A DNA stretch of 64,000 bases from Promethearchaeota archaeon (lineage in GTDB: Archaea > Asgardarchaeota > Lokiarchaeia > Sigyniarchaeales > SOKP01), in assembly GCA_019058365.1 (NCBI GenBank), contig JAHPZE010000010.1, forward strand, positions 62,001 to 126,000, read 5' to 3'. Below are positions 1-64,000 of this stretch, piece after piece. The notes under the pieces are model-generated. The model did no database searches. It was not told where the DNA came from and was given only the letters and a program-made list of their open reading frames with translations. The stretch's first letter is position 1. Each line of letters begins with the position of its first letter. The position numbers were made by a program, and so were the translations under genes.

Positions 1-735
1 AATGATTGGGAAAATTGGGAAATGTTAAGAAATTTTGAGGGTCTCATTGATTTAAATCAATTAACTCAGAAAGATCTGGTTGATAGCATACAAGAATCAA
101 AAATGTTCAAAATAGAGCTTGATTTTTTGATTCCTTATTCTTTATTAATTAGAACCCCAAACCCAAATCCTGGAGGAGAAGATGTGGCTCATTTATTATC
201 TAATGGAGAACCCGCCATACCTGGAACATCTTGGGCTGGTGTGCTGCAGAATGCCATATTTCAAATTGCTTGGTCACTTAATAGAATTAATGATTTTGAG
301 CTGATATTAAAAGAACTTTTTGGATACGTAGAAACTAAAACAAAAGATTTAATGTATAAATTGCGGGCTCAAAAATCTCTTATATATATTAAAGAGAGTA
401 TTATTAAAAATTCTAAATTATTCAGCTATACTAGAAATAAGATTGATAGATTCACAGGGGGTACAATAGAAGGAGCTCTATTCTCAGAGAAAGTATCTTA
501 CCAGGGAAATGTTAAATTAGAAATAGTGGTAAAAGATTACGAAGATTATCATATTGGAGCCATATTATTGGGAATAAAAGAATTATGGTATGGATTGCAA
601 CCCGTAGGAGGGAGTGCTAATATTGGACGAGGTATCTTGGAGGGAAAGAACTTGATAATTAATGGAAAAGAATCTAACTTAGAATCAATTGATTTAAACA
701 CTTATTATTCAGCATTATATGAAAAAATTTCTTAA
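1..735 (+). CDS. RAMP-superfamily (Cas7-like) type III CRISPR protein, 5' end outside window
   Basis: The frame is open from the first base, so the gene starts upstream and the ATG at 22 is probably internal. From about codon 35 there is a full RAMP fold pattern: a first strand (KIELDFLIPYSLLIRTP), the RAMP loop PGTSWAGVLQNA, and the C-terminal glycine-rich loops GGTIEGALF and GGSANIGRG. RAMP proteins of this kind form the crRNA-binding backbone of type III effector complexes. It lies 27 bases upstream of a Csx19-like gene, in the same direction. Residues before the RAMP fold suggest an extra upstream domain or a multi-RAMP fusion, which cannot be seen here. RAMP family is clear; subtype is inferred from neighbours. 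Confidence 0.75.
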   Translation, partial: NDWENWEMLRNFEGLIDLNQLTQKDLVDSIQESKMFKIELDFLIPYSLLIRTPNPNPGGEDVAHLLSNGEPAIPGTSWAGVLQNAIFQIAWSLNRINDFELILKELFGYVETKTKDLMYKLRAQKSLIYIKESIIKNSKLFSYTRNKIDRFTGGTIEGALFSEKVSYQGNVKLEIVVKDYEDYHIGAILLGIKELWYGLQPVGGSANIGRGILEGKNLIINGKESNLESIDLNTYYSALYEKIS

Positions 736-762
736 AAAAAAATTAGGCGTGAAAATAATATT

Positions 763-1332
763 ATGATCAATAAAATTAAAACTAAAGCTGAAGTAGGCAA
801 ATTGGATATTGACTTATTACAATTTCTAATCAATTCTGCCAAAAATGAGCTTGGGGGTAAATGCTTTCTAATTGTATATAAATACAACGAGATTTATTTA
901 GGGCTAATAAATAATAATACGATTATGAAAGGTTACTTAGAACTGAATAGAGTAAATGTTAAAAATGAACTAAATATCAATCATATTTTAGATCTAAGAA
1001 TGTTTTGCGAGAAAGGAGAACTTCATTTATGGAAATATAATGATACTCTCCAATGGAGATTAAGAAAAGATGGGGAGGGGGAAGATTGTGATATATATGA
1101 AGAGGATCATTATATTTGGGGGACTAAAATCTCAGATGAAGATGAATTTTCAATTATTGAAGAATGTCGAGGTATGCAATTAACATTTCCCTTTTCTTTA
1201 AAAGAGCAACCTTTACCTTTAAAATATAAAGTCCGAAATTATATAAAATATGATGGTGACGGATTAATAAATTTTATTGATTCTCGCATTGTTCATTTTA
1301 TCAATAATAATGGAGGTGTCTTAAATTCCTAG
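763..1332 (+). CDS. csx19: Csx19-like type III-D CRISPR protein
   Basis: A 189-residue protein between two RAMP genes. Its middle matches what I know of Csx19 (TIGR03984): an acidic segment then GELHLWKYNDTLQWRLR, a DHYIWGTK block and a Pro/Phe block (QLTFPFSL). Csx19 is found with type III-D complexes, where it is a small or accessory subunit. The ATG at 763 follows a GGCGTGA ribosome binding site. The 3' end overlaps the likely start of the next gene: its stop (1330-1332) lies beyond the ATT at 1325, and the GGAGGTG at 1312-1318 inside this gene serves the next one. Assignment rests on motif memory and context, not a search. Confidence 0.6.
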   Translation: MINKIKTKAEVGKLDIDLLQFLINSAKNELGGKCFLIVYKYNEIYLGLINNNTIMKGYLELNRVNVKNELNINHILDLRMFCEKGELHLWKYNDTLQWRLRKDGEGEDCDIYEEDHYIWGTKISDEDEFSIIEECRGMQLTFPFSLKEQPLPLKYKVRNYIKYDGDGLINFIDSRIVHFINNNGGVLNS

Positions 1333-3214
1333 ATATACAAAATCTAATGAAACATTTGTAAATCCTTACTTTTTCATACCATTGGAGAATAAATGTATAA
1401 AAACTTATAATTTAGAAGATATAATGAAAGATAAAGGATTATTAACAGGATGGATAGAATGTGAATTAGAAACCAAAACACCAATATTTATCCCAAATAC
1501 GACTAATAATGATATATTCCATTTTAGAACTAAAAATAATGAACAAGTACAGAGTTACGAATTCTACTCCTACGAGGATCTAAGTGAGGAGAACAATCCC
1601 GATCGAACACCCTCAAAAAAACCTATTATCCCTGGCAGTGAAATAAGAGGGATGATTCGCACTTCTTTTGAAGCTGTAACTAATTCTTGTTTATCAACGA
1701 TAAATGAGGGGCAAATTCTTTATAGAAGAGTTAGTATTCCAGCCGAGCCAGGGCGTATTGAAAGAAAAGATGATAATGCTTGGCAAATACAACCTTGTAA
1801 TAAATATAAACTTAATATAAGGCGATTTCAACAAGAGATAAATGGATTTGTTGAAGGAGAGCCGATATCTTTTACTGCCAATCAAAAATTATATATTACA
1901 AAAATAAATAATCAAGGAACTGGTATAAAAGGTTACTTCCATCAAGGAGAGAAAATGGATAGAAAAAATAATGAATCTGTATTTGTGCCTAATCTCGAAA
2001 AGACAGCCTTTCCAATTAGTTCAGATGCTTTAAAAAATTATTTAGAAAACTTAAAATTATATAGTGATAAAAACGTGAACCTTCATTATAAAGATAAAGA
2101 GCATACTGGATATAACAAAATAACCGCTAAAAAAGAGAATGATTTAGATGGAGCATTGATATATTATAAAGAATACAAAATACAATCAAATAATAAGACT
2201 TTCAGAAAATTATATTTATGTCCTGCGCAGATTGGACGCGAAATTTTTTATATGACTCTGAGTAAAGTCATTGGTACATATACACCTTGTAATTTGATGA
2301 AGGAATTATGTCAAGCTTGTTTATTATTTGGTTTTACCAGTTCAGAAGATCAATTAGCATCAAGGATTCGTTTTTGTGATGCATTTCCAATTAAAGATAT
2401 AACAAAGGAGGATTATTTTACTCAAGGAATCATAGATGAATTAGCTTCACCTAAATTAACAGCGGCAGAATTCTACCTTAAGAAGTCTAGCGCAAAAGAT
2501 AATTCCGAAGTTCATCTTTGGAATTATGATTACGCAGGGGGTTGGAAAAAAGAAAACAAGAAATATACAAATGAATTTATTACAATGCCTAATTATAAAG
2601 CAATGATTAAAGGGAGAAAATTTTATTGGCATCAAAAAAACAAAAAAATCAATCTGAAAGGTAAAGAAAGTGAAACTATTACAATAAGAAACATTGGTAT
2701 TCGTCCTTTAAAACAAAATATTAAATTCTCATTTAAAGTATATTTCAATCATATACGAGAAGAAGAACTTAAAAAATTAATTTGGGTTTTAGAAATAGGA
2801 AATTATCAAAATAATGCCCACAAAATTGGAATGGGGAAATCCCTCGGGCTTGGGAGTGTTAGGATTAATGTTAAAGAGATAAAAACTCGTCGTATTAAAA
2901 TAAAAAATAAAACGATTAATTATAAAATAAAAAATGATCTCAATGTTCTAAATGAAGTAAGGACATCAGAACATCCAAATGAATTTTTAGGATGTGAGAG
3001 CAATGTTTTGAATGCTTTTATAAGAATGACTAATTTCGAAGACTCCCCTCAAAATGTAAGTTATCCCATAAATATAGGGGAAGAATTTCATTATAAATGG
3101 TTTGTAGTTAATAAGAACTTTTTACCAGGTAGTACTGGGATGAGACCTATAATTAACCAAAGTTTACCTGAGAATGTAAATAATCCAAATTTATATAAAT
3201 ACCTAAGAAGATAA
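1325..3214 (+). CDS. TIGR03986-type CRISPR RAMP protein (large, about 629 aa), ATT start
   Basis: The frame contains the RAMP loop PGSEIRGMIRTSFEAVTNSC near the N-terminus, a Cys-rich block (PCNLMKELCQACLLFGF) in the middle and a C-terminal glycine-rich loop KIGMGKSLGLGSVRI, in the order typical of the long RAMP proteins of family TIGR03986. The first ATG/GTG/TTG is a TTG at 1382 with no ribosome binding site. The 19 codons before it encode a segment ending NPYFFIPLEN, which matches the PYNFVPL-like N-terminus of the family. GGAGGTG at 1312-1318 is six bases before ATT at 1325, so I start there. It probably belongs to the same III-D-like effector complex as the two genes before it. Confidence 0.75.
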   Translation: MPRYTKSNETFVNPYFFIPLENKCIKTYNLEDIMKDKGLLTGWIECELETKTPIFIPNTTNNDIFHFRTKNNEQVQSYEFYSYEDLSEENNPDRTPSKKPIIPGSEIRGMIRTSFEAVTNSCLSTINEGQILYRRVSIPAEPGRIERKDDNAWQIQPCNKYKLNIRRFQQEINGFVEGEPISFTANQKLYITKINNQGTGIKGYFHQGEKMDRKNNESVFVPNLEKTAFPISSDALKNYLENLKLYSDKNVNLHYKDKEHTGYNKITAKKENDLDGALIYYKEYKIQSNNKTFRKLYLCPAQIGREIFYMTLSKVIGTYTPCNLMKELCQACLLFGFTSSEDQLASRIRFCDAFPIKDITKEDYFTQGIIDELASPKLTAAEFYLKKSSAKDNSEVHLWNYDYAGGWKKENKKYTNEFITMPNYKAMIKGRKFYWHQKNKKINLKGKESETITIRNIGIRPLKQNIKFSFKVYFNHIREEELKKLIWVLEIGNYQNNAHKIGMGKSLGLGSVRINVKEIKTRRIKIKNKTINYKIKNDLNVLNEVRTSEHPNEFLGCESNVLNAFIRMTNFEDSPQNVSYPINIGEEFHYKWFVVNKNFLPGSTGMRPIINQSLPENVNNPNLYKYLRR

Positions 3215-3277
3215 TATTATTTTCAAATTTTTTAAATTCTTGTAATCGTAGAACTAATTAATAATTGAAGAATCATT

Positions 3278-4294
3278 ATGGTACAGAAAGATAACGTTTT
3301 GTTAATATCCTTAGGTCATTCTCCAGCGGTTATCCCAGAGACGCTCGATGCGTTATTAAAAAAAGATATTTATATCAAAAGAACATATATAGTCACGACT
3401 TCAGATGAGATGATACTAAATGATTGTATTCCTCTTATTGAGAAAGATTTTGCGAAGCATTATAAATATAAGAAGAATATGGAATTATTTGCTTATAATT
3501 GTATTTTAACTAAGAATGATATTTATACGGAAGAGGACAATCTTGAAATAATGATTAATGTCGCAAAGATTTTCAAAAAGGAAAAGCAAAATAATATCTA
3601 TATAAGTATAGCAGGTGGTCGGAAAACAATGTCAGCAGCAATGTCGCTTTTAGCGCAGATATATAGTGCAAGAGCTATTACACACGTGCTTGTATCACCT
3701 GAAATTGAAAGCGAGGGTTCAATATTTAAATTAAAGGAACATTCTCCAAAAGAAATCGAAGAGATTTTCCACCCGGATCCTGAAAATATGCGGTTAATCT
3801 TTTTTCCGGTTATAGGTATATCTTGGATGCTTTCAGATATGATAAATGCATTGCTTGAGAGTAAGGATAAAGTAATTCGAACTGATGTGACAGATATACT
3901 TAGATTAAATGGGTTGTTGGATGAAAATAATAAGCCAACTTTTTTGGGGCTGCAACTTCTTAAATTGTTAGACGATATAGAGAAATTTCCAGATATTTCT
4001 TTTAAGGAACCTAATCTGAAATTTAAGAAGGATGAGGGATCACATGCCCCTAGAGATTATAATAAATTTGTAGCACGCTTAGCAAATATCCCTTTTATTG
4101 AATCAATTATCGGTGTAAAATTCATTAATTCACCAAAAACACAGATAAATAATTGTTTATCCAATGGAACTATTAACTGTCAATATTCTGATGGGGATAA
4201 AGCATATGTTTTAAAAATTCTTACAACTGCAACAACCAGCGGCGAAGTAGAATTAGTAAAGAATTATCTTAAAAAATTTTTTGTAAAGATCTAG
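3278..4294 (+). CDS. CARF-domain protein (NE0113/Csx14-like) with wHTH and unknown C-terminal domain
   Basis: Residues 1-180 form a CARF-type Rossmann domain: LLISLGHSPAVIPETLDAL at the first strand-loop and SIAGGRKTMSAAMSLLAQ at the second ligand loop. CARF domains bind cyclic oligoadenylate made by Cas10. Residues about 190-240 look like a winged helix (DVTDILRLNGLLD...LGLQLLKLL). The last 90 residues form a separate small domain ending GEVELVKNYLKKFF; I do not recognise it. CARF-wHTH-RelE (Cami1-like) architecture is one possibility, but I cannot show RelE residues. It follows the RAMP genes by 63 bases on the same strand. CARF call is firm; the effector activity is unknown. Confidence 0.75.
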   Translation: MVQKDNVLLISLGHSPAVIPETLDALLKKDIYIKRTYIVTTSDEMILNDCIPLIEKDFAKHYKYKKNMELFAYNCILTKNDIYTEEDNLEIMINVAKIFKKEKQNNIYISIAGGRKTMSAAMSLLAQIYSARAITHVLVSPEIESEGSIFKLKEHSPKEIEEIFHPDPENMRLIFFPVIGISWMLSDMINALLESKDKVIRTDVTDILRLNGLLDENNKPTFLGLQLLKLLDDIEKFPDISFKEPNLKFKKDEGSHAPRDYNKFVARLANIPFIESIIGVKFINSPKTQINNCLSNGTINCQYSDGDKAYVLKILTTATTSGEVELVKNYLKKFFVKI

Positions 4295-4410
4295 ATTAGA
4301 GCATTACATTTTCAGTATTTAGTTGCTAAAAATTATTAAAGAATAAATATATAAAGTATAAAAGGAAATAAAAATATAAAAAACCATTGAACTGTATTCT
4401 TTTCTATGCA

Positions 4411-5831
4411 GAAATGATTCTAGATTTTGGTTTTAAAATAATAGTTTGTGCTATATTGCTTATTCGATATTTCACCATAAAGTTTATTAGAAAGAAGTGA
4501 TAATATTTATTTATACCACTAAATAAACTATTTCCTATCTCAGTTAAGAGATTGGGAATTAAATCACTTCTCTCTAATGAATATATGCTGTCCTTTTTTA
4601 AAAGGTTTTGTGATGCAATCACATCTCGCATGCGGATATTCAAAAGGGCTAGAAATGCGAGATATGAGGTTATTGACTTTCTTGAAGTGTTTTTTCTCTC
4701 GAAAATTATTGGCAGATCCATTTATGACACCAGTAAGATGCTCAACAAGTACCTTTTAAGTAAGAAGAAAGGAAAACCAAAAATTTTTACGGACAGACGA
4801 AAAAAACGATCTATTCCACACCAAACTGGGGGCAATAAATATTTACGTAAGATTGGATTGAATAAAGCTCGCAATATTTTGCGAGAATGCCTGGATACCC
4901 AATTAAAGGAAGCTTTGGATCAAGGGTTGATGTCTAATAGAGTAAACGTTTTAATCAATTTTATAGAGCATCCTTACTATGGAATGAGAGAGGATAAAAT
5001 GATTAAAGGCACAAATCGGCAGAAGAGGACAATAAGATGCGCCATTACCTAGAATTTTCGATTTTATCGCGAGAAATCCATCTTTACGCAGGATTGGAGC
5101 AGGTCGAAACAGGTAGATCTAAGATTCCAATCATAATTAAGTTTTTTGATTATTTGCTTGATTTAAGATTCGAGTTGAATTATGTGTTGATGGATCGAGA
5201 ATTCTATCGGACCGAACTCTTGGATGAAATAAAGGGAATGGGCGGCAATGTTTTGATATCTGCTAAGGTATATAAGAAAGTTAAGAAAATCATTGAGGAA
5301 TATTTGAATGGAGAAGGTAATCGGGTAAGAATTTACACGATTTCAAGCAATTCTGCTGCAAAACACCGATTTTTCCAGAATGTTTACTTGATAATAAAGG
5401 CAAAACGAGGGTTTTCCCTTCAGGGTATCAAGAAAGACTACCAGAGCGGAAGAATACCGCTAAAGGTTGGTCGGACTAGATTATTCACAATAATGATTAC
5501 TTAGAAGCCAAAAGGAAAGACATGTTCTTGGGTGTCTCGAACATCATTCTTTTACAAACGAAGATGGCTAATTGAAACTGGTTTTTCCGACTTAAATCGA
5601 ATTAATCGTCGATGGAAGTCAAATCATGATAATTTGAGATATTTAGATATATTAGCTCGAACGCTTATTCATAATTCGTGGAAAATGAACAGAAAGCTAA
5701 TCAGAATGAGATCAAGAAAAGGAGGAAAAATAAACAAATGGATGCTAGCTAAAAACCAAGATTACCTAAGGCAAACTTTTCTTTCAATAGAGAAAAAATC
5801 ATGGGGGGGTAATCTGATATCTTCAGAATAA
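4411..5831 (+). pseudogene. Decayed DDE-type insertion sequence transposase
   Basis: Reading the three forward frames gives one transposase with at least three lesions: a frameshift near 4500, another near 5040, and an in-frame TAG at 5502-5504. The C-terminal third (YKRRWLIETGFSDLNRINRRW) carries the catalytic Glu region of archaeal IS4/IS5-like DDE transposases, and VLMDREFYRTELL carries the second Asp. The first catalytic site, normally a D-x-T-E-x-PYYG motif, reads INFIEHPYYG, so the Asp is Asn. The element sits between two CARF genes in the CRISPR locus. I could not see convincing terminal inverted repeats or target duplication. It is inactive. Confidence 0.8.
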
Positions 5832-5928
5832 TGTCGACACGCCGATCATGAGAAAATAAATAAAAAAAAATAAATACTTAAATACTATATATAAAAAGAC
5901 TTGAAAATAAGACAGAAGATGAGGTTTC

Positions 5929-6606
5929 ATGAAAAATATATTTCTAATTTCTTCATTAGGGCTTTCTCCTGGGGTGATAACGGGCACGATTGATGCCCTT
6001 CAATATGGAGAATTAGGGGAATCGTATAATCCAAAGTTTATAGCTATCATAACGACGGATAATGAGTTAACGAGTTTATCTTTAGAGGTGGTGGAATATA
6101 ATATTCAAAAGCATAACCCGCACATCCAAATTTGCCCTTATATTATAAAAGGACTTTCTGACATAAATATCATTGAGGATAACAATAAAGTTATGCGAGA
6201 GTTCGTTGCAGCCATAAAAGGGGGTGAGTTAATGAAAAAAAGAGACGCTGTAGAAGAAATTCATGTGAATATAGCTGGAGGGCGGAAGATTATATCGGGA
6301 CTTTTTGCTACCTTATCGAATATATTTCCCGTGGATATGGTTTATCATTTAATAACGACTCCTGAAATTGAGCAGCAGGGATTTATTAAGAATTTTTTAA
6401 GTTCGGATAATTCTATAAATATAGAGAAGTTAGATTCGGAAGCCAGTAAAGGGATTTTTCATCCGAAAACGAAAAATCTGCCCACATTCTCGGTGGAAAT
6501 TCCTATATTACATTCGATAAATTTTGATGATCTATTGGAGCTTTCATCCCAAATACTGAGTAATAAGGCAATATCTGACCATTATCTCATAAATTTAATG
6601 TTGTGA
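5929..6606 (+). CDS. CARF-domain protein (NE0113/Csx14-like), truncated by in-frame TGA
   Basis: A 225-residue paralogue of the gene at 3278: FLISSLGLSPGVITGTIDAL at the first CARF loop, VNIAGGRKIISGLFATLS at the second, and a shared FHP segment near residue 182. The frame stops at TGA 6604-6606, but reading on to the TAA at 6700-6702 gives QGILIRQAHNKYKVTQKG and then a helix, the wing and last helix of a winged-helix domain. So the gene was a CARF-wHTH protein of about 257 residues; CGA (Arg) to TGA would explain the break. Whether the truncated product works is unknown. It lies just after the dead transposase. Confidence 0.7.
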   Translation: MKNIFLISSLGLSPGVITGTIDALQYGELGESYNPKFIAIITTDNELTSLSLEVVEYNIQKHNPHIQICPYIIKGLSDINIIEDNNKVMREFVAAIKGGELMKKRDAVEEIHVNIAGGRKIISGLFATLSNIFPVDMVYHLITTPEIEQQGFIKNFLSSDNSINIEKLDSEASKGIFHPKTKNLPTFSVEIPILHSINFDDLLELSSQILSNKAISDHYLINLML

Positions 6607-6785
6607 CAAGGAATTTTAATAAGACAGGCGCATAATAAATATAAGGTCACACAGAAGGGGAGGGTATTATTTGATCTTTTCATTAACTATAAGAAGGTGT
6701 AAGATTTTCGTAAGCTGAGAGCAAATTTTATTGAAGATTGTTACGCTATTTTTTATTGAATTCTAAATTCTAAATGAATAATCGA

Positions 6786-7757
6786 TTAAGTTACTTTTTG
6801 TACATTGAAGGATGTAATTAGATCGCCTTGATATAAAATGTGCTTATTTTTAGCCCAATTTTTCCATTCAGAAAAGCTATCAACATCAATAGTGAGTTCA
6901 AGTTCTTTAATGATTTGGAAGCCATTTCCTTTGTAGACTTTTTCTTTATCCCTTAAATCAAAATTGATTAAATTAGCGGATTGCAGTTTTTTCAGATACT
7001 GATGATTAATTTTATAATGGTCTAAAATTTTTAGGATTTCCTTTTTGTTAATAATTAGGCGATTCAAAAAGAGATGTTCGATCTCTCGTAATATCTCGTG
7101 TTCTAACCCGATCCAGAAAAAGGGCAGTTCCTGCCAGTTTTTAGGGGGAATGGGAATTAGAGGATTCTCAAAATCTGGTTTTGCAATATCAGGATGAATT
7201 CTAGAGATCATTTCTTGAAAAATATAAATGAACTTCGTTCCTATTCCCGTTAGGCATGAAGATAAAAATAATGATAAATTAATCTGGTTTGCTCCACCAA
7301 CCAAGTTTATCCATACTTCTTTTCTATTTAAAGCTTTTATTGTAGTATAAACTTTTTCATAGCAGTCCTTAAAATCGTTATGATTTACAGCAACAAAAAA
7401 GATATCCTCAATTTTATTAAAAAGATCAGTAAGATCACATTTATTTATTAAAAAATTTAAAGATTTCAAAATTATATGAGGTACTTTTTTTTGTTTATTT
7501 ATTCTAAGATTGAACCAATCATCTTGTAAGTCATCGAAAGGAGGTATAATCCCTTCAATTACTTCTTTTGATGTAAAAAAGATGATACATTGAGGAGAAC
7601 CTTTATCACTTTCATCAACTTCTCCTGAATGTTTAAAAAAATCAAGAGCCTCAGGATTTGCCTTTCTTGCCATTTTAAGCATGAGATAAATGTAATGAAG
7701 AGGGACAGTTGCAGAACCGGGGCTCCTTCCTACTCCTGATAGATAGTAAATACCCAT
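6786..7757 (-). CDS. CARF-like protein with C-terminal winged helix
   Basis: A 323-residue minus-strand protein. Its N-terminus (YYLSGVGRSPGSATVPLHYI) and a mid-protein block (WINLVGGANQINLSLFLSSC) sit at the positions of the two CARF ligand loops, with GGAN in place of the usual GGRK. Residues 225-320 look like a winged-helix module (LIINKKEILKILDHYKINHQYLKKLQSANLI). It is transcribed opposite to its CARF neighbours and diverges from the Csm6-like gene at 7992, with a 230-bp shared upstream region. Its job could be regulation of that effector or a nuclease role; no catalytic motif is seen. Confidence 0.6.
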   Translation of the reverse strand: MGIYYLSGVGRSPGSATVPLHYIYLMLKMARKANPEALDFFKHSGEVDESDKGSPQCIIFFTSKEVIEGIIPPFDDLQDDWFNLRINKQKKVPHIILKSLNFLINKCDLTDLFNKIEDIFFVAVNHNDFKDCYEKVYTTIKALNRKEVWINLVGGANQINLSLFLSSCLTGIGTKFIYIFQEMISRIHPDIAKPDFENPLIPIPPKNWQELPFFWIGLEHEILREIEHLFLNRLIINKKEILKILDHYKINHQYLKKLQSANLINFDLRDKEKVYKGNGFQIIKELELTIDVDSFSEWKNWAKNKHILYQGDLITSFNVQKVT

Positions 7758-7991
7758 TCAATATTCACCTTTATCTTAAATTTATAAATTTAAATGGGAT
7801 CAAATGGATTTAAATGTTTTTGTCTGTTAATTATGTTCTTATCTTTGCAGTCAGGTCATTCAGAATTATAGAAAAATTTTCAAAGTATAATAAGGTCTTG
7901 GGAGTTTTTAAATCTGAAATTCTTAAAGGAATAACCAAGTATCAATAATCATAATAGTAAAAAATAAACTTGATCTTAAACATTGATATTT

Positions 7992-9563
7992 ATGAATAAT
8001 ATAAATCCAAAAGATGAAATTTTACGATTGGATTCAGAAATTCGCAATAGGGTAAATCAGATAAAAGAGTTGAAAGTGAATGACCCGCACGGAGACGATT
8101 CTCAATTACGGCATAAGTTATGGGAGCTCAGTAAAAAGAAATTTATTTTGGAATCAAAAAGCGATCCCGAGTTTAAGAAGTATCGAGCAATCATTTTTAC
8201 GGTGGGTTTTTCACCGGAGCCGATTATCCTTAACATTTTAGCGAATGAGCTGGAATATATTTATTTCATCTATACTAAGGAATCAGAGAAATATATCGAT
8301 GTGGTGCTTGCAGAGACGGGGATTAAAGCATCGCAATATCAAAAAGCTCAAATCCCGCGGGAATCGGCAGCGGATTCTTATCGTCTTGTAAAAAAAGGAG
8401 TGAAATTTTTAATCGAGGAGAGAGGCTTAAAGAAGGACGAGATTGGATTGGATCCGACGGGAGGTACGAAAATTATGAGCGTGGGGTGTGGAATTGCGGC
8501 ATCTATTTTTGATCTTAACATTTTATATATAAATAACGAGAAGTATAATCCCGAATCTCGCCGTCCTGAGCCTGGTTCAGAAATCTTGGTAAGCGTATCA
8601 AATCCGTTTGATATTTATCAAGATGATAAGATCTACGATGGTTTAAAATACTTGAATAGATTAAATTTTAGTTTTGCAAGGGAGATTTTTTATTCTATAA
8701 AGGACTCGTCTAGTAATCCATTGTTTCCAGATCTAATTGCAACAATCGCGGAGATCTTGTATAATTGGGATGCGATAAATTATTCTGGGGCTTTAAGTAG
8801 CATCGACAGAGCGCGGAAAATTATGAAGAAATTAAGCGTTAAAATTTCTAAAATATATGATGCTCTTATAAATATTTTAGATTCGTGGAAGAAATATTTG
8901 AATATTATAGACGCTCAGATTAAGAGGGGTAGATCCGAAGTAGAAAAAATATCCTCTTTATTAATATTTGACATAAAAGAAAATGCAGATCGAGAATTTT
9001 TCAAATCTAGTTATAATAATGCGGCGTTAAAGTATTATCGTGTGATGGAGATGATTAACCAATATATTTTGTTGAAACAATATAATCTGGATACCCAAGA
9101 ACCGAAATTAGAGAATCTTCCTGAATCTGTTATTCAAAAATTATTAGGGGGAGCAGTTTCAAGAGGAATTGATCAAAAAAATCCTGAAAAGATAATATTA
9201 AAAAAATATAATGAAATATGGGCATATTTATATGAAAAAACTGATCAGAAAGAACCTTATAAGGAAGGAACACTTCTTCCGCGGAAAATTGGGCTTCTTG
9301 CGGGAATAATACTAAGGTATATTTTTGGAGATGGACTGATCGGGCGAGATCTCATATTTGAGATATTAACTGCTATAGAAAAGCGTAATTTATCCATCTT
9401 TGCACATGGAATTGTCTCTGTCAGTAAAAAAGATTGCGAACGTTTAAAAAATATTGCAGAGACGATGATTCAAGGAATTGAAATCAATCAAGAGGTAAAA
9501 GCAATGGTGTTCAATATCTCCAGTATGAAGCAATTGACAGAGTTATTTAAAAAGATCATATAA
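7992..9563 (+). CDS. Csm6-like CARF-HEPN ribonuclease (TIGR02710-type)
   Basis: Residues about 60-200 form a CARF domain (IIFTVGFSPEPIILNIL, then GLDPTGGTKIMSVGCGIAAS), matching the Cas_Cas02710 family. The C-terminal 250 residues are helical and carry RNLSIFAHG, an R-x6-H HEPN ribonuclease motif. Such proteins cut RNA without sequence limits when cyclic oligoadenylate binds the CARF domain. I take ATG 7992 rather than the TTG at 7983. A decayed copy of the C-terminal part lies at 11205-11602. This is the only intact CARF gene here with a visible catalytic motif, so it is the best candidate for the active type III effector. Confidence 0.8.
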   Translation: MNNINPKDEILRLDSEIRNRVNQIKELKVNDPHGDDSQLRHKLWELSKKKFILESKSDPEFKKYRAIIFTVGFSPEPIILNILANELEYIYFIYTKESEKYIDVVLAETGIKASQYQKAQIPRESAADSYRLVKKGVKFLIEERGLKKDEIGLDPTGGTKIMSVGCGIAASIFDLNILYINNEKYNPESRRPEPGSEILVSVSNPFDIYQDDKIYDGLKYLNRLNFSFAREIFYSIKDSSSNPLFPDLIATIAEILYNWDAINYSGALSSIDRARKIMKKLSVKISKIYDALINILDSWKKYLNIIDAQIKRGRSEVEKISSLLIFDIKENADREFFKSSYNNAALKYYRVMEMINQYILLKQYNLDTQEPKLENLPESVIQKLLGGAVSRGIDQKNPEKIILKKYNEIWAYLYEKTDQKEPYKEGTLLPRKIGLLAGIILRYIFGDGLIGRDLIFEILTAIEKRNLSIFAHGIVSVSKKDCERLKNIAETMIQGIEINQEVKAMVFNISSMKQLTELFKKII

Positions 9564-9568
9564 TAAAA

Positions 9569-9613
9569 GGTCCACGGCCAACTCTTCTCCCAAGAGAGGT
9601 GGTAGTAAGGACC
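9569..9613 (+). terminator. Hairpin just after the Csm6-like gene
   Basis: Six bases after the stop at 9563. GGTCC (9569-9573) pairs with GGACC (9609-9613), and an inner perfect stem CTCTT/AAGAG closes a five-base loop. It is far more GC-rich than its surroundings. It could end or protect the transcript; no long T-run follows. Confidence 0.35.
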
Positions 9614-9942
9614 ATAAGTTTTAGATGAGACCATGAAGAAAAAGATTTATTTAGATTTTAAATACCACCGTCTTTTTAGTTTTTTCTTCTGCTTCTTACT
9701 TTTCATTTTCTGCTTTTGAAGGAAGAATCTTTCAGAAAGAATTGAGATTTGACATCAATAATTTTTGACGGTTTTGGCAATAAGATAAATATGATGGAGA
9801 GAAACCTTTATTTCAGGAATATCACAGCCAAAAATATGAATACTACTTAAATAATTTAAATTGGTCGTATTACAAAATCAAAACGTAAATAGTTTTATAT
9901 AAGCTCTTTACTTATGTATTAATATAGAGAGGTAGAATTGGA
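9614..9942. other. Intergenic stretch with promoter of the MNT-HEPN pair
   Basis: No gene seen. A TATA-like TTTTATATAA at about 9893-9902 lies 40 bases before the ATG at 9943, with a GAGAGGT ribosome binding site near 9927. The pyrimidine-rich run at 9675-9715 codes for nothing I recognise. Confidence 0.4.
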
Positions 9943-10680
9943 ATGAAATGGTTACCTAAATGGATTGGTAAAGTGTATTGCAAAATATGGGCAGAGTTTG
10001 GTGAAACCTTGTTTTATTTCGAGGATATTCAAAAATTATGCGGGAAATATACACCCAATTATCTGAGTGAACTTAAAAAAGCTCAAGTCCTTAGTATCTT
10101 TGGAAAAAGAGCAAGAAAGAAAGTCTATAGATTGGTGCCACCTGATTGTTATGTCTTTTCATTGGCCAATGATATTGACTTAAAATGGTTAAAGCAAGGA
10201 ATTTATACAAATCTTATTCTAAAACTTTTTATGGTGCTAAAAGAAAAATTTACATTAAATATACATTCTTTTGGTATTTTTGGCTCAGTCGCCAGAAATT
10301 GCGCTAAAAGAGAGAGCGATTTAGATATCATCATAATATTCAAAGATATTGAAGGAACTATAAGTCAACGGTTAGATCTATTGAGTACAGTTGAGGATTC
10401 TGGAACTATTAGACAGGAGATTGAATTTTTAAGAGCACAGTCGCAATTTCCTAGAATTAGTTATTATCCGCGTAATGAGGCAGAATTAAGGTTAAATTTT
10501 TTTACCATTGATATAGCATTTGATTTGAAAATTTTATTTGACATAGGTATTCTTTCGAAATTTTTATTAGCAATACAGAAAAAAATTGAGGAAAGAGGAA
10601 TACAAAGAAAATATTTGGATAATGAGAAATATTATTTGGATTTAAATTTAAAATCAGGAGAGGTATTTGAATTTGAATAA
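9943..10680 (+). CDS. Nucleotidyltransferase (MNT) antitoxin-like protein with N-terminal wHTH
   Basis: Residues 1-65 look like a helix-turn-helix (EDIQKLCGKYTPNYLSELKKAQVLS). Residues about 105-200 hold the minimal nucleotidyltransferase core: GSVARNCAKRESDLDIII is the G-S-x6-to-8-S-D-x-D signature that binds NTP and metal, and TIDIAFDLKILFD may supply the third acidic residue. In MNT-HEPN systems the MNT protein modifies and silences the HEPN toxin. Its stop lies inside the start of the HEPN gene, so the two are translationally coupled. It follows the Csm6-like gene and may be part of the same defence island. Confidence 0.75.
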   Translation: MKWLPKWIGKVYCKIWAEFGETLFYFEDIQKLCGKYTPNYLSELKKAQVLSIFGKRARKKVYRLVPPDCYVFSLANDIDLKWLKQGIYTNLILKLFMVLKEKFTLNIHSFGIFGSVARNCAKRESDLDIIIIFKDIEGTISQRLDLLSTVEDSGTIRQEIEFLRAQSQFPRISYYPRNEAELRLNFFTIDIAFDLKILFDIGILSKFLLAIQKKIEERGIQRKYLDNEKYYLDLNLKSGEVFEFE

Positions 10681-11122
10681 TAGAGAGTTTGCTAAAGATT
10701 ATTTAAACGAATCAAAATTGAGATTGGAGACTGCGGAGTTAGCAATGAACAAAAAAGCGTACGCTTTTTGCGTACGGCAATCTCAAGAAGTGGTGGAACT
10801 TTCCTTAAAAGCTGCTTTGAGAATGATTGGTATCGATTTTCCTAAATGGCATGATGTGAGTCCTGTATTAATAAATGAACAAGAAAAATTTCCTGATTTT
10901 TTTCAAGAAGGCATTTTAGAATTAAAAGATATTTCTATCGCTTTAGCAAAAAAAAGAGAGCTTTCCATGTATGGTGATGAAATAAGTGCTCGCTCTCCCT
11001 CAAAAGTCTTTAGTAATAAAGATGCTGAAGTGGCGTTAAGAGATGCAAAATTTTGTTATCAGAGAGTAGAAGAGTTGTTTGAGAAATTGCAAGATGTAAA
11101 TAATAATGAAGATATAGAATAA
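10667..11122 (+). CDS. HEPN-domain protein, partner of the MNT protein
   Basis: A 151-residue helical protein with the HEPN (PF05168-like) pattern: DYLNESKLRLETAELAM, then FCVRQSQEVVELSLKAALRMIG and WHDVSPVL. I see no R-x4-6-H, so nuclease activity is not assured. There is no ATG at the 5' end. TTG at 10667 or TTG at 10673 follows AGGAGAGGT (10656-10664); the latter has the better eight-base spacing. Both overlap the end of the nucleotidyltransferase gene, fitting a co-translated toxin-antitoxin or nucleotide-modifying pair. Confidence 0.7.
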   Translation: MNLNNREFAKDYLNESKLRLETAELAMNKKAYAFCVRQSQEVVELSLKAALRMIGIDFPKWHDVSPVLINEQEKFPDFFQEGILELKDISIALAKKRELSMYGDEISARSPSKVFSNKDAEVALRDAKFCYQRVEELFEKLQDVNNNEDIE

Positions 11123-11204
11123 GCAAGAATTAAGAATACACGAGAGAATTAATCAATAACGAAATTAATAGGACTCTAAAAATCTATTAAATATTTTTTT
11201 AAAC

Positions 11205-11602
11205 ATGGTAGAAAGTGATATAGATATGGCAATCTTAGATAGATATAATGAAATATAGACGTTTATATATGATAAAAAAGGTTTGAGAGACGATTCTACG
11301 AAAGGAACGCTTTCTACCACGAAAAATTGGTTTAATTGCCAGATTGGTTATAAGACATATTTTTAGAGAAGAACTATTAGATCAAGATTTTATTTTAAAT
11401 GCTTACACGACAATATACAAATGAAATAAATCTATTTTTGCGCACGGGATTGTTTCTGTTAACAAGAGAGTGTGTGAACACCTTAAAAATATTACAGAAA
11501 TTTTGCTTAAGGGGTTTAAGATTGAGCAAGACACTCAAAAAAAAATTGTGTAGCCAATCAAGCCTGAAGAAATTGACCGAGTTGTTTACAATGATTATAT
11601 AA
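11205..11602 (+). pseudogene. Remnant of a second Csm6-like CARF-HEPN gene (C-terminal part)
   Basis: Across frames this reads as the last 125 residues of the gene at 7992: DRYNEI followed by TAG where the intact gene has Trp, then GTL, LPRKIGL, SIFAHGIVSVNK, and an end close to PEEIDRVVYNDYIK. There are several frameshifts. The HEPN motif has lost its Arg (a stop codon then N-K-S-I-F-A-H). It shows that this locus once held two Csm6-like effectors. It lies directly upstream of the CRISPR array. Confidence 0.75.
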
Positions 11603-11699
11603 AGAGAAGATTTAGCTGAAAATTGCTGTTTTTACAGGAGATTTCTAAGGTACAAAAAATAGAATTAAAAGCGGGATGTTATTTTTAATAGAGCTAATA

Positions 11700-12038
11700 A
11701 TTCAAAAGTAAATAGCTTCAGAAAGAAGATTGAAATGTTGCAGAGGTAAAATTAGCAGCAGCTTCCACGGTTATCGTTGAAAAGTAAATAGCTTCAGAAA
11801 GAAGATTGAAATTTTTAAAGATAAAATAAGGAATGATGAAAGATTAAAATGTTGAAAAGTAAATAGCTTCAGAAAGAAGATTGAAATTAAAATTAAAATA
11901 ATGTTCAACAAATTTATATAAAAGCGTTGAAAAGTAAATAGCTTCAGAAAGAAGCTTAAAATTCCTTCCTTCATTTCCTTAATAGTAAAGCAATATTGAT
12001 TCATGGTAAAGAATATAGCTTCAGAAATTAATCAATAG
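11700..12038 (+). CRISPR. Small degenerate CRISPR array: five 36-bp repeats, four spacers
   Basis: Repeats start at 11700, 11776, 11851, 11926 and 12003, a 75-77 bp period. The consensus begins GTTGAAAAGTAAATAGCTTC and ends in AGAAGATTGAAA, the ATTGAAA end seen in many archaeal type I/III repeats. Spacers are 11736-11775 (40), 11812-11850 (39), 11887-11925 (39) and 11962-12002 (41). Repeats 2 and 3 are identical. Repeat 1 has two changes at its 5' end, repeat 4 two changes at its 3' end, and repeat 5 keeps only its middle (TAGCTTCAGAAA). The repeat end suggests transcription left to right, with a leader before 11700. Without nearby cas1/cas2 it may be a frozen or orphan array. Confidence 0.9.
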
Positions 12039-12080
12039 ATTTAAAAATTAAAATATTATAAATAATTTTAAAAAAACTTA

Positions 12081-12100
12081 AATAAGGTAAACACCTTATT
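12081..12100. promoter_or_regulatory. Palindromic operator upstream of VapB-like gene
   Basis: AATAAGGT, four bases, ACCTTATT: a perfect 8-bp inverted repeat ending six bases before the ATG at 12107 and just after a TATA-like TTTTAAAAA. This is the usual place for autoregulation by a VapBC complex. Confidence 0.65.
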
Positions 12101-12106
12101 TCCCTT

Positions 12107-12391
12107 ATGACAAATGTTACTTTTAGTGTTGATGATGATATTCATAAAAAGATGAAAGAACATCCAGAAATCAAGTGGACGGAAATTCTTAGGAATTCAA
12201 TCATCGAATATCTTAAAAAAGTGGAAGAAATAGATGTGTTAGCAATTGAAGAATTCAGAAAAAACTTAGATCAAGATATTCTCAATATGATTGAAGAATT
12301 GGATGAAGGGGAAGAACTTAAATTCTATCAAAAAACAAAACAAAAGGAAAAGGAAAGAATGGAGATACAACAAAAACTGGAACGGGGTTAG
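12107..12391 (+). CDS. VapB-like antitoxin
   Basis: A 94-residue protein. The first 45 residues (MTNVTFSVDDDIHKKMKEHP, then WTEILRNSIIEYL) fit a ribbon-helix-helix/VapB DNA-binding fold; the rest is a charged helix ending in a Lys/Glu-rich tail suited to wrapping a toxin. It ends six bases before the PIN toxin gene and begins six bases after a perfect palindrome, both typical of an autoregulated antitoxin. The family (RHH or archaeal VapB) is inferred. Confidence 0.75.
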   Translation: MTNVTFSVDDDIHKKMKEHPEIKWTEILRNSIIEYLKKVEEIDVLAIEEFRKNLDQDILNMIEELDEGEELKFYQKTKQKEKERMEIQQKLERG

Positions 12392-12397
12392 GATCTA

Positions 12398-12772
12398 ATG
12401 TGGCTTCTTGATACTAATATTTTAATTAAATGCAATAAGCTAAGACCTAGGCCTTTCAAAAAAGATCTTACATTTACAACTATTTTATCTATAATAGAAT
12501 ATCCATTTGCTTCTAAATTTGAAGAAATGTCTATTATATATCCTACTCTCTTACATTACGGACAAGCTTTAAAGTATGCACTTCTCTTGAGAAAGAATGG
12601 TACTCCAATTCCAGTAATTGATATTTTAATTGGTGTAATTACGGTGGAAAAGAATATGATTTTAGTTTCTGAAGATTCTCATTTTGATGATCTTCAAGCT
12701 GTAGAACCGCGGTTAAAGCTGATAGGTTTAGAAATCTATATTGAAAGTCTTCAAAAATTTGATAAGATTTAA
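12398..12772 (+). CDS. VapC-like PIN-domain ribonuclease toxin
   Basis: A 124-residue single-domain PIN protein. Acidic residues are in the expected order: Asp in LLDTNILI, Glu in LSIIEYP, Asp in IPVIDILIGVI, and the SEDSHFDDL end block. PIN toxins cut tRNA or rRNA with Mg2+. It starts six bases after the antitoxin gene. With the MNT-HEPN pair on the other side, the CRISPR array is flanked by two toxin-antitoxin-like modules. Confidence 0.85.
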   Translation: MWLLDTNILIKCNKLRPRPFKKDLTFTTILSIIEYPFASKFEEMSIIYPTLLHYGQALKYALLLRKNGTPIPVIDILIGVITVEKNMILVSEDSHFDDLQAVEPRLKLIGLEIYIESLQKFDKI

Positions 12773-13094
12773 AAAAATAAAAAAGAATGAAATGTCTGAT
12801 ACTTAGAGTTATGGAGGAGAGATTATATATTATATTTCCTCTCTTTTAGTTAGAACTTCCTTTGTTGTAAAATTTGGGTGATAATATTTCATGAAAATTT
12901 CGAAAAACTCTAAGGCATCTGATATTAAATTTCAAATAAATTAGTTGTTCTTCATTTTTTTTTAATGGGAGGATAATAACAATACTCTTAATACGGACAC
13001 TGAAAAGATAGTATCAAACAAGAAATAATTACCATTATTCAATAAAAAGTATTTAATAGAGAAACTTATAACTAAAAATTAGTTCTTAGATGGT
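12773..13094. other. Intergenic stretch, nothing recognised
   Basis: AT-rich, stops in all frames. An inverted AGAGGAG...CTCCTCT-like arrangement around 12815-12845 could end the VapBC transcript. I see no gene. Confidence 0.3.
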
Positions 13095-13922
13095 TTAGAT
13101 TAAATATCGGAAGATTTTAAGAATAGTTTTACCTTTTTCTGTGATAGTGATTTTCTTATTCTTTTTATCTTTAGAGATTTCTATATATCCAAGTTGATTT
13201 GCTAAGGGTTCAATGAATCTTTTGTTTACTTTCATATAGTAGCTTGACTGACGAGATCTCAAGTCATCGTGTTTTTTTTGGAGTTTTAGGAATCCCCTTT
13301 TAATAAGAATTTCAATAAATTTCTTTTTATAGATGAATTTTACTGGGAATCTGGTTACTTTTTCTGAATATTTATTTTGTATGGTTTTATAAAGGATTTT
13401 TAATACTTTAATAAGAATTTCTGGAGGCTTTATTATTGGAAAAATTGGGGGGAAAATTATTATCATTTCACCCTGATGTCTTGGTCCTTCCACAGAAGGA
13501 TTATATTTGGTAGAATATACATAATACACTTCACAATCCCATAATCTAGCCGCTTCTGTTGAGGCTAATGCTGTAATATTCGAACCTGTACCAATATTAA
13601 TCATGATTTTGGATTTTTGTTCAATTTTTCTTTCAGCTCTAATAATTTTTGAAATTTCTTGAATTATTTCTATATAATTAGTATAGTCAATTTCATTTTG
13701 AATAATTATGATATTAGGCATTTTGAGCTTCAAGAATTCAATATTTTGGTGAAAATATTCCATATTTTCGTCTTTTTGATTAGTACTTTTGATATATGCA
13801 GTAAAGTAATATAATTTATACGGTACATAGTTAAGAATAGGTGTTGTGATTCTATAATCTTCTTTACAATTAAAAACAATATGAACCCGAGTATTATCAA
13901 TTTTACCTTTGTTCTTAAACAT
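13095..13922 (-). CDS. CARF-wHTH regulator (HFX_2341/DUF6293-like)
   Basis: A 275-residue protein starting with RVHIVFNCKEDYRITTPIL and containing INIGTGSNITALASTEAARL then YYVYSTKY. This is the layout of archaeal HFX_2341-type proteins, which fuse a CARF-like domain to a C-terminal winged helix (here residues about 185-275, ending KITITEKGKTILKIF). They are seen as transcription regulators that may respond to cyclic nucleotides. It closes the CRISPR locus, on the opposite strand. Its target is unknown; the VapBC, array or effector genes are candidates by position only. Confidence 0.65.
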   Translation of the reverse strand: MFKNKGKIDNTRVHIVFNCKEDYRITTPILNYVPYKLYYFTAYIKSTNQKDENMEYFHQNIEFLKLKMPNIIIIQNEIDYTNYIEIIQEISKIIRAERKIEQKSKIMINIGTGSNITALASTEAARLWDCEVYYVYSTKYNPSVEGPRHQGEMIIIFPPIFPIIKPPEILIKVLKILYKTIQNKYSEKVTRFPVKFIYKKKFIEILIKRGFLKLQKKHDDLRSRQSSYYMKVNKRFIEPLANQLGYIEISKDKKNKKITITEKGKTILKIFRYLI

Positions 13923-14042
13923 TTACTAGTATCATTTTATTTACTTATTTGTCTATTGTGATTTTTAATTCAATTTCATATTTGATTTTTTACAATTTTG
14001 AGTTGAATATTATTGGAAAAAAATTTTTAACTGGATGCAAGA

Positions 14043-14243
14043 TTAAGGATTTGTAAAGTTATCGATTGAAACAACGCCTTTTTGATGTGCAACTGTTACA
14101 AGTGCTCCATAGATTTTTAGATATTTTTCATCCTTTATAAATGCCTTTAACTTTTCTTACGATTCAAACTTAAAAATTATTGTAAGACTATTTTCAGGAA
14201 TGTGTTTTCTCCTGTATGTTTTTTTTCCTTCTTTTTTAGCCAC
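14043..14243 (-). pseudogene. Small conserved-looking protein interrupted by in-frame TAA
   Basis: GTG at 14243 follows a GGAGGAA ribosome binding site. The frame reads MAKKEGKKTYRRKHIPENSL and on to codon 28, then TAA (14157-14159), then EKLKAFIKDEKYLKIYGALV and a tail ending in NFTNP. Removing the one stop gives an unbroken 66-residue basic protein, and GAA to TAA is a single change. Function unknown. Confidence 0.55.
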
Positions 14244-14315
14244 TTCAATTCCTCCATTTTATCCTTATTTATTTAATAAGCATATTTATATCCATAATAA
14301 TAAGAACAATAGTAA

Positions 14316-14664
14316 GTGGCAAATATTTCAGATTACAAGAGGTTGAGTTTTATATCAGATTTTGATTTAATCGATTCAGAAATAGAATGTATTTCAAAAA
14401 TTTGGGAATATTATTATAAGGAAATTATTACTCATGAAAATCAAGAGCTTCCAATAAGCCTTTTGATAATTAAATTAATGAATTTATTAAAGGAGACTAA
14501 TAATAAGGCACTCATAACAAAAGCACTTCTGTTAACAATTTCCTTTTTTTTCACATATTCCTTCTGATTTTCATGATAATCGTTGTATTGAGATGGATTT
14601 ATTATCATCAAAGTATAGAAAGAGAGCAATTTCGCTCTTAAGACAAGAATTTTTATTAAATTAA
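14316..14664 (+). pseudogene. Hypothetical helical protein with frameshift at a poly-T run
   Basis: GTG at 14316 opens an 83-codon frame that runs into TTTTTTTT near 14545 and stops at once. Shifting frame there gives HIPSDFHDNRCIEMDLLSSK and on to TAA at 14664, a natural continuation, for a protein of about 115 residues. The frameshift may be real decay or a homopolymer sequencing error. No family recognised. Confidence 0.4.
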
Positions 14665-14753
14665 ATTAGAATTGGTGTAAATATGATTATACGAGTCAAC
14701 ATAGATAGGGATACACTGGATAAGCTTGATGAATCAGGAAAGCAGTTAAAAAT

Positions 14754-14932
14754 TTCCTTATGAAATTATAATATACATCATATTTTTTATTCTCTTAGGG
14801 ATTCTAATTATTTTCTATACAAAATTTAAAAAATAGGAAAAAAATTTTGGTCATAAAAAAATAATTCAAGGTATTAAGAAAAGATGGAAATCATTGAAAA
14901 TTACACTTTCAATAAAATTTTAAAATTAAATC
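14754..14932 (+). repeat. Dispersed repeat, copy 1 (3' tail of a membrane-anchored surface protein gene)
   Basis: The frame FPYEIIIYIIFFILLGILII, then FYTKFKK and stop, is a C-terminal membrane segment with a basic end. The same tail and following untranslated bases recur at 44753-45064 and 48797-49111. A short frame at 14683 (MIIRVNIDRDTLDKLDESGK) runs into this copy from upstream, so the junction is chimeric. Confidence 0.6.
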
Positions 14933-15058
14933 TTTATGGACATGTTTCAATAAATTGCTATTTTATTCTTCTTAGTATATTTACTAAGATTATGGAAAAA
15001 TCAATAATTCTTCGGAAACAACGAGAGTAATCTAAATTAACATACATTTAAGGAATTA

Positions 15059-15157
15059 CTATTCCGCTTTTACTTCTTCTTTTTCTTCTCCTTTTACTTC
15101 TTTCTTCTCTTCCTCTTTCTTCACTTTCTTTTTCTTTTCTTTCTTTTTCTTAACCAT
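15059..15157 (-). CDS. Tiny Lys/Glu-rich protein (32 aa)
   Basis: ATG at 15157 follows GAGGTGAT at a normal distance. The product is almost only Lys, Glu and Val (MVKKKKKEKKKKVKKEEE and on to VKAE), a single highly charged helix or disordered peptide. The good ribosome binding site argues that it is expressed. Function unknown. Confidence 0.5.
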   Translation of the reverse strand: MVKKKKEKKKKVKKEEEKKEVKGEEKEEVKAE

Positions 15158-15249
15158 ATTTTTAATCACCTCTATTTTTGATTGGTTTTTATACACTTTT
15201 TAGAAATAATCTTTATTTTTGATCATTTAATATTTAGAGAAAACAAAAT

Positions 15250-15387
15250 TTAAATCTTTACTTTGATGTCCAAATGTCTATTATATCTATTAAGAATATA
15301 ACCTAAATTAAAACCTAGAAAAGGTTGGACTATAATCTCTATTGTTCCATGAACGTTATCTAAATGATCATAGATATATTTACTCAT
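15250..15387 (-). CDS. Hypothetical small protein (45 aa)
   Basis: MSKYIYDHLDNVHGTIEIIV to stop at 15250. It lies 39 bases after an 82-residue gene on the same strand. The ribosome binding site is weak (AAGAGA). It may be a real small protein or the tail of a decayed one. Confidence 0.35.
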   Translation of the reverse strand: MSKYIYDHLDNVHGTIEIIVQPFLGFNLGYILNRYNRHLDIKVKI

Positions 15388-15426
15388 ATATTATATTTCT
15401 CTTTTAGTTGGGAATGGTATTTTATA

Positions 15427-15675
15427 TTACTCCTCTTTATTCAAGTTTGATACACATATATAACCAAAGTCTGTTGAGGATTTTGGTTTTAATTCATCAA
15501 GGTTTACTATTTGAGTTCTATGTCCGCGATGTGTTTTCTCAAATTGCTGTAATAATTGTATCGCTTCAAAATTATTAACATTAATAATGCAATATATATG
15601 GCAATCAAAATAAGCTCTCACTCTTACTTCTTTTAATTTATTATTAATCGAATTATTCAGAACCAATTTTATCAT
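15427..15675 (-). CDS. Hypothetical protein (82 aa)
   Basis: Alternating hydrophobic pattern with RVRAYFDCHIYCIINVNNFEA and GHRTQIVNLDELKP suggests a small alpha/beta fold. An AAGGGA box lies just before the ATG. I do not recognise the family. It is followed by a 45-codon frame on the same strand. Confidence 0.45.
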   Translation of the reverse strand: MIKLVLNNSINNKLKEVRVRAYFDCHIYCIINVNNFEAIQLLQQFEKTHRGHRTQIVNLDELKPKSSTDFGYICVSNLNKEE

Positions 15676-15770
15676 ATCCCTTTTTCAAAATCATTACGAT
15701 TTTCATAGACCCCCTCACTATGAGCAATCTTTTTATGACATGCGTTTTTGAAAAAAAAGATTAAAGAATT

Positions 15771-16427
15771 TTATTTAGAATCTAACTCAGAAAATAATTC
15801 TATGTGATTTTTTATAAAATTCCTAGTTCGGTGAGAGAACTTTTTTTCAAGCTTAGATTCATCGTTAATATATTTTTTATAAACTAACCATTGTCCATAA
15901 AGCCATAAATATGAGTCTATCTCTTGATAAGAAGGTTTCCAACTTAAACTTACTATTAAATCATCCAAATCTTTTTTAAATTGAGTATAATTGCTTTCAT
16001 AACAGCTCTTCATGTTCCCTAAAAGATAACTCAGTGCATACCGTGAATATCTATCGTAAATGGGAAATTTATTAGGGTAATGAAAATGACAATATTTACT
16101 TGAAAACACAAATCCAACCCGTCTTTTATAAGGTGAAGGCTGAATCTTTGCTATTTCTTCAACTAACTGTTCAAGGTTATTTTTATCGAATTTAGAATCA
16201 ATTTCTAATTGCTGAATTTCATGGGCTATTAATCTCTTATCCATATTAAGATTACAATTATATAATTTATTCACTAACTCTATTTTGTAGCCTATGTCAT
16301 GAAAATCTTTATTTTCTTTCTTATTATTAAATTCACGCCTTAATAACTTGTTCACTTCATTCCAACTAAGCATTTTATTCCTAATTTCTACTGCGGCCTC
16401 AATATTTTTTTGGTTAATCGTTTTCAT
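15771..16427 (-). CDS. Hypothetical protein with SSKYCHFHYPNKFPIYD motif (218 aa)
   Basis: A mostly helical protein. Its central block FVFSSKYCHFHYPNKFPIYD, followed by RYSRYAL, is a pattern I have seen in uncharacterised prokaryotic proteins, perhaps with a helix-hairpin-helix DNA-glycosylase-like fold, but I cannot name it. It lies 67 bases upstream of the GTPase gene at 16495, on the same strand but in front of its 3' end. No membrane segment or signal peptide. Confidence 0.6.
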   Translation of the reverse strand: MKTINQKNIEAAVEIRNKMLSWNEVNKLLRREFNNKKENKDFHDIGYKIELVNKLYNCNLNMDKRLIAHEIQQLEIDSKFDKNNLEQLVEEIAKIQPSPYKRRVGFVFSSKYCHFHYPNKFPIYDRYSRYALSYLLGNMKSCYESNYTQFKKDLDDLIVSLSWKPSYQEIDSYLWLYGQWLVYKKYINDESKLEKKFSHRTRNFIKNHIELFSELDSK

Positions 16428-16494
16428 TTTTCATCATTCTCTTTTTTATGTTTTTCTAATGTATCAATATCCGCAGTATAAATATTTACAATAA

Positions 16495-17055
16495 CTAAGA
16501 ATAATTTTCAATTTTCAGTATGGATCTCGTTAAAAATTCAAAAATCTGTTCAATATTTTCTCCAGTTTTAGAGGAACATTCGAAGTTTTTAACGATTTTA
16601 TATTTTTTTGAGATTTTCTTAGCGTATTTTCTGGATATTACTCTTTCTTTATGGAGATCTAATTTGCCACCAACCATTAAGAGAGGAATTTTCTTTTTAT
16701 CATTAGATAAATTATCTTTGAATAATGTTAACCATTTTTCTACGTTTTTTATACTGGAATAATTAGTGATATCATACATAAAAATACCTCCTGATATACC
16801 CTTTATAAAAATTGGGAAAATAAATTGAAATTGAGGATCACTTCTAAGATTCCAAATTTGAAGTATAATTTTAGAAGAATTTATTGTTAAATTTTTAAGC
16901 GCAATATCTATGCATACTGGTGGCTTTACTTCCTTTTTTTGAATACCTGCTTGGGTTAATGAAGTTTTTCCAACATTTCTTTCGCCAAAAATACATATTT
17001 TGAAGATTGAATCCTTGTTTATTTCTTGCACCTCCAATTTTTTAAAAGTTTCCAA
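16495..17055 (-). CDS. Ras/Rab-like small GTPase with altered G3 and G4 (module A)
   Basis: A 186-residue single-domain GTPase. G1 is GERNVGKTS and G5 is ECSSKTGEN. G3, normally WDxxGQE, reads WNLRSDPQF, so both the Asp and Gly are missing; G4 reads GGKLDL instead of NKxD. MYDITNYSSIKNVEKWL is the Rab-like helix region. There is no C-terminal cysteine for lipid attachment. The paralogue at 24801 has the same WxxRSDPQF pattern, so this is a shared trait. Such G3 loss would weaken GTP hydrolysis or GTP sensing. The divergent promoter region holds the shared dyad (17173). Confidence 0.8.
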   Translation of the reverse strand: METFKKLEVQEINKDSIFKICIFGERNVGKTSLTQAGIQKKEVKPPVCIDIALKNLTINSSKIILQIWNLRSDPQFQFIFPIFIKGISGGIFMYDITNYSSIKNVEKWLTLFKDNLSNDKKKIPLLMVGGKLDLHKERVISRKYAKKISKKYKIVKNFECSSKTGENIEQIFEFLTRSILKIENYS

Positions 17056-17172
17056 GTTTTCTTTTAACTATAGAATCTATTAATCACTTCTATTGGCATT
17101 TTTTTACTTAACTTAAAATTAAAGATAAATCCTTATACCTTATTTTATTATATCAGGGATATTTATAGGTGA

Positions 17173-17192
17173 TTCTATAGAAGATCCTATAT
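17173..17192. promoter_or_regulatory. Module dyad, site 1 (between GTPase A and PAS A)
   Basis: TTCTATAGAAGATCCTATAT: arms TATARRR and YYYTATA around two bases. On the minus strand a BRE/TATA-like AAAGATTTAAATA (17218-17231) lies upstream, putting the site near the start of GTPase A transcription, as expected for a repressor site. Confidence 0.65.
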
Positions 17193-17404
17193 AACAATAA
17201 AATAGTCAAACATTTTGTATTTAAATCTTTACTTCTTTATTTTTTCTTTAAATTATTTTAATATTATTGGTGATTTGCTTCATTTTCTATAATAGAAATA
17301 CTAAAGTGATTAATTTAATAAAAGATAAATATCATAATATTATCTTATTTATAGTAAGATTAAAAGCATAAAAATAGAATTTTAATTTAAGGAGTGTGAA
17401 ATAA

Positions 17405-17947
17405 ATGTCAGAAGCAACAATTAATGAGGAATTTACTACTAAACTGAAAAATGAGCAATTTCTCTATTTTGCAGATAATTCTTATTTAGGAATTGCGTTA
17501 ATCCAGAGAGGACATCTCATATATTCTAATACAAAATTTGGAGAAATCTTTGGCTATTCTCAAGAAGAGATCTCAAAATGGAAAAAGAGAGAATTCTATA
17601 ACATTGTGCATCCTGAAGATTTAAAACATTTAGTAGAGACATTTAAGATTGAAAATGATAAAAGAACTATAACAATACGATTTAGAGGTATAAGGAAAGA
17701 TAAAAGCATAATTAATATAGAAAATTATAATTGTCAAATTAAATATAATAATAAGTTTGCAGTTTTATCCAGTTATATTCCATTAGAAGAAACCTTTGAA
17801 GAAGAACCCTATACTCCTAAAATGATAAAGATAAAGAGAGAAAAAATAATTATATTGAAATATCATTCAGATATAGAGAAACTCCTAAAAGATAGTAATC
17901 TGAAATTTGAAATTTATACCCATTCTTCATATCGAGAAGAAAATTAA
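17405..17947 (+). CDS. PAS-domain protein (module A, 180 aa)
   Basis: Residues about 20-130 form a PAS_3-like domain: FLYFADNSYLGIALIQRGHL, FGEIFGYSQEEI, FYNIVHPEDLKHL. The last 50 residues are a small conserved tail ending in SSYREEN. There is no kinase or other output domain, so the signal must pass to a partner. GGAG precedes the ATG. Two paralogues (25637, 29485) have the same length and tail. The stop overlaps the stop of the opposing AbrB-like gene by sharing TTAA at 17944-17947, so the two run tail-to-tail. Confidence 0.8.
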   Translation: MSEATINEEFTTKLKNEQFLYFADNSYLGIALIQRGHLIYSNTKFGEIFGYSQEEISKWKKREFYNIVHPEDLKHLVETFKIENDKRTITIRFRGIRKDKSIINIENYNCQIKYNNKFAVLSSYIPLEETFEEEPYTPKMIKIKREKIIILKYHSDIEKLLKDSNLKFEIYTHSSYREEN

Positions 17948-18141
17948 TGTTCATTTTCTTGGATTTCTTCATTTTCTTTCGAGATTTCTTCAAAATGAAC
18001 ATTATATCTCTTTTCAGGATCAAGAACCTTATGCTTAATTAACGTTCTTGGGATATATACGATTGTATCTGGTCCCATTGAGGCTAATTTTATATTCTCT
18101 AAGGTGAAGATTCTCTTCTCTCTATTCATACTTAATCGCAT
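17944..18141 (-). CDS. Small AbrB/SpoVT-like DNA-binding protein (module A)
   Basis: A 65-residue protein: IFTLENIKLASMGPDTIVYI, then PRTLIKHKVLDPEKRYNVHF and an acidic tail. G-x-x-T-x-x-IP-x-x-LI and the final V-x-F strand fit the swapped-hairpin AbrB/MazE fold, a dimeric DNA binder. Paralogues at 26178 and 30021 also lie tail-to-tail with a PAS gene. A conserved minus-strand element (ATTTAAAG-YTC-WATAAAATATAA) lies upstream of all three. It is the natural candidate to bind the shared dyad. The fold call is inference. Confidence 0.6.
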   Translation of the reverse strand: MRLSMNREKRIFTLENIKLASMGPDTIVYIPRTLIKHKVLDPEKRYNVHFEEISKENEEIQENEH

Positions 18142-19423
18142 TAAATTTCACTTTAAACATTTTTTATTATATTTTATTGAGCTTTAAATATTTCCCTATA
18201 GAGGTTAATATTTTTACAAAACGACTTTAGTCATAAATTCGCATAGTATCATTCTTAATGTATTGATTATAATTATTCCTTTATATCTTTATCAAAATCT
18301 TTTATTTTTTTCTTAATTAAATTAGTAAATTAAAAATAATGTTATTATCTCCATTAAAAAACGATGCTTTAGTTCCTATGATGGTTATGTTTATATATTT
18401 TCGAAAGAATGGAATGATAATAAATTGTAATCAGCAATATCGAGTCTTTGAAAATCTTCTCTTACCCCTAACGAACAATCTATTCAATTTCCTAATAAAT
18501 TATGTCTTTTTCCCATATATTATAGTTATAATCTTGTTCTTGGTGTTCCTCCCAACTTAATAGACACTCACTCTAATTTCCTTCAAATATATGAATCCAT
18601 ATAAGAATGTTATGATAGAGGGTTATCGTAACAAAAAATTTATATCATTTTATCAAGAAAAGAAGAAGAATAAAGAGTGAAGTTGTAATGGTGATTTTCA
18701 TATTAAGGAACAGTGTAATAAACTTCTTTCATTATATCAGAAAATAATGGTTATTTTACAAGCCAAATCTTAATAATTCTATAATTTCATTACTATTTAA
18801 AGAAAAATTCTACTAAATATTGATAAAATCAGTCCTTTAAGATGGTAACATGCAAAGAGTTGCATAAGGATTTGCTTGACGGGACAATAATGACTATTAG
18901 TCGCATTCATAAGTATTTTGTGATTGTTGAAAATATCTATAAAAAGAAGAGGAATTATGAACCGAGAAATAGTTATCGCTGGTGAATCAAAGAAAGAGAA
19001 AAAGACAGAGAAAAAAATGAATAACTGGAGAAGAATTAAGGAAGGAAACGATTATAGTTATAACATTAAATGAGAAAGAAATATTACAATTTTTATCAGA
19101 AATATTTGACAATCCTAAGTAAGCATTGTAATTATCGATTTTTATAGAGTTCTTTTGACATATTGCTTTAAAAAGATAACAAATTGCCGGTTAGGTAATA
19201 TTTTCTCTATCTTAAACCAATACATAATTTTTAAATTATAAGAATTCTCCAGATTTTATTCTTATAAATCACTAATTTTTTCTGAAGTGAAGTAAAATAA
19301 ATTTGCAGATTCAATTAATAGAATTAAAATTATGAAGAATTATAAGTTAAAATCGGTTTTAAGTAAATTTGAATTAATATATGGAGGAATTTACAGGTTA
19401 AAATGAGAATAATAAGAAAGGGA
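18142..19423. other. Long stretch with no intact gene
   Basis: Only scraps are seen. A 73-codon frame at 18339 is hydrophobic and lacks a ribosome binding site. A 47-codon frame at 18842 (MVTCKELHKDLLDGTIMTIS...) looks protein-like but ends abruptly at 18985. The region has the base composition of decayed DNA and ends in a structured RNA candidate. Confidence 0.4.
18184..18203. promoter_or_regulatory. Module dyad, degenerate copy upstream of AbrB A
   Basis: Only the half TTCCCTATAG is kept; the other arm has drifted. It holds the same place as the intact sites upstream of the AbrB-like genes B and C. Confidence 0.35.
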
Positions 19424-19543
19424 GACTCCTGCCAACAAGACGCAAAAACGCGTCGGAAAAACAATATAGGGTAAGGAGGGCGAAATCAGAGTGTAAGAAT
19501 TTACACTACCAAAAGACAAAAATCCAGGGTGTAGGCAGGAGTC
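19424..19543 (+). ncRNA. Candidate structured RNA (about 120 nt)
   Basis: A GC-richer island in very AT-rich DNA. GACTCCTGCC (19424-19433) pairs perfectly with GGCAGGAGTC (19534-19543). Inside are a hairpin GACGC/GCGTC (19439-19454, six-base loop) and a perfect 7-bp hairpin AGTGTAA/TTACACT with a GAAT tetraloop (19490-19507), itself flanked by GGTA/TACC. No reading frame fits. The strand is not fixed, since stems are symmetric; plus is assumed. It matches no riboswitch, snoRNA or SRP pattern I know. The next gene (19695) is on the other strand. Confidence 0.6.
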
Positions 19544-19694
19544 ATTGTTTTCTATATAGATTTAATATCTAGTTTACATGTTGCTATTATTGAAATTTAT
19601 GAAAGATATGTGATTTAGAGTTTATATACTAATTCATAATCGTATTAATGTTTGATTTAAAGCACCTTTAATAATAGATTTTTGTAATTTCGTT

Positions 19695-20084
19695 TTAAAT
19701 ACATTTAAAGTAACTATTTACTTCTCCTTTGACTGCCTTTTCTATATTTTTTACCAGTTTTTTATTATCAAAGGGTTTTTTTATAAAACTTATTGCCCCA
19801 ATCTCCTTGGTTATGTGTTCAATAGCCCAATCCGCACTTATAATTATAATTTTTGCTTTATTATTAATTTGTAATATTTCTTTAGTTGCTTCAAGTCCAT
19901 TTTTTAGCGGCATTTTATAATCCATGATGATGACATCTGGTTTTTTTGAAAATGATAGATATTTAATAACTGCTTCTTCTCCGTTCATTGCTTCATCTAA
20001 AATTTCAAACCCATTTGATTTTAATAATGAGTTGTAAAGTGTTAAAGTAGATAATTCATCCTCAACAAGAAATATGGTTGCCAT
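19695..20084 (-). CDS. Response-regulator receiver protein (CheY-like)
   Basis: A 129-residue single receiver domain. The acidic pocket is VEDE, the phosphoacceptor Asp is in IIMDYKMP, followed by an SAD block and the conserved Lys in SFIKKPF. No output domain. I take ATG 20084 because AGGGGAG lies just before it; a longer frame to 20144 has no such site. No histidine kinase is in the window, so its partner is elsewhere; the PAS proteins here lack kinase domains. Confidence 0.85.
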   Translation of the reverse strand: MATIFLVEDELSTLTLYNSLLKSNGFEILDEAMNGEEAVIKYLSFSKKPDVIIMDYKMPLKNGLEATKEILQINNKAKIIIISADWAIEHITKEIGAISFIKKPFDNKKLVKNIEKAVKGEVNSYFKCI

Positions 20085-20344
20085 TTTTCTCCCCTTATGA
20101 ATGAAGCTGAAAAAGTCTAGACCGTTGGAATAGTAGTTTTTCATCTTTTTATATTATATTTCACATTTTTTACGTGTGTTATATCCCAAATCCTAGACTC
20201 TAAAAATAATCACATGAAATTATATATTCTTTCCTCAACCAAAAGAAATCAATTTTTTTTATTAGACTATTGATTTTTTTGTCAAATAAAAAATAAGGCA
20301 CATTTATTTTAAAATATTTTCATGAGGAAATGGTTTTCACGAAT

Positions 20345-20670
20345 GTCCTGTGAAAAAATCGAAATTTATTTCAATAACTTTCTTAATTCTTTTATTAATA
20401 GAGTCTATTCTTTCAAGGGCTATTTCGAAACCATATTTGGATAAATATTGATTTTAAACTTTCAAAGAAATTATAGTTAAATATTCCCATATATTTTTTT
20501 TCGTTAGAAAATTGTTTATGTTAGCAAACCAATCTCTATTGTGATATATTTGAATTGGCGTGTTAGGTTTTTTATAAAAAATCTCTCCATAATTCGAATC
20601 TTTACTAAATAAAAATATACTTATAATAATCTCTTGGATATAATTTTTGTATTCCTAACGATATTTTTTT
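20345..20670 (-). pseudogene. Decayed hypothetical gene
   Basis: Across two frames the minus strand reads RKKISLGIQKLYPRDYYKYI, then SKDSNYGEIFYKKPNTPIQI, NRDWFANINNFLTKKNIWEY, a TAA, and GFEIALERIDSINKRIKKVI. One frameshift and one in-frame stop break it. The flow of residues is clearly that of an old protein; no family recognised. It lies downstream of the partial duplication at 20701-20960. Confidence 0.45.
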
Positions 20671-20700
20671 ACGATTAATCAATTTTACCCTCTTTTTTAT

Positions 20701-20817
20701 CTAATTTATGATAAAGCGTAGTTGTATGTGTTTTTCTCTCTCTTCTTTTGTATCTTCCCAATGCGTCTTAAGTTCTTTTTCTAAGGATACCATAAATTCA
20801 CTTTTCTTTTTTGTCAA
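20701..20817 (-). CDS. Small charged protein (38 aa), duplicate of the one at 26874
   Basis: TTG at 20817 follows an AAGGAGAAGG box. MTKKKSEFMVSLEKELKTHW is shared with the 46-residue protein at 26874-27014; the C-terminal end differs because the duplication breaks at about 20720. Likely a leftover of a copied gene cassette. Confidence 0.4.
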   Translation of the reverse strand: MTKKKSEFMVSLEKELKTHWEDTKEEREKHIQLRFIIN

Positions 20818-20960
20818 TTTCCTTCTCCTTTTTTTTATTTTACTTTATTTTTATTGAATCTGAATTCTTACCCATAATATCAAGAATTAAAGTAGAAATA
20901 GGGATTTGTGAAATCTGTTTTATGATAAAACGAAGTACCTCAGAATTAGATTCTATCCCT
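20720..20960. repeat. Partial duplication of 26916-27157 (about 241 bp)
   Basis: The two stretches differ at only a few positions. The copy cuts through two genes, so this is the derived, incomplete one. Confidence 0.8.
20840..20960 (-). pseudogene. 3' fragment of a ribbon-helix-helix-like gene (copy of 27037)
   Basis: SNSEVLRFIIKQISQIPIST, then LILDIMGKNSDSIKIK and stop, nearly identical to the end of the gene at 27037-27246. The 5' half is absent: homology stops at 20960 and unrelated sequence follows. Confidence 0.65.
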
Positions 20961-21146
20961 TCTATTTACAAAATCCCAAATGGGGTAATTTTGATCTCGT
21001 TATCCCTGTTGATGTTGAGGGAAGATAATAAAATTACCGTATCCAAAGCAAATATTAAATATTATATCCTTCCTGGAGGGATCCAAACATTTGATCCTAT
21101 TACTTTTTTTGAAGATCAGGACCTAATAATTTCTTCTATCAACTAA

Positions 21147-21463
21147 TTTTTCGCAGTTTTTTCTCTGTTTTTTTCATGAAGAAGCATAACATTCTAAGTA
21201 TTAAATAATAAAGAGTATCGGCCTCCTATTATTATGTTCCTACACATATTCTATTATTAATAGGAGTCTAAATAACAGTATCTAGAAAAAAACTTAATAG
21301 AAATTTTCAAAAGAACTTACAACCCTAACTCTCTCAATTTTCATCATTTTTCAAATGATTAAAATTGATCATTAGGTGACCAAAACTAATAAAAATACCC
21401 TTTCATTAAAAAATTACTTTATAAAATCTAGGTAATATAGAATTCTAATTTACAATAAAAATA
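21147..21463. other. Intergenic stretch, nothing recognised
   Basis: Stops in all frames and no clear promoter or repeat. Confidence 0.3.
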
Positions 21464-21769
21464 TTAACCAAACTTTCTCCGTACATCCCATAGATCAAGA
21501 GCTTCTTTTAAATCCTCATATTGTTTCGGTTCAAGATGACCTTGTAATTCAAATAATAAACTTTGTATTAAAACTACTAATGATAACATTAGCCGACTGT
21601 CTATATTATGCATTTCAGCCTCCATAGAATCATAAATATTTGGGAAAAGTGTCTTATAGTTTTGCTTTATTTTTGATAATAATAGACTCTTAATTGTTGA
21701 ATTCATCATTTCTGAATGTACGTGTTTAAGATATTGTTTTAATAATGCTAAAAAATCAAATTTGTCCAT
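21464..21769 (-). CDS. Small helical hypothetical protein (101 aa)
   Basis: ATG 21769 follows GAGGTGG at five bases; a GTG nine bases earlier is less likely. The product is helical (FDFLALLKQYLKHVHSEMMN ... YEDLKEALDLWDVRRKFG), with no membrane segment. Family unknown. It lies 80 bases downstream of the membrane-anchored protein gene at 21851, on the same strand. Confidence 0.5.
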   Translation of the reverse strand: MDKFDFLALLKQYLKHVHSEMMNSTIKSLLLSKIKQNYKTLFPNIYDSMEAEMHNIDSRLMLSLVVLIQSLLFELQGHLEPKQYEDLKEALDLWDVRRKFG

Positions 21770-21850
21770 AATTTCCACCTCATTTTATTATTATATTTAT
21801 ATTTATAAACTAACTTAGTATAATGCGTTTTTTTTAAAAAAATAAAAAAA

Positions 21851-22798
21851 TTATTTTATTGGTGCCCCATATTTGGGGCAAAAAGCACTAATTTTGTCTA
21901 AAATCTCAACTCCACATGAGGAGCAATAAGTAATTTTTACCAATTCTTTTTCTTGTAATTTAACAGATTTGTCTTTAACAGGTGTATCTTTTTCAATCGA
22001 TATAATTTCATTTGGAGTTCGTTTTCGGTATCTATAAATGAGAGCTATTGCAACAACTGAAGCAACACCTATAGAAGAAAAAATTAATAACCACCAAAAT
22101 AATTGTACTCCAGAATTATCTGAATTACTAAGTGGTTCAATTTCGATAGTGAAGTAATCGCTAAATGTATAAATTGAATCATCGTAATAATCAGAGAGTT
22201 TAATTCGATAATTACTTCCATCATATGTATCACTTGAACTGAGATACCAAGAATAAGAGCCATCGTTATATTCCATAGTATCTATTACTTCTGAGAAAAT
22301 AGCTCCTTTATATAATTCTATTCGCACATAATTTATATTCCCTGTTGTAGACCACGAGATTTCATTATACCCATTATCAAAAGTATCTGTACTCTTTGGA
22401 CTATATATTATAATACTCTTCGCATAAGTTATATCAAAGCTTATTTCAACAGTTTTTGAAGTAATAAGTGAGAATGTATTAGAAAAGTAAACTTTAAAAT
22501 CATCATCATAAGGAGCATTAAAATGTATCGTTCCAGATATAACTCTACCATAATTTTCAATTGTGTCTCCATTAGAATTTTTAATATAAAGATCAATATC
22601 TTTATTTCCTCCCGCAATTACTTCAAATTCAATTGTTAAAATGTCCCCTGCATTTAGATTGAACATGAAATAGAGATAACTTCCTGGGGGAATTGTCTCA
22701 GTATAATCAGGATCATCTATACCAATAGCTGAAATAATAAATGATGAACTAAATCCTAAAACCATTGCCAATGTTAAGATTATATTTTTCTTTTTCAT
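21851..22798 (-). CDS. Membrane-anchored protein with GOLD/Kre9-like extracellular part and zinc-ribbon tail
   Basis: Signal peptide (residues 1-25), then residues 35-130 with YFMFNLNAGDILTIEFEV and FNAPYDDDFKVYFSN, the pattern of GOLD (emp24-like) or PPC beta-sandwiches. Residues 130-225 (IYSPKSTDTFDNGYNEISWS ... FSDYFTIE) fit the Kre9/Knh1 domain. A membrane helix (about 232-254) is followed by a basic stop and a zinc ribbon CSSC...CPKYG. The last ligand Cys is Tyr, so metal binding may be lost. GOLD-like modules are common in Asgard genomes. It starts 16 bases after the gene at 22814, forming an operon. Confidence 0.7.
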   Translation of the reverse strand: MKKKNIILTLAMVLGFSSSFIISAIGIDDPDYTETIPPGSYLYFMFNLNAGDILTIEFEVIAGGNKDIDLYIKNSNGDTIENYGRVISGTIHFNAPYDDDFKVYFSNTFSLITSKTVEISFDITYAKSIIIYSPKSTDTFDNGYNEISWSTTGNINYVRIELYKGAIFSEVIDTMEYNDGSYSWYLSSSDTYDGSNYRIKLSDYYDDSIYTFSDYFTIEIEPLSNSDNSGVQLFWWLLIFSSIGVASVVAIALIYRYRKRTPNEIISIEKDTPVKDKSVKLQEKELVKITYCSSCGVEILDKISAFCPKYGAPIK

Positions 22799-22813
22799 AT
22801 CTTGATTTTTAAA

Positions 22814-24334
22814 TTAAAAATAAATATATTTTTTAATTTTAGTAATTAGACTAATTATTGAGAGAAACGATACAAGACCAAGCAATAATAATGGATATCC
22901 TATAATAACAGGTACCCTATTACCTCCAGGAGGAGGATAAGCAATATGTAAAATATTACTCCATTCTCCAATATTAGCATCTTCATTAGGATCTATTCCT
23001 ATAGTATCTCTTGCTCTTATTTTATAATAATAATTTCCATATTCCATTTCAGTAAATTCCAATGACGTATAAGAAGATGTATTTGATTCTAACACCCAAT
23101 ATGTATCATAAATAGTGAAATTTTCTGATTCTGAAACTATCAACTCATAATCTTGAATCCCATTTAAATCTTCAGAATTCCACCATGTTACATACCAATT
23201 ATCGACTGTATATATTGTTTCATTAATTAAACCCATCCATTCAATTTTCTCGGGAGGGTCACAATCTCTTCCATTTATTATGAATAATCCATTAGTATCT
23301 CCCCAATAAACACCTAACTTATCATCTCTAAATTGCATATTTTGGGATTCTATTTTATCAGACCACATATTACCATTGGCTTCTGAAACTTTTGAATAGT
23401 AATGTATATCTGGGGAGCTATAATAATAGCTATAACGATAGATCATTGATGAACTACTCCAATAACCCCTTTCTAAAAAATAAATGTAATTTGCTGTACA
23501 CCATACATCTTTAGGATAATCAAGATTTAAATAAATATAATCCACTAAAGTATTAGTATAGTCATACTGTACGATTTTTCCATCAGCATCATAATCATAA
23601 TCATCATCCTGAGCATAAATAATATATTCTCGGCTAGTATCTAAAAAAGCACTTGTAATTCCAACATCGAAAATCATCGTTTTTATACTATCTGTTAAAG
23701 TATCATATAGATGAATTTCCGTAGAATTATAATATAAAACATATCTTTCACTATATTGAACATCAATTACACCAAAAAAATCGGGACCAATATTTTCAAT
23801 TATTTTATCATTTGAATTCCAGTAAAAAACATTGCTTGCTGTCCTCCATGCTAAATCAATTCTTTCCCAACCAGGAATTTTAAAATATTCGACAGATAAT
23901 TTTTGTGGTATCCAAGTAGAGGATACAACTTTTTGATATGTTAAAATAGATGTATTAAATTTCATAATAGCATTATTATATTCTACTGTTGCTAAAAATA
24001 TCAAATCTCCCTTGGGATCATAAACAGCATCAATATCGCAAACAACTCCAAGATTTCCCCTTACCAATAAAGGAGTAAATGGTTGACTATTTAGATTAAC
24101 TCTATATATCGAACCATTATTAGTTGCGTTATAAAAATATAAATTATCATAACAAAGCTTGAAAATCCCATCTTTAGTTCCAGGTATATTCACTCCATAA
24201 CTAATTCCATTAAAACTATTTGAATAAAGATCATTTTCATTGATCGTTTGAATCTCTTTTGGTTTATTAATATTAAAGCATATAGATAATGATAAAACTA
24301 ATATTAACATTAAAATAATCTTTTTAAACCTCAT
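22814..24334 (-). CDS. Large surface protein: signal peptide, propeller-like repeats, FN3 domain, C-terminal membrane anchor
   Basis: A 506-residue protein: signal sequence (FKKIILMLILVLSLSICFNI), about 330 residues of strand-rich repeats with Tyr/Asp runs (IYRVNLNSQPFTPL, IYFLERGYWS) that resemble a beta-propeller, an FN3-like domain at residues 370-465 (WNSEDLNGIQDYELIVSESE ... YYYKIRARDTIG), a Pro/Gly linker and a C-terminal helix with a KIKK end. The membrane topology places the domains outside the cell. The shared dyad at 24398 lies 64 bases upstream, with a TATA-like box behind it, so it may join the GTPase/PAS/AbrB regulon. Confidence 0.65.
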   Translation of the reverse strand: MRFKKIILMLILVLSLSICFNINKPKEIQTINENDLYSNSFNGISYGVNIPGTKDGIFKLCYDNLYFYNATNNGSIYRVNLNSQPFTPLLVRGNLGVVCDIDAVYDPKGDLIFLATVEYNNAIMKFNTSILTYQKVVSSTWIPQKLSVEYFKIPGWERIDLAWRTASNVFYWNSNDKIIENIGPDFFGVIDVQYSERYVLYYNSTEIHLYDTLTDSIKTMIFDVGITSAFLDTSREYIIYAQDDDYDYDADGKIVQYDYTNTLVDYIYLNLDYPKDVWCTANYIYFLERGYWSSSSMIYRYSYYYSSPDIHYYSKVSEANGNMWSDKIESQNMQFRDDKLGVYWGDTNGLFIINGRDCDPPEKIEWMGLINETIYTVDNWYVTWWNSEDLNGIQDYELIVSESENFTIYDTYWVLESNTSSYTSLEFTEMEYGNYYYKIRARDTIGIDPNEDANIGEWSNILHIAYPPPGGNRVPVIIGYPLLLLGLVSFLSIISLITKIKKYIYF

Positions 24335-24397
24335 TTTTTACCTTTTTTGTCTAGAATTTTCAAATTTAAATATTTTTATAATATTTTTTATAAGGGA

Positions 24398-24417
24398 TTC
24401 TATAAAAAACTCTATAT
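24398..24417. promoter_or_regulatory. Module dyad, site 2 (upstream of the surface protein operon)
   Basis: TTCTATAAAAAACTCTATAT. On the minus strand a BRE/TATA-like AAAGATTTATA (24441-24451) lies 24 bases behind it, so the site covers the expected transcription start of the operon at 24334. Confidence 0.65.
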
Positions 24418-24533
24418 AACTATCTAGTCCTCCAACAAAATATAAATCTTTACTTTTGTTCTCATCTTTTATAGAACTTTAAAAAATTGAAAAAGTAGGT
24501 CCTATCTCTTAAACTTGTCATTAAATTTAAATT

Positions 24534-24716
24534 CTAATTTATATTTATAAAAGAATTTCTCCATTTTTCTCTATCCACCACTTCTTCTTCATTTACAATT
24601 TGTACAGGATGACCGGAATGTGATGAATCAAATATTTTCAACTGATTTTGATTGATATAATCATTTTCAATGATAGGTACATATTCATGACACTTGAAAC
24701 ATACTTTTAGTTTTAT
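24534..24716 (-). CDS. Small zinc-binding-like protein (60 aa), apparent ATA start
   Basis: The frame reads IKLKVCFKCHEYVPIIENDY ... IFDSSHSGHPVQIVNEEEVV. C-x2-C and H-x2-H could bind one zinc. There is no in-frame ATG, GTG or TTG before the zinc motif; the first codon after a TAA is ATA at 24716, six bases after GGACGTG. It is either ATA-started or has lost its ATG by one change. It lies between the GTPase B gene and the surface-protein operon, all on the minus strand. Confidence 0.5.
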   Translation of the reverse strand: MKLKVCFKCHEYVPIIENDYINQNQLKIFDSSHSGHPVQIVNEEEVVDREKWRNSFININ

Positions 24717-24800
24717 TTAATACACGTCCTTTAGATTTAATTACTAATTTGATTTTGTACTAATTTTTAATTGGCCAGTATTAACAATTAAATTATAGTT

Positions 24801-25337
24801 CTAAATATAACCTCCAGAGTCCATCATTATTCTCGATAAAAATTTAAAAATTGTTTCAACATTTTCTCCAGTTTTAGAAGAACATTCAAAATGTTTAATG
24901 AATTTCAATTTTCTTGCTATTATCTTTGCTTTTCTTTGAGAAATTATTCTCTGTTCTTGGAGATCCATCTTTCCTCCAACTAGCAATAATGGAATTTTCT
25001 TTTCATCCTTGAATAAACTTTGTTTAAATATGGTAATCCAATTCTTTATATTCATTATACTTGAATAATTAGTGATATCATACATCAAAATACCACCAGA
25101 TGCGCCTCCAGTAAAAGAAGGGAAAAGAAACTTAAATTGAGGGTCACTCCTAAAAATCCAAATTTGAAGAGTAATTTTAACTGAATTTATGGTTAACTCT
25201 TTAATTGCAATATCTATACAGGTAGGTGGTTTTGTGTCTTTATTGAATATCTTATGAATCGCTTTTTGAATGAATGAGGTTTTTCCAACATTATTATCTC
25301 CAAAAAGACATATTTTGAAAATTAGATCTCTGCTAAT
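24801..25337 (-). CDS. Ras/Rab-like small GTPase with altered G3 (module B), apparent ATT start
   Basis: Paralogue of the gene at 16495: FKICLFGDNNVGKTSFIQ (G1), CIDIAIKEL, WIFRSDPQF in place of WDxxGQE (G3), MYDITNYSS, GGKMDL (G4), ECSSKTGEN (G5). The frame is open only from ATT at 25337, which lies six bases after AAGGTG; upstream codons are stopped by TAA at 25338-25340. The first usual start codon (TTG 25088) would remove G1 to G3, so either ATT is used or the gene is a very young pseudogene. Site 3 lies upstream at 25460. Confidence 0.65.
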   Translation of the reverse strand: MSRDLIFKICLFGDNNVGKTSFIQKAIHKIFNKDTKPPTCIDIAIKELTINSVKITLQIWIFRSDPQFKFLFPSFTGGASGGILMYDITNYSSIMNIKNWITIFKQSLFKDEKKIPLLLVGGKMDLQEQRIISQRKAKIIARKLKFIKHFECSSKTGENVETIFKFLSRIMMDSGGYI

Positions 25338-25459
25338 TTATAACACCTTATTAAGTTAAATTCTTTCTATATCTTAATCAAAAAGAACAGGAGAATTTAA
25401 TTTTAAACTATTACCCTTGCTTTCCCTTTATTATCACTTCAAAGTGATATTATAGAATA

Positions 25460-25479
25460 TTCTATAAGGAACCCTATAT
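25460..25479. promoter_or_regulatory. Module dyad, site 3 (between GTPase B and PAS B)
   Basis: TTCTATAAGGAACCCTATAT. A TATA-like ATTTAAATC on the minus strand lies about 22 bases behind it, as at sites 1 and 2. Confidence 0.65.
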
Positions 25480-25636
25480 AAAAATATAAAAAGAGATAGA
25501 TTTAAATTTTTGTTTTTGTTCGTAAAGTGAGAACAACTTATAATTCTACAAAAATATATAAAACCACTTAAAAAATTATATTATTAGAGAAAATTTTAGA
25601 CAAAATATCGCGTAAGAATATTTCAGAGTATAAACC

Positions 25637-26176
25637 ATGTCAGAAATCAAAGAAAATGAAGATTTTAGTACGAAATTAAAGGATGAGCAGTTTCTATATT
25701 TTGCAGATAATTCTAATCTGGGAATTCTGATAATTCAACAAGGCTATATAAAATATTATAATCACAAATTTCCAGAAAGTTTTGGCTATTCTCCAGAAGA
25801 GATCTCGCAATGGAAAAAGAGAGAATTTTTCAAAATAATCCATCCTGACGATCTAAATCAATTATTACAAAATCTTAATATTGAGGATGATAAGATGGTA
25901 TCTTTTCGATTTAGAGCAATAACTAAATCACAGAGAATTGTTAACATAGAAGTTTATCTCTGTATAATACGATACAATAATGCAAGAGCCTATTTAATAA
26001 GCACTTCATCATTAGATGAAATCTCTACAGAAGAAGCATATCTTCCAAAAAAAATAACGATAAATAAAAAGACAAAAATTATATTAGATTATCATTCAAA
26101 TGTAGTTAAACTGTTAGATGACAATAATATAGCTTTTGAAATCATTAGAAATTGCTCATATCGAGAAGAACAATAA
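25637..26176 (+). CDS. PAS-domain protein (module B, 179 aa)
   Basis: Paralogue of 17405: FLYFADNSNLGILIIQQGYI, SFGYSPEEISQWKKREFF, IIHPDDLNQLL, and the tail ending in CSYREEQ. Single PAS domain, no output domain. Divergent from GTPase B and tail-to-tail with AbrB-like B, one base between the stops. The strong conservation of the SYREE tail across three copies suggests a docking site, perhaps for the AbrB-like partner. Confidence 0.8.
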   Translation: MSEIKENEDFSTKLKDEQFLYFADNSNLGILIIQQGYIKYYNHKFPESFGYSPEEISQWKKREFFKIIHPDDLNQLLQNLNIEDDKMVSFRFRAITKSQRIVNIEVYLCIIRYNNARAYLISTSSLDEISTEEAYLPKKITINKKTKIILDYHSNVVKLLDDNNIAFEIIRNCSYREEQ

Positions 26177-26177
26177 G

Positions 26178-26360
26178 TTAATTTTCTGACCTCTTATTTG
26201 AGACTTCTTCGAAATGTACATTGTATATTTTAGTAAGATCAAGAACTTTATGCTTAATTAATGCTCTAGGGATATATACGATTGTATCTGGTCCCATTGA
26301 AGATAATTTTACATTTTCTAATGTAAAGATTTTCTTCTCTTTTCTCATAAGGTATCGCAT
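26178..26360 (-). CDS. Small AbrB/SpoVT-like protein (module B)
   Basis: 60 residues: KIFTLENVKLSSMGPDTIVY, then IPRALIKHKVLDLTKIYNVH and FEEVS. Same family as 17944 and 30021, with a shorter acidic tail. The upstream minus-strand promoter element and dyad (26429) are intact. Convergent with PAS B. Confidence 0.6.
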   Translation of the reverse strand: MRYLMRKEKKIFTLENVKLSSMGPDTIVYIPRALIKHKVLDLTKIYNVHFEEVSNKRSEN

Positions 26361-26428
26361 TAAATTTGACTTTAAATATTTTACATTATATTTTATTGAA
26401 CTTTAAATATTTGTATTAAAATAAAAAT

Positions 26429-26448
26429 TTATAGAGTTCCCTATAGAA
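26429..26448. promoter_or_regulatory. Module dyad, site 5 (upstream of AbrB B)
   Basis: On the minus strand TTCTATAGGGAACTCTATAA, 69 bases before the AbrB-like start. A TATAAATTTT runs out of its right arm and may be the TATA box, so binding would compete with TBP. Confidence 0.65.
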
Positions 26449-26730
26449 TGAACTTTTATTTCCAATAGTATTTATTCCTATCTCAGATCCATCACACCAT
26501 AGTATATGTTTTCTGATTTAGTGAAGTATTAAATAGTATTTTTCAATTTTTAATTATGGAACTAATAATTTGACAAAAGCATCAATATAGGTGTAGAATT
26601 ATATTAATAGAAATTGAATTTCCTAAAAAAATTTTCTATGGCAACAATCGAAAAAATAGAGAAAGAAAACAAGACGGATATTATTATTATATAAAAAAAA
26701 TAGTTTTATTTTTCATTTATTCTACCTCTT

Positions 26731-26877
26731 TTAACTAACTAGTTCTAATTTATCTATAATTTCTATTTTATTTCCTTTCCCATCAATTTTATATCTTCTT
26801 AATCCTTTTGGACTTTTCCCTTTTGAATAATCTATTAGCATTTTAATAAAACGTTTAAATTCCTTTTCTTCTTTCAT
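26731..26877 (-). CDS. Small basic protein (48 aa), third gene of RHH cassette
   Basis: ATG 26877 overlaps the TGA of the preceding gene as ATGA. Product MKEEKEFKRFIKMLIDYSKG ... KGLRRYKIDGKGNKIEIIDK. Translational coupling supports it as a real gene. Function unknown. Confidence 0.5.
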   Translation of the reverse strand: MKEEKEFKRFIKMLIDYSKGKSPKGLRRYKIDGKGNKIEIIDKLELVS

Positions 26878-27014
26878 TTCAATTTACTCTTTTCATTTGA
26901 TTTTTGAAGAAGTTTAGCTGTATGGGTTTTTTCTCTTTCTTCTTTTGTTTCTTCCCAATGCGTCTTAAGTTCTTTTTCTAAGGATACCATAAATTCACTT
27001 TTCTTTTTTGTCAA
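26874..27014 (-). CDS. Small charged helical protein (46 aa), second gene of RHH cassette
   Basis: TTG 27014 follows AAGGAGAAGG. MTKKKSEFMVSLEKELKTHW, then EETKEEREKTHTAKLL. It ends in ATGA shared with the next gene and begins 22 bases after the ribbon-helix-helix-like gene. A partial copy is at 20701. Function unknown; plasmid-like cassette by layout. Confidence 0.5.
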   Translation of the reverse strand: MTKKKSEFMVSLEKELKTHWEETKEEREKTHTAKLLQKSNEKSKLK

Positions 27015-27157
27015 TTTCCTTCTCCTTTTTTTTATTTTACTTTATTTTTATTGAATCTGAATTCTTACCCATAATATCAAGAATTAAAGTAGAAATAGGG
27101 ATTTGTGAAATCTGTTTTATGATAAACCGAAGTACCTCAGAATTAGATTTTATCCCT
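26916..27157. repeat. Source copy of the duplication seen at 20720-20960
   Basis: Nearly identical over 242 bp. Here the sequence sits inside an intact three-gene cassette. Confidence 0.8.
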
Positions 27158-27246
27158 GAAGATTTTTTGATTTCTGAAAAGGGATGATATAGCGGGTCTT
27201 CTTGAGTAAGGGTAAGTCTTAGTTCAATATTTTCGTTAATAGTCAT
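27037..27246 (-). CDS. Ribbon-helix-helix-like protein (69 aa)
   Basis: NIELRLTLTQEDPLYHPFSE, then IKKSSGIKSNSEVLRFIIKQ: a strand, then two helices with the N-S/T-E-V turn seen in CopG/MetJ-like proteins. A paralogue (27398) diverges from it across a 150-bp gap. It leads a cassette of three tiny genes. Likely a DNA-binding regulator. Confidence 0.55.
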   Translation of the reverse strand: MTINENIELRLTLTQEDPLYHPFSEIKKSSGIKSNSEVLRFIIKQISQIPISTLILDIMGKNSDSIKIK

Positions 27247-27397
27247 ATTTTTACCTCTTTTATGCTAATTAATTTTTTTTTATCCAATTTTGTCATAAAA
27301 AAGATATTTTTTTATATATATAAATATTCGTGATAATTTAGGATAAATCTGGAGTAATTTACAAAAAGTTATATTTTTCTCAAAATATAATATCTTT

Positions 27398-27595
27398 ATG
27401 GATAAACACAATGAAACTGAAGAAGAAATAGGTATTAGACTAAATCTTTCAAAAGAAGTAGATCAACCATTATATGATTATTTCCAACAAATAAAGAAAA
27501 ATCTAGGCCTAAAAACCAATACAGAAGTAGCGAGGATATGTATAAAAAAAGCGTATGAATACTGGTTTAGTAAAGGGGATACAGAAATAATTTAA
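27398..27595 (+). CDS. Ribbon-helix-helix-like protein (65 aa)
   Basis: IGIRLNLSKEVDQPLYDYFQ, then QIKKNLGLKTNTEVARICIK. Same pattern as 27037 on the other strand, so the two regulators are divergent and may share an operator in 27247-27397. A third, damaged relative lies at 30514. Confidence 0.6.
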   Translation: MDKHNETEEEIGIRLNLSKEVDQPLYDYFQQIKKNLGLKTNTEVARICIKKAYEYWFSKGDTEII

Positions 27596-27812
27596 TTTTA
27601 TTTAATTTTTTCCAATTTTTTTTAATTCCTCTTGGATTTCATTATCAGCCATAATAACAGTATTAATTTGTGATTTCAAATATCTAATACCTATTACTAT
27701 TTAAATAATTTTTCTATAATACCGACATTTTTAAAATCTCTTTTTTTACTCTCAATCACCTCACCCTTTCTCTAGAGCTCAGAATTGTTTTATTTTAAAA
27801 AGTCTTATCTTC

Positions 27813-28433
27813 TTATTTTACAAGCTCTTTTAACTCAAAATAGATTTCATTGATTTTTTCTATATCCTCTGTGAGTTCCTCGTTATTGACGATATTTCTA
27901 ATTCCTGATAAACCAATTTGATACTTACTCAATATGGTTATCAGATAGTTCATAGGATCATCAAATCGGCATTCAATTTTTGCTAATTCAGATAGATTAA
28001 AGCTTCTCAAATTAGATATATGAAGCCTAATTATATCTACCAAATATCTTTCTTCTGTCCTTAGATCCCACTTTCCAAGAATACCAAATAATCGCTTATA
28101 TTTACCACGTTCATTAAATTCCTTTAATACTCCTCTCAGCTCATAAATTTCTGATATTAAGGACATAATTCTCTCAATTATAATTCTTAAGTGTTCATTT
28201 CTTGCTTTCTTCTCTTTAATGTATTGAATATACAATATAATAAAAGGACTTAAAATTATAATAAATTGGATTGTTTCAGTTAAATTAACAATGTTATGAC
28301 CCCAATTCAAAATAATGAATATCCCAATGATCATTCCGATAAAAATAAATAATCCTAATGAATAAAAAACAAACCATCTTTTTAATTTTTTAAATATTAC
28401 ACGATAATTCTTTCTTTCGTTATTTATAACCAT
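27813..28433 (-). CDS. Membrane protein with two transmembrane helices and helical cytoplasmic domain (206 aa)
   Basis: Two hydrophobic segments (FYSLGLFIFIGMIIGIFIIL, FIIILSPFIILYI) near residues 25-70 are followed by 130 helical residues with no known motif. It may sense or signal from the membrane. Family unknown. Confidence 0.55.
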   Translation of the reverse strand: MVINNERKNYRVIFKKLKRWFVFYSLGLFIFIGMIIGIFIILNWGHNIVNLTETIQFIIILSPFIILYIQYIKEKKARNEHLRIIIERIMSLISEIYELRGVLKEFNERGKYKRLFGILGKWDLRTEERYLVDIIRLHISNLRSFNLSELAKIECRFDDPMNYLITILSKYQIGLSGIRNIVNNEELTEDIEKINEIYFELKELVK

Positions 28434-28541
28434 AGTTTAATCATCATTCTTATATTGATTTTAGCTCTCTATTATTTAACCAATTATTAGTATTATCTCT
28501 AAATTTAAATGACTTTTTTACTTCTACTTGAAAAAAAAAAA

Positions 28542-28787
28542 TTATAGTTTTTGCGTTTCATAATAAAATGAAACTAAGAAATATCCTCGTTTTTCTGTGT
28601 AAGTTGCCTTCTCCATTCCACATTCTTTTTTGATCGGATCATTCTCAGGAAGGGGAATTATTAGAGGGGGAATATAGGTATGTTGAATAAATCTAATCTT
28701 TTTTTCCTTGTTTTCTAAAAGCCAATTATTAATTTTTAATTGAATATCATCCTCTAATCTTAACGTTAAGATTGTGTAACTCAACAT
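28542..28787 (-). CDS. Hypothetical protein (81 aa) downstream of PH-like gene
   Basis: ATG 28787 overlaps the upstream gene's stop region (TAAAATG). MLSYTILTLRLEDDIQLKIN ... ERGYFLVSFYYETQKL-like strands suggest a small beta-rich protein. Cotranscribed with 28789. Function unknown. Confidence 0.5.
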   Translation of the reverse strand: MLSYTILTLRLEDDIQLKINNWLLENKEKKIRFIQHTYIPPLIIPLPENDPIKKECGMEKATYTEKRGYFLVSFYYETQKL

Positions 28788-28788
28788 T

Positions 28789-29271
28789 TTAATCAACTTT
28801 AATAAAGTAGACTTCTTGGATGAATTCTTCTATTTTTCTGATATCATCTCTTCTATTGAAGTGAAATTTCCAATCATCCCCATTAATCATGATATATCCG
28901 TATTGTTTTAGACCTTTTACAAGTAAGACAATCCCTATAATAATTAGAATAGGGCCTATCAGATATACCAGAGTAGATAAATTAACACTCAATGCAATCC
29001 CTACTGTTAAGAAGATTGCACCCAAAATTAAGAATAATTTATTTCTAGCGTGCCACGCATTTTCGATATATGAGATTTTAGTAAGAGGTATATCTCGATA
29101 GATTCGGTCATACCCTTTCAACTTTTTAAAATGAAATATTCTTTTATTTGTAATCCCTAAAATATTCTGTTTAACTTTTTTCTGAGTAACAGAGCTAATT
29201 TCCCCCTTCGGTCCGATTTCCCATTTGAATAGAATCGATTCTTGATTATTTAAATAATTCTCTATTGACAT
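28789..29271 (-). CDS. PH-like domain membrane protein (160 aa)
   Basis: From ATG 29271 (GAGGT before it; an upstream TTG/ATG frame to 29322 lacks one). Residues 20-75 (LFKWEIGPKG ... ILGITNKRIFHFKKLKGYD) resemble bacterial PH (bPH) domains, followed by a two-helix hairpin (LFLILGAIFLTVGIALSV, LIGPILIIIGIVLLV) and a last strand-helix block. Module dyad site 4 lies 57 bases upstream, so the membrane protein takes the place that the GTPase has in modules A and B. Confidence 0.6.
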   Translation of the reverse strand: MSIENYLNNQESILFKWEIGPKGEISSVTQKKVKQNILGITNKRIFHFKKLKGYDRIYRDIPLTKISYIENAWHARNKLFLILGAIFLTVGIALSVNLSTLVYLIGPILIIIGIVLLVKGLKQYGYIMINGDDWKFHFNRRDDIRKIEEFIQEVYFIKVD

Positions 29272-29327
29272 ATTTATACCTCTTTTTATTTTTTGGTTAC
29301 CAAATTTAAGTTTGATTTTCAATCTCT

Positions 29328-29347
29328 TTATAGAGTTCTCTATAGAA
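29328..29347. promoter_or_regulatory. Module dyad, site 4 (between PH-like gene and PAS C)
   Basis: On the minus strand TTCTATAGAGAACTCTATAA, with perfect arms TATAGAG/CTCTATA. A TATAAATCTTTACTTTT block (29381-29397) like that behind site 2 lies further upstream. Confidence 0.65.
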
Positions 29348-29484
29348 GGTAGTATAAATAAGAAGAATATTCCGTCAAAATATAAATCTTTACTTTTATA
29401 AAAAGATTAAAATTAGATAGCAAATTATTATGTTCGGGAATAATGTAGACAAAAAATACTACAAATCAGAAATGAGTGTAAGAA

Positions 29485-30024
29485 ATGTCAAAAGCAATAA
29501 TAAATGAAGAATTTTCGACTAAACTAAGGAATGAAACATTACTTCATTTTGCCGAGAATTCAACTATAGGGGTTTTAATAATTCAGAGAGGATATTTACA
29601 ATATTTTAACCAAAAATTTACAGAGATTTTTGGGTATACTAAAAAAGATATTCTACAATGGAAAAAAAGAGAATTCTATAAAATTGTTCATCCTGAAGAT
29701 TTACCATACTTAATAGAATTCTTTAAGATTGAAACAGATAAAAAAACAGTATCAGTACGATTTAGAGGGGTAAAAAAAGATAACCATATAATCGATATAG
29801 AGAATTATATGTGTTATATTAAATATAACAATAAAACAGCATGCTTATCAAGCTATATTTCTTTAGAAGAGTCCTTTGATGAAATCTATGTTCCTAAATT
29901 GAGCAAAAGAAAAATAGAAAAGAAAATCATATTAGATTATCATCCAGACATAGTTAAATTTTTAGGAGATAATACTATAAAATTCGAAATTATCAAATGT
30001 AGCTCATTTCGAGAAGAATATTAA
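29485..30024 (+). CDS. PAS-domain protein (module C, 179 aa)
   Basis: Third paralogue: LLHFAENSTIGVLIIQRGYL, IFGYTKKDILQWKKREFY, IVHPEDLPYLI and tail SSFREEY. Its stop shares TTAA (30021-30024) with the opposing AbrB-like gene, as in module A. Module C has no GTPase; the divergent gene is the PH-like membrane protein. Confidence 0.8.
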   Translation: MSKAIINEEFSTKLRNETLLHFAENSTIGVLIIQRGYLQYFNQKFTEIFGYTKKDILQWKKREFYKIVHPEDLPYLIEFFKIETDKKTVSVRFRGVKKDNHIIDIENYMCYIKYNNKTACLSSYISLEESFDEIYVPKLSKRKIEKKIILDYHPDIVKFLGDNTIKFEIIKCSSFREEY

Positions 30025-30209
30025 CCCTCTTTTTCATGATCCTCTCCAGATATCTCTTCAAAATGAACATTATATTTTTTTTCAGGATCAAGAATCTTAT
30101 GCTTAATTAATGCACGGGGAATATAGACAATAGTATCTGGACCCATAGAAGCTAATTTTACATTTTCTAACGTAAAAATATTCCTCTCTTTATTCATATT
30201 CTGTTCCAT
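30021..30209 (-). CDS. Small AbrB/SpoVT-like protein (module C)
   Basis: 62 residues: NIFTLENVKLASMGPDTIVY, then IPRALIKHKILDPEKKYNVH and FEEIS, with acidic tail. Same upstream element (ATTTAAAGTTCTATAAAATA) as its paralogues. Convergent with PAS C. Confidence 0.6.
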   Translation of the reverse strand: MEQNMNKERNIFTLENVKLASMGPDTIVYIPRALIKHKILDPEKKYNVHFEEISGEDHEKEG

Positions 30210-30275
30210 ATTGGATCACTTTAAATAATTTTTATTATATTTTATAGAACTTTAAATATATTTTTTCAGATAGAG

Positions 30276-30295
30276 TTCTATAGGAGGCTCTATAG
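30276..30295. promoter_or_regulatory. Module dyad, site 6 (upstream of AbrB C)
   Basis: TTCTATAGGAGGCTCTATAG, 67 bases before the AbrB-like start; an overlapping half-site TAGAGTTCTATA (30271-30282) extends it. Confidence 0.65.
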
Positions 30296-30329
30296 GGGAC
30301 TTTAAACAATAATGTTAATGGTGTAAAGA

Positions 30330-30488
30330 ATTAAGATTGAAATTGAAATACCTGATAAAGTATATAAATTCTTCAATGTTCGAGCTATCTTTAATAACAG
30401 AAAAATAAATGAAGAAATATCACAGTTTTTAGAAAAAGAATATGAAATCTTAAAAGATTTGTCATTTGATGAAGCTATAGCTTCTTAA
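30330..30488 (+). CDS. Small protein (52 aa), apparent ATT start
   Basis: KIEIEIPDKVYKFFNVRAIF ... EEISQFLEKEYEILKDLSFD: a strand then helices, as in small DNA-binding antitoxins. No ATG/GTG/TTG lies near the 5' end; ATT at 30330 is six bases after GGTG. A damaged relative starts near 26598 (LIEIEFPKKIF). Function unknown. Confidence 0.4.
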   Translation: MKIEIEIPDKVYKFFNVRAIFNNRKINEEISQFLEKEYEILKDLSFDEAIAS

Positions 30489-30513
30489 TTTTGTTTTTTA
30501 TCTCTTTAGAATA

Positions 30514-30669
30514 CTAAAAATCATAAGCTTTTTCAATAATAAATTTAATCACTTCTGCTGATTTAATTGGAGAAAGAAAATCTTGTATCTCCTTAAGTTT
30601 TTTATAAATGGGGTTCCAAGATATCTGGTCATGATGCTGTTTATGGATAACTACAATCTGAAAATTAAG
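30514..30669 (-). pseudogene. Remnant of a ribbon-helix-helix-like gene
   Basis: SWNPIYKKLKEIQDFLSPIK, then SAEVIKFIIEKAYDF and stop matches the second half of the genes at 27037 and 27398. The N-terminal strand is missing and no start is seen. Confidence 0.45.
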
Positions 30670-30909
30670 TTAATAGATTGCAGGCTAAATTTACTCTATC
30701 TAATTTTAAATTTGAAATGTAAAGCTCACTATTGCTCTTCTCCATATTTCAACTAAAAGTATGATATATCCTTTTAAAATTCTTAGGTTGTGATTTAAGA
30801 ATAATTTTTCAAAATAATGAAAGTTTAAAAACTAGGATATTATTTTCTTTATTAGACAAAAATGTAATAATGATTTTTATATTTTAATTTGAAAAAGTAG
30901 TTATTAAGG

Positions 30910-32381
30910 GTGAAAACAGAGCTGAAATCTGAGAATTTAATCTCAAAATGGAAGAAAGTATTACTTATTAAACCAAATTACAAAAATAGTGATGCCTACA
31001 TGTATTATATTAAGATGAACTTTCCTCCACTAAATTTAGCATACATCGCTAGTTATTTACTAGATCTAAACATTGATGTTGAAATTCTTGATGCGAAAGT
31101 AAACAATTTTAATTGTTGGGAATTAAAGAGAAAAATTATGAAATTTAAACCAGACTTGATTGGAATATCTGTATATCTCTCTGCAGTGATTAATGAAAGC
31201 TTTAAAATAGCTAAGATTATAAAACAAATTGATCCGAAAATAACGGTTGTATTTGGTGGTAGGCATCCTACATTTGAGTCTGAGCAAATTCTTAAAAGAA
31301 ACGAAGTTGATATCATTGTAAGAGGGGAGGGAGAAATTACATTCAGAGAATTAATCACTAAAGGAAATCCTCAATGTATTGAAGGGATTTCTTATAGAGC
31401 AAATGGCATAATTGTACATAATCCAGATAGACAATTAATGAATTATTCAGACGTTAGGCTTCCTGCAAGATATCTTTTAAACGGTAATAAATATTGGATA
31501 TATACAGTGAGACTAGAAACTGTTGAATCTTCAAGAGGATGCCCTACTCATGTAAATTTTGTATTACACCGAATTTTTATAAGCGTAGTTGGAGACCACG
31601 ACCAGTTGAAAAAATTATTACGGAATTAAAAATGATCTCAAGAAATCGAAAAATTTCAGATATCTTTTTTGTTGATGATAATATGACTGCTAATACAAGA
31701 AGAGTTGAACATCTATGTGAAAAAATAATCGAATGTAAAAAGAAAAATGAAATAAGAGATTTTAAATTTTTTGCTCAAATTAGAGTAGATTCTGTGGTAA
31801 AATCTCCTCAAATGGTTAAAAAAATGGCTGAAGCCGGATTCTGGGTTGTATTGATTGGAATTGAGAGTATATTTGAAGAAACCTTAAAAGAAGTAAGAAA
31901 AAATATGAACTTTCAGGCTGTTTTAGATGCAATTAAAATTCTACATAGAAATGACATCATTGTTGTTGGAAATATGATCATTGGGGTAAATCTACATGAA
32001 AAAGAAGAAGATGTCAAAAAAGAAATAAAATATATGTCAAAGACAGATATCGATATATTAACTTTTAGTATATTAACTCCTTTTCCAGGAACTATCACAA
32101 TTCGGGAATTAGAAGAAAAAAAACTCATTATAAGTAAAAATTGGTCTAAATATACAATAATTAAACCTGTAATTAAAACATACAAGTTGAGCCCTAAAAA
32201 GTTGAGTGAACTTCTTTTATATTCTTTTCAGAAAATAAAATATATCAATAATCAAAAAGGATTGTTGTTAAGAATAATAAAGAAGCGTGGAATTCTATTT
32301 ATATTAAATCCCGTTCGAATCGTATTATTACTGAAAGCTTTCATTAAGATGAGAATTTTTTTCAAAGCTCACAGAAAATAA
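30910..32381 (+). pseudogene. B12-binding-domain radical SAM protein, frameshifted inside the Cx3Cx2C motif
   Basis: Two frames make one protein of about 490 residues. The first (30910-31629, GTG start) has a cobalamin-binding-like domain (PPLNLAYIASYLLDLNIDVE, DLIGISVY, VVFGGRHPTF, IIVRGEGE). The second, open to 32381, has the radical SAM barrel (FFVDDNMTAN, FFAQIRVDSV, GFWVVLIGIESIFEETL). The break is at about 31545: CCTACTCA needs one more T to give CPYSCKFC, the Cx3Cx2C cluster site. Members alter lipids, tetrapyrroles or cofactors; the substrate cannot be told. Sequencing error or recent loss are both possible. Confidence 0.8.
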
Positions 32382-32600
32382 TGAAGGAAATACTATAAAG
32401 AAAATCGCTTTTATATTTAAAATTAGGATAAAACTCTTCATTTCTAAATTTAGTAAATACTAAAAATAAATATACACAAGAGTCTCCATTATCTAAAAGG
32501 TGAATTCAATTTTTAAAAAAAGAGAGGAGAAAAGAAATTTGAGTTTTTAAGTTAAGATTAGGGAGAGATTAAATTCAATAGAGTCTAATAGAGAGCGAAA

Positions 32601-32996
32601 GTGTCAAAAATAGGATTAAGTTTAAGTATGATTGGTGGCATTCTGTTCTTTATTTTAACTTATTTTTTTGCTAGAGATTATTATTTCATGTGGCCGTTGG
32701 GTGGGGTTTTTGTACTAGGGTTTCTTTTTTATCTATTTATTAATGTGGGTGCTATAGTTGGAGCAATTTTAGGATTTATAGGGAAAAGAATTGGTTATTA
32801 TTTATGTTTACTGATTGGAATCAGTTTTCCTCTGTTTGGGTTGTATTTATCTGGTCCATATTTTTTTATTTATTTTTTTGAAGGTTTTATTGATACATTT
32901 TACATTTATATCCCATGGTCGATATTATTTATTGGTGGTATTACTGGTTTTATAGAATTGCGATTGGAACTTAGAAAAAATAACTTAATTCTTTGA
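32601..32996 (+). CDS. Small membrane protein, four helices (131 aa)
   Basis: GTG start at 32601. Four hydrophobic segments (MIGGILFFILTYFFA, GVFVLGFLFYLFI...GAILGFIG, YYLCLLIGISFPLFGLYL, IPWSILFIGGITGFI) and a short basic end. No charged residue suggests a transport path. Family unknown. Confidence 0.55.
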   Translation: MSKIGLSLSMIGGILFFILTYFFARDYYFMWPLGGVFVLGFLFYLFINVGAIVGAILGFIGKRIGYYLCLLIGISFPLFGLYLSGPYFFIYFFEGFIDTFYIYIPWSILFIGGITGFIELRLELRKNNLIL

Positions 32997-33224
32997 AAAA
33001 AAATAATTTTGAGTTCTACTTGCTGGTCCTAGTGTTTGAATATATTTTTCCAAACAAAATGGAAAATAATTTCTCTACAAGCAAAAAATTAGATAATTTC
33101 AATTCCATAAAAGATTCTTTAGACTCTAAAGTAATCTTACAATTCTTTTATAATAGTTTAAACCTTCTTAGATTTTTAAGAAAAATTAATGGATTAAATT
33201 AGATTTCTTTATTAAGAAAAAATA

Positions 33225-33827
33225 TTAAGAAAGAACATCATAAATTCCTTTTCGGGGTCTCGAAATTATTATCATCAATTGTAAAAGTGCTTCTAAGTAT
33301 CTCTTGTCTCTTATTATCTGTGGGTCTTTATAATCTCCTTCAAGGTTTAAAATATCATTTAATTGTTTTAATGCGATGGTAATATGAGTAAAACTATATA
33401 AGTTTCTATTATATTTATGGATAAATTCTTTCAATATATTTAAAGCAAATTCTACCTTTAAAGATTCTTTTGGAGTCAAAAGCTCCATTGGGGCAATAAT
33501 CTCAAAATATTTCCCCATTTTATTAATAATTTTATCATTTAGAACTTCTCTATGTTTATCTATAATATGGTGTAATTTATCGAGTCTATCAGTAAATAAT
33601 CTGGAAGTTTCTCGAGTTAAATCCATAGAAATTGACATCCCTATTCTAGCTCCAGTTTTTAATTGACTTATATTCCATAACATAGTAAATAAAATATCTA
33701 AAGAATTTTCAAATTTTTCTACAATTATCTCATTTTTATGCCCATTTCTCACTTCTTTAGCGTATTTTGACCCTTTTCTTGAAGATAATTTCAAAAACAA
33801 TTGAAATAATTCCTCATCGTCAGTTAT
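33225..33827 (-). CDS. Hypothetical helical protein (about 200 aa), apparent ATA or ATT start
   Basis: The frame from TTG 33800 has no ribosome binding site. Nine codons upstream, ATA at 33827 begins MTDDEELFQLFLKLSSRKGS-like sequence and lies seven bases after AAGGGG; ATT at 33830 is the other choice. The protein is all-helical (LDILFTMLWNISQLKTGARI ... LEALLQLMIIISRPRKG). Family unknown. Confidence 0.5.
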   Translation of the reverse strand: MTDDEELFQLFLKLSSRKGSKYAKEVRNGHKNEIIVEKFENSLDILFTMLWNISQLKTGARIGMSISMDLTRETSRLFTDRLDKLHHIIDKHREVLNDKIINKMGKYFEIIAPMELLTPKESLKVEFALNILKEFIHKYNRNLYSFTHITIALKQLNDILNLEGDYKDPQIIRDKRYLEALLQLMIIISRPRKGIYDVLS

Positions 33828-34089
33828 AATTTTTCCCCTTCGAGTCTTTAATTATTGAAACTTAACAGCAATAATGGAAAAGATAATAGGTGAGATTGGG
33901 TTTTTAAGGATGGCTCACCAAATGTTTTGACAATAATTTAAGAATTTCTCATTATTATATAATTATCTATTTTCCATTGAGTTATGTACTCAAAGAACAA
34001 AAAATAATAAATTAGGAATTACCTTTATAATTAAACTCTATTCTTAGATTTTCTGTAAAGCCACATTTTTTAAAGGATAGAAAAATTCC

Positions 34090-34544
34090 TTAAATATAAA
34101 AAGACTCAGGAGGATGTTTTTTGAGCCCTTTAGTATCTACAGAATGATTTTTAGTTATACATTCAATAGTTTTTTTCATATCTTTAATAAACTGATCTAC
34201 TTCCATATTTATTAGACTTTTATTAGGAGGAGAAACCAATCTAGGTCCGAAATCCCCGATGTTTAGATTTGTAATATTCACAAATTTTTTTTTAATTTTT
34301 TTCGATAATTTTTGGCAATTCTTATAATATTTCAGAGAATCTTTTAGACATTTAAAAAAATAATTGATCCGATTATAAAATATTTCGATATGGTCTAAAT
34401 CGTTAAATTCTTTGATATAAATCTTTCCAAACATAACACAGGTTCAAATTCTTCTGTTATATAATCTTGAAAATGAATTTTATAGTCCCCAAAATCAATA
34501 TTTCTTTCATAGAAGATCAATCGCTTATGTTCCATTGGTACCAT
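34090..34544 (-). pseudogene. Hypothetical gene in two overlapping frames
   Basis: ATG 34544 follows GAGGAT and reads MVPMEHKRLIFYERNIDFGD and on to TAG at 34395. The second frame, 34434-34090 (FGKIYIKEFNDLDHIEIFYN), has no ribosome binding site. Joining them near 34435 gives one plausible 150-residue protein, so a frameshift is likely; two overlapping genes is the alternative. Confidence 0.4.
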
Positions 34545-34716
34545 AATTAACCATCCTCAAGTTAATATATTTATAAATCTTCTAAGGAACTTCGCATAGA
34601 CCTATTCAATAAAGTTAAATATGATAATTTATTCGTTTTTATTGAAGAAAAAAATAAATGTAATATTTTGATTCAGGAAATTGATATAAAAAAATTAACG
34701 TGAAGTGAAAATTTTT

Positions 34717-35295
34717 ATGTCAGAAGAGATAAATAATAGTTTAAATACGAAAATTGATGGGTTAAAGAGATTGTTAGAAGATGCTAATGCTATAATTGCC
34801 AATCTTGAGAAGAATTTGAAAGATAAAGAAAAAGAATTATCAGATTTATCCAAATTTACTAATGAAAAGATTTCAAGTCTATCAACTGAATTAGAAAACG
34901 GAAAAAGAAAGTTTGATAATTTAAAGAATAAAATTTCTATAGTAGAGGAAGAAAACGCTAAATTAACCTCTCAACTCGCTGAATTAAATAATTTACTTTT
35001 ACAAAAAGATTCTGAGATTGAAGAACTTAACAAAACTATTTCTAAAAAAGATAAATTTATAGAAGAACAGATTGCACATATTGAAAAACTCAAAGCTGAA
35101 TTATTCGTGTTAGAACCTCCAGAAATGCTTACAGATGATATTACGACTGAAGGGCGAATAAAATGCGTGAGATGTGATGCTGTCGGTAAAGACATAAAGG
35201 TCGTAGAAGATAAATCAAAAGTCTTAAGTTATGTGGGTAATATTCCAATGTATGCCAGGAAACATGTCTGCAAAAAATGCGGATATGAATTTTAA
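34717..35295 (+). CDS. Coiled-coil protein with C-terminal zinc ribbon (192 aa)
   Basis: ATG 34717 (GAAGTGA before it). Residues 10-130 form a long heptad coiled coil (LEKNLKDKEKELSDLSKFTN ... EEQIAHIEKLKAELF). The tail has CVRC ... CKKCGYEF, a C-x2-C/C-x2-C zinc ribbon. Such proteins often act as adaptors; partner unknown. Confidence 0.65.
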   Translation: MSEEINNSLNTKIDGLKRLLEDANAIIANLEKNLKDKEKELSDLSKFTNEKISSLSTELENGKRKFDNLKNKISIVEEENAKLTSQLAELNNLLLQKDSEIEELNKTISKKDKFIEEQIAHIEKLKAELFVLEPPEMLTDDITTEGRIKCVRCDAVGKDIKVVEDKSKVLSYVGNIPMYARKHVCKKCGYEF

Positions 35296-35319
35296 CATAC
35301 ATTTGGAAAATGGAATGGA

Positions 35320-35639
35320 ATGATTTTTATTAAATCAATTATTACATTCCAATCGGATGATGATCAGAAAATCCTAGTTCCATTAGGAATTAATAGTATA
35401 GATGGTTACTTAATTAAACAACCAGAAATTAATCAGGCGATTTTTAGTAGTGAACGGGTGGAATTGATATATAATATTAACATCTTTGATGATTATTTTC
35501 AATTAAAAAAATTTTTCAATAAAAAATTTTTTGTTAAATCATAAAGGGAAAGAATGCGATCTTAACTGAAGTACTAGCAGAACAAATAGATATTGATCTT
35601 GAACCTTCAAGAGTAATCATCAGAGATTTGATCACGTAA
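35320..35639 (+). pseudogene. Hypothetical gene with probable frameshift near 35540
   Basis: First frame (35320-35544) reads MIFIKSIITFQSDDDQKILV ... NKKFFVKS. After the stop the next frame continues KGKNAILTEVLAEQIDIDLE ... IIRDLIT and ends at 35639. The AT-rich join suggests an indel. Family unknown. Confidence 0.35.
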
Positions 35640-35908
35640 ATAATTAGCACTTATCGATTAACTGCGACATCAACTAATAGTTCCTTTAGCCAAAGTATTA
35701 TATATGAACAGAAATGTTATGATATACCGTTAAGTTATAATCTTTATTAAAGATTTTTTAAAACTTTTAATTATAATTCATAGAACTTAAAGATTTTGTA
35801 TATATAAAGGCAATATCCTTTAAAATAAAATTATAAAAGAGATTATTTTTATTAATTAGTATGAAATTTTCATGAAATAATTTCATTATAATCTCTTTAT
35901 AAAATTCG

Positions 35909-36571
35909 ATGGTTTTTATGGATGAAAAATTTGAAAATCAAATCGCAGAAATGATAGATAATGCGGAGAAGATGGCCAGAGATTACGAGTTAGCCATTAA
36001 AAAAAGTAAATATGAGACTAAGTGTCCTTATCCCAAAATAATTAAAATCTATGAAGATATAAGACAAATGCTCATTGATTGTAGTTGGAATGAGCAAGCC
36101 ATGAATTTTGATGAACAAATTAAGTTTTATCGTGAAAAATTAGAGAAAGATAAAAAATTACGCGAAATTGAAGCTCAAAAAGTTCAAAAACAGAAAGAAT
36201 TTGAAGAATTTCATAAAATTAAGGAAATAGAGGCAATTAGAGCAGTAATCCTCTCTCTCAATAAAGAGGAGGAAATTTTAGATTTTGAAGCGAAAAAGAA
36301 AGAAAAAGTTGAAGAGTCTGAAGAAATTTTTAATATGATTAGTAATGCTGAAAGAATGGCAAAAGAATATGAACAAGAAATAAAAATGAGTAGCATCATT
36401 CATCTTGATTGTCCGTACGAAAAAATAATAGAAATTTACAAAGAAGGTAGAAAAAGATTCGAAAATGCTGGTTGGAAAGAAGAATCACGTAAATTGCTAG
36501 ATTCAATCAGATATTATAATGACAAACTCGAAAAAGATAAAAGATTAAGAGAAATTGAAGAGAGAAAATAA
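35909..36571 (+). CDS. Protein with two tandem 75-residue helical repeats
   Basis: Residues about 10-85 and 140-215 are copies of each other: MIDNAEKMARDYELAIKKSK / MISNAERMAKEYEQEIKMSS, CPYPKIIKIYEDIRQML / CPYEKIIEIYKEGRKRF, W-N/K-E-x2-A/S, and EKLEKDKKLREIE / DKLEKDKRLREIE. The pattern (a helix pair with a C-P-Y turn, a GW/SW and a final charged helix) is MIT- or TPR-like. Joined by a charged helix. Start could be ATG 35918. Confidence 0.6.
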   Translation: MVFMDEKFENQIAEMIDNAEKMARDYELAIKKSKYETKCPYPKIIKIYEDIRQMLIDCSWNEQAMNFDEQIKFYREKLEKDKKLREIEAQKVQKQKEFEEFHKIKEIEAIRAVILSLNKEEEILDFEAKKKEKVEESEEIFNMISNAERMAKEYEQEIKMSSIIHLDCPYEKIIEIYKEGRKRFENAGWKEESRKLLDSIRYYNDKLEKDKRLREIEERK

Positions 36572-36673
36572 TTAATCTCTGTTAAGATTAATTTTCAATT
36601 CATTAAAAACTAATTCTAACAAAATCTTAAAGAGTTAATGATTTTAAAAAATCAGAATTTTAATTTCATTAAA

Positions 36674-36948
36674 TTATGTTTTTTCAATTTCAAGCTTTTC
36701 ATATATAAATGCATTTAATTCTGCTTTATTTTCAGATTTAATTAAACTAATAAAATTATCCTGTTCAAAGGGAAAATTCATCTACATAATTAATATTATA
36801 AAGATTATATAGATAATTAGCATAATTTTCAACAGATTTTATTTTTTCCATATATGAATAATATTCACTCCATATTTTCGAACCAACCTTGTGATCATCG
36901 TTCTTATTAGCTAAATTACTGAAATCTTTAAATAAACAAATAATTCAT
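36674..36948 (-). pseudogene. Decayed hypothetical gene
   Basis: The minus strand reads SPQSLKNELFVYLK, shifts to DFSNLANKNDDHKVGSKIWS, SVENYANYLYNLYNINYVDE, and after one extra T shifts to QDNFISLIKSENKAELNAFI and EKLEIEKT-stop. Two frameshifts, no start. Family unknown. Confidence 0.4.
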
Positions 36949-37078
36949 TTTTTAGACTCTGAGGAGAATCTTTTAAATACAAAATCTTCTTCTGACGTGT
37001 AGTTTTTATTTTTATATATATTATAGAATTCAGAATCAATACCAAATTAAATAAGGATATTTATTTTGTAATTTCTTT

Positions 37079-38089
37079 TTAGAGAGAATTTAAATATTTT
37101 TTATACTTTTGGGCAAGAGCTCCTCTATAATAAGGCTTTCCACTTTCTTTTTGTTGAAATCCTTTATGCATTTTTAATTTCCAATTTTCAAAAGCCTTAG
37201 TTATTCTTCCACCATATATAGCATTCTTCCCTGTGATTTTTTTATAAATTTTAGCTTCTAAATTTAATGATTTTAGCTTTTTAGCAGGTGACTTCTGCTT
37301 ATCTACACGTTTTTTAGTAATAGGTTTTCTAACAATAGGTTTTTTAGCTTTAGACTTGTTAGGTGGAGTTTTTTTAAAGACAGGCTTTTTGATGAGATTA
37401 TTTAAGTATAATTCATATTTCTGAGTAATTTTTCCCTTATAGTATGGAAAACCGCCTGTTCTCTCCCGAAATTCTTTATGAACTCTCATTTTCCATTTTT
37501 GAAAAGCTTTCGTTTCATTCCCGTTCCATATAGCATTTTTCGTAGTTATTTTCTCATAAATTCCGACTTCTGATTTGAATGTCTCTAGTTTTTTAGGTGG
37601 TTTTGGTTTTTTTATTTTTTTGTGTGCTTGTGGTTTGAATTTATGTATAATTTCCATTATTTCGTGACATTCAAAGACATTTCCTTTATTATCACTAAAA
37701 TAGGGAAGATCAAAACTATCTAAATAAATGGCAAAATCGAAGTAATTAGTATGATCAATCTCAGGTCCCATATATTGAGCAGTTAAAACGATTACATTCT
37801 TATCTTTGGAGATATTGATTATATTTCTTTTATATTCAGAGTATTGATAAAGAGAGATTTTTTCAAAATCAGTGATGGAAGATAATAATTTAATTTGAGC
37901 TTTAGATTTAATTTGAACATCGTATTCTTCATATCTTTTATTATTAATAAAGGCATTAAGAACAATTAAGGAATATTGTTCTTCTGAATTAAGGGTCATT
38001 TCTAACAGAGCTTTTATAAACTGTTTTATATGATCCCATTCTGACGCATAAGCGATTCCAATGATTTCCTTGGGTATACTTTCAGACAT
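37079..38089 (-). CDS. Protein with two copies of a basic 65-residue C-terminal domain (336 aa)
   Basis: Residues 1-160 form an alpha/beta domain (IIGIAYASEWDHIKQFIKAL, NVIVLTAQYMGPEIDHTNYF). Two repeats follow, each of the form IY-x-KIT-x-KNAI-x2-G-x3-TKAF-x2-WK ... PYY-x-G-x4-KY-x2-YLN-x-L (about residues 172-235 and 270-336), joined by a Lys/Pro/Arg linker. The strong positive charge suggests nucleic acid binding. I do not know the domain. Confidence 0.6.
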   Translation of the reverse strand: MSESIPKEIIGIAYASEWDHIKQFIKALLEMTLNSEEQYSLIVLNAFINNKRYEEYDVQIKSKAQIKLLSSITDFEKISLYQYSEYKRNIINISKDKNVIVLTAQYMGPEIDHTNYFDFAIYLDSFDLPYFSDNKGNVFECHEIMEIIHKFKPQAHKKIKKPKPPKKLETFKSEVGIYEKITTKNAIWNGNETKAFQKWKMRVHKEFRERTGGFPYYKGKITQKYELYLNNLIKKPVFKKTPPNKSKAKKPIVRKPITKKRVDKQKSPAKKLKSLNLEAKIYKKITGKNAIYGGRITKAFENWKLKMHKGFQQKESGKPYYRGALAQKYKKYLNSL

Positions 38090-38668
38090 GGACTCTTAGC
38101 CTAAAAAATTGAAGTATTCTAAAAAATTATCAATAAAAAGCTTTTCGTATCCTTATAAAAAATAAAACTAATGTTTATTATATATTTGGATAATTCCTAA
38201 ACTTTATATTGATTAAACCTTTAATAATGTTTAGCCACATACACTCTTTACTTAAGGCAAGTTTTCGTGCTAATTCTTTATTATTATTTCTTATTGTTTC
38301 TTGATACCATCTTTCAATAAAAAGAAAATCTTTTAGCTAGTCTTTGGTTATCACTTTTTTAAGTTCAGACTCTTTTCCATCAAAACAGGAAATAGGGAAA
38401 ATTTTTTTGGAATAATAAAAGTTCACTCGATACAGTAGGTCATATAAGTGAGAGATTGGTTGTTGTGTTCGGTCTAAAATTAATTAAACGTAATATTAAT
38501 TCTATTTATAGATGGTGGCTGAGAGAAAAAATTGACCAAAAGAATTTGATTGAACCGGAAATTTATCTATACAACTCCAATTTGATCCTGATATCGAAAG
38601 AAATAAAATGCTTAAATGGGGCTCAAATACAATGGATATGCTTATTAATAAAATCTGGTCTAAATTAA
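38090..38668. other. Stretch of gene debris
   Basis: On the minus strand around 38200-38340 are protein-like scraps (ERWYQETIRNNNKELARKLA, LSKECMWLNIIKGLINIKF) with a stop and no start; a plus frame at 38456 (70 codons) has no ribosome binding site and is probably chance or debris. Confidence 0.35.
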
Positions 38669-39361
38669 AGCGAAAAAAAAAGAATTGAAAGAAGAAAAAA
38701 GAGACTTCAAGAATTAAAACACATACATGAAAAAAAGTTAGAAGAATAACAAAGAGAACAAGTTAAATTAGACATTGAACAACAAATTAATACTGATTTG
38801 AGTAAATTTCATTGTAAGACTGAAGAAATGTAAATCATTGAAATTATCCGTAAGCAAAAAGAAGGAGTTTGGTTAAATGTAAACTGGGATATTAATATTT
38901 TCTTAGAAGCAAAAAAAGGAACAAAATATAAAACCATTCATATAGATTATGAAAATATCAATACAGAAGAAGGAATATTGGTTATAATTAAAAAAATCGA
39001 GGGGAAAATTAACCGAATTAACGGTAAATTATTAGAGGATGCTTTTGCTGATTACTTGGAACATCTAAAATTATTTGATAAAGTCGTGAAAAATGGCGCA
39101 AATGGAGAATTTGATGTAATTGCCTATAAAGGGAAAATTTTATTTGTATTTTCTTTAAAAAACATTAAAGTTGATAAAAGACATTATAATAAAATTCCTG
39201 TAGATAAATTTTATCCTGAATTAATTTTTGCTAGAGAACAACAAGAAAAAAATAATATGAATGTATATTGTTATTTAGCGATAAATGATAAGCTAATAGA
39301 TACCTTCTTTTTAAAACCAATTGATTTATCATTTCCATCAAACCCTATTAAAATCGTCTAA
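38669..39361 (+). pseudogene. Decayed nuclease-like (PD-D/ExK-type) gene
   Basis: One frame runs through TAA stops at about 38749 and 38831 to 39361. The intact end (from 38978) reads LLEDAFADYLEHLKLFDKVV, NGANGEFDVIAYKGKILFVF, SLKNIKVDKRHYNK. GEFDVI followed by FSLK at the right spacing fits the restriction-endonuclease-like D...(E/S)xK core. The upstream part is helical and charged. It may be a dead defence nuclease. Confidence 0.5.
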
Positions 39362-39821
39362 TTTTTCATCGAAAATTTAAATTCAGATATATTCTTCATA
39401 ACTATTTTTATTTCAAATTTTTCTTATTTAAGTCGACTTTTTTCATACACTATAAGTGAATTTTGAATTTTTTTGATGATAAAGCCCATCCCTTCAAAGA
39501 AGGTACTCAAATTAAGATTAGAGTAGGAAGCTTCTACTCTTAGTTTTCAAAAAGTAGATATCATAAAAATAATAATTGTATGACCATGCATTTTTTCTTT
39601 CTTGGAGAAAATTTTAGCAACTAAATATAATTCTGAAACAAAAATTATTATTCCAGGATAAAATTCATAAAAGAATAAAAGATCTAAATTTTGAATTTTG
39701 TCGGATAGCCTTTTTCAACTCTAACCTAAGAAAATGTTCTAGCTTCTTTATTTTCATAAATAAAGATTTAATAGGTATTTTTCTCTTATATTTAATATTA
39801 GAATGAAATTTATGGATTATT
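39362..39821. other. Intergenic stretch with a short dispersed element
   Basis: No gene. At about 39610-39650 is TTTTAGCAACTAAATATAAT and an A-rich end; similar short blocks follow at 40507 (TTTTAGCAGCTAAATACTGA) and 40898 (TTTTAACAGCTAAATTATAG), each after a small gene, perhaps 3' end signals. TATA-like TTTAATATT near 39790 could serve the gene at 39822. Confidence 0.3.
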
Positions 39822-40031
39822 ATGAATGAAGTAAAAACAGCTAAAGAAGCTATAAAAGTAGCTAAAGACTTTCTTGATGAAATCTTACCAATTTATCTCA
39901 TTACAAAAATCATTTCTCAGAATGGATTATGGTATATTGAGATTAATGCTGCAGGAATCAAATTTTCTGTGGAAATAGATAAAAACACAGGAGAAGTTCT
40001 GGAATATTCCCAGCTTAGCAAAAAAGAATAA
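39822..40031 (+). CDS. Small PepSY/GvpO-like protein (69 aa)
   Basis: One helix (TAKEAIKVAKDFLDEILP) then three strands (LWYIEINAAGIKFSVEIDKN, TGEVLEYSQL) fits a PepSY-like fold. It lacks a signal peptide. It is followed 14 bases later by a HEPN-like gene and may be its partner. Confidence 0.5.
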   Translation: MNEVKTAKEAIKVAKDFLDEILPIYLITKIISQNGLWYIEINAAGIKFSVEIDKNTGEVLEYSQLSKKE

Positions 40032-40045
40032 ATGGTACTTTGCCA

Positions 40046-40468
40046 ATGGAAGGACATGAAAATCTTGAGCAAATTCATAAATATGTGTCTCACTCTAAAA
40101 CTTATCTTAAAAATGCCGAATTATTATCTAAAAAGAAAGAATTTCATAAAGCAGGAGAAATGCTCTGGGGATCAATTGCATTACTTTTAAAAGCAATTGG
40201 TATAATTTATGATCATCCTACTGGTAATCATAAACAACTTATAAAACTTGCTCAGCATATCTATATTATTACCAATGATGTAGACTTAAGAAAGGGTATT
40301 AAAGAATATGGTGAAGCTTTACATTCTAATTTTTATCAACATTTTATTGATGAAGAAAGATTTTATGAATATAGAACACCTGTTATTGAAAGTTATAATA
40401 AACTATTTCAAATTTTAAATGATGCTCTTGGAGAAAAGTTAAGGGTTAAATCAGAATACAATGATTAA
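40046..40468 (+). CDS. PaREP1/HEPN-like helical protein (140 aa)
   Basis: From ATG 40046 (TTG 40040 also possible): YVSHSKTYLKNAELLSKKKE, AGEMLWGSIALLLKAIGIIY, HKQLIKLAQHI, ALHSNFYQHFIDEERF. The W-x-S/A-x3-LLKAI helix and late LH-x-N-FY block match PaREP1-type HEPN proteins common in archaea. No clear R-x4-6-H. Function unknown; often near toxin-like genes. Confidence 0.6.
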   Translation: MEGHENLEQIHKYVSHSKTYLKNAELLSKKKEFHKAGEMLWGSIALLLKAIGIIYDHPTGNHKQLIKLAQHIYIITNDVDLRKGIKEYGEALHSNFYQHFIDEERFYEYRTPVIESYNKLFQILNDALGEKLRVKSEYND

Positions 40469-40653
40469 CTAAATTTACTTTAACTTTCTTACTCAGACCT
40501 GAGAAAATTTTAGCAGCTAAATACTGAACTTTAAATAATCTTTAAAATGATCCTATTTTCTTGAGGAGAAATTTATCTTAAGAATCTTTTATATTTAAAG
40601 AAGCTCTAATTAATCAGACGAATAAGGTGTAAAATTCGTGTATAGCATGATAC

Positions 40654-40690
40654 CTCACATTAAAAAACATATGTGAGCTATCTTTTTTTA
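40654..40690 (+). terminator. Hairpin with T-run
   Basis: CTCACAT (40654-40660) pairs with ATGTGAG (40671-40677), extended by TAGC/GCTA, and TCTTTTTTTA follows. It lies between the HEPN-like gene and a tiny membrane protein gene. Confidence 0.5.
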
Positions 40691-40736
40691 AGGAAAAAAT
40701 ATCTTTCAATTCATATATTAAATAAAGGTAATAATT

Positions 40737-40892
40737 ATGAGTGAGGGTAAAGTATTATCAAAACGGCAATTACGAAATTTTGGAAATAAAAGAAACTTTT
40801 GGAAAAAGTGGATAATAAAATGGGTTTTGGTTGTAATTATAGGGACTATATTTATGGCATTACTACTCTTGTGGATCATATCTATACTTTAG
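40737..40892 (+). CDS. Small single-pass membrane protein (51 aa)
   Basis: ATG 40737 follows AAAGGTAAT. A basic N-terminus (MSEGKVLSKRQLRNFGNKRN) precedes one hydrophobic helix (WVLVVIIGTIFMALLLLWII). Likely real by its ribosome binding site and layout. Function unknown. Confidence 0.5.
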   Translation: MSEGKVLSKRQLRNFGNKRNFWKKWIIKWVLVVIIGTIFMALLLLWIISIL

Positions 40893-41054
40893 AGATTTTT
40901 AACAGCTAAATTATAGTTCTGGAACAAAATTTAAAAATACTCATAAAATTCATTTCAAAAATAAATATATCTTTTTTGAAAATAGTAGTCCTAATATTTG
41001 GATTTTATAGCACTTTTTGAATATAACATTTATATATTTGTTTTTTTAATTAAT

Positions 41055-41428
41055 TCATATATCTTCTATTTCTTCAATAACTTGTTCTGCTATTATGATG
41101 CATTTATTACAAAGTGAATCATTAATTGATTTATTCACTGAGTTACCAAGATAATAATCTGCATCTCTTCTATAATCGAATAATGCTTTTAATTGGTCAG
41201 CCATATAGTTCATTCCAATCGATTTTAAGGAGTTTCTAACTTCTTTATGCTGTTTTTTTTTTCTCCAAATTTTATTCCTTTTCTTTCTAGTCTTATGCGG
41301 GTTAGTAGAAAAGCAGAATAATAGGCTCTTCCAATTGACGTCCTAAATTTTGCTTTTTCATTTAAGTCATCAATAAGTAATAATTTCTTTGCTATATCTA
41401 AGAAATCCAAAGGATTAAAACCGTTAAT
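41055..41428 (-). pseudogene. HEPN-like protein with frameshift in a poly-A run, apparent ATT start
   Basis: The minus strand reads FRTSIGRAYYSAFLLTRIRL, then GEK at a run of ten A (41262-41271 region), then in another frame HKEVRNSLKSIGMNYMADQL, FDYRRDADYYL and a helix to TGA at 41055. R-A-YY-x-AF, a following H and the R-x2-ADY block are typical of HEPN-like proteins of nucleotidyltransferase pairs. No ATG lies at the 5' end; ATT 41428 is eight bases after GGTG. The upstream gene's stop is 12 bases away. Confidence 0.55.
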
Positions 41429-41439
41429 TAAGATATCAC

Positions 41440-42003
41440 CTATGCTAAATCAAGTTTAATATAAAAGTCCTTGTTATATTTAATAAATTCTTTAGAGCCA
41501 AGAAAATCTTCTGATATTTGTAATCCTTCTCTAACAAGAAGAGAAAGCTTTTTCCATAACTTTAGTTCCTTATTAAAAGGAATATAATTAAATTTTATAA
41601 GAAGTATTATATTTCTTAAATCTTCAATTTCCCAATCTTGTTGAAAACTTATTTTAACAGTAAAAGATATTTTATACTTTTCTTCAAATAGAAAAAGGTT
41701 TTTTTCTATTTCACTAATAAACCTCCGAAATGAGCCCTTTTCAAACATTGCTTCTTTTACATCCCTATCAAAAGAGATTAAAGAAGCAGGTTTTAAACTT
41801 GGATATTTATAATTTTCAGAAATTTCATCTGAATCTATAAATATAAGTTTTTGAGAGGAAGAATCATCATTTCTTGTTTTCGGAATATTAATTGAGCTTT
41901 TTGCTGAAATACCATAATTTTTATATAGATATGATTCATTTGAGGTTAATTCTTCAACGTTTTCATCTAAAGAAGTACCTTCATAACTTATTTCATAACT
42001 CAT
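41440..42003 (-). CDS. Hypothetical protein (187 aa), operon with HEPN-like gene
   Basis: N-terminal half is polar and low-complexity (SSSQKLIFIDSDEISENYKY); the C-terminal half has alternating strands and helices (FRRFISEIEKNLFLFEEKYK, DLRNIILLIKFNYIPFNKEL). Lies between two minus-strand genes with gaps of 11 and 17 bases. Family unknown; the position suggests it works with the HEPN-like protein. Confidence 0.5.
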   Translation of the reverse strand: MSYEISYEGTSLDENVEELTSNESYLYKNYGISAKSSINIPKTRNDDSSSQKLIFIDSDEISENYKYPSLKPASLISFDRDVKEAMFEKGSFRRFISEIEKNLFLFEEKYKISFTVKISFQQDWEIEDLRNIILLIKFNYIPFNKELKLWKKLSLLVREGLQISEDFLGSKEFIKYNKDFYIKLDLA

Positions 42004-42020
42004 AATTCTGAATTGTAAAA

Positions 42021-42875
42021 TTATTTGTGTTCATCAGATTTAATTTGTTTTAAACCAAGAGGAAGAAATAATTCCCCACTTTTTAATCCAGCTACTTTAT
42101 AGAAAATATACATTTCTCTCCATCTTTTTACTATTTTCCAGAGATTTTTATTAAAATCATAAATATCAATTTTTTCTTTTTCCTTTAAGGAAATAATAAA
42201 TTCAAGATAATCAGATAAATCTTTTTTTAGTTTTTCTTTATTTAATTGATTATTACTAAAATTTTCAAAATAAAGATATTGATATAAAAAATCAAGGAAT
42301 TTAATGTAAAGATAAACCATTAATTCCTTATGATTAAAATAATGATTTCGAATAACTCTTGACATAATCGTGAGAATACTTTCAAGAAAACGGTTATTAA
42401 TCTTATATAAATAATCTATATTATTTTCAATATAGTTTAATAAAAAATTAAACGATTGAGAAGAAAATGGAGGATTTTTTAGATAATGCGCATCAATTTC
42501 GTCCCTTAAGAATTCATTAATATTAATATTATATTTATAGAAATCATTCCAAAGATTTTCTTCATTTTGTTCTTTTAAAAAATTTTTAACATCTGAGATC
42601 AGTCTTTCTCCAACCACTTTTGCTGAATTTATCTTTTTAGATTTATCTGGATGATTAATAATACTAAGATAATCGTTAGCCATATCCTTAATAAAAACTT
42701 CTGGAAGACAGAGTTTATAATCATCAAAAATAAGACAATTTTCTAAATATCAGTCAGCAATAATATTAACAAGTACAAAATTGTTTTTCTCAAATGAATC
42801 AAGACAAGCACTTATATCTTGATTTAATATGGTAATTGCTAATTCTATATTTTTGTCGTTCATAAAATCTTTCAT
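42021..42875 (-). CDS. Hypothetical helical protein (about 284 aa) with in-frame TGA at codon 42
   Basis: The frame from ATG 42683 is open, but the same frame reaches back through TGA (42750-42752) to ATG 42875: MKDFMNDKNIELAITILNQD, LDSFEKNNFVLVNIIAD-stop-YLENCLIFDDYKL. The upstream part is clearly coding and follows on. So the gene is interrupted, or restarts at 42683. All-helical (FLRDEIDAHYLKNPPFSSQS, LWKIVKRWREMYIFYKVAGL); family unknown. First gene of an operon with 41440 and 41055. Confidence 0.5.
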
Positions 42876-43514
42876 ATATTATTATTTAAAATAATTCTAC
42901 TTAATATATTAAAATATTTCAAATTTTTTTTTTTACTTTTTATTCTCTTTATCTTTTCTTTGAACTAAATTTTTAATTTTATTGTATATTCTTAAGGAAA
43001 ATTATCATTGTCTCTATAAATCTCATATTCTCTTTTTATATTAATTAGAATATATCGTTGATTCTTGAAGAATAATTCAAAGAGAATCATAATTAGTGTC
43101 CTTATTGTGAAATAAAAATCAAAATTTAATAAAAAAACCAATAGGTGTAATAATATGCATAGAAATTCTACATATAAAAGGCCAAAAATTGTATTTGAAT
43201 TTCATTTATTAATTATAAATGATTTGGAGGTCTAAAAAATTAACAAGTCCACCGAACTACCGAACCGAACTAGTGAACTCTACCTTTAAAAAGGATTCTT
43301 TTTTATATTATAACAATCTATTAAAAATTTAAAACCATCTTATGCTCTAACAATAGGTTACTTCAACTAATTTTTAATTTTAAAATGATTTAATTCAAAT
43401 TTTAAATGAAATTCACTTCATTATCAAAAAGATACTTTAAAATAGATAAAGAAATAATTCTCATATATTAAAAAATATTAACTTAAAAAATTAATTTGAG
43501 TATTGTGATAGAAA
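42876..43514. other. Long intergenic stretch with only tiny frames
   Basis: A 26-codon frame at 43155 (MHRNSTYKRPKIVFEFHLLI) follows AGGTG, and GGAGGTC at 43226 lies before a 16-codon ATT frame. A GC-richer run at 43248-43285 has repeated CCGAAC/CGAACT units. No known element. Confidence 0.35.
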
Positions 43515-44420
43515 ATGACAGTAAATTATAAGGAAATATGTAAAAATATATTTTCTGAAACAGAATTTATTGAAAATTCATTACTAGGAATTGGAGTTAT
43601 TCAAGATGGTAGCATCATTTATGCAAATAACACAGTTCTAAAACATTTTGGATATTCTTTTGATGATATTCAAGAAAAAAATTTCTGGATGAAGGTAATA
43701 CATCCTAATGATTTACCTATAGTTAAAAGAAAAATTGAATTTAAACTAAAAGAGAAGATATACAACACAACAAGATATAAATGTCGAATTCTATTAAAAT
43801 CAGGTGAATCCAAATGGATTGAAGTGTTTTCAAAAAATTTTTATCACAATGATAGAATAGCAATCCTATTCACCATTATCGAAATTCCTGAACCAACTCC
43901 TTTAATTGAAATTTCTACAATTGATATGGCAAAGCTTAATGTAATGGAAGAATTATTAAAAAGATTTAAAATCGCATATCGTATTTTAAAAACAGGAGAT
44001 TTCCAAAAGGATTTAGAAGAGAAGTTATTAAAAGAAAAAATTGCTTTTAAAGATGCAGACCAAAAGTTCAACCACTTGTTTGAAACATCTCCATCTTCAA
44101 TTATATTACTCAATTTTGAAGGAAGAATAATTGAATGTAACTGTACAACTGAAAATTTATTTAATTATAAAAAAGACGAGTTAATTGGAAAAAAGTTTCT
44201 CGAATTTATCAATTTCCCACCTAATTCCCTTTCTATACTTGAAGATGTGTATGAACACCTAACAAAAGGAGAAAAATTATTACCCATTGAAACTCAGTGC
44301 TTTACAAAAGAAGGGAGAACAATTTGGGTTAAATTGTCTAACACATTAGTCAGGTTGTATAATGAAATATTAATTCAAGTTATAATTCAAGATATTACTC
44401 AAATAAAATTAAATAAATAA
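43515..44420 (+). CDS. Double PAS-domain protein (301 aa)
   Basis: First PAS at residues about 15-130 (FIENSLLGIGVIQDGSIIYA, FGYSFDDIQEKNFWMKVIHP); a linker helix with FKIAYRILKTGDF resembling the tail of the 179-residue PAS proteins; second PAS at about 185-298 (LFETSPSSIILLNFEGRIIE, FLEFINFPPNS). No kinase or other output domain. Probably a soluble sensor that acts through a partner. Confidence 0.8.
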   Translation: MTVNYKEICKNIFSETEFIENSLLGIGVIQDGSIIYANNTVLKHFGYSFDDIQEKNFWMKVIHPNDLPIVKRKIEFKLKEKIYNTTRYKCRILLKSGESKWIEVFSKNFYHNDRIAILFTIIEIPEPTPLIEISTIDMAKLNVMEELLKRFKIAYRILKTGDFQKDLEEKLLKEKIAFKDADQKFNHLFETSPSSIILLNFEGRIIECNCTTENLFNYKKDELIGKKFLEFINFPPNSLSILEDVYEHLTKGEKLLPIETQCFTKEGRTIWVKLSNTLVRLYNEILIQVIIQDITQIKLNK

Positions 44421-44752
44421 ATTTTGAGTCTCCCTTCTTTAGCTAGGTTGCCAAATTGTGATAACATTTTAACAGATTCTTCTACTTTTTCAAAATTTGG
44501 AAAAAGAATAATAAAATGAACTTTTTTGATTTTTAAATTGTTTTTCCAAATAGCCTATGGACAAAATCCCCATATTCTGTTTATTATATAATCTACAATT
44601 CATCAGACTTCATTACAGAAATAAATAATTCAATATCTATTTTACTCAATTTTACTCCCTCTTTAGATTTTCCTTCATATATATATAATATCTGCTATAA
44701 ATAATAGAACATAATACTATAAAATTATTGCCTTTAACCAATATGGAAATTA

Positions 44753-45064
44753 TTCTACAGATTGTATTCAGGTAAAAGTTGCATTTCCTCCTATATCAGA
44801 ATCAGATGATAAGGATGATTATGTATTTCCTTTTGAAATTATGATATATATCATATTTTCCCTTTTTTAGGGATCTTAATTGTTTTCTATACAAAATTTA
44901 AAAAATAAGAAGAGAATATGGGCATTAACAAAAATTTTAAGTTATTAAGAAAAAATGGAAACATAGAGAATATTAAAATAAAATTTTCATGGTCATTATC
45001 ATTTATTTAGTGAATTTCATTATAAGTCAAAATGAACATATGATGCAATTTTTTAGCTCCTATA
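44753..45064 (+). repeat. Dispersed repeat, copy 2 (surface-protein 3' tail plus downstream DNA)
   Basis: Reads STDCIQVKVAFPPISESDDK, FPFEIMIYIIFSLF then stops; it is the decayed end of an FN3-like, membrane-anchored protein (upstream bases read YKIIAFNQYGNYST). The 3' 170 bases, noncoding, are almost identical to copy 3 at 48797-49111, ending at TTAGCTCCTATA. Confidence 0.8.
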
Positions 45065-45086
45065 CCCGATATCTTAATTAGACAAT

Positions 45087-46991
45087 TCATAATTTATATT
45101 TCTTAATACTTGGAAGAGATATTATATTTATATCTTCTGAAGTTACATATTGGCGTGTGAGAGATTCTTCAAATGTTGTAATAATTAATTGACTTATTAA
45201 CCCTTTTTTATGGATGTCGATTAAATAATTAATTATATTAATTCTATTCTCCAAATTGAGATGTTCTAAAGGCTCATCTAAGATAAGAAAAGGTATTTTT
45301 GTATATTTCCTTAAAAGTAGAGTTTTTATTAGTATCATTAAAATCATTTTCTCACCAGCACTCACATTTGTAAAAGGTATTTCGCTACTTGATTTTTTAA
45401 AATAAGGATAATATTTATTATCAATCGAAAGAATTCTCTCCTCATATGGAAAAAAAGCTTCCCAGATCTCTTGAATATCTATAATTAAATTGTTTAAATT
45501 AATATTCCTCTGGTTTTCTAAGACTTCATCTAGAGCATTTATTGTTATATCGCAAATAAGAGAACCTTTTATACTCTCCTTATACTTTTTCTCATATTTC
45601 AATGCATCTTTGACTTTTTCAGCAGCTTTATACTCTCTGAGAGATTGTTCAACATCCAATAATTTCTGTTCTTTCTCATCTTGTTCTTTTCTGAGCACCA
45701 TTACTCTCTGTTCTCCTAATTCTATTTTTTTATCTATTTCTTTTATTGAATTTCTGATTCTCTTTAGTCTATTTTCATCGATATTAGAAAGTATTTCTAA
45801 TGAATTAAGCACTTCTTCAAGAGATTTGACTTTATTTTTTAATGATCTTAAATTAGTCTCTTTCTTTTGAATAGTCTCCTGATTATTTTGGATTTCTTCT
45901 TCTAATTTAGAAATCTCATTAACATTATCTTCATGAATTTTAATAAATTCATCTTTCCGCAAGGACTTTTTGCATAATGGGCAAAAAACCTTTATATCTA
46001 CTTGAAAATTTATTTCCAACTTATTAATAATTTCTTTAATTTCATTTCTTTCAGCTAATTTAATATTATTCTGCATTTTCTGCTCTTTTAATTGTTGGAT
46101 ATTACTCTCGATTAATTCTATCTCATCAATAAATCCTTTATTTTTATTGCAGATTTGATTAATATTATTGATTAATTGTTGTAAATTTAACTGTTTAAAT
46201 CCTATTTCTGAAAATAATTCTGTAGTTTGTTCATACAATTCTTTTATTTTCGAAGATGCTTTATTATAATCATAATTCTCACTAAAATCAATATCTTTAG
46301 TTTTTCTAAAATCTGATAACTCATGTTCCATTCTATTCTTTTCATTCCTAATAGAATCTAGCCTTTGCTTTAAAACCTCCCTTTTTTTCTCCAGTTCAAA
46401 TTTATCTCCAATATCCTCCTTCAATTCAAATTTTTTAAGAGTTTCTATTAACTTTCTATTATCATCTCGTTTATTATTAAAAATTTTTTTTAAATCTTTT
46501 ATTAAATTTTTAAAGTCATTAATCTTACCAATCCCTATTAATTGTTCTAAATAATTTAATAGTTGGTTTTGATTTAATTTAAGGAATTTATAAGTTTCAC
46601 CTTCAGAAGAATATAGAATATTTTCAAGAAATACTTTATCTGAGTTAAAAATCTTTTCAATAAACTCAAGAATCGAGTCTTCAGTTGTAAGTTCTATATC
46701 TTTTCCTACTAATTTTGATTTTGAGACTCCATTAAATTCTCTTGTAATCTGATATTGGTTATTATTTTGCTTGAAATTCAGAATTACTTTTGTTCCTTCA
46801 GGAGAATCAATATTGATGAACTCTTTTTTATCTTTAGTTCTAACACGTCCAATCAAACCAAATATTATTGCTTCCAATACAGCAGTTTTTCCAATTCCAT
46901 TAAAACCTATAATAAAATTTACACCTTCTTTAAAAGTCAAGGGTAAATTAAAATGACATTTCCAATTTTTGAGAGTAATTTTATTTATCAA
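45087..46991 (-). CDS. Rad50/SMC-like zinc-hook ATPase (634 aa)
   Basis: Walker A GFNGIGKTAVLEAI at about residue 29; long coiled coil; hook CPLC at about residue 338; ABC signature VSAGEKM at about 543; Walker B FLILDEPLEHL at about 567; and a D-loop region before TTFEESL. It is much shorter than true Rad50 (about 880 residues), and no Mre11 lies next to it. Its start overlaps the end of the 253-residue gene by 11 bases. With a PIN nuclease at the head of the operon this looks like a defence system in which an SMC-like ATPase senses DNA and a nuclease acts. Role inferred. Confidence 0.85.
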   Translation of the reverse strand: MINKITLKNWKCHFNLPLTFKEGVNFIIGFNGIGKTAVLEAIIFGLIGRVRTKDKKEFINIDSPEGTKVILNFKQNNNQYQITREFNGVSKSKLVGKDIELTTEDSILEFIEKIFNSDKVFLENILYSSEGETYKFLKLNQNQLLNYLEQLIGIGKINDFKNLIKDLKKIFNNKRDDNRKLIETLKKFELKEDIGDKFELEKKREVLKQRLDSIRNEKNRMEHELSDFRKTKDIDFSENYDYNKASSKIKELYEQTTELFSEIGFKQLNLQQLINNINQICNKNKGFIDEIELIESNIQQLKEQKMQNNIKLAERNEIKEIINKLEINFQVDIKVFCPLCKKSLRKDEFIKIHEDNVNEISKLEEEIQNNQETIQKKETNLRSLKNKVKSLEEVLNSLEILSNIDENRLKRIRNSIKEIDKKIELGEQRVMVLRKEQDEKEQKLLDVEQSLREYKAAEKVKDALKYEKKYKESIKGSLICDITINALDEVLENQRNINLNNLIIDIQEIWEAFFPYEERILSIDNKYYPYFKKSSSEIPFTNVSAGEKMILMILIKTLLLRKYTKIPFLILDEPLEHLNLENRINIINYLIDIHKKGLISQLIITTFEESLTRQYVTSEDINIISLPSIKKYKL

Positions 46992-47742
46992 GTTTTTCCT
47001 CTTTATATACTTTTAATTTCCTAATTATTTCATCTATATCTGTAATATCAATTTCTTCTTTCATATATTCATTAAAAAGAAAATAAACAGGTTTGATGTC
47101 TTCCTTAACCAACTTTTCCATGACTTCTTTTTTATCCCCACGAAATGATCTTGATTTGTAATACATGAATTTATCTTTTAAGCTTTGATTAAAATCCTCT
47201 AGTATTTTAGGCTTCTCTATTTCTTTAATATCTTTAATTGGGGCTTTAATTACCTTAAAGAATCTTTCTCTTAATTCTACTTCATGTTTTATTATATCAT
47301 TTAGAGGTTGACGCTCTTTTTGTACAGTCTTTAGGATTTCGTCATTGTCTTTATATAATTGTTCTTTCTCTAATTTAACTGCGTTTAATTGTCCATCATT
47401 CCATACAATTATAATTCCTAATTGAGAGGGATTCTCTAAAAAGATACTCTTATATTCCTCTAATTCTTCTACTGTTAAATTATTTTCTTCAGTATTGATA
47501 ACAAAAAGTAGGAATTCCCTAGAATTAATCAATATTATAAAAGTAAATGGTAAAATTTTAAATGATTTAGAGAAATCTTGAGGAGGATTAACTTCTTTAA
47601 CTTTTAAATTTTTATTTGATCTTAAGAAATCATCTAATTTTCTAAAAAAAATAATAAATTTATTCATTTCCTCATAATCATCTATGAAATATCCCTCTAA
47701 ATTAATAAGCTCATCTGGATATTCCGAATCTTTTTCCCCCAT
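46981..47742 (-). CDS. Unknown protein between PIN nuclease and Rad50-like ATPase (253 aa)
   Basis: Residues 50-125 form an alpha/beta domain (FTFIILINSREFLLFVINTE, YKSIFLENPSQLGIIIVWND), then helical and charged to the end (DKFMYYKSRSFRGDKKEVME). Its ATG shares one base with the PIN gene stop (TAATG) and its 3' end overlaps the ATPase start, so all three are translationally coupled. Family unknown; likely the adaptor or sensor of the system. Confidence 0.65.
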   Translation of the reverse strand: MGEKDSEYPDELINLEGYFIDDYEEMNKFIIFFRKLDDFLRSNKNLKVKEVNPPQDFSKSFKILPFTFIILINSREFLLFVINTEENNLTVEELEEYKSIFLENPSQLGIIIVWNDGQLNAVKLEKEQLYKDNDEILKTVQKERQPLNDIIKHEVELRERFFKVIKAPIKDIKEIEKPKILEDFNQSLKDKFMYYKSRSFRGDKKEVMEKLVKEDIKPVYFLFNEYMKEEIDITDIDEIIRKLKVYKEEKLDK

Positions 47743-48646
47743 TATGCTTCAACCCTCTTTTTTCCATTTAAATCTTTTTCGCCTTTTACTTTAGGATATA
47801 CTCTCTGAAGCCATTTATAGTGTGCCAGACATTTCTGAATTCTCATTCTTTCATTTCCAATCTTAAGTTCTTTTTTAAATAAAAATTCATCAAATTCTTG
47901 GATTTTTTGAAATTTACAACATTTAAAAATAGTTGTCAGGTACGAGACAGCAGTGATAGGTATAATATTAAAATTGGTATACTTCATACAAGATAATTCA
48001 ATCTCACCAATATCTTTTTGATAATTAATAAAATCATATAAACTAACATCATCTGTAACTAATAAAAACTTATGATCTGGATTTATTTTCATTCCTTCAA
48101 GTGCTAATAAAAATAATGAGAGATCTGGTTCTTCAATTTCCCTTTTTTTTTTTTTATTGTATATTGATCAGCAATAACCTTTAATTCATCAAGTCTTTTT
48201 TTGTCAACAGAATTATAATTAAGATATTTTTTATACTCTGCTTTAATCTTATTCTTATTTTCAATAAGATAGCGTTTAGCAGTCTGATTCTCTAATTTTA
48301 ATAAAAATTTTACCTTTTTATAAATAGTCTCGTTGAACTCTTTATCATATACTGATTTCGAACAAAAGAATTTATCTCCTTCACAACATTCACAGACCAT
48401 TTTTAATAGATGGCTGAAAATCTTAAAAAAATCTTTAAAATCGAGTTGCTTTTTTAAATTAGTGCAAAAATTCAAAAAATTAATTAGGAAATTGGAATCA
48501 CATATAGTATATCTTTTATTTTCACATTTCTCATTAACTCTATCACAAAAACTCATAAAAAGACTCTGATTCTTATCTTTATTATAAAATTTCTTCTCTA
48601 TAAAGATTAATGTATAATTTTTATTTAAATTTAGACTATTCTGCAT
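47742..48646 (-). pseudogene. PIN-domain nuclease, frameshifted in a run of thirteen A
   Basis: Two frames join at the poly-A run (48143-48155): the first (ATG 48646) ends DQYTIKKKK, and the second continues REIEEPDLSLFLLALEGMKI, NPDHKFLLVTDDVSLYDFIN. Together they have the PIN acidic set: ICDSNFLINFL, VYDKEF, EEPDLSLFLLAL, VTDD. About 300 residues, so longer than VapC. Homopolymer error, phase-variable switching, or decay could each explain the break. First gene of the operon with the unknown protein and the Rad50-like ATPase. Confidence 0.65.
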
Positions 48647-48796
48647 TGCACATCCCTTGGCTTCTTGGTTACTTTTATATCATTTAAAGACATAGAGTAG
48701 TACAATTTTATAGAAAATATTAGAATCTTAAATAATTTTTTATTAAATATTGAAAAACCATGTAAAATGTATTTTAAGACTTTATTGAATCCTTAT

Positions 48797-49111
48797 TTCT
48801 ACAGACTGCATTCAAGTAAAAGTTACATTTCCTCATATATCAGAATTAAAAGATAAGGAAGATAATGTATTCCCTTATTGAAATTGTGATATATATAATA
48901 TTTTTCGCTCTTTCAGGGATTGTAATTGTTTTCTATGCAAAACTTAAAAAATAAGAAGAGAATATGGGCATTAACAAAAATTTTAAGATATTAAGAAAAA
49001 ATGGAAATCATAGAGAATATTAAAATAAAATTTTCATGGTCATTATCATTTATTTAGTGAATTTCATTATAAGTCAAAATGAACATATGATGCAATTTTT
49101 TAGCTCCTATA
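48797..49111 (+). repeat. Dispersed repeat, copy 3
   Basis: Reads TDCIQVKVTFPHISELKDKE, then one frameshift, then IEIVIYIIFFALSGIVIVFY and AKLKK-stop, followed by the same noncoding block as copy 2. This copy keeps the tail best. Copies 2 and 3 flank the PIN/unknown/Rad50-like operon in direct orientation, 4 kb apart. Confidence 0.8.
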
Positions 49112-49157
49112 AGAGCAATTGCATAATTTTATAATAATTATATAACTTTCTAATAAT

Positions 49158-49652
49158 ATGACTGAACAAACTAGCCTCGATGAAATTTCCGAATTAGATT
49201 TTGAAATCATAAAGAAATTAAGTATAGATGGAAGAATCTCGCATAGACAACTTGCTAAAGATTTGGGTAATAAATCCCCTGTAACAATTAAAAATCACGT
49301 TGAGAATTTGGAAAATCTGGGTATTATCATAAATTATGGAGCCAAGATTAATTATGAAAAGTTAGGGTATGGAATCATGGGTATTATCGAAGTAACAATT
49401 TCTAAAGGAAAAATGTTTGAAGTAGAAGAAAAGATCGCTGAGAATCCTAACGTTTTTGGGGTTTATGATATTACAGGAACTTATGATGCCCTCATATTAG
49501 CAAGATTTAAAACACGAGAAGAACTAAGTAAAATGATAAAAGAAATTCATAAATCTCCTAATGTAGAGCGTACTAATACCCATTTTGTATTAAATACCAT
49601 TAAAGAGGCTAGTTCTTTTGTCACTTTAATAGAAAAAGGTGAAACGAAATAA
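49158..49652 (+). CDS. Lrp/AsnC-family transcription regulator
   Basis: N-terminal helix-turn-helix (DFEIIKKLSIDGRISHRQLA, SPVTIKNHVENLENLGII) and C-terminal RAM (ligand-binding) domain (GYGIMGIIEVTISKGKMFEV, NVFGVYDITGTYDALILARF). 164 residues, normal for the family. These archaeal regulators respond to amino acids. It lies upstream of the glutamate genes, so a link to nitrogen is possible but not shown. Confidence 0.9.
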   Translation: MTEQTSLDEISELDFEIIKKLSIDGRISHRQLAKDLGNKSPVTIKNHVENLENLGIIINYGAKINYEKLGYGIMGIIEVTISKGKMFEVEEKIAENPNVFGVYDITGTYDALILARFKTREELSKMIKEIHKSPNVERTNTHFVLNTIKEASSFVTLIEKGETK

Positions 49653-49941
49653 ATTAACATACACTTCGTTAAAAGAAAGATTTTTTCCATTAATCTACTA
49701 TTTTATTTCTTATTTGAGAAAAAGATCTTTATATAATTTTTCTGAATATTGTGAATTAGGTGTTTTGAGTTCATTTTTTGTTTGTTTAGTTATTTAGATG
49801 TATTTTATAACATTGTTTAGTCTTGAGAAACAAAAGTAATTGATTTTTATAAGAGTCTTCACAAATATTAAGAAAAACTGAATGATTGTTTAGATCCAAT
49901 ATTTAAAGTTTACAGAAATGTTTAGATTCTTAACCGATAAA
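49653..49941. other. Intergenic stretch, nothing recognised
   Basis: AT-rich with T-runs; no gene, and the promoter of the next operon begins at 49942. Confidence 0.3.
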
Positions 49942-49982
49942 TTTATAAATGTATATAATTTTATATAATATAAATAAAAAAT

Positions 49983-49996
49983 GGGAACTATTTCCC
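49983..49996. promoter_or_regulatory. GGGA-N6-TCCC dyad, site 1 (zinc-ribbon operon)
   Basis: GGGAACTATTTCCC, 41 bases after the start of a TATA-like TTTATAAAT (49942). It can act as an operator at the transcription start or as a 5' hairpin. Same layout as 51265 and 56720. Confidence 0.5.
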
Positions 49997-50071
49997 GCAT
50001 CCATAAAATAATTAACAAATAAGGAGGTTAATAGTTAAAATTACCAAAAATTACAATTTAATGTGATTATC

Positions 50072-50284
50072 ATGACTTTACAAAAAATGTATCGAACATA
50101 TGAGCAAATATGTTTGGACAAATTAAAAGAAATAGGAAATTCTTCAGGTGCAGAATGGTCAATGGCAATGGGTTATAGTAGTCCTAATGGTTTGATTAAA
50201 GTAATAAAAAGAATTCAAAAAACAATGCCAGATAAGTTAAAAGTGGAGAATGAGAAAAAACCACGACGATATGAAGCGATTTAG
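50072..50284 (+). CDS. Small DNA-binding-like protein (70 aa)
   Basis: From ATG 50072 (GTG 50063 also open): MTLQKMYRTYEQICLDKLKE, SSGAEWSMAMGYSSPNGLIK, VIKRIQKTMPDKLKVE. The middle looks like a helix-turn-helix (A-x-E-W-x3-GY-x-S-x2-G-L) and the end is basic. Followed 29 bases later by a zinc-ribbon gene. Family unknown. Confidence 0.5.
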   Translation: MTLQKMYRTYEQICLDKLKEIGNSSGAEWSMAMGYSSPNGLIKVIKRIQKTMPDKLKVENEKKPRRYEAI

Positions 50285-50313
50285 TATAAAATTAAATATG
50301 AGGGAAGAAATTA

Positions 50314-50607
50314 ATGATAAAATGTCTTAATTGTGGAGAAGAATTTTCATATGGCAGGAAAATTTCTTGCTGTAATTCCACATATTTCGGTATGATATTT
50401 AATGAACACAAAAAGAATCATAAATGGAATTGCTATACTATTATGACTAGTAATAACTCTTATGAATCATTCGCAGAAGATTTTCCAGAAACAAGAATTG
50501 TTGATTATGAACATTTCATTGATTATAATTGGAATTGCGAAACTTCTATGAGGCTTAAAATCCAAAAAGATTTGCTAGAAAGAGATTATGTTCTACTCTA
50601 TGAATAA
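50314..50607 (+). CDS. Zinc-ribbon protein (97 aa)
   Basis: ATG 50314 follows GAGGGAAG. CLNCGEEFSYGRKISCCNST gives C-x2-C and a CC pair; the rest is an alpha/beta segment (KWNCYTIMTSNNSYESFAED, FIDYNWNCETSMRLKIQKDL). Function unknown. Confidence 0.5.
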   Translation: MIKCLNCGEEFSYGRKISCCNSTYFGMIFNEHKKNHKWNCYTIMTSNNSYESFAEDFPETRIVDYEHFIDYNWNCETSMRLKIQKDLLERDYVLLYE

Positions 50608-51226
50608 AAAATTTGGAGGTGGATAACAAGAAAAATAGGTAAAGACTTAAATAAGATTTGGAGAATAGGTGGATGGATTGACCTTCCAGAGTTTTCATAA
50701 ACGGAAAGCAGTGATTCTAATAAATGAAGGATCAACTCCTACACCTCAAATAAATTTAAAAAAACATTACATACCCATATTCCTTCAACTCAAACCCATA
50801 GGACATTGCGAATAAAATGCCATTTGTTCACTACTCTTGCCATGGAATTTCCCTACTTTCCATGGCAAGAGTTCCACTTCAAATAATTGATTAATAACCT
50901 TTTTATTTTTCTCATAGAAAAGAACTTTAAATAATTAAATCTAACATCTCTTGACATTTTTCAGTAATGTCTAATCTTATGTTTTATATAAAAATTTCAC
51001 TAAAGAGAAGATCCATTGCTAATTTCATCTAATATTTACGTTTATAAATTTAAAATTTGTTCAGCAAAAAACACTAAGTTTTAATACTAGTTAATATAAA
51101 TAAAAAATTCTTTCATCGAATTGCATTAAAATCTTTAGAATGTTCATGCTTTTTCTTTAACTTCTAAAAAAATATATTAAAAAATTTGCAAAAAATTATA
51201 TAATTGTTTAATTAATTACCCTAAAA
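50608..51226. other. Long intergenic stretch with a strong hairpin and a micro-frame
   Basis: At 50638-50700 a frame reads GKDLNKIWRIGGWIDLPEFS-stop without a usual start, perhaps a peptide or gene remnant. A 15-bp perfect hairpin lies at 50833. The rest is AT-rich with no gene. Confidence 0.35.
50833..50872. repeat. Perfect 15-bp inverted repeat with 10-base loop
   Basis: ACTCTTGCCATGGAA (50833-50847) and its exact complement (50858-50872). GC-rich against its surroundings. No T-run follows, so it is not a plain terminator; a small RNA, mobile-element end or protein site are possible. Confidence 0.6.
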
Positions 51227-51264
51227 TTTATAAATAACGTTGATGAAATATTATCAAATAGAAT

Positions 51265-51278
51265 GGGATTTATTTCCC
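51265..51278. promoter_or_regulatory. GGGA-N6-TCCC dyad, site 2 (glutamate synthase)
   Basis: GGGATTTATTTCCC, 38 bases after the start of a TATA-like TTTATAAAT (51227) and 44 bases before the ATG at 51322. See also 49983 and 56720. Confidence 0.55.
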
Positions 51279-51321
51279 CTAAAAATTAAATTAATAATAA
51301 AAATTTGAGTGTATAATAAAA

Positions 51322-52968
51322 ATGACGAAATTTTCGATGGTTACCCATCAATCAAGTCTGATTGGGTCTAGAACAAGAGTAGAAGATTCATGTGAGAGTG
51401 GGTTATGTCCAATCTGTATAGCAGATTGTCCTATTTTTTGTGAGGTTTCGAAGTCTGCTCTCAGAGGTCGAGAAGTGCTATATCCCCAAAGGGAATATTT
51501 TGGAAACTCTACAGCTGGATCACCAAAAGATTTTGGATTTTCGTATGGTGATTTTCAAATTCAGTTTGAAGTTCGAGGGGCTCAAGGGATTGAACCTCAT
51601 GAAGATAAGGTTATCTTTCCTAATGTTAATCTAACAACTAAATGGGGAAACATTAAACAGAAGTATCCTATTGTTATAGCAGGATTAGGTAGCACTTATG
51701 TGGCAAAGCGAAATTGGGAAGGATTAGCGAAGGGAGCAGCATTAGCAGGTTTAAGTATAACAGTTGGGGAAAACGTCGTAGGAATGGATCCCTATGCTAG
51801 ATTTGCAAATCATAGCGTATACCCAAAAGTTATTGATACCCAGGATATGAAATTTAGAATTGAGACATATAGAGAATTATGGGATGGTAAGTATGGTGAT
51901 GTCATTGTACAGAAAAATGTTGAGGATACTCGATTAGGAGTTTTTGATTATGTAATGTCAAAATTAGAAGTGAAGTCGCTTGAAATTAAATTTGGTCAAG
52001 GGGCAAAAGCAATTGGTGGTGAAGTAAGATTAGAATCTTTAGAGAGAGCACAGTTATTGCAAAATAGAGGATATTTAGTATTTCCAGATCCAACTGATCC
52101 TAGAATTATTGAACAATGGAAGGAAGGTTTGATTCCAGATTTTGAAAGACACAGTAGAGTGGGATTATCAACTACTAACGATGTTTTAGAAGAAATTGAT
52201 CAAATACGTTCAAGTGGAGCTAAAAATATTTTTATAAAAACAGGAGCTTATAGACCAGCAGCTACAGCTTGGATTCTACGACTAGGTGTTGAAGGGAAGG
52301 TAGATGGAATGACTTTTGATGGAGCTGGTGGAGGTACCGGTATGAGCCCTGTAAGTATGATGAATGAAGGATCAATTCCCACAGCCTATTTAGAAGCTCT
52401 AGTAGTTGGCTGTTTAGATCTGATTAAAGAAAGAAAACCAAGTACAGTTATTCCCACTATAGCTATTGCTGGAGGGATTGCCAATGAAACTCAAATATTT
52501 AAAGCACTAGCTATGGGCGCACCATATGTTAAATGTATCGCCATGGCAAGGGCTCCTATCACTGCTGCAATGAAAGCAAAATATATGGGTGAAGTTATTA
52601 AAAAAAACCAAGCTACACCCGCAATACTAAGAAATTTAGGGATTCCAAAGGATAAAAATCCTAAGACCTTGACACTTAATGAGGCTTTTGTTGAGTATGA
52701 TAATTTACACAGAATTCACAATGGAAAAAAAATCCTTCCTTCGGTAGTCGGAGTATATACATATTTAGCTAGTAAATTAGGTATTGGTTTAAAACAATTA
52801 CTAGCGGGAGTAAGAAAATTTAAATTGGATTTAATTGATCGCCATGATATTGTGTATATATCTCAAAGAGCAAAAGATGTATGTGAAAAGTGGAATTTAG
52901 GGATAGAATCTCAAGAATCCCTCGACTACGAGTCAATAAAGAGTGAAATTTATTACGGAAATTATTAA
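51322..52968 (+). CDS. FMN-dependent glutamate synthase, archaeal large-subunit type
   Basis: A 548-residue stand-alone glutamate synthase (GltB FMN) domain. An N-terminal cysteine-rich block (CESGLCPICIADCPIFC) is followed by the TIM barrel with GLGSTYVAKRNWEGLAKGAA, FGQGAKAIGGEVRL and the flavin loop DGAGGGTGMSPVSMMNEGSI, then IAGGIANETQIFKALAMGAP. It makes glutamate from glutamine and 2-oxoglutarate, probably with partners that bring ammonia and electrons; the NfnB-like protein at 57735 is a candidate source of electrons. A GGGA-N6-TCCC dyad lies in its promoter region. Confidence 0.9.
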   Translation: MTKFSMVTHQSSLIGSRTRVEDSCESGLCPICIADCPIFCEVSKSALRGREVLYPQREYFGNSTAGSPKDFGFSYGDFQIQFEVRGAQGIEPHEDKVIFPNVNLTTKWGNIKQKYPIVIAGLGSTYVAKRNWEGLAKGAALAGLSITVGENVVGMDPYARFANHSVYPKVIDTQDMKFRIETYRELWDGKYGDVIVQKNVEDTRLGVFDYVMSKLEVKSLEIKFGQGAKAIGGEVRLESLERAQLLQNRGYLVFPDPTDPRIIEQWKEGLIPDFERHSRVGLSTTNDVLEEIDQIRSSGAKNIFIKTGAYRPAATAWILRLGVEGKVDGMTFDGAGGGTGMSPVSMMNEGSIPTAYLEALVVGCLDLIKERKPSTVIPTIAIAGGIANETQIFKALAMGAPYVKCIAMARAPITAAMKAKYMGEVIKKNQATPAILRNLGIPKDKNPKTLTLNEAFVEYDNLHRIHNGKKILPSVVGVYTYLASKLGIGLKQLLAGVRKFKLDLIDRHDIVYISQRAKDVCEKWNLGIESQESLDYESIKSEIYYGNY

Positions 52969-53042
52969 TACCTTTCATTTTCAGCAATTTATTCAAAAAA
53001 AGAATAAAGTTTAGAAAGTATATACAGAGGTGTTAACTTTTT

Positions 53043-54833
53043 TTAGATCATTAGTTTTTCCAGTTGATTTACAAAATCTTCATATTGTTTAATTCCTAAG
53101 TTCCAAAAATCTTTTTTCGTTATATCTAATCCCACAATTTCACCCAGTTCTTCAGGTGAAACACTACCTCCTGCAGCGAGGAGTTTCTTGAATTTTGGAA
53201 CAAATGCTTTACCCTCTTTTTTATAGGTTTGATATAAGGCATAAACAAAAAGTTGGGCATAAACATAGGGATAATTGTAAAATCGAAAATTGGGGATAAA
53301 ATAGTGTGGTTTCATGGTCCATTCCCAATCCATCTCTTCAAACCATTCTACAGAATCTCCATATATTTTATCTCTTCCCGCACACCAATATTTTGAAATC
53401 GTTGTACCATCTAAATTCTCACCCTTTTCGATAGCTTTATATAAATCCTGTTCAAACCAAACTCTCGCACTAACTTGAAAAGCAGCCTGTCCTGCATCAT
53501 CTAATACATGGGCTAATATAGCCATTTTTTCTTCATTTGATTTTGCAGTTTCAAGAAGGAGATCTGTTAAGAGTAGCTCCCCAAATGTCGATGCGGTTTC
53601 TGCAACCGTGTAACCGGGATGTATATTAATGTAAGTTTGGTTTTGGATGGCTAAATAATCATGGATACCATGTCCAAGTTCGTGAATAAGAGTGAATATT
53701 TCATTCAATTCGCCAGTATAAGTCAAAAGAATAAAAGCAGATGCACCTTTATACCAAGACGCACAATTTGCTCCATTTCTCTTACCTCTTCTAGGACTTG
53801 CATCAATATGATTTCGATTAAACATATCATTTACATCTTTCATAAATTCAGAATCAAATCTTCCATAAGCTTGAATTACAAGTTTTTTTGCCTCGTCCCA
53901 TGAATATGTTCTATGAGGTGCTATAGAAAGCGGAGCACGAATATCAGCACAATTTAATTTTGGAAAACCCAAAATTTTCGCCTTGAGATTTAAATATTTG
54001 CGATATACTCCTGCTCCTTCTTCAATTGCTTTCATTAAATTATCAATAATTTCTTGAGTAGTGTCATTTACTATAAGACTATCATGCATAGGGCTATCGT
54101 ATTTCCGTCTTTTTGAATTATTAAGCCAATCTCCACAAACACTTCGTAGAGCGGATGAAAAAACATATTCTTCTTTACCTAATAATCCATAAATAGATTT
54201 ATTTGCTGAAATTCTTGTTCCTCTATCTGGGTGGTTAAGAAGAGCATTAGCTTCTCCATATGATAATTCTTTTTCCTTACCTTCAACATTTACTACTATT
54301 TTTCTTGTATTTAACCATTTTGATTGTAGATTGCTCCATGCTCTTACCCCATATTGATCTTTTTCAAGGATTAATTGTTCCTCCACTTCAGATAAATAAT
54401 GAGGGTATGCTCTTTTAATATTTTCTAATCGATGTGTATAATTAGAGAGAATTGGATCATCGATTATTTTAGCATTCTCATATACATATTTAGCAACTTC
54501 TAATTCCAAAAATGCTAAATCTTTTGAAATTTTAGTGTCAAAATCCTCAACACGATTTTTTAACGCTTCATTTTCTGGAATTGTCATGTTACCACTATAC
54601 AATCTATTCGAGTAAAGTTCTATTTCACTAAAGTCCGCAAGAAAATTCTCTTGTTTTTTGAATAATTCTAATAATTTCTGAGGAGTAAAATCTGGAGTAT
54701 TAATTTTTCCTTTATAGTCATTTATGAATTCATCAGCTTCTTTCGAAAGTTTATTCATATTTTCAGTGATTTTTGGGTCATCATGCCCTAAATATATTTC
54801 TGTTAAATCCCACGCAATTTCTTCATTTGTCAT
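53043..54833 (-). CDS. pepF: Oligoendopeptidase F family (M3) metallopeptidase
   Basis: A 596-residue cytosolic protein. The zinc site is LIHELGHGIHDYL (HExGH) with the downstream Glu in TVAETASTFGELLL. The N-terminal half is helical (FTPQKLLELFKKQENFLADF), as in M3B enzymes that cut peptides of 6-20 residues. I use ATG 54833; a TTG nine bases earlier is also open. Size matches PepF (about 600). It probably recycles peptides to amino acids for this fermentative lifestyle. Confidence 0.9.
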   Translation of the reverse strand: MTNEEIAWDLTEIYLGHDDPKITENMNKLSKEADEFINDYKGKINTPDFTPQKLLELFKKQENFLADFSEIELYSNRLYSGNMTIPENEALKNRVEDFDTKISKDLAFLELEVAKYVYENAKIIDDPILSNYTHRLENIKRAYPHYLSEVEEQLILEKDQYGVRAWSNLQSKWLNTRKIVVNVEGKEKELSYGEANALLNHPDRGTRISANKSIYGLLGKEEYVFSSALRSVCGDWLNNSKRRKYDSPMHDSLIVNDTTQEIIDNLMKAIEEGAGVYRKYLNLKAKILGFPKLNCADIRAPLSIAPHRTYSWDEAKKLVIQAYGRFDSEFMKDVNDMFNRNHIDASPRRGKRNGANCASWYKGASAFILLTYTGELNEIFTLIHELGHGIHDYLAIQNQTYINIHPGYTVAETASTFGELLLTDLLLETAKSNEEKMAILAHVLDDAGQAAFQVSARVWFEQDLYKAIEKGENLDGTTISKYWCAGRDKIYGDSVEWFEEMDWEWTMKPHYFIPNFRFYNYPYVYAQLFVYALYQTYKKEGKAFVPKFKKLLAAGGSVSPEELGEIVGLDITKKDFWNLGIKQYEDFVNQLEKLMI

Positions 54834-54936
54834 TTTAATCAAATTATAAAAGTATAATTTTATAGGATCTAATTTACATAAAAATTAAAAGCTAATAGAA
54901 AAAATTTGAAAATAGGTATTATCAATATTGAATCAT

Positions 54937-56496
54937 TTATTCATATTCTATTGTGCTTGGAGGCTTGTTTGAAATATCATAGACCGTGCGGTTTATTCCT
55001 TTAACTTCATTAACAATTCTAGTTCCAATTCTTTCAAGAAGATCCCAATCTAATTTCGAAAAATTTGCTGTCATAGCATCCATTGATTCAACTATTCTTA
55101 TAGAACATATATACTCGTAAGTTCGATAATCACCCATTATTCCGACAGTCTTCAAAGGAAGAAATACACAAAAAGCTTGCCAGATTTTATCATAAATCCC
55201 TGCCTTTCTAATCTCTTCTATTAGTATCTCATCTGCATTCCTTAAAATTGTAAGTTTCTCTTTATCGATTGGACCTATTATTCTTACTGCTAATCCAGGT
55301 CCAGGAAATGGATGACGATTTATTATATAATTTGGTAAACCTAATTCTAAACCAACTTTCCTAACTTCATCTTTATATAAATCTCTTAAGGGTTCTATTA
55401 CCTTTAATTTCATATTATCTGGTAGGGTAATGTTATGATGAGATTTAATCTTAGCTGAAACTTTACTTGTAGTACTAGTTTCAACACGATCAGGGTAAAT
55501 TGTACCCTGCGCGAGATACTTAATATCTGGATAAACCTTCTCTAAATCAAGAGTTTTAGTTTCAAAAACTTCTATGAATGTGTGTCCAATAATACGACGT
55601 TTTTCCTCTGGATCTTCAATATTTATAAGCTTTTTTAGAAAAAGATCTTCAGCATCAACATAATGAAAATTTTTAAATTTTAATTTTTCTCTAAATGTTT
55701 GCTGAACTTCATTTTCTTCATTCTTTCTTAATACTCCATTATTCACAAAAATGCAATGTAATCGATCACCTATTGCTTTATGAAGAAGAACGGCAGTTAC
55801 GGAAGAATCAACCCCTCCACTTAATCCTAAAATGACTTTATTATCGGGACCAATCTCTCTTCTTATTTCTTGGACAGACCTATCAATCCATCCTTTCAGT
55901 TTCCATTCTTTTTTGCAATTAGCAATTTTAAAAATGAAATTTTCTAATATTTTATTTCCATTTGGAGTATTTGAGACTTCTGGGTGGAACTGAATACCAT
56001 ATAATAATTTTTCTTGATTTCCATAAGCTGCTACTGGACATGTATCAGTTTTAGCATATTCTTTAAATCCATCAGCAATCTTGGTGATTTGGTCACCATG
56101 AGACATCCACACTATTTGTTCTTTTTCTAATGAATCAAATAGTAAATTTGGTTCTAAAATTATAAGATTTGATCTTCCATATTCCTTAGTTTCTTTAGAT
56201 TCAACCTTGCCTCCTAATAAATGCATAATTAAATGATGACCATAACAAATTCCTAAAACTGGAATTTTCTTTTCAGTTGTAAATTGAAAAAATTCTTGGT
56301 CCAATTTTGGGTCATTCTTATCGTAAACACTGCCAGGACCACCTGAAAGTATAATAGCTTTAGGATTCTTTTTTTTCAATTTTTCAAGATTTACATCAAA
56401 AGGTAAAATTTCAGAAAATACTCCCAAATCTCGTATTCGGCGAGTAATCAAATGTGCATATTGACCACCAAAGTCTAATACGATAATAATATCCAT
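54937..56496 (-). CDS. guaA: GMP synthase (glutamine-hydrolysing)
   Basis: 519 residues with both halves fused, as in bacteria, whereas many archaea split them. Class I amidotransferase: ILSGGPGSVYD, catalytic Cys in GICYGHHLIMHLLGG, and HPEVSNT. ATP pyrophosphatase: LGLSGGVDSSVTAVLLHKAI. C-terminal dimer domain: RHPFPGPGLAVRIIGP and KPPSTIEYE end. It turns XMP, glutamine and ATP into GMP. It diverges from the Nfn pair across a 353-bp region with a dyad at 56720. Confidence 0.97.
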   Translation of the reverse strand: MDIIIVLDFGGQYAHLITRRIRDLGVFSEILPFDVNLEKLKKKNPKAIILSGGPGSVYDKNDPKLDQEFFQFTTEKKIPVLGICYGHHLIMHLLGGKVESKETKEYGRSNLIILEPNLLFDSLEKEQIVWMSHGDQITKIADGFKEYAKTDTCPVAAYGNQEKLLYGIQFHPEVSNTPNGNKILENFIFKIANCKKEWKLKGWIDRSVQEIRREIGPDNKVILGLSGGVDSSVTAVLLHKAIGDRLHCIFVNNGVLRKNEENEVQQTFREKLKFKNFHYVDAEDLFLKKLINIEDPEEKRRIIGHTFIEVFETKTLDLEKVYPDIKYLAQGTIYPDRVETSTTSKVSAKIKSHHNITLPDNMKLKVIEPLRDLYKDEVRKVGLELGLPNYIINRHPFPGPGLAVRIIGPIDKEKLTILRNADEILIEEIRKAGIYDKIWQAFCVFLPLKTVGIMGDYRTYEYICSIRIVESMDAMTANFSKLDWDLLERIGTRIVNEVKGINRTVYDISNKPPSTIEYE

Positions 56497-56849
56497 GATT
56501 ACATAATTTTGAGGAGTTATTAAGATATGATGCTAAAAATATTTAAATTATATTTAATATTCTGGAAACAATTTATTCTTAATATTATAAAGGGTTTTTT
56601 AGAAAATAAATTTTTTCAATTAGTCAATGACTTTTTTTTAAGTAATGCTTTTAATTACTTTGACATACAATAATAAATCACTTTAAATTGATTTCTATAT
56701 TCAAATCGTAAGCGAAATTGGGGAAGGAATTCCCCTAACTATTGGATATAAGAAAATATTTTTTTAAATTAAATTATACCTTCAATTAGAGAATGATTTT
56801 TTATTTAATATTAAATGAGGATTAATACCATAAATTAAAATGATTTATA
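56497..56849. other. Divergent promoter region between guaA and the Nfn pair
   Basis: No gene. Contains TTTAAATTG (56682) and the dyad at 56720. The leader between the dyad and ATG 56850 is about 115 bases, long for an archaeon. Confidence 0.4.
56720..56735. promoter_or_regulatory. GGGA-N6-TCCC dyad, site 3 (Nfn pair)
   Basis: GGGGAAGGAATTCCCC, 38 bases after a TATA-like TTTAAATTG (56682). The strongest of three sites; also within reach of guaA on the other strand. Confidence 0.55.
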
Positions 56850-57719
56850 ATGCCTTATAAAATTTTAAAAAAAGTCTCGCTTGGAAACAGTGGTACATTA
56901 TTTGAAATGGATATATTAGCACCATTAATTGCTAAAAAAGCATATGCAGGGAATTTTATATTAATGAGAATTAATGAGACAGGTGAGAGAATTCCTCTTA
57001 CCATTGCGGATTATGACAGAGTAAAAGGGGTTATTACGCTTGTAATTCAAGTGGTTGGAAAATCAACTTTATTACTTTCTCATCAAAATGAAGGGGATGA
57101 GATTTTAGATGTAGTAGGGCCTTTAGGTAATAAAATACATATAGAGAAATATGAACACCCAATAATAATAATCGGTGGTGGTGTAGGGATTGCTCCTTGT
57201 TATCCTCAAGCAAAAGAATTAACACAAGCGGGTAATAAAATCATCTCAATATTAGGAGCTCGAACGAAAGATCTCATATTTTGGAGAGAACGAATGGCTG
57301 ATGTTAGTGAAAAAGTTATAATTTGTACTAATGATGGAAGCGAAGGAATTGAAGGATTTGTTACTGAACCACTAAGAAATATAATTAGTAAAGATAAAAT
57401 TAGCTTAGCCATAGCAATAGGTCCAATGATAATGATGAAAAACGTTGCAAAACTAACAAGTGGGATTGAAGAATTACCACGTGTAAAAACCTTCGTATCT
57501 TTAAATACTATAATGATAGATGGAACTGGAATGTGTGGAGGATGTCGATTTCCTGCAAAAGATGGTCAAATTCATTTTGCTTGTGTTGAGGGTCCCGATG
57601 TTGATGGACATATTGTAAACTTTGATATTTTATTAAACAGAGAAAAAAGATTTGCTGAATTTGAAAAAAAATCCTATGATATCTATAAAAGAGAATGCAA
57701 GAATTTAAAAATAGGATAA
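56850..57719 (+). CDS. nfnA: NfnA/SudB-like FAD-NAD(P) and 2Fe-2S subunit
   Basis: 289 residues of the ferredoxin-NADP reductase/dihydroorotate dehydrogenase electron-transfer family: FAD part with RIPLTIADYD and the NAD(P) part with IIIGGGVGIAPCYPQAKEL; the C-terminal DGTGMCGGCRFP ... FACVEGP holds the 2Fe-2S cysteines. With the next gene, 15 bases on, it forms an NfnAB (NADH-dependent reduced ferredoxin:NADP oxidoreductase) or sulfide dehydrogenase-like enzyme that bifurcates electrons between ferredoxin, NADH and NADPH. Confidence 0.85.
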   Translation: MPYKILKKVSLGNSGTLFEMDILAPLIAKKAYAGNFILMRINETGERIPLTIADYDRVKGVITLVIQVVGKSTLLLSHQNEGDEILDVVGPLGNKIHIEKYEHPIIIIGGGVGIAPCYPQAKELTQAGNKIISILGARTKDLIFWRERMADVSEKVIICTNDGSEGIEGFVTEPLRNIISKDKISLAIAIGPMIMMKNVAKLTSGIEELPRVKTFVSLNTIMIDGTGMCGGCRFPAKDGQIHFACVEGPDVDGHIVNFDILLNREKRFAEFEKKSYDIYKRECKNLKIG

Positions 57720-57734
57720 AAGAGGAATTATAAA

Positions 57735-59123
57735 TTGAAGATTCCAAGACAAAAAATGAGAGAACAGGATCCATCAGAAAGAATTCATAATTTTTCAGAA
57801 GTTGCTTTAGGTTTTACTGAAGAGATGGCTAAAATAGAAGTAGAAAGATGTCTACAATGTGGTGACCCCAAATGTGTTAATGGATGTCCTGTCAATATTG
57901 ACATCCCAAATTTTATCAGATTAATTAAGGAAGATAATTTACTAGAAGCAATTCGCAGTATAAAAGATTATAATATTTTACCTGCGATATGTGGAAGAGT
58001 TTGTCCTCAAGAAGTCCAATGTGAAAAAGCTTGCATCTTAAGTAAAAGGTGGGAACCCGTAGCAATCGGGGCACTTGAGAGATATGTTGCAGACTGGGAA
58101 AGAAAGAATCAATTAAAGGAATGTCCCGACTGTGAGGCTCCAAATAATATAAAAGTTGCAGTAATCGGATCAGGACCTGCTGGTCTCACTTGTGCTGCTG
58201 ATCTTGCTAGATATGGATTTGATGTAACGATTTTTGAAGCGTTTCATAAAGGGGGTGGTGTTTTAGTTTATGGGATACCAGAATTTCGACTTCCTAAAGA
58301 GATTGTTGAGGATGAAATCGAGACTTTAAAAATGCTAGGGATTAAGGTGGAATATAATAAGATTATTGGAAAAACATTGATGATTGAGGATTTGAAGGAA
58401 ATGGGCTTTAAAGCATTATTTATTAGTGTGGGAGCAGGATTACCTTTAATGAGAAAAATTCCAGGAATGAATTTAAATGGCGTTTTAACGGCGAACGAAT
58501 TCTTGACACGAACGAATTTAATGAAAGCATATAAATTTCCGGAGTATGATACTCCCATCAAAATAGGAAAAGTTATCACCATCATTGGTGGGGGCAATAC
58601 TGCTTTAGATTCTGCTCGTGTTGCATTACGACTCGGTGCAGAAAAAGTTATTATCGTATATAGACGAACTGAATCTGAAATGCCAGCTAGAAAAGAAGAA
58701 TATCATCATGCCGTTGAGGAGGGGATCGAATTTCAATTTTTAACAAATCCAGTAAGATTTTTGGGAGATAATAGTGGAAATGTAGAGAAAATCGAAGTTC
58801 TTAAAATGAAATTAGGTGAACTAGATGCTTCTGGAAGACCAAGACCAAATCCTATTGAAAATTCAGAATATTTAATAAATTGTGATACTGTCATTATAGC
58901 AATTGGTACAAATGCAAATCCAATTTTAACAAAATCAATCCCGAAATTAAAATTAACTAAATGGGGTTATATTGATGCTGATGAAGAAGGTAAAACAAAT
59001 ATAGAAGATGTTTTTGCCGGTGGAGATATCGTAACAGGGTCAGCAACAGTTATTAGTGCTATGGGCGCTGGAAGACAAGCAGCTAAAGCTATGAATGCAT
59101 TTTTGAGATCTAAATTTCTGTGA
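57735..59123 (+). CDS. nfnB: NfnB/GltA-like NADPH-binding, FeS flavoprotein subunit
   Basis: 462 residues. N-terminal 4Fe-4S domain (CLQCGDPKCVNGCPVNIDIP, CGRVCPQEVQCEKAC), then two dinucleotide folds: IGSGPAGLTCAADLARYGFD and IIGGGNTALDSARVALRLGA, and the C-terminal FAGGDIVTGSATVISAMGAG. Start is TTG 57735 after AGAGGA; no better start lies near. The same fold is the small subunit of NADPH glutamate synthase, so it may serve both NfnA and the glutamate synthase at 51322. Confidence 0.9.
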   Translation: MKIPRQKMREQDPSERIHNFSEVALGFTEEMAKIEVERCLQCGDPKCVNGCPVNIDIPNFIRLIKEDNLLEAIRSIKDYNILPAICGRVCPQEVQCEKACILSKRWEPVAIGALERYVADWERKNQLKECPDCEAPNNIKVAVIGSGPAGLTCAADLARYGFDVTIFEAFHKGGGVLVYGIPEFRLPKEIVEDEIETLKMLGIKVEYNKIIGKTLMIEDLKEMGFKALFISVGAGLPLMRKIPGMNLNGVLTANEFLTRTNLMKAYKFPEYDTPIKIGKVITIIGGGNTALDSARVALRLGAEKVIIVYRRTESEMPARKEEYHHAVEEGIEFQFLTNPVRFLGDNSGNVEKIEVLKMKLGELDASGRPRPNPIENSEYLINCDTVIIAIGTNANPILTKSIPKLKLTKWGYIDADEEGKTNIEDVFAGGDIVTGSATVISAMGAGRQAAKAMNAFLRSKFL

Positions 59124-59332
59124 AAATTTAAAATCAGATGCTTTACTATTGGAACATACTTTCTGTGTGGGAAAGATCTGGGAAATCCACCAAAGTAAAC
59201 TTTAATTTCTATTACTTTATTTAATTAATTATTATTTAATTTAATTAAATAGAAATATAAAATTTCTTCAGAAAAATTATATTTAATGTTTCTAAAATTG
59301 AAAAAAATTCAATTCAGACACAAATAAAAAAA

Positions 59333-60595
59333 GTGAAATCTAAGATGAGTGAAATTTTAGATCCCTTCAAAATTTCTCAAAAACAACTTTTTAACGCATG
59401 TAAATTGGCTAATTATGAAAGTGAAATTTATAACGCTTTAAGTGAACCCGAGAGATTCGTTGAGATTAAAATTACAATGAAAATGGACGATGGGACATTA
59501 AAAACCTTTAAAGGTTTTAGATCTCAATATAACTCAGCAAGAGGTCCTATGAAAGGAGGTATTAGATGGCATCCTGAAGAAAGTGCTTCCCTTGTTAAAG
59601 CTTTATCCGCTTGGATGACATGGAAGACAGCTTGCGTTGATATTCCCTTAGGAGGTGCAAAAGGAGGAATCATCTGTAACCCTAAAGAAATGAGTAATCG
59701 AGAACTTGAAACTCTTGCTAGAAGTTATATTAGACACCTTGCTGATTTTATTGGGCCTAACATTGATGTTCCAGCGCCAGATGTTTACACAAATCCACAG
59801 ATCATGGCCTGGATGATGGATGAATATGAAAATGTAGTCCGTAGGCATGCACCTTCAGTTATCACAGGAAAACCTTTACCTATAGGGGGTAGTGCTGGTA
59901 GATCAATCGCTACAGCCAAAGGAGGAGTTTTTACGGTTAGAGAAGCGGCGAATGATATTGGTTTAAAGTTAAATGGTGCAACCGCAGTAATTCAAGGATA
60001 TGGAAATGCAGGGTCTTGGGCAGCAAAACTACTTAATGATGATTTTGGCTGTAAAATAATAGCAGTTTCTGATTCTAGAGGAGGAATTTATAATAAAGAT
60101 GGAATAGATCCTCATGCTGCAGCAGAATTTAAAGAAAAAACAAGATCAGTTGTTGGGTTAAAAGGCACTAATGAAATTTCAAATGAAGAATTATTAGAAT
60201 TAGAATGTGACGTATTAATACCTGCTGCACTAGAAAATGTTATCACAAGGAAAAATGCTAATAACATTAATACAAAAATAATAGCGGAACTTGCTAATGG
60301 ACCAACAACACCCGATGCTGATCAAACTTTATTTGAAAAAGGAGTACTTATGATTCCGGACTTCCTTTGTAATGCTGGTGGAGTTACAGTATCTTATTTT
60401 GAAATGGTTCAAGGTTATTATCTATATTTCTGGACAGAGAAAGAAGTTTTTGAAGCTTTAGATCGCGTAATGACACGAGCTTATCGATCAACAGTTGAAC
60501 AAGCTCAAAATTTCAACACTCACAATCGTATGGGTGCTTACATGATATCTCTCGAAAGAGTGTTGACAGCAATGCGCCTGAGAGGGTGGATTTAA
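59333..60595 (+). CDS. gdhA: Glutamate dehydrogenase (hexameric)
   Basis: 420 residues, normal for archaeal enzymes. [33 protein letters not shown] (catalytic Lys), [19 protein letters not shown], and the Rossmann loop [15 protein letters not shown]. It interconverts glutamate and 2-oxoglutarate plus ammonia; coenzyme not decidable. GTG 59333 or ATG 59345 may be the start; no clear ribosome binding site, so the message may have a very short leader. Confidence 0.95.
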
Positions 60596-60649
60596 ACATA
60601 TATTAATTAATTTTTTAATTTTACTTTTTCTCTCTTATTTAAATTTATT

Positions 60650-61951
60650 TTATCCAAAAATAGATACAAGGATTAATAAAAATATTATAGAAAGCACGAG
60701 ATGAATTAATGCAAAAGAACCACCCATCTTCAATAAACGTTTATAACTCATATTTTCCACACCTGAATCTCTTGCTATTTTTAGAGTCATCATATCACAA
60801 GCAGCTCCTTGGGGTATGAAATTCCCTCCTAGATTAATTCCAATAATAAAGGCAAAAAACAAAGGAACAGAAGAAAAATAAAAGGGGGCACTTATTAGTG
60901 TTCTTATGATTGGTATGAAAATTAAAGCTGTGGGTGTATTAGCTACAACACCAGAAATAAAGCTGATAATGATTAGTATAAGAAATGATAACAAAAAGGG
61001 ATTAAAAGCAGCAAAAGGAATTAATTCAAATAATTCTTGAAATCCCGCTTTTAACATGCAACCTATTACAACATATAAGCTTATAAAGAAAAAGATAATT
61101 TCCCATTCAATATCCTTTAAAAGATCGCTCATGGATTTCTTTGTATAACGTTTATTAGCCAAAACTAATATTAAGGCAGAAATTACGGCTGTTAAATATA
61201 AAATTGGAAGTATCGCAAATAACACAATTGTTATTATAATTGTAATACCATTAAAATAAAACATTTTTTTATTTTTTACCATAATATCTGTGTCAATTAA
61301 ATCTATTACAAATTTTTTTTGAAGATCGTCAATTTTTGGCTCTTTCCTCAAAATATATCTGTCTATGAGAAAAATTGTTATAAACAATAAAAAAAAAGAA
61401 AAAATCCAATAAAATTGTATGAAATAGAGAGTATCTAAGTTAAATGCTGTAGAGATTATAATATTTTCTCCACTCGAGAATGGTGTGATAATTGAGCCAA
61501 TATTAATACAAATTGTCATCCCTAACAAATATGTTCCGGCTCGAATTTTTAAGAAATGACAAAGTCTCACTACTATAGGAGCTAAGATTAAAACAACTAC
61601 AACATCACTTATTATTGATGCTAATAAAGTAGTGATTATGCAGAGGAGCCAGAAAAAAATTCTCTGTTCTCCTTTTGATAATTTAAAAAGTTTTACAGCT
61701 ACAAATTCTAAAATATTGGAATCTTGAGCTATTTTAGTTATAAGACTCATACTTAAAATTATTATGATAGCTTCCCATTGAATAACACCAATAAAGTAGT
61801 TAATTCCTATACCTTTTACTAAACCTGTAATGGTGGCAGCAATAAAACAACAGATTAGAGAAATAGCAACGAAATCAAGATTAGATTTCGAATAACTTAG
61901 AATTATTAAAATGAATAATACAAAAATGATTATTAGTAGTACAAGGTCCAT
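60650..61951 (-). CDS. ArsB/NhaD (ion transporter superfamily) membrane transporter
   Basis: 433 residues with about 11 hydrophobic helices. Two repeat-related segments carry SDVVVVLILAPIVVRLCHFL and SGVVANTPTALIFIPIIRTL, the helix-break regions with the N-T-P and S-D motifs of this fold, plus GANLGGNFIPQGAA-like GINLGGNFIPQGAACDMMTL near the end. Substrate (Na+/H+, arsenite, dicarboxylate) cannot be told from sequence. No ars genes nearby. Confidence 0.8.
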   Translation of the reverse strand: MDLVLLIIIFVLFILIILSYSKSNLDFVAISLICCFIAATITGLVKGIGINYFIGVIQWEAIIIILSMSLITKIAQDSNILEFVAVKLFKLSKGEQRIFFWLLCIITTLLASIISDVVVVLILAPIVVRLCHFLKIRAGTYLLGMTICINIGSIITPFSSGENIIISTAFNLDTLYFIQFYWIFSFFLLFITIFLIDRYILRKEPKIDDLQKKFVIDLIDTDIMVKNKKMFYFNGITIIITIVLFAILPILYLTAVISALILVLANKRYTKKSMSDLLKDIEWEIIFFFISLYVVIGCMLKAGFQELFELIPFAAFNPFLLSFLILIIISFISGVVANTPTALIFIPIIRTLISAPFYFSSVPLFFAFIIGINLGGNFIPQGAACDMMTLKIARDSGVENMSYKRLLKMGGSFALIHLVLSIIFLLILVSIFG

Positions 61952-62124
61952 TGTTTTTATAAGTTAATCATTAGAAGTCAATTAATAAGTTAAATAAATA
62001 TCTTCTAATAAATCTATTTGAAAGAACACAGTTTTACTTTTAAAAGGAATTCATTAAAATTTTCAATGTGACTATCGAAATCTTATTTTTAAATCTTGGT
62101 AATGAAAAATTGATTGAATTAAAC

Positions 62125-62970
62125 TTATTTTATTAAAAAAAGTTTCAGTAAAAATGTAAACAAATTCAAATCATTTAAAAGGTTAAAATTTGATAATAAA
62201 TAATCAAAAATATTTTCTTCAATGAAATATTTTAAACTTGAGTAATACCCTTCTACACTTTTAAGTATTTCAACAATTCGCCTAATTAGATTTATAATTT
62301 GTTTTTCTACAAGGTACATATCACTATTCATTGGATTAATGCCAATAATATTGAATCCTGTTTTTCGTTCAAAAGTTATATTGCTCAATTCAGGATTTTT
62401 CTTTACAATTTCCAGATTTGAATAGGTTTTAAACATGTCCTCAATTCTTTCATAAATAATTTGCTTTTTCTCTTCGGGCAAATGACCCTCTATTACATTG
62501 ATGACTAAATTTAATATTTGCTGAAAAATTCCTAGAATGTCAAAGAATTCAGCAACATCTGTGATACGTTCTGCTTGTTTCCACTGAGTATAATATTCAT
62601 CAATAATGTATTCAAAGGGTTGATATACGTCAACATTTCCTGCCCATTTACCTTTCCAGCGGTTTTTTTCATTCGCATATTGCTGAATAAATGTATACCT
62701 TATCACATCTAAGCGAGCTCTTAACATATCACTAGTTACTTCTTTAGAATCTGCTGCTATAAACAACAAATTTGTTTCCTTATCACTTATATAGACCCAT
62801 CTAAGGCCTCCCATTTCAATTGAATCTATTCCTTGTTTAAATTCAACAATAGTGAATTGATTTAGAGCAGTAAGGAGTCCCGATACTAAATCTTCATTTA
62901 CAGGAAAATCCATATAAGATTTATAAACCAAAGTAATTCCTGAGTCCCCTTCCATAATCCAGATATTCAT
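62125..62970 (-). CDS. Longin-like Asgard protein (281 aa)
   Basis: Residues 1-100 (MNIWIMEGDSGITLVYKSYM, GLLTALNQFTIVEFKQGIDS, GLRWVYISDKETNLLFIAAD, LRARLDVIRYTFIQQY) follow the longin/roadblock-like pattern common in Asgard genomes next to GTPase systems. The rest is helical with no known motif and ends hydrophobic (LFTFLLKLFLIK), perhaps a membrane-touching helix. May act with small GTPases at membranes. Confidence 0.7.
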   Translation of the reverse strand: MNIWIMEGDSGITLVYKSYMDFPVNEDLVSGLLTALNQFTIVEFKQGIDSIEMGGLRWVYISDKETNLLFIAADSKEVTSDMLRARLDVIRYTFIQQYANEKNRWKGKWAGNVDVYQPFEYIIDEYYTQWKQAERITDVAEFFDILGIFQQILNLVINVIEGHLPEEKKQIIYERIEDMFKTYSNLEIVKKNPELSNITFERKTGFNIIGINPMNSDMYLVEKQIINLIRRIVEILKSVEGYYSSLKYFIEENIFDYLLSNFNLLNDLNLFTFLLKLFLIK

Positions 62971-63045
62971 TATTCAACCCTATTTTTTCAAATCACACCA
63001 ATAAATGTTAATCCTTTATATTAATTAATATCTTATATATTAAAT

Positions 63046-63537
63046 CTATAATAAATCATCTAAAGAATGTATTTTTAACCATCGGTCTAGATTTCGCAAC
63101 ATATCTGTAATTTTAGTTCTCAATGCGAGTTCTGCTGCGTTTTTTCCGATTAAACCAAGAAAATCACTACTCAGTCTAAAATTGGTTATAAAAACCCCAA
63201 TTTTTGATTTATTATTCGAAATTGCCTTTATCCGCATGTGTCCCTCTAATTCTTTGATGTCCTTGTTGTTTCGAACATTTAATTCGATTAACCGTCCTTT
63301 TCCTCCTTCTTGTTCACCTTTGTCTTGTAAAACTAATTCTCCTTCCATCTCAATTTTAATATTGATAATCTCGTCTATAATTATAGTATGTAATACATTA
63401 GGGGCAATAAACTCTGCATTCATTTTTTTGGCAGGATTAACAGTAAGCCAAAACGCTGGTTTATAAACAGCTTTTATAAATGAATCTTTATTGCAGTTTT
63501 CTATTTCCACAACTTTTGAAATTATGTTATTTGACAC
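63046..63537 (-). CDS. SRPBCC-like hypothetical protein (163 aa)
   Basis: Strand-rich with a last long helix (LALRTKITDMLRNLDRWLKI), as in the START/SRPBCC helix-grip fold that binds lipids. It lies 76 bases upstream of the longin-like gene on the same strand. Family call is weak. Confidence 0.5.
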   Translation of the reverse strand: MSNNIISKVVEIENCNKDSFIKAVYKPAFWLTVNPAKKMNAEFIAPNVLHTIIIDEIINIKIEMEGELVLQDKGEQEGGKGRLIELNVRNNKDIKELEGHMRIKAISNNKSKIGVFITNFRLSSDFLGLIGKNAAELALRTKITDMLRNLDRWLKIHSLDDLL

Positions 63538-63711
63538 AGAAAATCTAACTTTAATTTGTTTATATAGGTATAATGATGAATGCTTTTTAGCTTTTTGAAA
63601 TTTTAATATTTAGATGATGGCTCAGTCTTCCTCAATTTTATCACAGTGGAATCATTTTAAAAATATTTTTCATCATAGCCAATATCGATCTGCTATTATA
63701 TATATAAACAA

Positions 63712-63915
63712 TTAAGGAGTTCGAAATAATTTACTTCCTTCTATATCATTTTCTTCTTTACAATGAGGACATATCCAGATTTCATTATTTTTCTTAACAG
63801 AATTAATACAATCATGACAAATAGCGATATCACATATACAATAATGAGTGTTTTCCATATTATTAGCACAACTTTTACCACAGCTAAAACAAACAGGAGG
63901 CGTTCTTTCTGACAT
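63712..63915 (-). CDS. RING-like zinc-finger protein (67 aa)
   Basis: CFSCGKSC ... HYCICDIAICHDCIN ... WICPHC: eight Cys/His ligands in a cross-brace-like order (C-x2-C, C-x-C, C-x2-C, C-x2-C). Asgard genomes carry RING-like proteins in ubiquitin systems, but no ubiquitin, E1 or E2 gene is in the window. A simple treble-clef finger is the alternative. Confidence 0.6.
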   Translation of the reverse strand: MSERTPPVCFSCGKSCANNMENTHYCICDIAICHDCINSVKKNNEIWICPHCKEENDIEGSKLFRTP

Positions 63916-64000
63916 TTTTTTTGTAATATTCGTTTTTAATTATTCTTTATTATACTTTTAATTTTAAGTATTATATTATTTTAATTATTAAATATAAGTT

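What the first reader, a model, noticed from the sequence alone, without database searches (positions are those of the whole stretch)
45087..48646. PIN nuclease - unknown protein - Rad50-like ATPase operon: possible new defence system
Three genes overlap or touch (TAATG and 11-base overlap). The ATPase has Walker A, CPLC zinc hook, signature and Walker B but is only 634 residues and has no Mre11. SMC-like ATPase plus nuclease plus unknown adaptor is a layout shared by several DNA-sensing defence systems, but I do not know this exact trio. It is flanked by two direct 310-bp repeats, which suggests mobility.
Basis: partly seen in the sequence, partly recalled or inferred. Interest (0 to 1): 0.75.

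Follow-up and report, generated by a model that had tools for sequence, protein, structure and literature searches.

The report
PIN-nuclease variant of Lamassu-like defence
A three-gene cassette in a Lokiarchaeon joins a DNA-clamp ATPase, an unknown middle protein and a PIN nuclease; the same trio recurs in other archaea and in bacteria, some of it next to known anti-virus systems, so it is probably an uncatalogued relative of the Lamassu immune systems.

Summary
The trio is real: PIN nuclease, ~250-aa middle protein, ~634-aa Rad50-like ATPase. The same order occurs in eight further loci: an own-genome paralogue, three other Lokiarchaea, three Chloroflexota and one Myxococcota bacterium. It is rare and patchy (4 of 228 genomes of the phylum). 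In two Loki genera the trio alone forms a 93%-identical 3.7-kb block inside unrelated flanks, so it moves as a unit. Bacterial copies sit beside or inside DISARM, Hma-type methylase, DarTG, TRIP13 and type IIG genes. The genome has two separate Mre11-Rad50-type pairs; unlike all seven Mre11-linked Rad50s examined, the trio ATPases lack the switch histidine. The layout equals Lamassu/ABC-3C (effector, middle component, LmuB-like ATPase). But the middle protein matches no Pfam, NCBIfam or PADLOC family, PADLOC's LmuB model also hits Mre11-linked Rad50s, and PIN is absent from a 2023 review's Lamassu effector list. I call it a new Lamassu-like variant: the ATPase-middle pair senses foreign DNA and releases a PIN nuclease. 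Function is inferred, not shown. The window's PIN gene is frameshifted at a 13-A run (error or recent mutation). The 310-bp repeats exist but are surface-protein-gene remnants, not transposon ends.

The parts
48104..48646 (-). PIN nuclease gene, 5' part; probable true start ATG at 48556. Carries the first PIN acidic motif (CDSN) and the second-acid motif (YDKEFNET)
   Evidence: ORF; aligns to intact 273-277 aa PINs; fold of the intact paralogue matches PIN/VapC
48143..48155 (-). 13-A homopolymer at which the PIN reading frame is lost
   Evidence: longest homopolymer of the window; frames on both sides continue the PIN alignment
47742..48092 (-). PIN nuclease gene, 3' part (frame open from 48167); carries PDLSL and VTDD motifs and ends TAATG into the next gene
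46981..47742 (-). middle protein, 253 aa; predicted degenerate restriction-endonuclease-like core with helical ends
   Evidence: ORF; homologues in 8 other loci; no Pfam/NCBIfam/PADLOC family; AF2 pLDDT 70; weak Foldseek hits
45087..46991 (-). Rad50/LmuB-like ATPase, 634 aa, overlapping the middle gene by 11 bases
46884..46907 (-). Walker A GFNGIGKT (residues 29-36)
45972..45983 (-). zinc hook CPLC (residues 337-340), invariant CPxC in all nine trios
45348..45362 (-). ABC signature SAGEK (residues 544-548)
45270..45287 (-). Walker B LILDEP with catalytic Glu kept (residues 569-574), followed by family motif LEHLN
45165..45179 (-). switch (H-loop) position TTFEE (residues 605-609): His replaced by Phe
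   Evidence: absent in all trio ATPases, present as SH/TH in 7 of 7 Mre11-linked Rad50s
44753..45064 (.). direct repeat copy 1, downstream of the ATPase; decayed 3' end of a surface-protein gene plus its spacer
48797..49111 (.). direct repeat copy 2, upstream of the PIN gene, 92% identical to copy 1
49076..49076 (.). point where nucleotide homology with the trio-free locus of three same-genus relatives begins; synteny break

Best explanation
This is a mobile three-gene immune cassette that works like Lamassu (ABC-3C) systems. Inferred mechanism: two ATPase subunits joined at the zinc hook form a short Rad50-type clamp with the middle protein docked on it, which holds the PIN nuclease inactive. 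Foreign or aberrant DNA (ends, replication intermediates) bound by the clamp with ATP changes its shape and frees or clusters the PIN nuclease, which then cuts nucleic acid, more likely RNA (VapC-like, growth arrest or abortive infection) than DNA. Because the switch histidine is replaced by Phe/Tyr, ATP turnover is probably slow, so the clamp acts as a slow, switch-like sensor. Shown here: gene order, motifs, PIN fold, phylogeny, mobility, defence neighbours in bacteria. Inferred: complex formation, trigger, target, immunity.
For: Same-order trio in 9 loci, 2 domains. PIN acidic residues D, E, D and VTxD(D) conserved, and an AF2 model (pLDDT 81) matching VapC/PAE0151 PINs. ATPase closest to PADLOC LmuB PDLC03859, aligned nearly full length (1e-18 to 4e-28; in the own-genome paralogue mad3 scores slightly better), ~610-665 aa with zinc hook as described for LmuB. 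Trio ATPases branch apart from Mre11-linked Rad50s and lack the switch His that all of those keep. Trio-only 3.7-kb block at 93% in two genera with unrelated flanks. Patchy distribution. DISARM DrmMI and DrmA flank one bacterial trio; an Hma-type methylase, DarTG, TRIP13 and a type IIG methylase adjoin others.
Against: No functional data. The middle protein has no detectable similarity to PADLOC, Pfam or NCBIfam families, LmuC included. PDLC03859 is not specific in these archaea: it also hits Mre11-linked Rad50s, some with better scores. Defence neighbours are clear in bacteria but weak in the Loki loci (one C5 methylase at C41, HEPN genes in the window). No trio in viral contigs, and neither the ATPase nor the middle protein was found in plasmid records. 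The window's own PIN gene is frameshifted.
Confidence: 0.62

Rival explanations
1. A DNA-repair module: a Rad50-like ATPase whose Mre11 nuclease has been replaced by a PIN/FEN-type nuclease, processing DNA ends.
For: The ATPase is Rad50-like with zinc hook; the PIN superfamily includes DNA flap nucleases (general knowledge); in other Asgard genomes a related short ATPase is paired with a ~520-600-aa PIN-like protein, some beside a UvrD-like helicase.
Against: Genome already has two Mre11-Rad50-type pairs; rare, mobile, multi-copy in one genome, defence neighbours in bacteria; switch His lost.
Confidence: 0.15
2. A genuine member of the Lamassu superfamily whose middle protein is LmuC and whose PIN is simply another LmuA effector, diverged beyond sequence recognition (a narrower form of the best explanation, so the two probabilities overlap).
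For: Same order LmuA-LmuC-LmuB, similar sizes, zinc hook, LmuB best hit.
Against: No LmuC or LmuA match; LmuB model non-specific; Walker B Glu kept where Lamassu LmuB generally has Gln; no LmuC structure among the fold hits.
Confidence: 0.35
3. A toxin-antitoxin-like or addiction cassette: PIN toxin restrained by the other two proteins, kept for its own sake rather than for immunity.
For: VapC-like fold; tight overlaps; mobility; a frameshift in the toxin-like gene of the window would fit loss of a costly toxin.
Against: A dedicated DNA-clamp ATPase is not needed for a TA pair; position among defence genes in bacteria.
Confidence: 0.13
4. About this copy only, compatible with any of the above: the window's copy is a decaying remnant (pseudogene), and only the C41 paralogue works in this organism.
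For: PIN frame lost at the 13-A run; synteny break and decayed repeats around it.
Against: Frames on both sides of the run stay open and conserved; a HEPN-like gene 7 kb away is also broken at a 10-A run, which suggests homopolymer errors in the assembly; middle and ATPase genes intact.
Confidence: 0.3

Closest known systems
Lamassu / DdmABC / ABC-3C superfamily (LmuA-LmuC-LmuB)
   Same: Three genes in the order effector, middle component, short Rad50/SMC-like ATPase with zinc hook; ATPase best PADLOC hit LmuB; found in bacteria and archaea (PMC10586767)
   Different: PIN effector not in the effector list of that review; middle protein matches no LmuC/ABC-3C family; Walker B Glu kept; switch His replaced by Phe/Tyr
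CARD-type operon of Bacteroidetes UBA1952 (PMC10924106)
   Same: VapC-like PIN nuclease as presumed effector together with an SMC-like RecN ATPase
   Different: Described there as similar to a CARD-encoding system; no described relation to this middle protein; sequences not compared here
Mre11-Rad50 (SbcCD)
   Same: ATPase core: Walker A, zinc hook, signature, Walker B; PDB hits are archaeal Rad50
   Different: PIN instead of Mre11, extra middle gene, shorter than the genome's 900-aa Rad50, switch His lost, separate branch
VapBC toxin-antitoxin
   Same: PIN fold and acidic motifs
   Different: Partnered with an ATPase and a middle protein, not with VapB; PIN protein twice the size of VapC

Membership tests
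Lamassu / ABC-3C | LmuB: short (~650 aa) Rad50/SMC-like ATPase with zinc hook | tested here: met
   634 aa, CPLC, PDLC03859 aligned nearly full length; but the model is non-specific in Asgard genomes
Lamassu / ABC-3C | Gene order effector - middle component - ATPase | tested here: met
   nine loci
Lamassu / ABC-3C | Middle component of the LmuC / ABC-3C MC families | tested here: not met
   no Pfam, NCBIfam or PADLOC hit at E<=1 to any such family; only sequence profiles were tested, LmuC structure not compared directly
Lamassu / ABC-3C | LmuA effector from the listed classes (REase, Mrr, HNH, protease, hydrolase, TIR, SIR2 and others) | tested here: not met
   effector is PIN; list in PMC10586767 has no PIN; that list is given as examples
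Lamassu / ABC-3C | Walker B Glu to Gln in LmuB (general, not universal) | tested here: not met
   DEP kept
Lamassu / ABC-3C | Anti-phage or anti-plasmid activity needing all parts | not testable with these tools
   needs an experiment
Mre11-Rad50 | Adjacent Mre11 nuclease | tested here: not met
   no Mre11 in any trio; Mre11-Rad50-type pairs on C30 and C13 of the same genome
Mre11-Rad50 | Switch histidine (SH/TH) after Walker B | tested here: not met
   TTFEE in the window; 7 of 7 Mre11-linked Rad50s have it
PIN-domain nucleases | PIN fold with conserved acidic residues | tested here: met
   conserved D, E, D and VTxD(D); Foldseek hits to VapC/PAE0151, prob 0.97-0.99, E>=0.02, TM 0.5-0.6 over the PIN; no Pfam PIN hit by sequence
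Transposon / insertion element | Transposase and terminal inverted repeats | tested here: not met
   none beside the trio; only direct repeats

The most novel reading that the evidence does not exclude
An undescribed family of DNA-clamp immune modules with exchangeable outputs: one ATPase lineage paired with a PIN nuclease in archaea and bacteria, with an ECF-sigma-like protein in a sister bacterial clade (a DNA sensor wired to transcription), and a parallel two-gene ATPase-PIN version in other Asgard archaea. The middle protein is a restriction-endonuclease fold that lost its active site and became a regulator.
Probability: 0.3. Interest if true: 0.78.

Novelty: new variant of a known kind. 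Interest (0 to 1): 0.55.

Why it matters
If right, it adds a PIN nuclease output and a new middle protein to the Lamassu-like class, extends that layout to Lokiarchaea with a mobile cassette, and gives small, cloneable bacterial versions (Chloroflexota genome G343; Deltaproteobacterium L032) to test how a short Rad50-like clamp controls an effector. Such trios are missed by current annotation: PADLOC recognises only the ATPase, and ambiguously.

Tried and rejected
Viral contigs with the middle and ATPase profiles, and plasmid records with the ATPase and middle proteins: no relatives. Solved structures by sequence: only Rad50/SMC-type ATPases for the ATPase, nothing for the other two. Foldseek with the middle protein: TDP2/DNase-like hits have TM 0.2 and are rejected; Holliday-junction resolvase and other PD-(D/E)XK folds recur (prob 0.93-0.97 for most resolvases, TMt 0.4-0.57), accepted only as tentative because the model is weak (pTM 0.51). 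Homology of the trio's middle proteins to those of the sigma-type operons: hhalign probability 0.1%, not supported. Inverted repeats around the cassette: only A+T-rich background matches. PADLOC LmuB as sole proof of Lamassu: rejected, non-specific. Weak middle-protein hits in G047, G115, G270 and G417 were not accepted; the G270 and G417 regions show no trio. Repeats as transposon ends: rejected.

Full report
SETTING. The window is G000:C24:62001-126000 of a 4.74-Mb genome bin (54 contigs). Two relatives carrying the trio, G117 and G131, correspond to records titled Candidatus Lokiarchaeota, so this is a Lokiarchaeal genome.

OBSERVATION. On the minus strand a PIN gene, a 253-aa gene (47742-46981) and a 634-aa ATPase gene (46991-45087) follow each other with a TAATG junction and an 11-base overlap. 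The ATPase has Walker A GFNGIGKT, zinc hook CPLC, signature SAGEK and Walker B ILDEP. The PIN gene is not one frame: 48646-48104 and 48092-47742 are separated by a shift at a run of 13 A, the longest homopolymer in the window. Both halves align to intact 273-277-aa relatives and carry the PIN acids. A HEPN-like gene 7 kb away is likewise broken at a 10-A run, so homopolymer error in the assembly is plausible; a recent real mutation cannot be excluded.

CONSERVATION. With the 253-aa protein as query, 4 of 228 genomes of the phylum respond, including a paralogue in the same genome on C41; a profile adds no convincing further one. All five Loki loci have PIN, middle and ATPase in that order. The ATPase profile finds the same order in two Anaerolineae and one Deltaproteobacterium (labelled Myxococcota by the taxonomy tool), and the middle-protein profile adds a fourth bacterial genome, G343, from the Chloroflexota sample. 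Middle proteins of two Chloroflexota are hit by the Loki-only profile (4e-13, 6e-8), and two bacterial PINs by the Loki PIN profile (2e-16, 3e-12), so the trios are homologous part by part. Prevalence is low in the samples searched: 2 of 400 genomes convincingly in the phylum of L034 and 1 of 297 in the phylum of L032.

MOBILITY. G117 and G131 are in different genera, yet share 3717 bp at 93.1% identity that begins and ends just outside the trio; no other nucleotide similarity was found between the two 18-19-kb regions. In five same-genus relatives lacking the trio, the Lrp-type regulator right of the window's trio (49158-49652) lies next to a glutamine-synthetase-like gene (a small gene intervenes in some). 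In the window that gene is absent, and nucleotide homology with three of these relatives starts only at 49076, inside the right-hand repeat. The 310-bp direct repeats are non-coding; the first part matches the 3' end of a surface-protein gene in G116, and a third partial copy lies at 14752-14921. In G117 a different 102-bp, 76% direct repeat flanks the trio; in G131 it sits between repeated surface-protein genes. Recombination between repeats is therefore a possible route, but no transposase or inverted termini were seen.

DEFENCE CONTEXT. L034: trio between DISARM DrmMI (directly upstream) and, after one gene of Orf5/DUF262 type, DrmA. L031: HmaB-type DNA methylase directly upstream. L099: DarT and DarG directly downstream, a TRIP13-type AAA protein directly upstream, a type IIG-like methylase further on. 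C41: a C5 methylase and an HSP90-like ATPase close by. The window's neighbours are weaker: HEPN genes.

PARTS. PIN: AlphaFold model of the C41 paralogue, pLDDT 81, best matches PAE0151, VapC and other PINs, prob 0.97-0.99, although E-values are only 0.02 and above. Middle protein: pLDDT 70, pTM 0.51; helix, three strands, helix, two strands, the order of the restriction-endonuclease core. Recurrent weak matches are Holliday-junction resolvases and other PD-(D/E)XK folds. Only L034 keeps a D...ELK-like motif; the others have lost it (read from the alignment and the sequence). I read it, tentatively, as a dead nuclease fold turned regulator. ATPase: PDB relatives are archaeal Rad50. In a 33-protein tree the nine trio ATPases form one group (93/89), the M. 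gastri one (a PIN-like candidate trio, not counted among the nine) sits at the base of the sigma-type clade (100/100), and Mre11-linked Rad50s are apart. In every trio ATPase the switch histidine is Phe or Tyr (T[T/A][F/Y]EE), whereas 7 of 7 Mre11-linked Rad50s have SH or TH. The genome's own Mre11-Rad50-type pairs are on C30 (365 + 900 aa) and C13 (435 + 697 aa).

COMPARISON. Lamassu systems are an effector LmuA, a middle component LmuC (lacking in some) and a ~650-aa Rad50-like LmuB with zinc hook; the superfamily includes ABC-3C (PMC10586767). The trio fits this layout and its ATPase is LmuB-like in PADLOC. But PDLC03859 also hits Mre11-linked Rad50s in these archaea, C13 of this genome among them; the middle protein hits no family; PIN is not in that review's effector list, which is given as examples. 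The original ABC-3C classification paper was not in the library, so I cannot say whether it already contains a PIN type. Hence: works like Lamassu, probably; membership, unproven.

BROADER PICTURE. (a) In other Asgard families a ~610-620-aa hook ATPase without switch histidine is encoded directly before a ~520-600-aa protein with an N-terminal PIN-like region in most cases (L125, L127, L128, L130, L131; L129 lacks the first motif as annotated here, and the L126 partner is not read as one clean ORF). (b) Relatives of the trio ATPase in Actinomycetota, Chloroflexota, Acidobacteriota and Myxococcota have an ECF-sigma-like protein in the effector slot, best supported in L070, L071 and L080. Both suggest short DNA-clamp ATPases with exchangeable outputs; whether the middle proteins of (b) are homologous to the trio's is not supported.

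VERDICT. A real, conserved, mobile cassette, most likely immune; new variant of the Lamassu-like kind. Function, trigger and target are inference.

Noticed in passing
L070:4284-7785, L071:4377-7818, L080:2178-5674; weaker in L036, L037, L042, L051, L052, L078: Operons with an ECF-sigma-like protein, a ~300-460-aa middle protein and a ~600-aa Rad50/LmuB-like ATPase in Actinomycetota, Chloroflexota, Acidobacteriota and Myxococcota: a possible DNA sensor wired to transcription. Sigma domains were confirmed only for L070, L071 and L080.
   Followed up: partly
L125:4410-8045, L127:1958-5442, L128:4257-7888, L129:5206-8628, L130:917-4358, L131:821-4409: Two-gene systems in other Asgard families: hook ATPase of ~615 aa followed by a ~520-600-aa protein that mostly has an N-terminal PIN-like region and, in one, TPR-like repeats; the ATPases lack the switch histidine.
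   Followed up: partly
window 41000-41500 (- strand): HEPN-like gene frameshifted at a 10-A homopolymer; with the PIN gene, the second frame loss at a long A run in this window, suggesting homopolymer errors in the assembly.
   Followed up: partly
L027:6452-7558 and L028:14000-15025: ParB-N proteins near two of the Loki trios, a hint that these copies lie in integrated plasmids or similar elements.
   Followed up: no
L026:12335-15413: Next to the G117 trio: another coiled-coil ATPase (AAA_23-like, 625 aa) and a AAA protein, possibly a further uncharacterised defence operon.
   Followed up: no
L102:2891-6299 (G000:C13): Second Mre11-Rad50-like pair (435 + 697 aa) in addition to the pair on C30; similar pairs occur in other Asgard genomes and match the PADLOC LmuB model.
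   Followed up: partly
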